A stretch of 28,361 nucleotides of DNA. It comes from a virus. The stretch lies in IMG/VR virus record IMGVR_UViG_3300020473_000100, positions 1 through 28,361 of that record. One strand, given 5' to 3'. Position numbers and translations under genes: made by a program. The notes under the pieces are model-generated. The model saw only the letters and a program-made list of their open reading frames with translations. It ran no database searches and was not told where the DNA came from. Positions 1 through 28,361 of this stretch are shown in pieces. Positions within the stretch are counted from its first letter, which is position 1. Each line of letters opens with the position of its first letter.

Positions 1-1631
1 ATACCTACATTACCATATCTATCTATAACCATTCTTGTAGATGTGGTTCCACCATCTATAGTTTTAAATACCATAAAATTATTAGTATTGCTTTCATACT
101 CTAATCTTGAACCATAGCTATCACTTTCTTGTAGCCATAAAGTAGCACTATTATCTGAAGTTGAAGTATCAGTAATTTTAAGTATTGGGTCTGATGAACT
201 AATATGAAGTTTACTTCCAGGTGATGTAGTTCCTATACCGACATTACCTGCTGCCATTAAATTAATATCATAACCACCATAAGTTCTAATTTCTAAATCA
301 TTGCTTACTCTATTAATTACTGCATTAGTGTCTTCAAATTCTACTTGATTTGCAAACCTGAAATTACCACTATCGTCTATATCACATAAGTTTGAACTAT
401 TAGCTCCTAATTTTAATAAGGCATTTGGCTCATCTAATGTTATCCAGTTTCTAAATGTAGTGCCATCGTGAGAATATAAAATTAAACTTTGATTATCATC
501 TCTATGACTAAGACTATATTGAATATGAGTTCCATCTTTTGTAGATTTTTTTAATCTAACACCACCTTCAGCATCATCTGCTGATTGAATCTCTAAATAA
601 GAACCAGCCCAAGTAAGAGTAGATTCTGCATCTAATTCTGTTGTAGTAGAACCTACTGTTACTAATTCATTTGCAGTAGCATTGTTAAGTGCAGTAATTG
701 CTCCACCTGACCCCCAACTAAATGTTCCATCTCCATCAGATAATAATGCTTGTCCTGATGATCCATCACCTGAAACATTTAACTCATCTGCCCCTACTGA
801 ATTATCAGTAATTGTAGAAGCATTCACAGTAGATAAAGTAGCAAGACTACCTAATCCTAAATTACTTCTTGCAGTAGAAGCACTTGCCAAATCTGATAAG
901 TTATTAGATGTTAATAAGTTAAGACTTGCACTCCCAGTAACATTTCCAGTTACATTTCCTTCAATGGTTGCTACAAGTGTTCCAGTAGATATGGTTAGAT
1001 CACCAGTAGCACTTGGAGTTGAAGTCGTTGTTCCTAATGTAAATTTATCAGCAGATTCGTCCCATATAATTGCAGCATTATCGCCTGTGCTACCTCGTTC
1101 TATGATTAAACCACTATCATTAGCATTAGAGCCTGACCCACGATTTAATCCTATAATATTATCTGATACATCTAAATTTGTTTGGTTAACAGTAGTGGTT
1201 GTTCCATTTACTGTTAAATCTCCTGATAGAGTGATACTTGCCCCTTGTGTTGTGCCAGTTAAGGTTGGGGCAGTTAAAGTTTTGTTTGTAAGTGTTTGTG
1301 TGCCTGTAAGAGTTACTTCTCCTGATGCTGTTAAGTCAATAGCACCATCACCTGCATCATCATAGGCAGCAGATAAATTAGTATGACTTGCATTGGTAAC
1401 CAACATAGCACCAACTGTATCTTGTATATATTCTTGTAAAGTGTCTGAACCAATATAAAGTGTAGTTGATACTTTAACTTTATTACTTGCAATCTGTAAG
1501 TCTGAAGCTGTGCCATCACCATCATATAAAGTGCGAAGTGTTCCATCTACTCCTCCAGTTTCTCCAGTATGGATCAGTTGAACATATCCCTGATTGACAG
1601 GTGTATTTCCAATATTTGTGTTAGCACTCAT
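1..1631 (-). CDS. Tail fiber / appendage protein, N-terminal part (partial)
   Basis: The frame is open from the ATG at 1631 to the left edge, giving 543 codons with no stop, so the C-terminus is missing. The start overlaps the stop of the upstream zinc-ribbon gene as TAATG. The protein is rich in Thr, Ser, Gly, Asn and Asp. It carries repeat blocks typical of marine phage appendage proteins: TLTNKTLTAPTL, then GDLTVNGTTTTVNQTNLDVSDN, and near the edge GNVGIGTTSPGSKLHI followed by a second GNVG(I). The last type often precedes a C-terminal peptidase S74 chaperone, and such an end lies at the right edge of this window. The likely role is a host-contacting fiber or virion appendage. The class is fairly secure; receptor specificity cannot be read. 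Confidence 0.85.
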   Translation of the reverse strand, partial: MSANTNIGNTPVNQGYVQLIHTGETGGVDGTLRTLYDGDGTASDLQIASNKVKVSTTLYIGSDTLQEYIQDTVGAMLVTNASHTNLSAAYDDAGDGAIDLTASGEVTLTGTQTLTNKTLTAPTLTGTTQGASITLSGDLTVNGTTTTVNQTNLDVSDNIIGLNRGSGSNANDSGLIIERGSTGDNAAIIWDESADKFTLGTTTSTPSATGDLTISTGTLVATIEGNVTGNVTGSASLNLLTSNNLSDLASASTARSNLGLGSLATLSTVNASTITDNSVGADELNVSGDGSSGQALLSDGDGTFSWGSGGAITALNNATANELVTVGSTTTELDAESTLTWAGSYLEIQSADDAEGGVRLKKSTKDGTHIQYSLSHRDDNQSLILYSHDGTTFRNWITLDEPNALLKLGANSSNLCDIDDSGNFRFANQVEFEDTNAVINRVSNDLEIRTYGGYDINLMAAGNVGIGTTSPGSKLHISSSDPILKITDTSTSDNSATLWLQESDSYGSRLEYESNTNNFMVFKTIDGGTTSTRMVIDRYGNVG

Positions 1632-1852
1632 TAATCAATATCCAATTCTTTGTATAATTTTTTATCAGTCATTCGTTTTACTCCCCTACCAATATCATCA
1701 GAAATAATTGTAGGACTACTGATGAGTCGTTTTACTTTATGGTTGGGGTTGCATTCAAATTCGGTTGGGCATTTCGTTAGTTTTTCATCATGAATGCCTT
1801 GTATGTAGTCAAAAACCTTTCCACACTCGCATTTATATTCGTATAATGGCAT
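1631..1852 (-). CDS. FmdB-type zinc ribbon protein
   Basis: This 73-residue protein begins MPLYEYKCECGKVFDY, the signature of the FmdB/Zn_ribbon_8 family. Cysteines at positions 8 and 10 pair with a second knuckle at C28 and C34 (KCPTEFEC), enough for one zinc site. The remainder is basic, then acidic (ends KELDID). Family members occur in many phages next to structural genes; their molecular role is not settled. The stop overlaps the fiber start as TAATG, suggesting translational coupling, so a role in expression or assembly of the fiber is possible but is inference. Confidence 0.8.
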   Translation of the reverse strand: MPLYEYKCECGKVFDYIQGIHDEKLTKCPTEFECNPNHKVKRLISSPTIISDDIGRGVKRMTDKKLYKELDID

Positions 1853-1889
1853 CTATTTCCCTTCCAAATTACTTTTTAATGGTAATATA

Positions 1890-1909
1890 GGGGTAAAATA
1901 AATTACCCC
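1890..1909 (-). terminator. Hairpin between capsid and zinc-ribbon genes, possible weak terminator
   Basis: GGGGTAA (1890-1896) and TTACCCC (1903-1909) form a 7-bp stem with a 6-base loop, in the 83-base gap after the major capsid stop. On the coding (minus) strand it is followed by TATATT rather than a clean T run. It is therefore either a weak terminator that lowers transcription after the capsid gene or an mRNA-stabilising hairpin. Confidence 0.35.
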
Positions 1910-1935
1910 CATATTTAACCTGTTTTCAACTATCC

Positions 1936-2808
1936 TTATGGATTATTGAAATTCACTACTGGTAGTGAAGTGCTTGAAGCACCATGAGATAGAACTGCTC
2001 CGAAAAGAACATCAGCAACTACTGAAGTTGCTAAATGATCAATATCGTAAGCACTTTGCACTCTTGGAGCTACTTGTTGTGCGAAATACACACCATTTCT
2101 ATTGAAAATAGTTGCACTTTCGTCACCTGTTCCACCATCATCGTCCCAATCAACACTTGGAATAATATCCATGCCATAAGCTTGGATTACTTTTCCTGAA
2201 ACATTAGGATTAGCAGAATCGCCTCTTTTGCTACTATCTGTGAAGTCGCCTAAAGAAAGCATACTCATATAGAATGCAGGTGAAGCATACATAAATGTAT
2301 CTCCATCTGTGTAATCATATCCAGCATCTAATAGTTTTTGCAAACCACTTCTTACTAAAGCAGTAGTTGCAGTATTATCAGCAGCAAGAGTTACATCATT
2401 ACCTGTAGCAGCTTGTAGAATATCTACTGCGATGTAGTTTTCTACTTTCTTTGCTAAAGCATAACCCATTGATTGGGCATAAGCATTGAATAAATCTGCA
2501 GATTCTTGAACCTTCACGATGTCATCAATTCTTTTTGCTTCGTAATGATGTTGATCAACTGTTAAATCAATTTTCCCATCAGTATTGTTTGTGTAAGTTA
2601 CTGCAGTTCCTGCTGATTTAGCAGCTGCAGTTTCTTCAGTTACTTTAGGGATATGTAGTATGTCGCCACCACCTGATAGCATTGAAGAGAAATCTAATAC
2701 TCTATTTTTTAGATCAAACTTTCTTTCAGCATAATCTAAAATAGCATCTCTCCAAAGTTCAGGTATAAAATTGGCAGCAGTGGTTGGTGTTACATTTCCA
2801 TCAGCCAT
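1936..2808 (-). CDS. Major capsid protein
   Basis: This 290-residue protein lies immediately downstream of the scaffold gene, the usual position for a major capsid gene. It starts MADGNVTPTTAANFIPELW, with an aggagt-type ribosome site just upstream (10-base gap after the scaffold stop). The sequence resembles HK97-fold coat proteins of the T7/P22-like kind seen in marine phages: an N-terminal arm, a long helix near residues 90-115 (SADLFNAYAQSMGYALAKKVE), and a C-terminal stretch with VAPRVQSAYDID. No maturation protease is visible, and the scaffold is a separate protein. The fold assignment is by resemblance and position; the role is secure. Confidence 0.88.
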   Translation of the reverse strand: MADGNVTPTTAANFIPELWRDAILDYAERKFDLKNRVLDFSSMLSGGGDILHIPKVTEETAAAKSAGTAVTYTNNTDGKIDLTVDQHHYEAKRIDDIVKVQESADLFNAYAQSMGYALAKKVENYIAVDILQAATGNDVTLAADNTATTALVRSGLQKLLDAGYDYTDGDTFMYASPAFYMSMLSLGDFTDSSKRGDSANPNVSGKVIQAYGMDIIPSVDWDDDGGTGDESATIFNRNGVYFAQQVAPRVQSAYDIDHLATSVVADVLFGAVLSHGASSTSLPVVNFNNP

Positions 2809-2818
2809 TTTTTACTCC

Positions 2819-3367
2819 TTAATTTTGATACCCATCTACAATCTGTTGCCAAAGTTTAGGATTCTTCTTTGCTTTTTGTCTATCTTCTTCAGATAAATCA
2901 GCAAATTTAGTGTTTCCTGCAAACTTCCCTGAAGAAGTTACTTCTTTAGCATCACTTACTTGCACTTTTTTGTTACCCAATCTTTCAATGTGCTTCTCTA
3001 ATTTAATTGTAGATAAGTCTTGATATATTTCTTGATCTTCCTCTGAAAGTTGGGACAGCAAATGTTCTCTTCTTTGTTTTTCCTGCATCTCAAACTTTTC
3101 GACTTTTGGTTTAAGTGCTTCGTTTTCAGCTTTTGTGCTTTCATACAAAGTTTTGAACTCCTCTTTTGCTTCAAGTTGTTTTTGTTCTTGAAGTTTCTGA
3201 TTGTCTTTGAGTTCTTTTAACTCGGCTTCTGCTGTTTGAGCCCTTTGACGATACTTCTTGCTTTCTGCAATTAGTTCGCCTGAATTACTATCCTGTGTAG
3301 GAGTTTCGGCTACTGCTTCTGTTTCTACTATTGTTTCTTCCACTACTTGTGTGTTTTCTTCGGACAT
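2819..3367 (-). CDS. Capsid scaffolding protein
   Basis: This 182-residue, highly charged protein has an acidic N-terminus rich in Glu, Thr and Val. A long predicted coiled coil spans about residues 30-100 (repeated E/K/A/L heptads such as RAQTAEAELKELKDNQ), and the C-terminus is basic (RQKAKKNPKLWQQ). Acidic coiled-coil proteins with a basic tail directly before the capsid gene are characteristic phage scaffolds, which organise the procapsid and leave before DNA packaging. The basic end would contact the coat protein. It starts at ATG 3367 after a GGGGGCAGA leader. Confidence 0.85.
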   Translation of the reverse strand: MSEENTQVVEETIVETEAVAETPTQDSNSGELIAESKKYRQRAQTAEAELKELKDNQKLQEQKQLEAKEEFKTLYESTKAENEALKPKVEKFEMQEKQRREHLLSQLSEEDQEIYQDLSTIKLEKHIERLGNKKVQVSDAKEVTSSGKFAGNTKFADLSEEDRQKAKKNPKLWQQIVDGYQN

Positions 3368-3382
3368 TCTGCCCCCTTATGT

Positions 3383-3823
3383 TTATTTACCTATTTTAAT
3401 CTTGACAGGTTTGCTTTCATATTTCTTTACATTCCTATCAACAATTCTTTGCAAGAAATCAACAGATTTATCTCTATTCTTACCACTTAAATCTGCGATG
3501 ACATATCCTCTTTTTTCATTGGCATCTACTATGTCGCCTCTTTCAAATACTAATATTGCTCTATCTTTTTTGCCTTCAGGTCTTATTCTTCTTGCTGTTT
3601 CACCACTTAATAACATGGTTACTCTATCACTCTTTCTAAATTTTCCTAATGCACCAGTTGCTTTTTTCTTTGCATATTCTTTAGATGCTTTATTTCTATT
3701 GTATTTTTTAATACCATTCTGCATCACACCATCATTCATGTCTTTAACGATTAATCCTCTTGCATGAGATGCTAATTGTCCCCAATTAGTTTTTGTAAAG
3801 TTTGCTATATCTCTTGCTTTCAT
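3383..3823 (-). CDS. Unknown basic head-associated protein
   Basis: I place the start at the ATG ending at 3823, which overlaps the upstream stop as TAATG and begins MKARDIANFTKTNWGQL; the frame extends further upstream but without need. The product is 146 residues and rich in Lys and Arg, with no cysteine pair, signal peptide or membrane segment. It lies between the Mu F-like head protein and the scaffold, so a virion morphogenesis or internal head role is likely. I do not recognise a catalytic motif. Confidence 0.7.
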   Translation of the reverse strand: MKARDIANFTKTNWGQLASHARGLIVKDMNDGVMQNGIKKYNRNKASKEYAKKKATGALGKFRKSDRVTMLLSGETARRIRPEGKKDRAILVFERGDIVDANEKRGYVIADLSGKNRDKSVDFLQRIVDRNVKKYESKPVKIKIGK

Positions 3824-4521
3824 TATACTGGTATCCATTCGTGTCTGCAATTAAACCCACCACCATCTCCAAATGCTACTGGTGAATTGCTATCTATTTC
3901 TTCTGCTGTCATGCCTTCCCCTTGCATTGACAGTGTTTGAATGCACACATCTCTTGTTACTTCATCTTCTGGTCCGACATATAAAAACTTTTGTTCAGGG
4001 ACATCTTCAAATAACTTTGCAGTAGTTGTTCTACTAAATCGTGCAAAACTATCTTGCAACAACATGACTTGTTGTTTGCTACTTAATGATCTACCTACTC
4101 CATAGGTTTCGGTTAGTCCTGCCATAATACTTGCAGAACTTTGTCCAGTAAGTAATCCTCTAAACATCGCAGTCTTTAATTCATTAGCATACTTCGTTAC
4201 ACCTGCTGATATAGTAGATAAGTCTAAAATTGCTAATACTTCTATTGCCTGGACTGCTGCTACTGTTTGTTTACTTCGTTGAACTGCACCCAGTCCACTT
4301 ATTGCAGTTACTGCTTGTTTGTTGTATGTTGTTCTTACTTTTTCAAGTAAAGCAGGAAATCCTAACTTATTTAACTCATCAACAAAGTCAATCTGCTTAA
4401 ATGCAGTTGCTAATTGTGTATCATTCAATACAACCAATCCACCTAATACTTTTTCAATCTTATTCAAAAGTTTCTTTTGGATTTTCTCCATATCTTTTTG
4501 ATAGAAGTCTAAATCAGCCAT
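3823..4521 (-). CDS. Minor head protein, phage Mu gpF / SPP1 gp7-like
   Basis: This 232-residue protein is directly downstream of the portal gene. It has a helical N-terminal region with GLLTGQSSASIMAGL-type segments, then the C-terminal pattern that defines Mu F-like head morphogenesis proteins: GPEDEVTRDVC (about residue 184) and a final GGGFNCRHEWIPV with Cys and His in NCRHEW. In SPP1 the equivalent binds the portal and is carried in a few copies in the head. The first base of its stop codon region overlaps the next gene (TAATG), and its start abuts the portal stop at 4521. Confidence 0.85.
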   Translation of the reverse strand: MADLDFYQKDMEKIQKKLLNKIEKVLGGLVVLNDTQLATAFKQIDFVDELNKLGFPALLEKVRTTYNKQAVTAISGLGAVQRSKQTVAAVQAIEVLAILDLSTISAGVTKYANELKTAMFRGLLTGQSSASIMAGLTETYGVGRSLSSKQQVMLLQDSFARFSRTTTAKLFEDVPEQKFLYVGPEDEVTRDVCIQTLSMQGEGMTAEEIDSNSPVAFGDGGGFNCRHEWIPV

Positions 4522-5843
4522 TATTGTTGTGCCTTAATAATTTCATCAATTAATAACCCTTCTTCTGAAGGTTGTTCAGCATCTATTTGTTCTACAATGC
4601 CTTGTATTTCTTCTTCTTGTAAATCAGGGTTTTTCTTTCTTAAATAACTTTGTCTTGTTTCAATATTGTTTTGAAATGCCCAATCATAGTATTTGATTTC
4701 TTCATCTTGACTCATAGGCACTTCTCTTTCAGCAAAGTCTATACTGAATTGATCCCCTAAATTAATCCCACCTGATACTTCACATATTCGTTGTGCAATC
4801 TTAAATTGTTCTTTCTCAAATGGTCTATAAATTTGTTCTATATCACTACGAAGTGAATCCATTAAATCCAATTGACCCATTTTCTTTGATAGTCCACTTT
4901 CTGCTTGGTTGCTTGTCCAGTTAATCTTGACATTGTTTGCTTGTGCAATACTATCTACCATATACTTGGTTGATTCAATCATGGCTTGGACATTCGCATT
5001 CGGAGTTCTGTATTGAAAGTCTGCACCTTCAGGCAATACTAATGCTTTATCTTGCCCCATAGTGATTCGTTGTTCAGTATCCAAATTTAAGAACACAGGT
5101 TGACCGAGTTGCATTCTGCCATGCAAAGCTAATTCAGTCAACATAATATTCACACTTCTCATACCATTGACAAGATCACTTGCCCCTTCTCTAAAGAAAT
5201 CTCTTGTGTATGGGTGTCTATGTGCTATGTTAAATGGTAAGACATCACCATAAGGGTTTCTATCGCCCTCTATCATCGAAGTAATCTTTCCTTTTGAGGA
5301 TATACAGAAGTGTTTTCCTTCCATATCTTCAGTATCTTTACTCCAAAACATATATTGAGCATCTTCTGTTCGTGCTTGTAATTGGCTTTCTGCTTGATAA
5401 ATAATAGCAAATGGTTCATCTTCGTTTGGTCTAAAGAATGGTGTAAAGAAGTGAATAGGACGATACTTTAGTTTCTTTGCATTGTCGTCCCAATGAGTAT
5501 AGAGTGCTTCTGTTCCTAATAGATAAGTCAGTTGCTCAAATTGTTTCATGAATGAGTCTAAATCTCCAATGACTTCGTTATACTTATCGTTATATCTTAT
5601 TGGTGCTTGTTGATATACTAATGCTCTACGACTAATGATTGCACGAACTAAATTGATATACATTGGTGGTATTTGAGATAAACTATCGCTATCGAAATAC
5701 CCTTTAATGTCTTGTTCCAGGTTGATCCCTTCATAGTAGTCTAATAATCGTTCTCGTTCTTCGTGTTCTTTTTGCACTCCCTCTTGTATGGTGTCCATAA
5801 GCAAGTCATGTAGCATCTTTTCTGTTAAATTATAAATAATCAT
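4521..5843 (-). CDS. Portal protein
   Basis: The portal forms the ring at the capsid vertex through which DNA is pumped and to which the tail is joined. This 440-residue protein sits between the terminase pair and the Mu F-like head protein, the standard portal position. Its N-terminal half contains the pattern of an SPP1/HK97-type portal wing, and a long helical stem region follows (QAMIESTKYMVDSIAQANN, then LRSDIEQIYRPFEKEQFKIA). The C-terminus is acidic (DAEQPSEEGLLIDEI), as in many portals. It begins MIIYNLTEKML, with the ATG overlapping the preceding micro-gene by 4 bases (ATGA). Confidence 0.85.
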   Translation of the reverse strand: MIIYNLTEKMLHDLLMDTIQEGVQKEHEERERLLDYYEGINLEQDIKGYFDSDSLSQIPPMYINLVRAIISRRALVYQQAPIRYNDKYNEVIGDLDSFMKQFEQLTYLLGTEALYTHWDDNAKKLKYRPIHFFTPFFRPNEDEPFAIIYQAESQLQARTEDAQYMFWSKDTEDMEGKHFCISSKGKITSMIEGDRNPYGDVLPFNIAHRHPYTRDFFREGASDLVNGMRSVNIMLTELALHGRMQLGQPVFLNLDTEQRITMGQDKALVLPEGADFQYRTPNANVQAMIESTKYMVDSIAQANNVKINWTSNQAESGLSKKMGQLDLMDSLRSDIEQIYRPFEKEQFKIAQRICEVSGGINLGDQFSIDFAEREVPMSQDEEIKYYDWAFQNNIETRQSYLRKKNPDLQEEEIQGIVEQIDAEQPSEEGLLIDEIIKAQQ

Positions 5844-6013
5844 GATTCATACCTTTTATAAAATTTATTATCTTGGGTTTCCATATACTTGTCTTGAAAT
5901 TCCTTGATTAGTTGTTGATTTAATTCGTCTTCCTTTTTACTTAATTGATAACCCCACATCATTGCACCAATAAATGATATGATAATTCCTACACAAAGCC
6001 CTAATATAAACAT
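5840..6013 (-). CDS. 57-residue single-pass membrane protein
   Basis: The ATG at 6013 overlaps the terminase stop as TAATG, and its TGA overlaps the portal ATG by 4 bases. This coupling on both sides is strong evidence for a real gene. Residues 2-21 are a hydrophobic segment (MFILGLCVGIIISFIGAMMW). It is followed by a polar, probably helical tail (YQLSKKEDELNQQLIKEFQD). This is the layout of a small N-terminally anchored membrane protein. A function in lysis or in membrane-associated assembly is possible, but its place between terminase and portal gives no firm clue. Confidence 0.75.
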   Translation of the reverse strand: MFILGLCVGIIISFIGAMMWGYQLSKKEDELNQQLIKEFQDKYMETQDNKFYKRYES

Positions 6014-7206
6014 TACCATTGGATTGAAGTTCCTTGCCCTTTAAATCCATAACGATATTCAATAGGATACATTAATCCATCTAAAAAGTGTGATAAGGTT
6101 TCTGTTTTTAGTATTTGCCCATTCTCTACTGTGCATAATTCTAAATCCCTTATCATGTTCTTACATTTAGGATTAATGAATAGTCTATGCTTACCAGTCG
6201 CATCTTCTAACATCTTATTTAAAGCATTCATTCTATCCTTTTGAGTTGGATTAGCTTTCTTTGCTATAACAGTAAACCCTGCTTCTTGCAATATTCTATG
6301 ATCTGATTTTGTGCTATTACTTGTTCTTGCTTTTCCTGCAGGGTCAGGATATACTGGTAATCCTCTGCCTTTCTCTTGCATTAGCTTTGCTAATTCAAAG
6401 GTGTTTGAGTTCTGTAATCCTATTTCATCAAACACATATACCTCACCTTGTGTATTTTCACACATTAGGACAGCAGTCATATAACTTGCTACCCCAAAGT
6501 CAACACCCCAAAACATTCGTGGAGATTTATCCATTTTCTTACAATGAATATCTCTACTAAAATTATATGCTGCTCTATTTGCAGCAGTAAGAAAACTTGC
6601 AAGATATTCTTGCTCAAATGTTCTCTTATCTAAATTCTTTTTGGCATTCTCTACTTCTTCTGCCGAAATAAACCCACCTTCTAATGTGGTAAACTGCCAA
6701 GACTTATAATCGCTTCCTTTTGACTGTCCTTTAACATACAAATCGTAGAAATGATTTTGTATGCCTGTTGGAGTGCCTACAAACAATGCTTTCCCTTGTG
6801 TTTCTGCTAAGGTTGGCTGTATAATCTCGCCCCACACATTTTCTTTCATATAACTATACTCATCTAACACTACCATCGTGGTTGAGACCCCACGAAGTGA
6901 GTCAGGTTTGTCAGCTCCCTTGAGCTCAATCTTTGCTCCATTGTCAAGTGTGATAGATAATTCAGTTTCATTAATCCTAACTGGCTTACCTGCAAACAAG
7001 TCTTTGAGTAAACTCCAAGATACCATTTTAGCTTGTCTATAAGTAGGAAAAACAATCCATCTTCTCTCGTTGGATTTAAGTGGTGTATGCAGTAACCACA
7101 TAACTGACATAAATGATTTACCCCATCTTCTACCACTACAAATAACTTTATATCGTGATTTATCCTGAAGAATTGCTTTTCTTTGGGCATCAATCTTCCA
7201 TTCCAT
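6013..7206 (-). CDS. terL: Terminase large subunit
   Basis: This ATP-driven motor packages DNA into the procapsid and cuts the concatemer. From the ATG at 7206 (MEWKIDAQRK) the protein has 397 residues. Walker A is SGRRWGKS at 24-31, Walker B is VVLDE at 114-118 with catalytic Glu following Asp, and a coupling motif VGTPTG lies at 145-150. The C-terminal RNase H-like nuclease begins with GVDFG (Asp238) and has a later YPDPAG. A TTG in frame 9 bases earlier is an alternative but weaker start. The gene overlaps the small-subunit gene by 17 bases. Confidence 0.95.
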   Translation of the reverse strand: MEWKIDAQRKAILQDKSRYKVICSGRRWGKSFMSVMWLLHTPLKSNERRWIVFPTYRQAKMVSWSLLKDLFAGKPVRINETELSITLDNGAKIELKGADKPDSLRGVSTTMVVLDEYSYMKENVWGEIIQPTLAETQGKALFVGTPTGIQNHFYDLYVKGQSKGSDYKSWQFTTLEGGFISAEEVENAKKNLDKRTFEQEYLASFLTAANRAAYNFSRDIHCKKMDKSPRMFWGVDFGVASYMTAVLMCENTQGEVYVFDEIGLQNSNTFELAKLMQEKGRGLPVYPDPAGKARTSNSTKSDHRILQEAGFTVIAKKANPTQKDRMNALNKMLEDATGKHRLFINPKCKNMIRDLELCTVENGQILKTETLSHFLDGLMYPIEYRYGFKGQGTSIQW

Positions 7207-7564
7207 CAATATCAAATACCTTTATCGGTTCGTCTGAAATATCTTTTACTCCTAATGTTTGTGCAGGTTTTCCTAATATTCTATCTGCCAGGAAGTTCAC
7301 AGCAGTCATGTTACCATTTAAGGCTTCATCATATACTGTGCTTATTACTGCTTCAAGCATTGTTTTTTTTGACCTACCAAGTGGTTTATTAGCAATGTCT
7401 CTAATGTGATCATTTAAAGCGAAATCTTTAGGTGGTCTGCCTTTAGGGTTTCCTGATTGTCCTTTAACCCAACCCTTTCCAGTAATTCCACCTTTTAGTT
7501 TCTTATCGTTGTTCTTTGGTTGTTTAACAACCTTTTTTGTTTTGACTGCAGCCAAACTAATCAC
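7190..7564 (-). CDS. Terminase small subunit-like protein (DUF5681 type)
   Basis: The frame contains GQSGNPKGRPPKDF, the GNPxGRP signature of DUF5681, followed by a helical body (HIRDIANKPLGRSKKTMLEAV). This architecture is common for the gene directly before a phage large terminase, which it overlaps by 17 bases. The N-terminus is Lys-rich. No ATG exists before the signature, so the start is GTG at 7564 or TTG at 7555 (ribosome-site-like GGGGTGA lies between). A TTG at 7627 is also open but falls within a hairpin. DNA recognition at the packaging site is the expected role. Confidence 0.75.
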   Translation of the reverse strand: MISLAAVKTKKVVKQPKNNDKKLKGGITGKGWVKGQSGNPKGRPPKDFALNDHIRDIANKPLGRSKKTMLEAVISTVYDEALNGNMTAVNFLADRILGKPAQTLGVKDISDEPIKVFDIDGMED

Positions 7565-7582
7565 CCCACTTTTAAGGTTATG

Positions 7583-7660
7583 TTCGTAAAAACGAAAGGA
7601 AGGTTGCCCTTCTACTATATAGGGCAAAAAGTTTACAAAAAAAGGGTTATTTAAGGGTTA
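7583..7660 (-). promoter_or_regulatory. Candidate leftward promoter/operator region before the terminase genes
   Basis: Reading leftward, the region has two direct copies of TAACCCTT 11 bp apart (minus copies of AAGGGTTA at 7642-7649 and 7653-7660). It then has a possible -10 TATAGT (7619-7614) inside a hairpin with a 7-bp stem (TTGCCCT 7604-7610, AGGGCAA 7621-7627). Finally there is an inverted repeat TTCGT-AAAA-ACGAA (7583-7596). No good -35 box stands at the right distance, so an activator-dependent late promoter is plausible. The same TAACCCTT words and TTCGT/ACGAA arms recur at the intergenic region near 13.2-13.4 kb. Confidence 0.4.
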
Positions 7661-7717
7661 AATGTTTGTAAGTGTTGATATTGTTGATGAAAATATTTTT
7701 TTTAGGACTACAAAGAA

Positions 7718-8329
7718 CTATTTATTTTCATACTTATTTGTTTTAAATAGTTCACCTTGTTTTTTGATTTGCGATTCTTTTAATAGGTGTAATCCTATTC
7801 TGGGTTCAACAGAATTTCTTAACAATAGTCTTGCTTTATATTTGGGTTTTGGTATGCCTAAATATTCCGACAATTCGTCTGCTGATGATCTTGCAATGTC
7901 TATATTTTTTATTTCAAGTGGACTGACATCAAAATTAGTCCAATATGGGTGTCGCCCTATAATGACTGTAGGTTCAATAAGATATTCATAGTATGGTATT
8001 ACATTTTCCACTACATATTTTCCTTTAAACCAAGATTCTAACAAAATTATTTCTTCATATAAGGACATATCAGCAAATTTCTTTTCTTTTTGGCTATACA
8101 TAATTCTACTATGCGAAGGACATGGTGGACTACTCCAAATAAAATCATATTCTTCATAATGATAAAGTAAGTATGAATGTGCATCAGTATTGACTATCTT
8201 ATCGTTTGGGAATTTTTCTTTATAAATAGTTGAAATATTTTTATCAATCTCTACTGCTGTTATTTCGTGTTCATCTCCCCACAAATGCCTATTCCCACCT
8301 ATTCCTGAATATAAATTTAATATTTTCAT
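7718..8329 (-). CDS. DNA (cytosine-5-)-methyltransferase, short form
   Basis: It transfers methyl from S-adenosylmethionine to cytosine C5. Motif I is LYSGIGGNRHLW (residues 6-17) and the acidic SAM contact is AVEID (25-29). Motif IV SSPPCPSHS has catalytic Cys70, and motif VI is VENV (107-110). The protein is only 203 residues, well short of the usual 300 or more, and a clear target-recognition domain and motifs IX-X are not obvious. Such short forms occur in phages. No cognate restriction gene is nearby, so self-protection of phage DNA is the likely role. The start overlaps the preceding stop as ATGA. Confidence 0.88.
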   Translation of the reverse strand: MKILNLYSGIGGNRHLWGDEHEITAVEIDKNISTIYKEKFPNDKIVNTDAHSYLLYHYEEYDFIWSSPPCPSHSRIMYSQKEKKFADMSLYEEIILLESWFKGKYVVENVIPYYEYLIEPTVIIGRHPYWTNFDVSPLEIKNIDIARSSADELSEYLGIPKPKYKARLLLRNSVEPRIGLHLLKESQIKKQGELFKTNKYENK

Positions 8330-8628
8330 TTATTTTCGTGTTTAATAGAGATTCTTTTTGCTGTGGCTTGGAGTTTCTTTAATGCTCTACCATAGTAGGT
8401 TTTAGCTGTGCTTTCTGTAATCTGCATATTATAGCCAATATCGTCAAATTTGTTATGATAGAGAGTTCTGTTTATGAATACTTCATATTCTTGATCTGAT
8501 AATTCTTTTGCCCCCACTATCCCAGTTAATAGATAAACAATATGCTCATTTATCTTTTCTTGGTCTTTTTCTACTTCATCTATTAAATCTTGATAACCTT
8601 TTGCTTGGTTTTCTATGTCGTTTTTCAT
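8326..8628 (-). CDS. Sigma-70 region 4-like helix-turn-helix regulator
   Basis: This 100-residue protein has an acidic helical N-terminus and a C-terminal part typical of sigma region 4/LuxR-like helix-turn-helix proteins: LSDQEYEVFINRTLYHNKFDDIGYNM, followed by the recognition helix ITESTAKTYYGRALKKL. Phage proteins of this size and shape include late-gene activators and antiterminator-like factors. Its position before the methyltransferase and the terminase operon fits control of late transcription, which is inference. It overlaps its neighbours by ATGA at both ends. Confidence 0.7.
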   Translation of the reverse strand: MKNDIENQAKGYQDLIDEVEKDQEKINEHIVYLLTGIVGAKELSDQEYEVFINRTLYHNKFDDIGYNMQITESTAKTYYGRALKKLQATAKRISIKHENK

Positions 8629-8771
8629 TTTTTATCCTTCTTTGGACATTTTTTCATGTTTTTGATCTTGTTTTCATATAAACTACCAGTTTTTAAGCCA
8701 CAATGTTTTTCACCTTTGTATGTTGCTGCATAAGGGCAATTTTTATTTACCATTGGGCAATATTCAAACAT
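8625..8771 (-). CDS. 48-residue cysteine-containing protein, possible small zinc binder
   Basis: An ATG at 8771 opens a 48-codon frame whose TGA overlaps the start of the regulator at 8628 (ATGA), which supports it as a coupled gene. Four cysteines (C5, C12, C24, C42) stand in short motifs EYCPM, NCPYA, HCGLK and KCPKK, consistent with a small metal-binding knuckle. The protein is basic and ends PKKDKK. The purine-rich GGGAAGGGA upstream (8779-8787) could serve as ribosome site, and it is also one arm of a 9-bp inverted repeat. Function unknown. Confidence 0.65.
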   Translation of the reverse strand: MFEYCPMVNKNCPYAATYKGEKHCGLKTGSLYENKIKNMKKCPKKDKK

Positions 8772-8778
8772 AATGCTT

Positions 8779-8885
8779 TCCCTTCCCTGTTCATATAGTA
8801 GCCAACCATAGTGTATTTGTCACATTAAGGGATAAACAGGATTGGATACCTGCGACATTCCTTACTATGCCATTTTGGGAAGGGA
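8779..8885. other. Intergenic inverted-repeat structure with nested stems
   Basis: The 114-base gap between two early genes is bounded by a perfect 9-bp inverted repeat, TCCCTTCCC (8779-8787) and GGGAAGGGA (8877-8885). Inside it are nested complementary segments CATAGT/ACTATG (8807-8812, 8864-8869), AAGG/CCTT (8827-8830, 8860-8863) and CAGG/CCTG (8837-8840, 8849-8852). The nesting is compatible with one folded RNA on either strand. In the leftward mRNA the distal arm lies just ahead of the 8771 start, so folding would occlude that ribosome site. It does not fit a tRNA cloverleaf. Confidence 0.5.
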
Positions 8886-9089
8886 TTATTTTCTATCAAA
8901 ATTTGTTTTTCTTTGGTGTGTGTTTGGTTTGAACCACCAACCATTTCCATTAGAACGAAATGTGTCGTTTCTATCTTTTATATATTGTGGATCAGTAATG
9001 CTTTTATATACCCATCTATCTGTGGGTGTTCCTTCAGGTTTTTTACCATACCTGTCATATACATCATAAGTAGAGTGTGATTTAGCCAT
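8886..9089 (-). CDS. 67-residue basic protein of unknown function
   Basis: The ATG at 9089 (MAKSHSTYDVYDRYGKK) overlaps the end of the upstream gene by 8 bases and has AAGGGA about 10 bases before it. A longer frame from a TTG at 9110 is less likely. The protein is basic and aromatic (Tyr, Trp), with a central RWVYKSITDPQYIKDR and a C-terminal GNGWWFKPN. I recognise no domain. It is coupled to the replication-organizer-like gene, so a role in replication is possible. Confidence 0.65.
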   Translation of the reverse strand: MAKSHSTYDVYDRYGKKPEGTPTDRWVYKSITDPQYIKDRNDTFRSNGNGWWFKPNTHQRKTNFDRK

Positions 9090-9453
9090 AAACACCATTC
9101 CCTTCTGCAATCAAATCAGGAAATTTGTCATCTAACCCTTTTTGTTGCAATCGTTCAATAATTCTTTTATGTGGTCTAACATTATATCTTAATTCCCCAT
9201 ACTGAAAAACAATCCATTTACTTAAAAAGAATTGGTGTTCATCTACTTGGTGCATTCCAAGTTTTTCTAATATGACTTTTGGTATATCACCATCATATCC
9301 AGTATAGAATTTGACTGCTTCTTGATCATGTTCCCAAAAACCATCAAAGGTTACTGTTTCACTTATATAAAACCACAACACCTTTTCTTGTGGTGTTAGT
9401 GTCCGAAACCATCGTTTGTTCCATTTGTCGCTATCTGTAAATCGTTTTCTCAT
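9082..9453 (-). CDS. Replication-organizer-like protein (N-terminal domain type)
   Basis: This 123-residue protein starts MRKRFTDSDKWNKRWFRTLTPQEKVLWFYI. That opening (KRFTD..KW...WFR.L.P..KLLW.YL) is widespread in phage replication proteins that carry an N-terminal winged-helix-like domain and recruit a host helicase or primase. Here the protein ends after that domain with no longer C-terminal part. It lies in an operon with SSB-like and nuclease genes and overlaps its neighbours at both ends. DNA binding at the phage origin is the expected role. The family is assigned by the opening pattern only. Confidence 0.65.
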   Translation of the reverse strand: MRKRFTDSDKWNKRWFRTLTPQEKVLWFYISETVTFDGFWEHDQEAVKFYTGYDGDIPKVILEKLGMHQVDEHQFFLSKWIVFQYGELRYNVRPHKRIIERLQQKGLDDKFPDLIAEGNGVYG

Positions 9454-10076
9454 CTTTTTAACTCCTGTAATTTTAGTATTAACTTAAACACTCTCCAACC
9501 CCAATTCAAGTCTTTAAGTGTAATTCTGTGTTCTTCGTATCCTTCGCCCTCTTTATCTAATTTTAATAAGATGGCTTGTTGTATCTTTTTGCCTGTGCTT
9601 TCCTGATACATTTGACGATATGCTGCCAACTGAATAATAAATTCGTCATAAACCCCTGAACTGGTTTTGAAATCTAATATGGTCAATTTATTTCCTATGG
9701 TGCATATTGCATCACAAGTGCCACCGAATTTATACTTATCTGATACCATTTTTATTTCGTTTTCGTGGTATGTTGGTTTTCGTTTCTTTTCCCATTCACA
9801 ATAAGCATAGTATGCTGTTTTGGCTTGTCCTATTTCTTCAGCAGAATAACCATCTAAAGAAACTGATCCACCTTTAATAAATTGCTCTATCATTTCATGT
9901 GCTAATGTGCCTATTCTACCAGCAGTTTTTAATTCTACCATAGAATCTTGTCCTGACATACATATCTTTCTTGTCCAACCAATTAACACCCCTTTATTCC
10001 AACCTAAATGTGCATTAATCAATGTAGTAACTGATTTAACTCTTTCCCCTTTAACCTTATATACTGTGTGTGCCAT
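9450..10076 (-). CDS. PD-(D/E)XK exonuclease, RecB/Cas4-like
   Basis: This 208-residue nuclease has all the RecB-family landmarks in order: GTLAHE (57-62, metal-binding His), GGTCDA (118-123, Asp122), ILDFKTS (133-139, Asp135 and Lys137) and QLAAY (149-153, the QxxxY motif). It would cleave or resect phage or host DNA ends and probably acts in recombination with the SSB-like and resolvase-like proteins of the same operon. There is no cysteine cluster of the Cas4 iron-sulfur type. The AAAGGATATAATA leader gives a good ribosome site. The gene overlaps the upstream gene by 20 bases. Confidence 0.85.
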   Translation of the reverse strand: MAHTVYKVKGERVKSVTTLINAHLGWNKGVLIGWTRKICMSGQDSMVELKTAGRIGTLAHEMIEQFIKGGSVSLDGYSAEEIGQAKTAYYAYCEWEKKRKPTYHENEIKMVSDKYKFGGTCDAICTIGNKLTILDFKTSSGVYDEFIIQLAAYRQMYQESTGKKIQQAILLKLDKEGEGYEEHRITLKDLNWGWRVFKLILKLQELKR

Positions 10077-10452
10077 TATTATATCCTTTTTCTTTAGCCA
10101 TATTTAACAATTCTTCTTTGGTAAAATACTTGCTTGTTCTATAATCAAAATATCGTTGATCATCTTCTTTTGATTCATATTCTACAAAAGCAATATCATT
10201 TACTTTTAGCCAAATTAACACCTTTTTAAAGTTCATTTTATTCTCCTTTAATTTATCATCTACTTTTTTCATGTCAAGATACAATTCTTTGTATTTCTTG
10301 TCTTTGAAGATAATATTGTTTTTATTCAACTTTCCTTCAACCCTAATATCCCATGTTGTATCTATTGTTTCATGTTCAATATCATGCAGACTGTGATTAA
10401 ATGCTATTTCTTCTTTTTCTATTTCTATTGCTAATTCTCCAACTTTACTCAT
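10057..10452 (-). CDS. Hypothetical early protein, 131 residues
   Basis: This Lys/Glu-rich, likely helical protein (MSKVGELAIEIEKEEIAF) has no cysteine or membrane segment. The middle, about residues 50-80, has KKYKELYLDMKKVDDKLKENK, a possible coiled coil. The C-terminal part is DYRTSKYFTKEELLNMAKEKG. The gene sits between two nuclease genes and overlaps both (8 and 20 bases), so it is part of the recombination or replication operon. I do not recognise a family. Confidence 0.7.
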   Translation of the reverse strand: MSKVGELAIEIEKEEIAFNHSLHDIEHETIDTTWDIRVEGKLNKNNIIFKDKKYKELYLDMKKVDDKLKENKMNFKKVLIWLKVNDIAFVEYESKEDDQRYFDYRTSKYFTKEELLNMAKEKGYNNGTHSI

Positions 10453-10816
10453 CTCTTTTCTCCAGTTCTTCTTTTAACTCTTGTAACTCTGCTAACAAAT
10501 TTAAAAAATCTGTAAACTCTAATGTGGCATAAAATCTTGCATTCATTTTAAATGCATTAATAGGGATTTTACCTTTTGGACAATCACCATATATTTGTTC
10601 CCACCATTTAGGTATCATTAATTTTTTCTGATCCTTTACTTCAAAATGATAATCAAAGGCTGCACTATCAGGATTAATGTCTATAATATCGCCCTTAATA
10701 GATAATCCACCTGATTGGGGTGTTCGCCTAACATTCGTTCCTAAATACTTATTAATCAATTTAGCAACTTCTCGTTCTGCCCTTTTACCTTTTTGTTGTG
10801 AATTTATTTTACCCAT
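10445..10816 (-). CDS. Holliday junction resolvase-like nuclease (PD-(D/E)XK)
   Basis: From the ATG at 10816 (MGKINSQQKGKRAEREVAKL) the protein has 123 residues; a TTG 9 bases earlier is less likely. It shows the Hjc/VRR-NUC plan: KGKRAEREVAKLIN helix with Glu14, RTPQSGGLSIKGDI with Asp43, and HFEVKDQKK with Glu59 and Lys61. The (E)-GD-ExK pattern is the metal site of junction-resolving nucleases. It would resolve branched replication or recombination intermediates before packaging. The exact subfamily is uncertain. The start lies inside the end of the preceding gene. Confidence 0.78.
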   Translation of the reverse strand: MGKINSQQKGKRAEREVAKLINKYLGTNVRRTPQSGGLSIKGDIIDINPDSAAFDYHFEVKDQKKLMIPKWWEQIYGDCPKGKIPINAFKMNARFYATLEFTDFLNLLAELQELKEELEKRDE

Positions 10817-11126
10817 TTTTATCAAAATTATAGTTTTCTATTTCTTCAAGAATTGGTGCAATCTTTTGAAATCCTAATATATGGCTATCAGTTGGAAAGA
10901 AATAATCCCAATGTCCACCTTGATTGTTTTTCCAAAAAGCGATTGCCAAAGCCAATTTGCCTGAACTTTTTTTAAAAATTATTGCAGCAGTTAATTCTGT
11001 TAGTGGTTTAATCTTTGCTACCTCAAATGTTTCGTTATTATAATTAAATTCTCTTTTAGGGTTAGAAAACAATTCTGCAATTTTTTTTGCAGTTGATTCT
11101 AATTTTATGACCCTGTCTTTTTTCAT
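10809..11126 (-). CDS. Hypothetical early protein, 105 residues
   Basis: This small protein (MKKDRVIKLESTAKKIAELF) has an alternating helix/strand look. A distinctive aromatic patch, FWKNNQGGHWDYFFPTDSHI, lies at about residues 65-84. There is no cysteine, signal peptide or known motif. The start overlaps the methyltransferase stop by ATGA and the end overlaps the resolvase-like gene by 8 bases, so it is part of the early operon. Function unknown. Confidence 0.7.
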   Translation of the reverse strand: MKKDRVIKLESTAKKIAELFSNPKREFNYNNETFEVAKIKPLTELTAAIIFKKSSGKLALAIAFWKNNQGGHWDYFFPTDSHILGFQKIAPILEEIENYNFDKNG

Positions 11127-12145
11127 AATTTTTTATATATAAATATTGGCTCTCTTTTAATCCCTTTCCCAGCAATAGATGACAAGATTAAATAGTTTAT
11201 ATCATGCAATAAAAACCCTTCTTCTTGGCAAATAGCTTTCGTTTCATTTTCTATCCAATCATATTTTGTTGTATTTGCAATATTTATAATTAAGTAACAA
11301 TTTTTCTTTAATCCATAATAACATTTTTTTATCATTTTTCTAAAAAATCCATTTAACCATAATTCTTTCGTTGGATATTTTTTATATGATTGGGTTTCCT
11401 CATCTGAATATTTTTCACAATCAAAATAGGGTGGAGAAGTAAAACATAAATCAAGTGAATTTTTAGGTGGAGTTATATCTTCTGCACCCTGTTTACTTAA
11501 AATAACTTTTTTATCAAGATAGGAATATTCGTTTTTTAAATCTATTAAACCATTAAATGTTTTTGTAGATGGCTCTGTTCCTACATATGTGTGGCAATTT
11601 GATGATAAAAACCCAAACAATCTACCTCCCCAACCTGCACACATATCCCACACAACTCCATTGTTACCATATTCATTATAAAAATATTTAGCAGCAGTAG
11701 GTCGAAAGTTGCTAACACTTTGCTTGCTTAAATATACTTTTGCATTTTGCCTTAATCTGTTGATTGTAAAAACACCATTTCCATATTTTAATTGCCAAGT
11801 GTATGTTTTTTTAATTAATTTTTTTAATTCCCTATCATCTTCCCATAATTCTAATAAGCTTTTTTTCGCAGAATTGCATTTAACCTCAATCCAATGTGGA
11901 AAGAAACACCATAAAAACCCCAAAGAGTGCATAGTTTGCTTTATGTCTTTTTCTTGAAATATCTCTTTTTCATTAAAGTTAATAATTTTTTCTATCTCTA
12001 TTTTTTTATTATATGAATTTAATTCATAATTGGGAAATCCTTTTTCTCTAAAAAAACCAAACAACTTATCCACTTCTTCATCTATGTTCTTGCAACTGGA
12101 AACTTCAAACATATCTTCAAAAAGACCTAATTGATTGTTTTTCAT
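11123..12145 (-). CDS. DNA methyltransferase of the N6-adenine / N4-cytosine class
   Basis: This 340-residue protein has motif I-like DMCAGWGGRLFG (167-178), a SAM-contact VGTEPS (188-193) and the catalytic TSPPY (236-240). SPPY favours amino-methyltransferases; base specificity cannot be read. A helical N-terminal half (about 1-140) precedes the catalytic part and may recognise DNA. Base composition is notably Lys/Asn-rich. The ATG at 12145 has no ribosome site: the mRNA before it reads CTTCTCCTAAT. No restriction partner is visible. It likely protects phage DNA or marks it for replication or packaging. Confidence 0.85.
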   Translation of the reverse strand: MKNNQLGLFEDMFEVSSCKNIDEEVDKLFGFFREKGFPNYELNSYNKKIEIEKIINFNEKEIFQEKDIKQTMHSLGFLWCFFPHWIEVKCNSAKKSLLELWEDDRELKKLIKKTYTWQLKYGNGVFTINRLRQNAKVYLSKQSVSNFRPTAAKYFYNEYGNNGVVWDMCAGWGGRLFGFLSSNCHTYVGTEPSTKTFNGLIDLKNEYSYLDKKVILSKQGAEDITPPKNSLDLCFTSPPYFDCEKYSDEETQSYKKYPTKELWLNGFFRKMIKKCYYGLKKNCYLIINIANTTKYDWIENETKAICQEEGFLLHDINYLILSSIAGKGIKREPIFIYKKL

Positions 12146-12155
12146 ATTAGGAGAA

Positions 12156-12213
12156 GGGAAGGGATATAGATGTTAATTAAAGAGATATAATGAAAATAAG
12201 AATATCCCTTCCC
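12156..12213. repeat. 12-bp perfect inverted repeat before the methyltransferase
   Basis: GGGAAGGGATAT (12156-12167) and ATATCCCTTCCC (12202-12213) are exact reverse complements, separated by 34 bases. The right arm continues as ATCCCTTCCCAAAATG (12204-12219), a 16-mer that also occurs in reverse orientation at 8871-8886. The repeat lies in the 108-base gap between the SSB-like gene and the methyltransferase and would form a hairpin next to the methyltransferase start. Confidence 0.75.
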
Positions 12214-12223
12214 AAAATGATTT

Positions 12224-12247
12224 GGGCAGGAAGGAAAAAACCTGCCC
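12224..12247. other. GC-rich hairpin after the SSB-like gene
   Basis: GGGCAGG (12224-12230... centred) pairs with CCTGCCC (12241-12247) around a 10-base loop, starting 7 bases beyond the SSB-like stop codon. Neither strand continues into a T run, so this may be an mRNA 3'-end stabiliser or attenuator and not a classic terminator. Confidence 0.5.
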
Positions 12248-12253
12248 TCTTTA

Positions 12254-12856
12254 TTAGAATGGTAAATCATCTGCCTTTATTTCAACAGGTGTATCTACCG
12301 ATTGTGAACTAACTTGACTTCGGGTATTTATAGGTTTCTGTGGTTGATTTTCACAAGCTTCAACAAAGCCTTTTACACGATGAAAATTATCAACAAACTC
12401 ATCAATAGTCCAAGCACAATCAAAGTGCTTATATAAATCAAAGGTTCTTGAAAAAATCATTCCAAATCTTGCACCATTTTCAAAGGTTTGAGATTTTTGT
12501 GTAACTGTTTTCGCTGCTTGATCATCTTTTAGTTTTTGTTCAAACTCATTTACACCATTAGATACTGGTTTCAGTTTCTCAACTTTCCAATAGTTTCTTA
12601 ACTGTCCTTCATCTGATGTAAATTCTTCAAAACTCAAATGAAAGGAATCTCCAGTATTTAATTGTTGCAACTTGCGATGCAAAGCATCAGAAGCACCCAA
12701 TGTATATGGTTTGTTATCTTGCAAGACTTCATAATCAAAAATATTAAATGATTGCCCATTAAATGTTTTTTGCTGGTATGTGCCAGTTGATTGTAAAGTC
12801 AGTTTTAGTTTTGCACCCTTATTTTGTTTGAGTGCCTTTAAGTCCAAAAAAGCCAT
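12254..12856 (-). CDS. Single-stranded DNA-binding protein-like, with SSB-type acidic tip
   Basis: This 200-residue protein begins MAFLDLKALKQNKGAKLKLTL, and its first 100 residues have the alternating strands expected for an OB fold. A Gln/Ser-rich linker precedes the C-terminus IKADDLPF, which closely matches the bacterial SSB tip DDIPF that docks host replication and repair proteins. It is one of the first genes of the early leftward operon, upstream of the nucleases and the replication-organizer-like gene. The role as SSB is inferred from the tail, layout and context; the OB domain is not a textbook match. The start has a good AAAGGAG site. Confidence 0.72.
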   Translation of the reverse strand: MAFLDLKALKQNKGAKLKLTLQSTGTYQQKTFNGQSFNIFDYEVLQDNKPYTLGASDALHRKLQQLNTGDSFHLSFEEFTSDEGQLRNYWKVEKLKPVSNGVNEFEQKLKDDQAAKTVTQKSQTFENGARFGMIFSRTFDLYKHFDCAWTIDEFVDNFHRVKGFVEACENQPQKPINTRSQVSSQSVDTPVEIKADDLPF

Positions 12857-12868
12857 AGATTTCTCCTT

Positions 12869-13114
12869 TTATTTATTGTGTTCAACAGAAGTCGGATTTG
12901 CCGAAACCAATTTCATTTCTTCGCTTGGTCTTGTTTCTGCTGCTTTCTTTTCTTCATTTATTTTCTTTTCCACTCGTAAACGAATATTTTTTAGATCAGT
13001 TCTAACCTGGTTTTCAAGTGGTTCATCATGTGGTTGCCTTGAATAGACTTCAATGATGTTTTCAAGTTCTTCTAATGTGAACTTGAATGTGATTGATGTT
13101 TTCCTGAATTTCAT
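12869..13114 (-). CDS. Hypothetical early protein, 81 residues
   Basis: The ATG at 13114 overlaps the TGA of the upstream micro-gene (ATGA). The protein is charged: an N-terminal ITFKFTLEELENIIEVYS, then a Lys/Arg/Glu-rich helix (VRTDLKNIRLRVEKKINEEKK), then a flexible tail. There are no cysteines or membrane segments. As the second gene after the leftward promoter it may be an early regulatory or host-directed protein. I recognise no family. Confidence 0.7.
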   Translation of the reverse strand: MKFRKTSITFKFTLEELENIIEVYSRQPHDEPLENQVRTDLKNIRLRVEKKINEEKKAAETRPSEEMKLVSANPTSVEHNK

Positions 13115-13191
13115 TTCAACACCAAAGCCTTAAATATCTCCCACCATACTATCATTGCTATTGCAAATGGAACTAATATGTCATAATACAT
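13111..13191 (-). CDS. 26-residue hydrophobic micro-protein, first gene of the leftward operon
   Basis: An ATG at 13191 is preceded by a strong AAAGGAG (13201-13207 on the complementary strand), and the frame ends in TGA overlapping the next ATG by 4 bases. The product MYYDILVPFAIAMIVWWEIF followed by a short KALVLK is mostly one membrane-spanning helix with a basic end. It could be a membrane-targeted micro-protein, or a leader whose translation couples to the next gene. The ribosome site and coupling support translation; the function is unknown. Confidence 0.65.
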   Translation of the reverse strand: MYYDILVPFAIAMIVWWEIFKALVLK

Positions 13192-13197
13192 CTTTTT

Positions 13198-13245
13198 CTC
13201 CTTTGTTTTTTCGTATCTAATTTACGAATTATTTTAATTTGTCAA
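13198..13245 (-). promoter_or_regulatory. Leftward early promoter with overlapping operator palindrome
   Basis: Reading leftward, a perfect -35 TTGACA lies at 13245-13240. The expected -10 position, 17 to 19 bases on, is AATTAG/TTAGAT (13222-13215). This lies inside an inverted repeat TTCGTA-N7-TACGAA at 13210-13228. The ribosome site AAAGGAG of the 26-residue gene follows at once. A repressor dimer on the palindrome would cover the -10 and start site. Confidence 0.65.
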
Positions 13246-13321
13246 TACCCTTTTTTTCTTTGCATTCTTTTTAGTCTTAAACTTTTGATTTATCTTTGTC
13301 TTTGTCTATTGTCTTTTTCTT

Positions 13322-13388
13322 TAACCCTTACCTAACCCTATTTATCCACAATCTAAATGTGGATAACTAACCCTTATATATACCCTTA
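13322..13388. other. Candidate replication origin: DnaA boxes flanked by TAACCCTT repeats
   Basis: Two exact consensus DnaA boxes occur in inverted orientation: TTATCCACA (13342-13350) and TGTGGATAA (13358-13366), 7 bases apart. They are flanked by short repeats: TAACCCTT 13322-13329, TAACCCTA 13333-13340 (11 bp later), TAACCCTTA 13368-13376 and TACCCTTA 13381-13388. A pyrimidine-rich, low-GC tract (about 13246-13325) adjoins and could be an unwinding element. This is the arrangement expected for an origin that uses host DnaA. It lies between the two divergent transcription units. Confidence 0.7.
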
Positions 13389-13404
13389 TCTTTTTTTACG
13401 AAAA

Positions 13405-13436
13405 GACTTGCATAAGTCCTTTTTTCATAGTAATAT
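13405..13436 (+). promoter_or_regulatory. Rightward promoter of the two-gene plus-strand unit
   Basis: TTGCAT (13408-13413) and TAATAT (13431-13436) are separated by exactly 17 bases, an acceptable though not consensus sigma-70 promoter. The -35 lies inside GACTT-GCAT-AAGTC (13405-13418), a 5-bp inverted repeat that could bind a regulator. The predicted start is about 13443, just ahead of the first ribosome site. Confidence 0.55.
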
Positions 13437-13468
13437 AAGGTATGTTAATTAAAACAAAGGAGAAAATG

Positions 13469-13705
13469 ATGAACAAAACACAATTAAAAAAATGGATTAA
13501 AAACAACATATCAACAAGACCAACACCTTTTGGCACTTATTATGGTGTAGATTTACGACCATTAGGGGTAAGTCAAGCGATTCATGTAAGTATTGATAAA
13601 AATAAAGCTATAGCAGAACTAACTGATGAAAATAAATCAAGTTTCAAAACGATTTACAAGGCAGTTAATAACATAGTTGTAGGTAGTGGAGATTTCTATA
13701 AATAA
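13469..13705 (+). CDS. Hypothetical plus-strand protein 1, 78 residues
   Basis: AAAGGAG at 13456-13462 points to the tandem ATGs at 13466/13469; spacing favours 13469 (MNKTQLKKWIKNNISTRP). A frame-open ATG at 13442 is at the predicted transcription start and is unlikely. The protein is basic at the N-terminus with TPFGTYYGVDLRPLGVSQAI in the middle, and looks like a small alpha/beta protein. It is one of only two rightward genes, transcribed away from the origin and divergent from the early operon, the place where phages often keep regulators. No helix-turn-helix is evident. Confidence 0.7.
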   Translation: MNKTQLKKWIKNNISTRPTPFGTYYGVDLRPLGVSQAIHVSIDKNKAIAELTDENKSSFKTIYKAVNNIVVGSGDFYK

Positions 13706-13731
13706 TGAAAATGATTTTAGAAAAAAATCAT

Positions 13732-13758
13732 AAAAACAAAGGGGGCAGAAATGCCCCC
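13732..13758 (-). terminator. GNRA-loop hairpin; minus-strand terminator or plus-strand leader structure
   Basis: GGGGGCA-GAAA-TGCCCCC (13741-13758) is a perfect 7-bp GC-rich stem with a GAAA tetraloop on the plus strand. On the minus strand it is followed by TTTGTTTTT (13740-13732), the form of a factor-independent terminator that would stop leftward readthrough from the tail operon. On the plus strand it lies 8 bases before the AAAGGAG of the next gene. Confidence 0.6.
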
Positions 13759-13778
13759 TAAAAAAAAAGGAGAAAAAA

Positions 13779-14240
13779 ATGAAATATAAACTTAAAAACA
13801 GCGATTTAGATTTTTTAAGAAATCTAATCAGAAATAGCAGTAATATTTGGGATGATGCACCATATATGTATTTTGGTGATGGTCATTTTGCTTTATCAAC
13901 TGATTATTATGGACAAACTATTAAGAAAGGGTTTGATTCTTCACCTGCATTAGTTACTTCAGTTTGGAATCATAAAGATGGTCATGTCTATTCTACTGCT
14001 GATGATGCAATTTGGAACACCAATAGAGGTAGTTATGCAAGAGCAGACTATAAGATCTTAATGAACCTTAAAAGAAATAAAGTTCTTAATAATGTTCACA
14101 TGGATGATGGCAACTTTCATATCACTCTTGATTTAGACTATTTACCATTAATCATGGCTGATGGATTTGCAGATTCAAAAACTGATAATTACCCAAGAGT
14201 AATTGTCAAAGATATTTTTGCAAACCCTGATGTAGGATAA
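13779..14240 (+). CDS. Hypothetical plus-strand protein 2, 153 residues
   Basis: It starts MKYKLKNSDLDFLRNLIRNSSN after an AAAAGGAGA ribosome site. The protein is rich in Asp, Asn, Tyr and Phe: DDAPYMYFGDGHFALSTDYY near residues 25-45, DGHVYSTADDAIWN near 70-85, and HMDDGNFHITLDLDYLPL in the last third. There are no cysteines, signal peptide or membrane segment. Acidic, aromatic small proteins expressed early are sometimes DNA mimics or host inhibitors, but nothing here proves that. It is followed within 25 bases by a strong terminator. Confidence 0.72.
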   Translation: MKYKLKNSDLDFLRNLIRNSSNIWDDAPYMYFGDGHFALSTDYYGQTIKKGFDSSPALVTSVWNHKDGHVYSTADDAIWNTNRGSYARADYKILMNLKRNKVLNNVHMDDGNFHITLDLDYLPLIMADGFADSKTDNYPRVIVKDIFANPDVG

Positions 14241-14264
14241 AAATAATACCTGTTAGTTACAAAG

Positions 14265-14288
14265 AAGCCCTCAAATGAGGGCTTTTTT
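14265..14288 (+). terminator. Factor-independent terminator of the plus-strand unit
   Basis: AAGCCCTC-AAAT-GAGGGCTT (14265-14284) is a perfect 8-bp stem with a 4-base loop, followed directly by TTTT. It stands between the convergent ends of the plus-strand pair (14240) and the tail operon (14333). On the minus strand the stem is followed by CTTTG only, so it is mainly rightward. Confidence 0.88.
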
Positions 14289-14332
14289 GTTTGTGGGGTG
14301 ATTATATACCTTTCAGTATAAAAGTCTTGTAT

Positions 14333-15121
14333 TTATTGGATTTGTTGCCTTAAAACGATTTGTGTGCTAAATCTACCATCTGCTATTTCAGTAAATGTCA
14401 AAGGTTTATCTAATCTTACCCAATGGAAAGAACTTCCATCATACCATAAAAACTTCTTTGCTTCGCCTTTTATGTCATCTTGCATAGAAAGTAGATTGGT
14501 TTTAAATGTGCTTGAAATGTTTTGAAAACTAATGGTGCTTATTTCTTGGGCATCATGGGTGTTTAAAGCATATTCAACTCCACCTAAACTCTTTTGAACA
14601 CTTGTGCCATAATCTCGTTTTGTTTGAACATTAACATCAGGCTCTACTTCAAAAGATAATTTTTTACCTATTAGGATTTCTGTAATAACATTATCGGTGA
14701 TTGATCCTGTAAATTCTACAAAGAATTTTGTTCCAGTAGTTTCTGTTAAATCGGTTACTGCCCACCCTGCACTACTAACTGCACTTATTGTTCCTTTGTT
14801 GGTTAAACCTGAACCACCACTATCTCTACTTGTATCTACAAAGAAATTCATAATTGTTCCACTTGATATGCCATCATCTGCATTAAAATAAACTGCTGCA
14901 GCATTCGCAGTTGCACTACTTCCTACTGCATATTCTATTGCATCTAAATCTGCAAGACCACTAATTGCAGTTCCAATGTTTTGATCTGAACTTCTTTCGT
15001 GGTTTGTAACTGTTGTGCCAGTAGAAAATGTAGGTGTGTCACTATTGGACATCTCTCCTTCACTATCGGTCATATCTGAACGATACATATTAATACTATC
15101 ATAAATAAAATAACTTCCCAT
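14333..15121 (-). CDS. Distal tail / minor tail protein
   Basis: This 262-residue protein is the last gene of the leftward tail operon, starting 1 base after the tail-hub stop. The N-terminal part is Ser/Thr/Gly/Asp-rich (SDMTDSEGEMSNSDTPTF). The C-terminal third has the pattern of minor tail or distal tail proteins: ISTISFQNISSTFKTNLL, then KKFLWYDGSSFHWVRLDKPL, ending STQIVLRQQ. The position after the hub suggests a tail-tip component contacting the cell. The family is assigned by context and resemblance. Confidence 0.65.
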   Translation of the reverse strand: MGSYFIYDSINMYRSDMTDSEGEMSNSDTPTFSTGTTVTNHERSSDQNIGTAISGLADLDAIEYAVGSSATANAAAVYFNADDGISSGTIMNFFVDTSRDSGGSGLTNKGTISAVSSAGWAVTDLTETTGTKFFVEFTGSITDNVITEILIGKKLSFEVEPDVNVQTKRDYGTSVQKSLGGVEYALNTHDAQEISTISFQNISSTFKTNLLSMQDDIKGEAKKFLWYDGSSFHWVRLDKPLTFTEIADGRFSTQIVLRQQIQ

Positions 15122-17605
15122 TTAAACCTCTCTACATTGAACTGAAACTTTCCCTATTTGTCGTTTCAGGTTTGTTATAATAAATCTTTTGTCTGACCAT
15201 TGTTCACTAAATAGTCTTGTAGGCATTGCTACCATATCATCAAATGTATCAGATATTTCACTAAATGGTGTTCCAAGATTACCAAATAATGTATCACCGA
15301 AATCCAGGAAGTCCCCCACTTGCAACATTCCATACTTTTCAGGATTAATAATTGTAGCACTCATTGTGGTTTTATATTGTCCAAATAATGCACTTCTGAA
15401 ATTAATCCAATCACTATTTCTATCTCCCCCTGCACCATCTACTGCACTATAAAGCATATCAAGATTTAATTCTTGTTTTTGGTGTGCTGCATTATCAAAG
15501 ATTGTGCTATGAACTGATCCACTAACTGCTGATACATAAGTTTTTTGTTGTAGGTATTCATTTTCAGCAGGGTGTTTTTTATAATTAACCACTAATGAAG
15601 TTTCTAAATCACCTACTTCTGTAATACCGATTTCATAATCTGATATATCGACTTCTGATAAACTTTTATCTGCTGTTGGTGTTCCATTAGCAATCGTAAA
15701 ATATCGTAATGAACTTACCCCTGTAATTGCAGTTTGTTGTGCTTGTGGACTAAACTCAAAAAAGAAACACCCTTCATATTGTAATTGTTGTAATACAGAT
15801 TCTATGGATTCGGTATCTTGTAGTTCTAATCGTGTTTTCCAATGAGTAGTAGCAACACTATCTACTGTTGATGTATCTGAATCTCTCAATTCTGCTACAC
15901 TCTTATATCCACTATCTACATTATCTGTATCATCTGCTAAATCATAATCCAATACACTTTTTAATAGTTGTCTATGAATAGATACTGGATTGTTGAGTGC
16001 ATCTTGTGTTGCACTATGTCCTGTAAAGGTATTAGAAGTAATATCTCTACCTAAATATACTTTATCAATTCCAGCATTAAAGTCTGATGATGCTATTGGC
16101 TCGTTTGCATTATCATTTTCAGCAGTTACTGTTACATAAATATTGCTTAAAACAACATTAGCACTTGAATAAGAACCTTCATCTTCTGCATTAAATCTAA
16201 AACTTAAATATAGATCATCAGGCAAGGCATTGTTTTCTAATATACTTGATATGTCTGTAGATGTAGGTAGTGCTGTATTTGTTTGATTTGTTTTTATTGA
16301 ATTAACCAATACAACATCACCTGAAGTAGAACCAAATCCACCACTTAAAGCATCTGCCAAATTAAAGAAAGCACCTTCATCGCCATCAAGACTACTAATA
16401 CTTTGTGAGTAAGTTCCTGAAAGATTTAAAGTAATTGCAGTAATTTTACCAGTAACTTGTGGCATATTAAGTTTTAATACCACACCCCTACTTTCACTTG
16501 AAAAACTGCTACATGAGAAAGTTCCATTATCTCCTGTATCTCCATTAAATGTGTTTGCAAGACTTCCTGAACTTAATGACCACCCTGTGCTTAATGTAGA
16601 TGTAACCTCATCAGGCAACATTTTAAATTGCCTTCTCATTAACTTTGGAACAGATATTGTTTCTGCACCATCTACAACTACTGTTATTCCTGCATTGTTT
16701 AAATGTGTTGTTGCACTCGTGCTATTATATCCCCTTGTAACAGTAAGTGTGTTTGTTGAAATAGATGTAATAAGCATTTGTTCGCTATCTATTTTAATAA
16801 CATCATTAATTGAAAAAACAGTTCCATCATCTACATCAACCCCTGTTTCTGAATTGTCTAATGCTTCATTTAATAATGTTGTGTTTGTCTGTGTTAATTC
16901 TAAAAATCTTTTCATTCCCTTATCATAAAATTCTAACTTGTCTTCGCTGTTTGTTCCTTCAGGCACAATATACATAAAATTCTTTCCATCATTTTTTAAG
17001 AAAGGACAAGCATAAACATCTGTTCCATTTGTAAATCCTGAATTGGCAGTATAATCCCCATATACCAATGGAATTACTTTGTTGTTATATTGCTCAATCG
17101 TAGAGTTACTTGTTTTTGTAGTTGGAATAGATACATTTTGAAATGGTCTATTTGAAATCAAACTAATTACTATCACATTGTTCCGATAAGCAAAACTGCT
17201 AATTCTTCCACTAAAGATTTGTAGAGCATTAGCAGCTGTGCTATCGTCATCTATGACTGACAAGATATTTACTTGTCCATTTATGTATGTATTTCCTAAT
17301 TGTTCAAGCAGTTTTGTTCCATCTATATCCACATTCGCTATATTTAAAGTTACACTTCCAGTTTTGGTTGTGAATCCTTTTAAATCAAGCGAATAACTAA
17401 CACTTGGTTTATTTAGAATTGCTGGTATATAATCTAATGAATTGTATGTAGCAGTTGTTGATCCACTATCTGCTGCAAAACAAAATCTCAAATCAGGTGT
17501 ATTTGTGTATAATATACTTGAATTGGTATTTTTAAAGATTTGAACCAACCAATTCTCTTTCATGGTTGGTGCTAACTTTGCTGAATAATTAGAATTTACA
17601 AACAT
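15122..17605 (-). CDS. Tail hub / tail tip protein
   Basis: At 827 residues this is the largest complete protein here. It starts MFVNSNYSAKLAPTMKENWL, with the ATG overlapping the preceding micro-gene stop as TAATG. The N-terminal portion (about 1-170) is strand-rich, with DLRFCFAADSGSTT and SVTLNIANVDIDGTK, as in tail-hub proteins of the siphovirus/marine type. A DNSETGVDVDDGTVFSINDV-type beta domain follows at about 245-300 (this surface module is common in phage tip proteins). The C-terminal part has an L-rich LEDTE-type helix and a final VSVQCREV. It likely closes the tail tube and binds the receptor. No enzymatic motif was seen. Confidence 0.75.
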   Translation of the reverse strand: MFVNSNYSAKLAPTMKENWLVQIFKNTNSSILYTNTPDLRFCFAADSGSTTATYNSLDYIPAILNKPSVSYSLDLKGFTTKTGSVTLNIANVDIDGTKLLEQLGNTYINGQVNILSVIDDDSTAANALQIFSGRISSFAYRNNVIVISLISNRPFQNVSIPTTKTSNSTIEQYNNKVIPLVYGDYTANSGFTNGTDVYACPFLKNDGKNFMYIVPEGTNSEDKLEFYDKGMKRFLELTQTNTTLLNEALDNSETGVDVDDGTVFSINDVIKIDSEQMLITSISTNTLTVTRGYNSTSATTHLNNAGITVVVDGAETISVPKLMRRQFKMLPDEVTSTLSTGWSLSSGSLANTFNGDTGDNGTFSCSSFSSESRGVVLKLNMPQVTGKITAITLNLSGTYSQSISSLDGDEGAFFNLADALSGGFGSTSGDVVLVNSIKTNQTNTALPTSTDISSILENNALPDDLYLSFRFNAEDEGSYSSANVVLSNIYVTVTAENDNANEPIASSDFNAGIDKVYLGRDITSNTFTGHSATQDALNNPVSIHRQLLKSVLDYDLADDTDNVDSGYKSVAELRDSDTSTVDSVATTHWKTRLELQDTESIESVLQQLQYEGCFFFEFSPQAQQTAITGVSSLRYFTIANGTPTADKSLSEVDISDYEIGITEVGDLETSLVVNYKKHPAENEYLQQKTYVSAVSGSVHSTIFDNAAHQKQELNLDMLYSAVDGAGGDRNSDWINFRSALFGQYKTTMSATIINPEKYGMLQVGDFLDFGDTLFGNLGTPFSEISDTFDDMVAMPTRLFSEQWSDKRFIITNLKRQIGKVSVQCREV

Positions 17606-17715
17606 TATTTTTTATTTCTCCATTTAATTGATTTACAATCACATTTATCACCCCATTTGCACCAGGCAAAATGAAGTCCAAATCCAAATCCTAAACCTAA
17701 TAAAAATCCTACCAT
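17605..17715 (-). CDS. 36-residue glycine-rich membrane micro-protein
   Basis: An ATG at 17715 follows AAGGGGGATATA, a clear ribosome site, and the TAA overlaps the tail-hub ATG as TAATG. The product starts MVGFLLGLGFGFGLHFAW, a Gly-zipper-like transmembrane helix. A short basic, Cys-containing tail follows (CKWGDKCDCKSIKW). It is the fourth gene in a row that is predicted to reach the membrane or envelope. Function unknown; a pore-forming or lysis-timing role is conceivable. Confidence 0.7.
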   Translation of the reverse strand: MVGFLLGLGFGFGLHFAWCKWGDKCDCKSIKWRNKK

Positions 17716-17725
17716 TATATCCCCC

Positions 17726-18799
17726 TTAATATATTAACCAGTTAAATCCAGTTTTCGCTTCGTATGATTGTATGTCATACATATTCAAGTATCTTCCTTC
17801 AACGAAAACACCGAATCTTGAGTTTAGTTTCCAACCTAACACTAAACCTAAATCGTAATCCATTCCATTTTCTGCTATTTCATAATTAAATGAATAATCA
17901 GACATACCCTTTGTTACAGGATATGTGGTTGCCCAAAAATGAAACCAATTACTATCTGTGTATTTATAATAATCTACACCTAAAGATAAAGATAACTCAT
18001 TTTGATACCCTAAATCTTTCGCATATTCCTCATTATATTCTTCTACGATTTGTCCATAGACTTGAGTGTAGAACTCTTGGTCAGTTGATGCTACAAGATT
18101 TCCTTGTTCATCAAACCATAACCAATCATAGAACTCATATCCATATTGTGTCCATTGTTGTGTCCATTCGTCTGTATATCCTTTATCGTATGCAAATAAC
18201 CAAAATGGAATATACTCACTTATGTCTATCCCTTGTTCGTCCCACCATAAATCAATCGGTAAGAAATCAAGATATGCAGGGTGTGATCTACCTGCTACTC
18301 CAATAGATAAATCAAGATTACCAAGATTTTTTCTATATCGCATATCTATTCCTGCGAACTCTAAATCTTCTAATCCTCTGTAATCGTAATTTCCTTTGAT
18401 TATAAACTTTGGTGCTAAATATCGTAACATTACTTCCTGTTCGGTAAAAGATTCACCAAACTCTTGGTGTTCAGAATATTCTAATACATATTCCCACCCT
18501 TTAGCCATACCATTGCCGATTGCTACACTTTCGTTAATAGGTGCTTCTTCGCCACTATACCACACTTCAGGTTTATTTTCATAATCAAATCGTGCTAACT
18601 TTCTAATACCAAAAGTTAGTTTGCTATGGTCTTCTAATTCCTCTTGCAAGGATTGTAATTGTCCACCTGTAACTTGGAATGTTTGTTCCTTTGTTAGTGG
18701 ACTGGTTAAACTATATGCACCATAAATAGTGCTAAACTTAAAGAAGTCTTGACCATATAGACTTCCTAACAATAATAAACTAAATAATAATTTTCTCAT
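17726..18799 (-). CDS. Secreted outer-membrane beta-barrel-like protein
   Basis: This 357-residue protein starts with a textbook signal peptide, MRKLLFSLLLLGSLYGQ, with cleavage expected near the G/Q. The mature part alternates polar and aromatic residues (for example LDLSIGVAGRSH, LSLSLGVDYYKYT, DLGLVLGWKLNSRFGVFVEGRYL). It ends in FNWLIY, an aromatic C-terminus of the kind read by the outer-membrane assembly machinery. A central Trp/Tyr-rich segment (about 180-235) may be a large loop. The start has AAGGAGATTTCA and overlaps the thioredoxin-like stop by ATGA. Roles could include superinfection exclusion or change of the host surface. A bacterial OMP-like protein within a tail operon is unusual. 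Confidence 0.72.
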   Translation of the reverse strand: MRKLLFSLLLLGSLYGQDFFKFSTIYGAYSLTSPLTKEQTFQVTGGQLQSLQEELEDHSKLTFGIRKLARFDYENKPEVWYSGEEAPINESVAIGNGMAKGWEYVLEYSEHQEFGESFTEQEVMLRYLAPKFIIKGNYDYRGLEDLEFAGIDMRYRKNLGNLDLSIGVAGRSHPAYLDFLPIDLWWDEQGIDISEYIPFWLFAYDKGYTDEWTQQWTQYGYEFYDWLWFDEQGNLVASTDQEFYTQVYGQIVEEYNEEYAKDLGYQNELSLSLGVDYYKYTDSNWFHFWATTYPVTKGMSDYSFNYEIAENGMDYDLGLVLGWKLNSRFGVFVEGRYLNMYDIQSYEAKTGFNWLIY

Positions 18800-19203
18800 T
18801 GAAATCTCCTTAATAGTATATTGTCTATTTCCTTTTCTATTGCTTTTTTAATATCGTCTGCATTTAATTTAAACGATAATCCTGCTTCAAATCTTTTAAT
18901 CTCTTTGCCTTTTTCAAACATGATGATTGTTGGAACAGAAACTATTTTCCATTCACTTGCTATTACTGCACCATATTCTTTATTGTCTATACTGGCATTA
19001 AACCAAACACAATTCTTCATTTTACCTAAATCAATAGATGATCCTATATTCCAATCTGCATTTACTTGTATTACTACACATTGGTTTTGACTTAAAAACT
19101 GAACTTCTTGTAAGCTTTTAAGTGTTTGTTGCCCATACAATAAGGACGATGATAAAAACAATCCAAAGACTAATAAGCATTGTTTTAAGTATTTTTTCGT
19201 CAT
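18796..19203 (-). CDS. Secreted thioredoxin-fold protein lacking the CxxC site
   Basis: This 135-residue protein has a signal peptide (about residues 1-24, LLVFGLFLSSSLLYGQ). The remainder follows the thioredoxin plan: VVIQVNADW at the active-site strand, VSVPTIIMFEKGKEI with the conserved cis-proline, and a final helix. At the place of WCxxC it reads DWNIGSS, so both redox cysteines are absent; the only other cysteines are C37 and C59 elsewhere. It is therefore a binding or folding module and not an oxidoreductase. It is translationally coupled to the outer-membrane-like gene, so it may assist that protein in the periplasm (inference). Confidence 0.72.
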   Translation of the reverse strand: MTKKYLKQCLLVFGLFLSSSLLYGQQTLKSLQEVQFLSQNQCVVIQVNADWNIGSSIDLGKMKNCVWFNASIDNKEYGAVIASEWKIVSVPTIIMFEKGKEIKRFEAGLSFKLNADDIKKAIEKEIDNILLRRFQ

Positions 19204-19212
19204 AATGTTTCC

Positions 19213-19506
19213 TCATTTTGTCATCAACAATCGTTCAATGCTCTTTACATCTTCTCGCATTTCTTTTTGTTGTTCTTTTACTTCTGTTACATCTTTTTGT
19301 GTTTCGATGATAGTATTTCGTATCATCTGATCTTTTAAGTCATATTCGGTTCGACCCACTTCAGGCTTTGGTAGCTCTTTAGCTTCTTCAATATCTGATT
19401 GAAGTGTAAACCACATACCAATAACCATACCAAGAGTAGCTACTCCAGTTACTATACTCTCAAGACTTAATGTAAATTTGCTATCTTTACTGACTTCTGT
19501 TGCCAC
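19213..19506 (-). CDS. Membrane-anchored coiled-coil protein
   Basis: This 97-residue protein follows the tape measure gene. One hydrophobic segment (LESIVTGVATLGMVIGMWFTL, about 15-35) is followed by a polar coiled-coil region (ETQKDVTEVKEQQKEMREDV) and a basic end. The topology would be an N-in or N-out single-pass anchor with a long soluble helix. It resembles inner-membrane spanin or holin-associated proteins in layout. No lipobox gene or outer spanin was found nearby, so the role is open. Confidence 0.65.
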   Translation of the reverse strand: MATEVSKDSKFTLSLESIVTGVATLGMVIGMWFTLQSDIEEAKELPKPEVGRTEYDLKDQMIRNTIIETQKDVTEVKEQQKEMREDVKSIERLLMTK

Positions 19507-19515
19507 TTTGTCCTC

Positions 19516-21270
19516 CTATAAGTTTAATTTTCTTGCTCTTTCTATTGCTGGAATAATACTATCTACTACATATTCATCTACAACAGGTGCATTAATGTTT
19601 ACTACTATATTACCACTACTTCTTTGATTGGGGCTTGGTAGTGGTGTTACATCTATTCGTTCCATACCACTTGCATTATCACCAACTATTGCAGGTGGAT
19701 TAGTAGGAAGTATAGTTTTTTTATTTATATCAAAACTACCACCACCAGCAAACTTATTAATAAAGCTACCACCTGTTGAAAATCCAAATATTTTAGTTGC
19801 TGTTGCCAAAGCAGCTTGTTTTCTCTTTTCGTTTGTTATTCTTTTTTCAATAACTAATTGTGCTATTAATTGAATAATTGCCCTTCCTACACTTTTAGTA
19901 AATTCTTTACCTGCATCTGCCATATCTTGTCCTGACACTGCACTTGACAATAAAGAAGTAGAAGCATCTTTTGAGTTCTTTTTAAATGTTTCTGATGCAG
20001 TTGCTTTTTCTTTTTCTGCATCTCCACCATCATCGCCACTATCTGCACCATCTTTTTGAAATTGTGCTATTTGTTCTTGAACTATTTTTAACTGATCATA
20101 TTGTCCTAAAAGCTCATAGTTTGCTTCTAATTTTTTTAGTATAAGCAAATAATCATCTTCTGCTGCTTGGTTTGCATCTAATTGAAGTTGATATGCTTCG
20201 GAGTTTTGTTCTATAATCCTATCACCTCTACTACTAACTTTTTTAATAGTGTCAAGACCTGCTCTTTCCAATTTATCAATTTCTTCTGCTGACACCATTC
20301 TTTTATTAGCAGCATCTTCCATTTGTTTTTCAAGATTAATGTTTTCTTTATTAATTTCTTGTATAGATTTTTTCCCTACCAACTCTCTTTTTAAATCAAA
20401 TTCAATTCTTTTTGTTCTTATTTTTTCAAGTTTTTCAACATTAACTCCCAGCTCACCCAACTCTCTAATGGTTGTTTCAAGTTCAGTTTCTGTTAAACTT
20501 AAATAGAAATCCCTACTGTTTTTTGCTGCTTCTTTAAAAAAATTAGCAATTCCAATTACTGCTGGAGATAATAGTTGTCCAAGTGCTTGTGAAGCATCTC
20601 CTTGTGCATTCTTCATTTGTTCTAAAGCTCCAGGCATAGTCTGTCCTGCTGCTTTTGCAACTCCACCAAATTGTGTTTCCAATTCTCCCAAAATTACCTT
20701 TTGTGCAGAAGCAATATCTCCAACTTCAACAAAATGTCTTACTGAATCTTCTTGTTGTTTTGACAATTGAACACCAACTCGCCTCAATGCAGTAACACCC
20801 AAGATTGGATCATTCAATGCTTTACCAACTTGAATAACAGATTGTTTCATGTCCACACCCATTGCTTCAGACATATTCATTACTGTTTCTATTGCTTGTG
20901 GGAACACATCTTTTCCTACTTTTGTGAAAGTAAGCATTAATGCTTGGGAAGTCATAATCGCTTCATCTCCATATCGTGTTTGGGCTTGAAGTGCAGCAGC
21001 CATATTCTTTAACTCTTTAGAAGTTAGACCTGCTACATTCTTTGTGGATTTTAATACTGCATTTAATTGTGCTTCTGCTAATGCTTGTTTTTTGGTTAAT
21101 TCAATAACTTCTTGGAAACCTTGTATTAACATTCTCGCACCAAAAAATGCACCAGCAGTTGCTATTGCAGACTTTGCTAATTTATTTAATCCTTTATCTA
21201 CTTTTCCTACACTTCTCGCTGCTTTATCTGCACCTGTGGCTTTTATATCTAATCTTACCTTTTTAGCCAT
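19516..21270 (-). CDS. Tail tape measure protein
   Basis: This 584-residue, Ala/Lys-rich, largely helical protein follows the frameshifted tail chaperones, the invariant siphovirus position. An early hydrophobic segment (AIATAGAFFGARMLIQGF, about 35-52) is a candidate membrane-inserting helix. The middle region resembles the phage tail tape measure core (PQAIETVMNMSEAMGVDMKQ, VGKALNDPILGVTALRRVGV). The C-terminal third has long coiled coils and ends VDSIIPAIERARKLNL. With about 0.15 nm per residue, the rule for tape measures, the tail would be near 90 nm. The start overlaps the chaperone frame by 8 bases. Confidence 0.93.
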   Translation of the reverse strand: MAKKVRLDIKATGADKAARSVGKVDKGLNKLAKSAIATAGAFFGARMLIQGFQEVIELTKKQALAEAQLNAVLKSTKNVAGLTSKELKNMAAALQAQTRYGDEAIMTSQALMLTFTKVGKDVFPQAIETVMNMSEAMGVDMKQSVIQVGKALNDPILGVTALRRVGVQLSKQQEDSVRHFVEVGDIASAQKVILGELETQFGGVAKAAGQTMPGALEQMKNAQGDASQALGQLLSPAVIGIANFFKEAAKNSRDFYLSLTETELETTIRELGELGVNVEKLEKIRTKRIEFDLKRELVGKKSIQEINKENINLEKQMEDAANKRMVSAEEIDKLERAGLDTIKKVSSRGDRIIEQNSEAYQLQLDANQAAEDDYLLILKKLEANYELLGQYDQLKIVQEQIAQFQKDGADSGDDGGDAEKEKATASETFKKNSKDASTSLLSSAVSGQDMADAGKEFTKSVGRAIIQLIAQLVIEKRITNEKRKQAALATATKIFGFSTGGSFINKFAGGGSFDINKKTILPTNPPAIVGDNASGMERIDVTPLPSPNQRSSGNIVVNINAPVVDEYVVDSIIPAIERARKLNL

Positions 21271-21945
21271 TCTTCTCCCCTATATATTGTTGTATTGCAT
21301 TTAGTTCACTGTTGATTAGATCAAAACAATCTAATTTGTAACTATCTGCATCATCTAAACTTTTTGCCATTGGAATATTATAATTTTTCATATAATTATA
21401 TTCTTTCATTAATCTTACATATTCTTCATTTACAAACCATGTTGGGTCTGCAAACAAAGGAATATGAAAATATAAATTTCTACCCAAAGTAAATTTACTA
21501 TCAGCAAAAGTTTCTGAAAGTGCTATTACTTCTTCTTCAACTTCGTAGATGTCTTTATACTCCCTACTTCTTTTTGTTAAAGGGCTTTGTCTATTGTAAG
21601 GAAAAGCTAATGTATTGTGTGGAAATCCTAATTGAGAAAACCACACATACATACATAAGCCCACTATTCTTTTTTTGAATCGTCAGATTGTCCTATATAG
21701 GAAAGAAATATTTTTTGTAACAACGAGTCTATGTTAGCCATATTTAAAGGATCACCTTTTTGATTAACATAATCTTCAGGTTGTAATCCTGATATTTCTT
21801 CTACTTTATCAAGCAATTTAAAATAATTATCTTGATTGAGCTTATCTCCTTCAAAAGTCATAGTGTTTATTTTCCACAACTCTCGTTTTTCTTTATAAGT
21901 AGGATTGTTTACTTCCCACTCTTTATTGAACATTTTAACCTTCAT
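21263..21945 (-). CDS. Tail assembly chaperone fusion (GT-type) made by -1 frameshift
   Basis: A downstream frame (21664-21263) overlaps the end of the first chaperone but has only a GTG with no ribosome site. It lies in the -1 frame of the shorter gene. A slip on seven A residues (21676-21670), decoded as AAA AAA, would read AGA ATA GTG and continue into this frame. The fusion has about 227 residues: 92 from the first gene plus 135. In lambda the equivalent GT product recruits tube protein to the tape measure. The C-terminal portion starts RIVGLCMYVWFSQLGF and carries no known motif. The assignment rests on position, overlap and signal. Confidence 0.82.
21610..21676 (-). promoter_or_regulatory. 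-1 ribosomal frameshift signal (slippery A7 and downstream stem)
   Basis: Reading leftward, the heptamer A AAA AAA (21676-21670) precedes GAA TAG, the end of the short frame. After a 17-base spacer, ATGTATGTGTGG (21652-21641) can pair with CCACACAATACAT (21622-21610), giving 12 bp with one bulged A. The loop is 18 bases. Slippery run plus downstream stem is the standard layout for programmed -1 frameshifting; the spacer is longer than the usual 5-9. Confidence 0.78.
21664..21945 (-). CDS. Tail assembly chaperone (G-type)
   Basis: This 93-residue protein starts MKVKMFNKEWEVNNPTYKEK. It lies between the tail tube gene and the frameshift extension, as lambda G does. It is small, acidic and helical at the C-terminus (QKIFLSYIGQSDDSKKE). 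Without the shift it ends at the TAG at 21664. In lambda, both G and GT are needed in a defined ratio for tail assembly and neither is in the virion. The role is by gene order and frameshift context. Confidence 0.85.
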   Translation of the reverse strand: MKVKMFNKEWEVNNPTYKEKRELWKINTMTFEGDKLNQDNYFKLLDKVEEISGLQPEDYVNQKGDPLNMANIDSLLQKIFLSYIGQSDDSKKE

Positions 21946-21955
21946 GTATTACTCC

Positions 21956-23071
21956 TTACCAATCACTTGCTTGTGTTGAATCTGCATACTCAAACTTGAA
22001 TGCTGTTCCACTTGCTGCACCACTTGAAGTAGGTTGAACTACTTTAAATGGAACTGTGAAAACTGCACCAGTTTCTGAACTTGGGTCAAGATTTACTGCA
22101 GTAGAATATATTTCTGCTGTAATATTCATTTCACCTGCACTTGATACTGTTCCATCACCTTGTTGCAATGTTAATGTTGCAGTTTCTCCACTTAAGAAGT
22201 CTTGCAATACATTATCTGCTGCATCAAATCCCATATCATCATTCATTAAGAAAGATATTTCTCCTGTAATGTTTACTGATGGGATACCAAATGAATATGC
22301 TTCTGCATCTCCATTAGAATCTCTACCGACTCTTGCTACATTGTTTTCAAAAGTAAAAGATACTGCTTGAACCATAATATCTTGATTATCGGTTGCTTCA
22401 ATATCTAATGTCTTTGTATTAAAATATGCTTCTACAAAAGTAGGTGATGTTGATGTTAATGTTGCTGCACCTGAATTTGCACTCAAAGTTTGTTCTACCA
22501 AGAATTTACTTGAACTTGACATACCTGAATAGAGTGTTCCACTTAACAAACATCTACCATCTGCCATATCAAAATTCATAGTAAGACTTTGTAAAACTGC
22601 ACTTGTTATCATAATGTCTTGTGCTGTTTCAGGCATATATAAAGCAACATCAAATATGCTTGGTATTCCTGAACTTGATGATCCTGTGAAATCAGGTCTT
22701 GCTAATGCAGCACTTGAAGTTGCTTGGATTGTGTGAATATATGGTCCACTACCACTTTCACCATGATCTTGAAGAACATTAGCTAATAATCGAACAATGA
22801 TTTCTCGTTCTGCTGGTAGTTCAAAGTCCATTGTTACAAACCCACCTTTTTGAGTTCTGAATTGATCTATGTCTAATTCAATCATTCCTGCATTATTACT
22901 TCTAATCTCCCCACTTTCTATAAGATTAAGAACTGGGAGAGATACATTAGTTACAGGAAGCAACTCATAGGCAGCACTATTAGATGCTGCAGTTTCAAAT
23001 GCTGTCGCATTTTTGTTTTTTATGCCTACAGTAAAGTCGCCTTTACCATAAACTTTTCCACTTACTGCCAT
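21956..23071 (-). CDS. Major tail tube protein
   Basis: This 371-residue, Ser/Thr/Ala-rich, strand-rich protein begins MAVSGKVYGKGDFTVGIKNK. It sits directly before the chaperone pair, the usual site of the tube gene. The low-complexity Ser/Ala/Gly composition and lack of charge clusters are typical of marine siphovirus tube proteins. At 371 residues it is longer than lambda gpV, suggesting an added surface domain in the second half. The start follows AAGGAGTAAATTAA. Assigned by context and composition. Confidence 0.85.
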   Translation of the reverse strand: MAVSGKVYGKGDFTVGIKNKNATAFETAASNSAAYELLPVTNVSLPVLNLIESGEIRSNNAGMIELDIDQFRTQKGGFVTMDFELPAEREIIVRLLANVLQDHGESGSGPYIHTIQATSSAALARPDFTGSSSSGIPSIFDVALYMPETAQDIMITSAVLQSLTMNFDMADGRCLLSGTLYSGMSSSSKFLVEQTLSANSGAATLTSTSPTFVEAYFNTKTLDIEATDNQDIMVQAVSFTFENNVARVGRDSNGDAEAYSFGIPSVNITGEISFLMNDDMGFDAADNVLQDFLSGETATLTLQQGDGTVSSAGEMNITAEIYSTAVNLDPSSETGAVFTVPFKVVQPTSSGAASGTAFKFEYADSTQASDW

Positions 23072-23076
23072 TTAAT

Positions 23077-23274
23077 TTACTCCTTATCTTTTTTCTTTTT
23101 AGGCTTTGCTTTACTCGCTGGAATAACTTGAACACCTAACGATTCAAATTCTTCCAAGTTTTCTTTATCTAATTCAACTTCTTTCCCTTGTAATAACTCT
23201 TTAATCTTTTGATTAGGAGTTTTTAAATAAGAAGGTTTTTGAAGTTGTAGCCCTTTTTTATGAATATACTTCAT
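23077..23274 (-). CDS. Hypothetical basic protein, 65 residues
   Basis: The ATG at 23274 overlaps the tail-completion stop by 4 bases. The protein begins MKYIHKKGLQLQKPSYLK and ends SKAKPKKKKDKE, with a Lys-rich tail. The middle LDKENLEEFESLGVQVI may be a helix. Placed between the tail-completion-like and tail-tube genes, it is probably a small tail accessory. I recognise no family. Confidence 0.7.
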   Translation of the reverse strand: MKYIHKKGLQLQKPSYLKTPNQKIKELLQGKEVELDKENLEEFESLGVQVIPASKAKPKKKKDKE

Positions 23275-23708
23275 GATATTACCTCGTTTACATTACACTC
23301 AAAAGTAAGTATTGCTCTTGCTATTTCAGGATTATCTTCATCTCGTTCATATTCCACAGATGATACATTTCCACCATACCATTGATTGATATTACTTACT
23401 TCGTAGTTGTTGTTATCATACAAGAGTCTTTTTAAAATTTCTGCAATGCTTGTTAATCTATCTATATGAGATTGTTTATTAAAGTCTGTTCCTCTTTGGA
23501 GTTGATAACTAATAATTGTTGAATATTGTCTAATATGTGCATTGCTATTAAAATCAACAAAGGTATCAACACCTGGAACAATTAAAATGCTTTCTTGCCC
23601 CCTATGTTCATCATATAACAAAGGGATTGCTGGAACACTTGTCTTAATAATCTTTTGTAGGTTATCTATTACCCTATCTTTATAAATATTTTCAAATGTT
23701 ATTGCCAT
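23271..23708 (-). CDS. Tail terminator / tail completion-like protein
   Basis: This 145-residue protein has the features of small tail-completion proteins that cap the tube: an N-terminal helix (TFENIYKDRVIDNLQKII), a beta body (ESILIVPGVDTFVDF, YSTIISYQLQRG), and a C-terminal strand set (ARAILTFECNV). It stands upstream of the tube gene, where lambda has U and Z-type genes. The ATG at 23708 overlaps the preceding stop (TAATG). The family is inferred from size, topology and order. Confidence 0.68.
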   Translation of the reverse strand: MAITFENIYKDRVIDNLQKIIKTSVPAIPLLYDEHRGQESILIVPGVDTFVDFNSNAHIRQYSTIISYQLQRGTDFNKQSHIDRLTSIAEILKRLLYDNNNYEVSNINQWYGGNVSSVEYERDEDNPEIARAILTFECNVNEVIS

Positions 23709-23842
23709 TATCCTTGCCCTCTATGTCTTTTTTTATAATACTTCTTTGACAACTTATTTCCATATTTTGTATTATGGCTTTGTCCTTGTCTTGTTTTCTT
23801 TTTACCATTACTTCTATATACATTGATTACTTTTCTTGCCAT
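23708..23842 (-). CDS. 44-residue highly basic protein
   Basis: This micro-gene fills the gap between two genes exactly: its ATG at 23842 overlaps the upstream stop as TAATG, and its TAA overlaps the next ATG as TAATG. The product MARKVINVYRSNGKKKTRQG continues with Lys/Arg/Tyr-rich sequence (LSKKYYKKRHRG). About one third of residues are Lys or Arg, so it could bind DNA or RNA, or neutralise charge in the head. Function unknown. Confidence 0.72.
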   Translation of the reverse strand: MARKVINVYRSNGKKKTRQGQSHNTKYGNKLSKKYYKKRHRGQG

Positions 23843-24057
23843 TATTTTTTATAAACTTTTTCTGCACCTGCAATTCCAAAAGAACCTAATGTTACCCAAA
23901 CAAATGAATTATAAACATTGTCGTTTATAATAATTTCTTGTCCAAGTAACCCTGTTACTAAATCCACTATTCCAAATACAACCATAATAGCAAAGGAAAT
24001 AAATCCAATGATTGCTTTTTCGTTATACTCGTTTTTGTCTTTAAATATTGCCCACAT
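23842..24057 (-). CDS. Two-helix membrane protein, 71 residues
   Basis: Residues about 16-37 (AIIGFISFAIMVVFGIVDLV) and 49-65 (NSFVWVTLGSFGIAGAE) are hydrophobic, separated by a short loop with INDN. The N-terminus has charged KDKNEYNEK and the C-terminus ends KVYKK, so both ends are likely cytoplasmic. This is the layout of a small holin-like protein, but a 3TM holin gene is found elsewhere in the window. The start overlaps the basic protein stop at 24057. Confidence 0.75.
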   Translation of the reverse strand: MWAIFKDKNEYNEKAIIGFISFAIMVVFGIVDLVTGLLGQEIIINDNVYNSFVWVTLGSFGIAGAEKVYKK

Positions 24058-24290
24058 TATCTTTCCCTAATTTTATACTTTACTCTATTCTTTTTCTTTC
24101 TTGATCTATTTCTTGATTGAGATTCAAAACCAACAATTCTTCCCCCTCTATGAGAAGCATCTAACCCATCTCCATTTCCATAAGTCCCTTTTTTTCTATT
24201 GTAAGCATTTAATTTTGCTCTATATTTTTTTCTTTTAGGAGATGATTGATATTTTTTATACTCTTTCTTATAATTTCTTTTTTTTCGCAT
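24057..24290 (-). CDS. 77-residue Lys/Arg-rich protein (HNH-remnant-like family)
   Basis: This protein begins MRKKRNYKKEYKKYQSSPKR and has about 40 percent Lys plus Arg. The second half has GNGDGLDASHRGG and SQSRNRSRKKKNR. That spacing (D-x-x-H-x-GG ... N-R-S) looks like a worn-down HNH-type motif found in small basic proteins of many marine phages. Its catalytic His/Asn set is incomplete, so an active nuclease is doubtful. The ATG lies within the end of the 29-residue gene. DNA binding is plausible. Confidence 0.72.
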   Translation of the reverse strand: MRKKRNYKKEYKKYQSSPKRKKYRAKLNAYNRKKGTYGNGDGLDASHRGGRIVGFESQSRNRSRKKKNRVKYKIRER

Positions 24291-24357
24291 TTTTCTTTTT
24301 TATTCTTCTACGAATTTTTGCTTTTTCTTTTCCCCACTTCTTTGTGTTTCTACCCAT
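24268..24357 (-). CDS. 29-residue highly basic micro-protein
   Basis: The ATG at 24357 overlaps the connector stop as TAATG, and the frame ends inside the next gene after 29 codons. The product starts MGRNTKKWGKEKAKIRRR and continues KKKNAKKKKL, with over half Lys or Arg. The coupled start supports translation. Together with the 77- and 44-residue proteins it forms a run of strongly basic small products between connector and tail genes. It could also serve only to carry ribosomes to the next start. Confidence 0.55.
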   Translation of the reverse strand: MGRNTKKWGKEKAKIRRRIKKKNAKKKKL

Positions 24358-25343
24358 TATCTTCGTTGTAGTTGTATGGTGTTAATTCCCCCACCTGAAG
24401 TGTGTTCTAACCCACTTACTTCAACTTCCCACTCATCATCTACAGTATAAACACCAGTTGAAAAGCGAACATATACTCCATGTCCAATATGTTGTAGTCC
24501 ACCATCAATGATTTGTCCACTTTGAACCAAGCTTACTTTTAACCCAGCATCACTACCAACATAAGAATCAAACTTTACTCCTGAACTTGATCCTGCTGTA
24601 AAAGTTCCTGCTGTGCTAATAATTACCTTGATTCTATCATAAGATACTTGTGGGTGTCCAAAAGTATCTACGATTGCACCAGTAGTAGAACCATTGATTG
24701 ATACTTCTTTTACGATTTTATCTCTACCATCTTCGTCTTGGTCTAATGATATAACCCCTCTACGAATTAAGTCAAGCAGTCCAGTTTGGTCTATTGGGTT
24801 ATATGCTATGTCTTGTAATTCGCCACCTTTTGCTGCATCATAAGGCATAATTGCCATACTTGCTGCTAATAAAGCTGTGCTTCTTACGATTACTTCAGGA
24901 AAATCCCTACCTAAACTATCCCCTGTTCCTACTCCTTTGTTCTTGTATATTGGTTTATTGATATAAGATCGAACAAAGTCGGAACTTCTTGATATAAACT
25001 CATCAAAGAGTGTTTTATTATCCCTACCGACTGCGATAGCCACATCATAATTTGGATTATTAGACCCTGTTGGTCTAAAATACACGACATCGGCATCTTC
25101 GTCAAAATAAAACTTATTATCTGCATTTACATCACTTACTGATGACACAGATGTTTGTTCAATATCATTTTCGTATAACATTGACAGTTTACCGACACTT
25201 CCTGCTTTCCAAATTTCAGATGAACTACTACCACTATGACTTACCCAGTTAGAGATAGTTCGTTTCCTGTCGTAGTCAAATACAAATGGTGCTACCAGTT
25301 GTATATCACTAATTGTGCAATATGTTTCTAAATATGTTGTCAT
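24357..25343 (-). CDS. Head-tail connector-like protein
   Basis: This 328-residue protein stands before the tail-completion and tail-tube genes. The middle part (about 110-200) is helical, with LFDEFISRSSDFVRSYIN and VRSTALLAASMAIMPYDAA, as in gp6-type connector proteins (helical bundle that joins portal to tail). It is flanked by beta segments, N-terminal TYCTISDIQLVAPF and a C-terminal beta domain (VYTVDDEWEVEV). The start overlaps the 61-residue gene by 35 bases. The family is by context and shape. Confidence 0.68.
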   Translation of the reverse strand: MTTYLETYCTISDIQLVAPFVFDYDRKRTISNWVSHSGSSSSEIWKAGSVGKLSMLYENDIEQTSVSSVSDVNADNKFYFDEDADVVYFRPTGSNNPNYDVAIAVGRDNKTLFDEFISRSSDFVRSYINKPIYKNKGVGTGDSLGRDFPEVIVRSTALLAASMAIMPYDAAKGGELQDIAYNPIDQTGLLDLIRRGVISLDQDEDGRDKIVKEVSINGSTTGAIVDTFGHPQVSYDRIKVIISTAGTFTAGSSSGVKFDSYVGSDAGLKVSLVQSGQIIDGGLQHIGHGVYVRFSTGVYTVDDEWEVEVSGLEHTSGGGINTIQLQRR

Positions 25344-25494
25344 CTTCTTGTCCTATTAATTGTGGAACTTCTAAATTCTCTATTAATCTATGTAGTTCGC
25401 TTGTATAATAAATTGTTTCTCTATCAGAAACATTCTTATCCCTTAATTTTTTACTTATTTCTTTTATTTTTGCTATTGTTTCTGCGAACCCCAT
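25309..25494 (-). CDS. 61-residue helical protein overlapping both neighbours
   Basis: An AGAGGTAAAA ribosome site precedes the ATG at 25494, inside the C-terminal end of the phosphoesterase gene (44-base overlap). The frame ends 35 bases into the connector gene. The sequence MGFAETIAKIKEISKKLRDK is an amphipathic helix, followed by ETIYYTSELHRLIENLEV and an acidic end. The good ribosome site and helical regularity support a real gene. Function unknown, possibly a small connector accessory. Confidence 0.65.
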   Translation of the reverse strand: MGFAETIAKIKEISKKLRDKNVSDRETIYYTSELHRLIENLEVPQLIGQEDDNIFRNILHN

Positions 25495-26260
25495 TTTTAC
25501 CTCTTATGATTTGATTGTTCCATGTTGTCATTCCATTATGAATATCTAAAACGATAAGATTGAACCACCCATCTTCAAAGAAATCTATAATTCCTACATT
25601 GTGTGTCCAATTTACCTTTCTTCCTTTCAAAAAATCTTTCTGCACCTTGCATAAGCAACCCATACTTTGTGCTATATGCACTCCTGATATATGTTGCATT
25701 ACACTTCGTTGACAATCGTGTGTATGTCCATAGATTACATTACACCCTAAATTCTGAACAGTAATCCTACTATGGTTTACTGATGTATAATGCCCACCAT
25801 GATAAGCATACAGCTTTGATCCTTCAACTTTAAATAACTCTCCATAGGGATACCATTTATAACCCCTATTTTCAATTCTAAACAATCTTTCAGGTAAATA
25901 TTCTTCTAAATATGGGTTTTCTTCAACAAAGTGGTTATACCATGCTTCGTGATTGCCCATTGCCAAATACTTTCTTTTACACCCTACTTTATCTAATACT
26001 TTGTCAATTCTATCTAAATGATGATTGACTTCATCTGCCTCTTTGGCTATCAATGGTAATTGATATTCCAAAGGTGGTCTTTTTCTTCTGCTCCATCTCC
26101 AATGTGAAACAAATTCTCCTTCTGCAAAGTCGCCCAAATTAATAAACACATCAGGCTTTACTTTTTCAATAACCTTTAATGCACAACTAAATGCCTGTTC
26201 GTCATGCAATGGAAAGTGCATATCGCCAAAAACGACTGCACTACTCTTTATTTTCTTCAT
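25451..26260 (-). CDS. Calcineurin-like metallophosphoesterase
   Basis: This 269-residue enzyme has the complete metal-binding set: FGDMHFP (Asp13, His15), LGDFAEG (Asp44), GNHE (102-105), AYHGGH (152-157) and GHTHD (178-182). Members hydrolyse phosphate mono- or diesters on nucleotides or nucleic acids with two metal ions; the substrate here is not readable. The C-terminal tail is Arg/Lys/Asn-rich (GVRRNNSKNKRNK). The gene lies between lysis and connector genes and follows the muramidase by a 4-base overlap. Related genes occur in many phages with unknown purpose. Confidence 0.88.
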   Translation of the reverse strand: MKKIKSSAVVFGDMHFPLHDEQAFSCALKVIEKVKPDVFINLGDFAEGEFVSHWRWSRRKRPPLEYQLPLIAKEADEVNHHLDRIDKVLDKVGCKRKYLAMGNHEAWYNHFVEENPYLEEYLPERLFRIENRGYKWYPYGELFKVEGSKLYAYHGGHYTSVNHSRITVQNLGCNVIYGHTHDCQRSVMQHISGVHIAQSMGCLCKVQKDFLKGRKVNWTHNVGIIDFFEDGWFNLIVLDIHNGMTTWNNQIIRGKNGVRRNNSKNKRNK

Positions 26261-26730
26261 ATACTAATTGCTCGTTTAAACCAACCATAGTAAAATCGTT
26301 TTTGATCAGGTTTCTGATTGACTAACTCTCCATAAAACAAACAACGAAATGCTTGTAATCGCCTTTTAGATACTTTATGTGAGTGTTCTATCGTTACCTT
26401 ACCGATAAGACCATCTTCGGCTATTTTCGTGCTTCCTATGCTATTTATAGTTTCTTGTAGGACAATAACTGCTCGTTTTTGCCCCATATTGACACACATA
26501 TCAAAATAAGTTCCCCTTATTTCTTCAGGAAGATGTTCTGCCTTACTTGGTTTCCAATAATCGTTATAATAGATATTAATAGCATCGTCCACATTGAGAT
26601 TCTTAATATCAACTTCAGGATACCATCTTTTAGCAATTCCATAATTGGTTTCTCCTCCTGTATCATGGGGATCATTGACATAACCCCCTTCATGTTCAAT
26701 TACTTGATCTATAATTTCATTAAAGTTCAT
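26257..26730 (-). CDS. GH108-type endolysin (N-acetylmuramidase)
   Basis: From the ATG at 26730 (MNFNEIIDQVIEHEGGYVND) the protein has 157 residues. EGGY with catalytic Glu14 and TGGETNYGIAKRWYP are the GH108 hallmark; the central NMGQKRAVIVLQ fits the family body. A longer frame upstream is out of step with the holin gene, which it would overlap widely. The chosen start overlaps the holin stop by 4 bases and has AAAAGG before it. It degrades peptidoglycan at the end of infection. There is no signal peptide, so it needs the holin to reach the wall. Confidence 0.9.
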   Translation of the reverse strand: MNFNEIIDQVIEHEGGYVNDPHDTGGETNYGIAKRWYPEVDIKNLNVDDAINIYYNDYWKPSKAEHLPEEIRGTYFDMCVNMGQKRAVIVLQETINSIGSTKIAEDGLIGKVTIEHSHKVSKRRLQAFRCLFYGELVNQKPDQKRFYYGWFKRAISI

Positions 26731-27098
26731 GCCGACCTTTTCACTTTCTCGTAGCTTCTCAATCCACCAAGTCCCAACATCCCCATTAAAACAGTCGTTA
26801 GAGTAGTCATGTCGAATCCTGGTAATTCCATAGGATTCCCAATAGCCGACAATACAAACATTAACAATGGTTGCAATACGAAGTGATAGCATAAAGCAAA
26901 CCCACAAGTCCACCCTACGAATGGTCGCCAACCACTCACAAATAGGTTTGTAGAACCTGCTTCTACTTTGTTTACTTCTATTTGTGCTTTGTTGATTTCT
27001 TGTATTAATTGTGCTTTTTCCTCTTTGTCTAAAGTGAATTTATCTACATGACCTGCTACTTTGTCTATGATCCCTGCTACTACATTTAATTTAGGCAT
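26727..27098 (-). CDS. Holin, three-transmembrane GTA-holin type (3TM_holin)
   Basis: This 123-residue protein has a charged helical N-terminal part (TLDKEEKAQLIQEINKAQ). Then comes the family's key segment FVSGWRPFVGWTCGFALCYHF, a second hydrophobic stretch (LLMFVLSAIG) and a third (LTTVLMGMLGLGGL), ending in a basic KVKRSA. The SGWRPFVGW stretch is typical of 3TM holins. It would form the lesion that lets the muramidase out. It overlaps the upstream gene by 8 bases and the endolysin by 4. Confidence 0.87.
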   Translation of the reverse strand: MPKLNVVAGIIDKVAGHVDKFTLDKEEKAQLIQEINKAQIEVNKVEAGSTNLFVSGWRPFVGWTCGFALCYHFVLQPLLMFVLSAIGNPMELPGFDMTTLTTVLMGMLGLGGLRSYEKVKRSA

Positions 27099-27318
27099 CT
27101 TTTCCTTCTTTCACTTCTTCTTTTTTATCAAAAGATTCTGTTAGCATTTTAGCAAAAGCACCTTCAGCAACACTTTCTTTATCAATGTTAAATGCTAATT
27201 GTGCTTTATTTCTACGACAAGTTTCTATGTGTTCTACCAAGATTTTTTGTTCTTGTGATAGTTCATCATAGTTATAGTCTTTATCGTTTATGTTTACTTT
27301 TCTTTCGTTTTCTGACAT
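27091..27318 (-). CDS. Small acidic protein, 75 residues
   Basis: The protein starts MSENERKVNINDKDYNYDEL, with a short strand motif then helices (SQEQKILVEHIETCRRNKAQ). The opening pattern KVNI..K.Y.YD.LS..QK..V resembles small proteins common in marine phages near fiber or lysis genes. It is acidic overall with a Lys/Glu-rich end, and has no membrane segment. It overlaps the holin start by 8 bases. Function unknown. Confidence 0.7.
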   Translation of the reverse strand: MSENERKVNINDKDYNYDELSQEQKILVEHIETCRRNKAQLAFNIDKESVAEGAFAKMLTESFDKKEEVKEGKDA

Positions 27319-27345
27319 ATTTTCCTCATATTGTTAAAAAATTCT

Positions 27346-27639
27346 TTATGTATATTGTCCACCAATACAATTAGCAAGATTATATGGTGCAACCCCTATA
27401 ACATCATCATATAAATTTGTTGAATCTGCTGTTGTGGTTATTGGATTATTTGTTCCACCAATCACATCAAAGTCTTTTGCTGGACCACCTGCACCACCAA
27501 ATGTATGGTCAATTCCACCAATATCTCCACCATTGCACAAACTTGCCAAACTTAAATTGGTTGTTTCGTTACAATCAGTTGATACTCTCAAATGGTTATA
27601 TATTCCTACATTTGTTGTTGGGACTTTAGGTAATGCCAT
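27346..27639 (-). CDS. Gly/Asn/Thr-rich protein, probably virion-associated
   Basis: This 97-residue protein (MALPKVPTTNVGIYNHLRVS) has low-complexity sequence with three cysteines and a GGDIGGIDHTFGGAGG stretch. The ribosome site AAGGGATAGT precedes the start. Composition and position right after the fiber suggest a small structural or fiber-accessory protein. There is no signal peptide and no motif I recognise. Confidence 0.65.
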   Translation of the reverse strand: MALPKVPTTNVGIYNHLRVSTDCNETTNLSLASLCNGGDIGGIDHTFGGAGGPAKDFDVIGGTNNPITTTADSTNLYDDVIGVAPYNLANCIGGQYT

Positions 27640-27640
27640 A

Positions 27641-27883
27641 CTATCCCTTTATCTTTTTATATTCAACAATGTCTGCTTTAAGTTCAGTCACTTTTGCTTC
27701 AGCATCTACTAATTGTGCTTCTGCTTGTGAAATTGCTTCATCTACATCTTTTGATTCAGTCCAATCTACTACTGAAACATCTTTCCCTGCTTCATCTTTC
27801 ATTGAACGAAGATGTTTGATTTCAACCATTTTTACAGAACTTTGTGCTTGTTCTTGTGCTTTTTCTGCTATTTTCTTAGCCAT
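27641..27883 (-). CDS. Coiled-coil protein, 80 residues
   Basis: The ATG at 27883 follows AGGAGATAGTA, a strong site, 2 bases beyond the fiber stop. The protein is Lys/Glu/Ala-rich with two helical repeats (MAKKIAEKAQEQAQSSVKMV and DEAISQAEAQLVDAEAKVTE), typical of an oligomeric coiled coil. It may be a fiber-assembly or base accessory. Function unknown. Confidence 0.68.
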   Translation of the reverse strand: MAKKIAEKAQEQAQSSVKMVEIKHLRSMKDEAGKDVSVVDWTESKDVDEAISQAEAQLVDAEAKVTELKADIVEYKKIKG

Positions 27884-27885
27884 TA

Positions 27886-28361
27886 CTATCTCCTGTTATA
27901 TTTAAGTTGGTCATAGTTTGCTTTTAACAAATCTATTTCTTCTTGTTGTTCTTTTATTGCTTCTATTAAAACACCAACTACTTTATCATAATCAATCGTT
28001 TTATATGTTTCGTTATCAATAAAAGCCATTTTCTTTTCCCTGACAATTTCAGGTAAAACTTTTTCTACTTCTTGGGCAATTAACCCTAAATCTTTTTGTC
28101 CTTTTCTATTCCCTTTATTCCAGTCAAATTCAACTCCCCTTAATTGCATCACTTTATCAAGGGCATTATCTATTGTTTTAACATTGTCTTTTAATCTTTC
28201 ATCTGATACTGAAGTAGAATATGCTACAACATCAGCATCAACATGGAGATTGCCAGTATGATTTACTAACATTCTTAAATCCATTGTTTGTGATGAAGCA
28301 GAACTATCTGAAGTATAAAATCCTACTCCTACTTTATCTGCATCACTATCTGTTTGAACAG
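27886..28361 (-). CDS. Fiber C-terminus with peptidase S74 intramolecular chaperone (partial)
   Basis: The frame enters from the right edge without a start (VQTDSDADKVGVGFYTSDSS precedes the internal ATG at 28284), so the N-terminus is missing. It shows the S74 pattern SDERLKDNVKTID (about 28206 downward), then GVEFDWNKGN, GLIAQEVEKVLPEIV and a final coiled coil (KEQQEEIDLLKANYDQLK). S74 domains trimerise the fiber and release themselves by cleavage just before the Ser of SDER. This is the missing kind of C-terminus for the fiber cut by the left edge. Confidence 0.88.
   Translation of the reverse strand, partial: VQTDSDADKVGVGFYTSDSSASSQTMDLRMLVNHTGNLHVDADVVAYSTSVSDERLKDNVKTIDNALDKVMQLRGVEFDWNKGNRKGQKDLGLIAQEVEKVLPEIVREKKMAFIDNETYKTIDYDKVVGVLIEAIKEQQEEIDLLKANYDQLKYNRR

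Follow-up and report, generated by a model that had tools for sequence, protein, structure and literature searches.

A conserved phage gene trio encoding an inner-membrane coiled coil, a CxxC-less thioredoxin fold and a predicted outer-membrane barrel: a candidate lysis complex

Results and Discussion

Gene arrangement at the locus

The stretch of DNA analysed here, hereafter the window, is the complete 28,361-base virus record IMGVR_UViG_3300020473_000100, with a GC content of 33%. Four genes on the minus strand lie between the tape measure gene and a gene for an 827-residue protein. They encode a coiled-coil protein (CC), a thioredoxin-like protein (Trx), a barrel-like protein (Barrel) and a membrane peptide (mini). 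The features considered below are as follows.

15122–17605: 827-residue protein, downstream neighbour of mini, no family match
17605–17715, minus strand: mini, membrane peptide of 36 residues
17726–18799, minus strand: Barrel, 357 residues
18008–18277, minus strand: Barrel insert, residues 175–264, between strands 7 and 8
18796–18799, minus strand: ATGA stop/start overlap of Trx and Barrel
18796–19203, minus strand: Trx, 135 residues
18799–18831, minus strand: C-terminal tail of Trx, EIDNILLRRFQ
18806–18811, minus strand: AAGGAG, Shine–Dalgarno sequence of Barrel
19213–19506, minus strand: CC, 97 residues, GTG start
19516–21270: tape measure (PF06791/phrog_27166)
26257–26931, minus strand: endolysin (Glyco_hydro_108 and PG_binding_3)
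26727–27098, minus strand: holin (PF11351 GTA_holin_3TM, phrog_3427)

The original prediction had placed four envelope-directed genes at 17605–19506, between the tape measure and a tail hub. All four ORFs were found there on the minus strand and the tape measure was recognised by its family matches, but the identity of the 827-residue protein as the hub found no backing. The predicted ATGA overlap of the Trx and Barrel genes was present, as was the very good ribosome site of Barrel, which lies within the 3′ end of the Trx gene just upstream of the Barrel ATG. Barrel was encoded in 75 IMG/VR loci with 69–99% identity, and the pairwise omega values of 0.10 for Barrel, 0.18 for Trx and 0.15 for CC indicated purifying selection on all three; on these two grounds, the trio consists of real genes. 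The mini peptide carries a conserved CKWGxKCDC motif, has no lipobox and follows Barrel in a subset of the relatives; it is an accessory outside the core trio.

The window trio lies among tail genes approximately 7 kb from the holin and endolysin genes, on the same strand, and is probably part of one late operon with them. The endolysin probably starts near position 26730, judging from the sequence, the upstream part of its ORF overlapping the holin gene. In many short-tailed relatives, the genes downstream of the trio include an orthologue of this holin. The S74 chaperone, small ORFs and 3TM holin at 26727–28284 form a block, the members of which also flank the trio in short-tailed relatives, and the tail tip, lysis and envelope genes show a pattern as if they travelled together by host. 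At 23842–24057, the window encodes a 71-residue protein with two TM segments, possibly a second holin or an antiholin, that recurs near the trio in loci L337–L341 and L428. Two ORFs on the plus strand, opposite to the trio (13442–13705 and 13779–14240), were shared, among the first 75 loci, by the nearest relatives alone (L002 and L063, 99–100% identity).

Sequence and predicted structure of the three proteins

Read by eye from the sequence and alignments, CC has a lysine-bearing N-terminus with an N-in orientation, a single TM segment at approximately residues 18–36, a conserved RTEYDLKDQMIR after the TM segment, an acidic stretch and a heptad C-terminus, in which a 3–4 repeat extends over five heptads (I62, I66, T69, V73, V76, Q80, M83, V87, I90, and L94). 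The heptad part is predicted to be periplasmic, and by this reading CC has the N-terminal TM segment, type II topology and periplasmic coiled coil of an i-spanin. At least 586 relatives of CC are present in IMG/VR. Its profile yielded only matches with E > 0.1 in the PDB, and an assignment as a minor tail protein was rejected, the PHROG matches not being significant.

In terms of Trx, the secreted thioredoxin fold proposed originally was borne out by Pfam, by a PDB profile match (E = 1e-4) and by Foldseek, in which nearly all the top matches were thioredoxins or thioredoxin domains; the Trx members of L264 and L428 were above the Pfam thioredoxin cut-off. The protein shares with thioredoxin (PF00085) the beta-alpha-beta fold and the cis-Pro region, with the cis-Pro kept in the motif VPT. 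In contrast to thioredoxin, Trx is predicted to be secreted, with a signal peptide cleaved between LYG and Q, ends in a Phe-bearing tail and, as the original prediction had missed, lacks the active-site cysteines. The catalytic CxxC is absent from every aligned Trx, and VNA[DS]WN (VNADWN in the window) or AKFN replaces AxWCxxC. The L428 contig encodes a canonical WCGPC thioredoxin (4680–4937) besides its CxxC-less Trx. Two widely separated Trx copies are present in the record of L007 (53.6 kb) and likewise in that of L196 (51.4 kb); they represent either paralogues of the cassette or record ends that were joined or permuted.

The AlphaFold model of Barrel contained about 12 long strands (pLDDT 71.5, pTM 0.62), and its top 50 Foldseek matches in the PDB were all outer-membrane barrels, in agreement with the barrel-like protein originally proposed. 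The best match in the viral structure library (BFVD) was A0A516LKJ4 (26% identity, E = 2e-21), an entry without a name, and the matches there also included several from phages that are annotated as porins or outer-membrane proteins. The sequence has a signal peptide cleaved between LYG and Q, a conserved FGIRKLARF motif and a C-terminal strand ending in NWLIY. Barrel is thus predicted to be a secreted outer-membrane beta-barrel, with the features of that class, in a model of moderate confidence in which the strand count of 12 could be off. The 90-residue insert is acidic and rich in aromatic residues (20 D/E, 2 K/R, and 24 F/W/Y), has a core pLDDT above 90 and is conserved even among distant homologues; provided that the strand count is right, it would be extracellular. 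With a broader motif, at least 560 relatives of Barrel were found in IMG/VR. The barrel of L059 (3241–4209) has 322 residues, 35 fewer than its relatives, owing either to a deletion or to an assembly error.

Conservation of the trio and its spread among phages

Both CC and Trx were encoded within 1.2 kb of all 111 distinct barrels that had at least 1.2 kb of flank on both sides, whatever the gene order or phage type. The Trx and Barrel genes, put forward originally as a pair, are indeed conserved together in relatives, but the unit is really a trio with CC as its obligatory third member, and CC–Trx pairs without a barrel also occur in many phages. In the first 75 loci, the three genes stayed together while their neighbours changed completely. 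Some relatives share the tape measure and tail genes of the window, whereas most carry a different set, with the phrog_511 internal virion protein and the phrog_1328 major head protein, and these are probably short-tailed phages. On the Barrel tree, the long- or short-tailed label changed seven times, at least three of the changes being forced by supported branches, indicating that the cassette moved between long- and short-tailed phages, a movement that the original prediction had overlooked.

The carriers of the trio are hundreds of uncultured, mostly marine phages. Protein searches with eight trio proteins gave no match among 50,697 sequenced phages, and neither CC nor Barrel belongs to a family in Pfam, PHROGs or NCBIfam, Trx being matched by the thioredoxin fold only. 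Scanning the genomes of 84,980 species with a pattern from the Barrel alignment found nothing, and no barrel homologue was found in 395 sampled Bacteroidota genomes except in the seed phage contig. In line with the original prediction, which knew of no named system with this composition, literature searches found no description of a CC–Trx–Barrel set.

The C-terminus of Trx varies with the presence of the barrel. Phe or Tyr occupied the last or last-but-one position in all 133 distinct Trx proteins with a barrel partner and in none of the 28 from CC–Trx pairs without one, and no barrel was encoded elsewhere in the records of these pairs (up to 51 kb). Because the barrel label changes only twice on a joint CC and Trx tree, this correlation amounts to about two independent co-losses rather than 161 independent observations. 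In type I, the last Trx residues also encode the ribosome site of Barrel, and the tail LRRFQ might be a mere read-out of that site. This explanation is weakened by the L264-type Trx proteins, which keep the Phe tail although no barrel gene lies downstream, making a role of the tail at the protein level more likely.

Linkage to lysis genes

The trio is strongly associated with lysis genes. Among distinct loci with enough flank, 71 of 78 had an endolysin or holin gene within 2.5 kb, compared with 24% of random 2-kb blocks from related phage records. Many of these genes form overlapping operons, across which the endolysin type and the gene order vary and the trio is constant. Specifically, L264 and L331 have an overlapping operon in the order endolysin–Barrel–CC–Trx, the endolysin of L264 being an M15 protein according to Pfam, and L263 has the order M15 endolysin–CC–Trx–Barrel. 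Among the 80 loci nearest to the L264 barrel, CC was beside the barrel in 78 and an M15 endolysin was nearby in 64. The order CC–Trx–Barrel–endolysin–holin, with mostly overlapping genes, was found in L388, L404, L355 and L402, the last with an overlapping M15 endolysin and a 3TM holin. An Amidase_2 protein takes the endolysin slot in L383 (CC–Trx–Barrel–40-residue ORF–Amidase_2–holin), and a PG_binding_1 and Amidase_2 protein follows Barrel–CC–Trx in L428. As in the window, the trio of L393 lies among tail genes. In a second group, 33 of 50 loci had a recognised endolysin and no recognised holin within 2.5 kb. The CC–Trx pairs without a barrel were near lysis genes in 2 of 13 cases, a count that may be low if the queries miss their lysis genes; with no detectable proximity to lysis genes, the pair may act otherwise or use another partner.

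Host

The likely host is a member of the Bacteroidota, with the proviso that contigs of metagenome-assembled genomes (MAGs) can be misbinned. Every aligned Trx and Barrel has Gln as the first residue after the predicted cleavage site. A Gln after signal cleavage is the rule in Bacteroidetes, with a few further lineages also scoring high (PMC5837995). The CC profile matched three contigs in bacterial genome assemblies, two of them, L263 and L264, labelled Bacteroidetes. Within the order of the L264 MAG, CC matches were found in 3 of 296 genomes, one being a short match at a contig edge; among 299 genomes of another phylum, none but the seed was found. One of the matching genomes contains L428, a phage contig in a Bacteroidota MAG. 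Directly upstream of Barrel in L428 (11202–14186, minus strand) lies a gene for a 994-residue protein with a T9SS type A sorting domain (TIGR04183). Strong ribosome sites are unusual for Bacteroidota, and those of the window are at odds with this expectation.

Comparison with spanins and other known systems

In a search for lipoboxes over all six frames, the window and 12 related phage records, some of which may be incomplete, showed no lipoprotein ORF with a credible start; the scan was home-made, and the controls lambda Rz1, Bor and the L337 lipoprotein were detected. These genomes therefore encode no recognisable o-spanin or u-spanin, which fits the spanin-less class of PMC6139136. Neither Trx nor Barrel has the lipobox of an o-spanin, and no credible ORF combines an N-terminal lipobox with the C-terminal TM segment of a unimolecular spanin. 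Although the trio shares with spanins a position in the lysis cassette (within 2.5 kb in the 71 of 78 loci above, and approximately 7 kb away in the window), by definition it is neither a two-component nor a unimolecular spanin, since it lacks a lipoprotein. A Pro-rich, 140-residue lipoprotein with an LASC lipobox, resembling an o-spanin, is encoded just after the endolysin in L337 (8840–9262), a locus of a trio-bearing phage, and probably also in L338 and L339.

The trio resembles two-component spanins (lambda Rz/Rz1 and T4 PseT.3/PseT.2) in having an inner-membrane protein with an N-terminal TM segment and a periplasmic coiled coil, an outer-membrane partner, and small overlapping genes that often lie in the lysis operon with endolysin and holin. 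In contrast, its outer-membrane part is a predicted beta-barrel rather than a lipoprotein, it always has a third protein with a thioredoxin fold, and its sequences showed no similarity to a spanin family. It shares the presumed function and host group with unimolecular spanins (T1 gp11) but comprises three proteins rather than a single one. Outer-membrane proteins encoded by phages are exemplified by Lom and the phage PA-2 porin; these act alone in lysogens, and the Lom gene also adjoins tail genes. Like them, Barrel is a phage-encoded outer-membrane barrel, but it is larger, has two obligatory partners and is associated with lysis genes. Bacteroidetes phages have been reported to use only unimolecular spanins (PMC12596118). 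The spanin survey of Kongari et al. (2018) lists Bacteroides and Croceibacter phages among those without spanins, remarks that the role of an o-spanin could be filled by an OMP, and names the outer-membrane breakage by spanin-less phages as an open question (PMC6139136).

Proposed role and alternative explanations

Block of superinfection, alteration of the receptor and aid to release had all been offered originally as functions. Release is favoured, since in many relatives the trio shares overlapping operons with the endolysin and holin genes, and the other two are less supported. We consider it somewhat probable that CC, Trx and Barrel form an envelope-spanning lysis complex that replaces the spanin and uses a barrel where spanins have a lipoprotein. 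From the features above, we infer a physical complex, an order of contacts and a rupture of the outer membrane. Late in infection, CC would enter the inner membrane and extend its coiled coil into the periplasm, Trx would be exported as a non-catalytic adaptor, and Barrel would be inserted into the outer membrane. Trx would dock on Barrel through its Phe-ended tail and on CC through its body. Once the holin and endolysin had removed the peptidoglycan, the linked complex would collapse or draw the membranes together, and the outer membrane would break.

The same parts list, in the same place next to the holin, could also serve as a sensor of lysis timing or lysis inhibition, in which Barrel senses an event at the outer membrane, such as the arrival of another phage, and Trx and CC relay it to the holin; the conserved acidic-aromatic insert, predicted to be on the cell surface, would suit such a role. 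We regard this as rather unlikely, considering that the holin is not adjacent in many relatives (the 33 of 50 loci of the second group) and that no motif for holin binding in the periplasm was identified. Superinfection exclusion or receptor masking, with Barrel blocking or mimicking the receptor, Trx as its chaperone and CC as an anchor, is consistent with the existence of phage-encoded outer-membrane proteins such as Lom and the PA-2 porin and with the location of the window cassette inside the tail operon. It is nevertheless unlikely, given the late lysis-operon location in relatives and the conservation, not diversification, of the predicted surface insert; moreover, masking needs no obligatory set of three proteins across the envelope.

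An auxiliary gene set that modifies the envelope or aids uptake by the infected cell would accord with the porin-like fold of Barrel and the horizontal spread of the cassette, but is very unlikely in view of the linkage to lysis genes and the lack of a barrel homologue in the 395 Bacteroidota genomes (bar the seed contig) and in the 84,980-species scan. Equally improbable is a virion or injection component that helps DNA across the envelope, as might be suggested by the tape measure and downstream tail genes that flank the trio in the window and in relatives, because Sec signal peptides take Trx and Barrel out of the cytoplasm, where virions assemble, and phages whose tails are unrelated have retained the trio.

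We regard the architecture of the trio as new, whereas its presumed job, outer-membrane disruption in lysis, is already known. There is perhaps an even chance that the trio represents a third class of phage outer-membrane disruption, widespread in Bacteroidota phages without lipoprotein spanins, in which a pseudo-thioredoxin adaptor plugs its Phe-ended tail into the barrel and is joined to an inner-membrane coiled coil. If true, this would provide a concrete and common answer to the question of outer-membrane breakage in the absence of spanins, would allow three protein families found in hundreds of viral contigs to be named, and would mean that outer-membrane barrels are among the possible lysis effectors.
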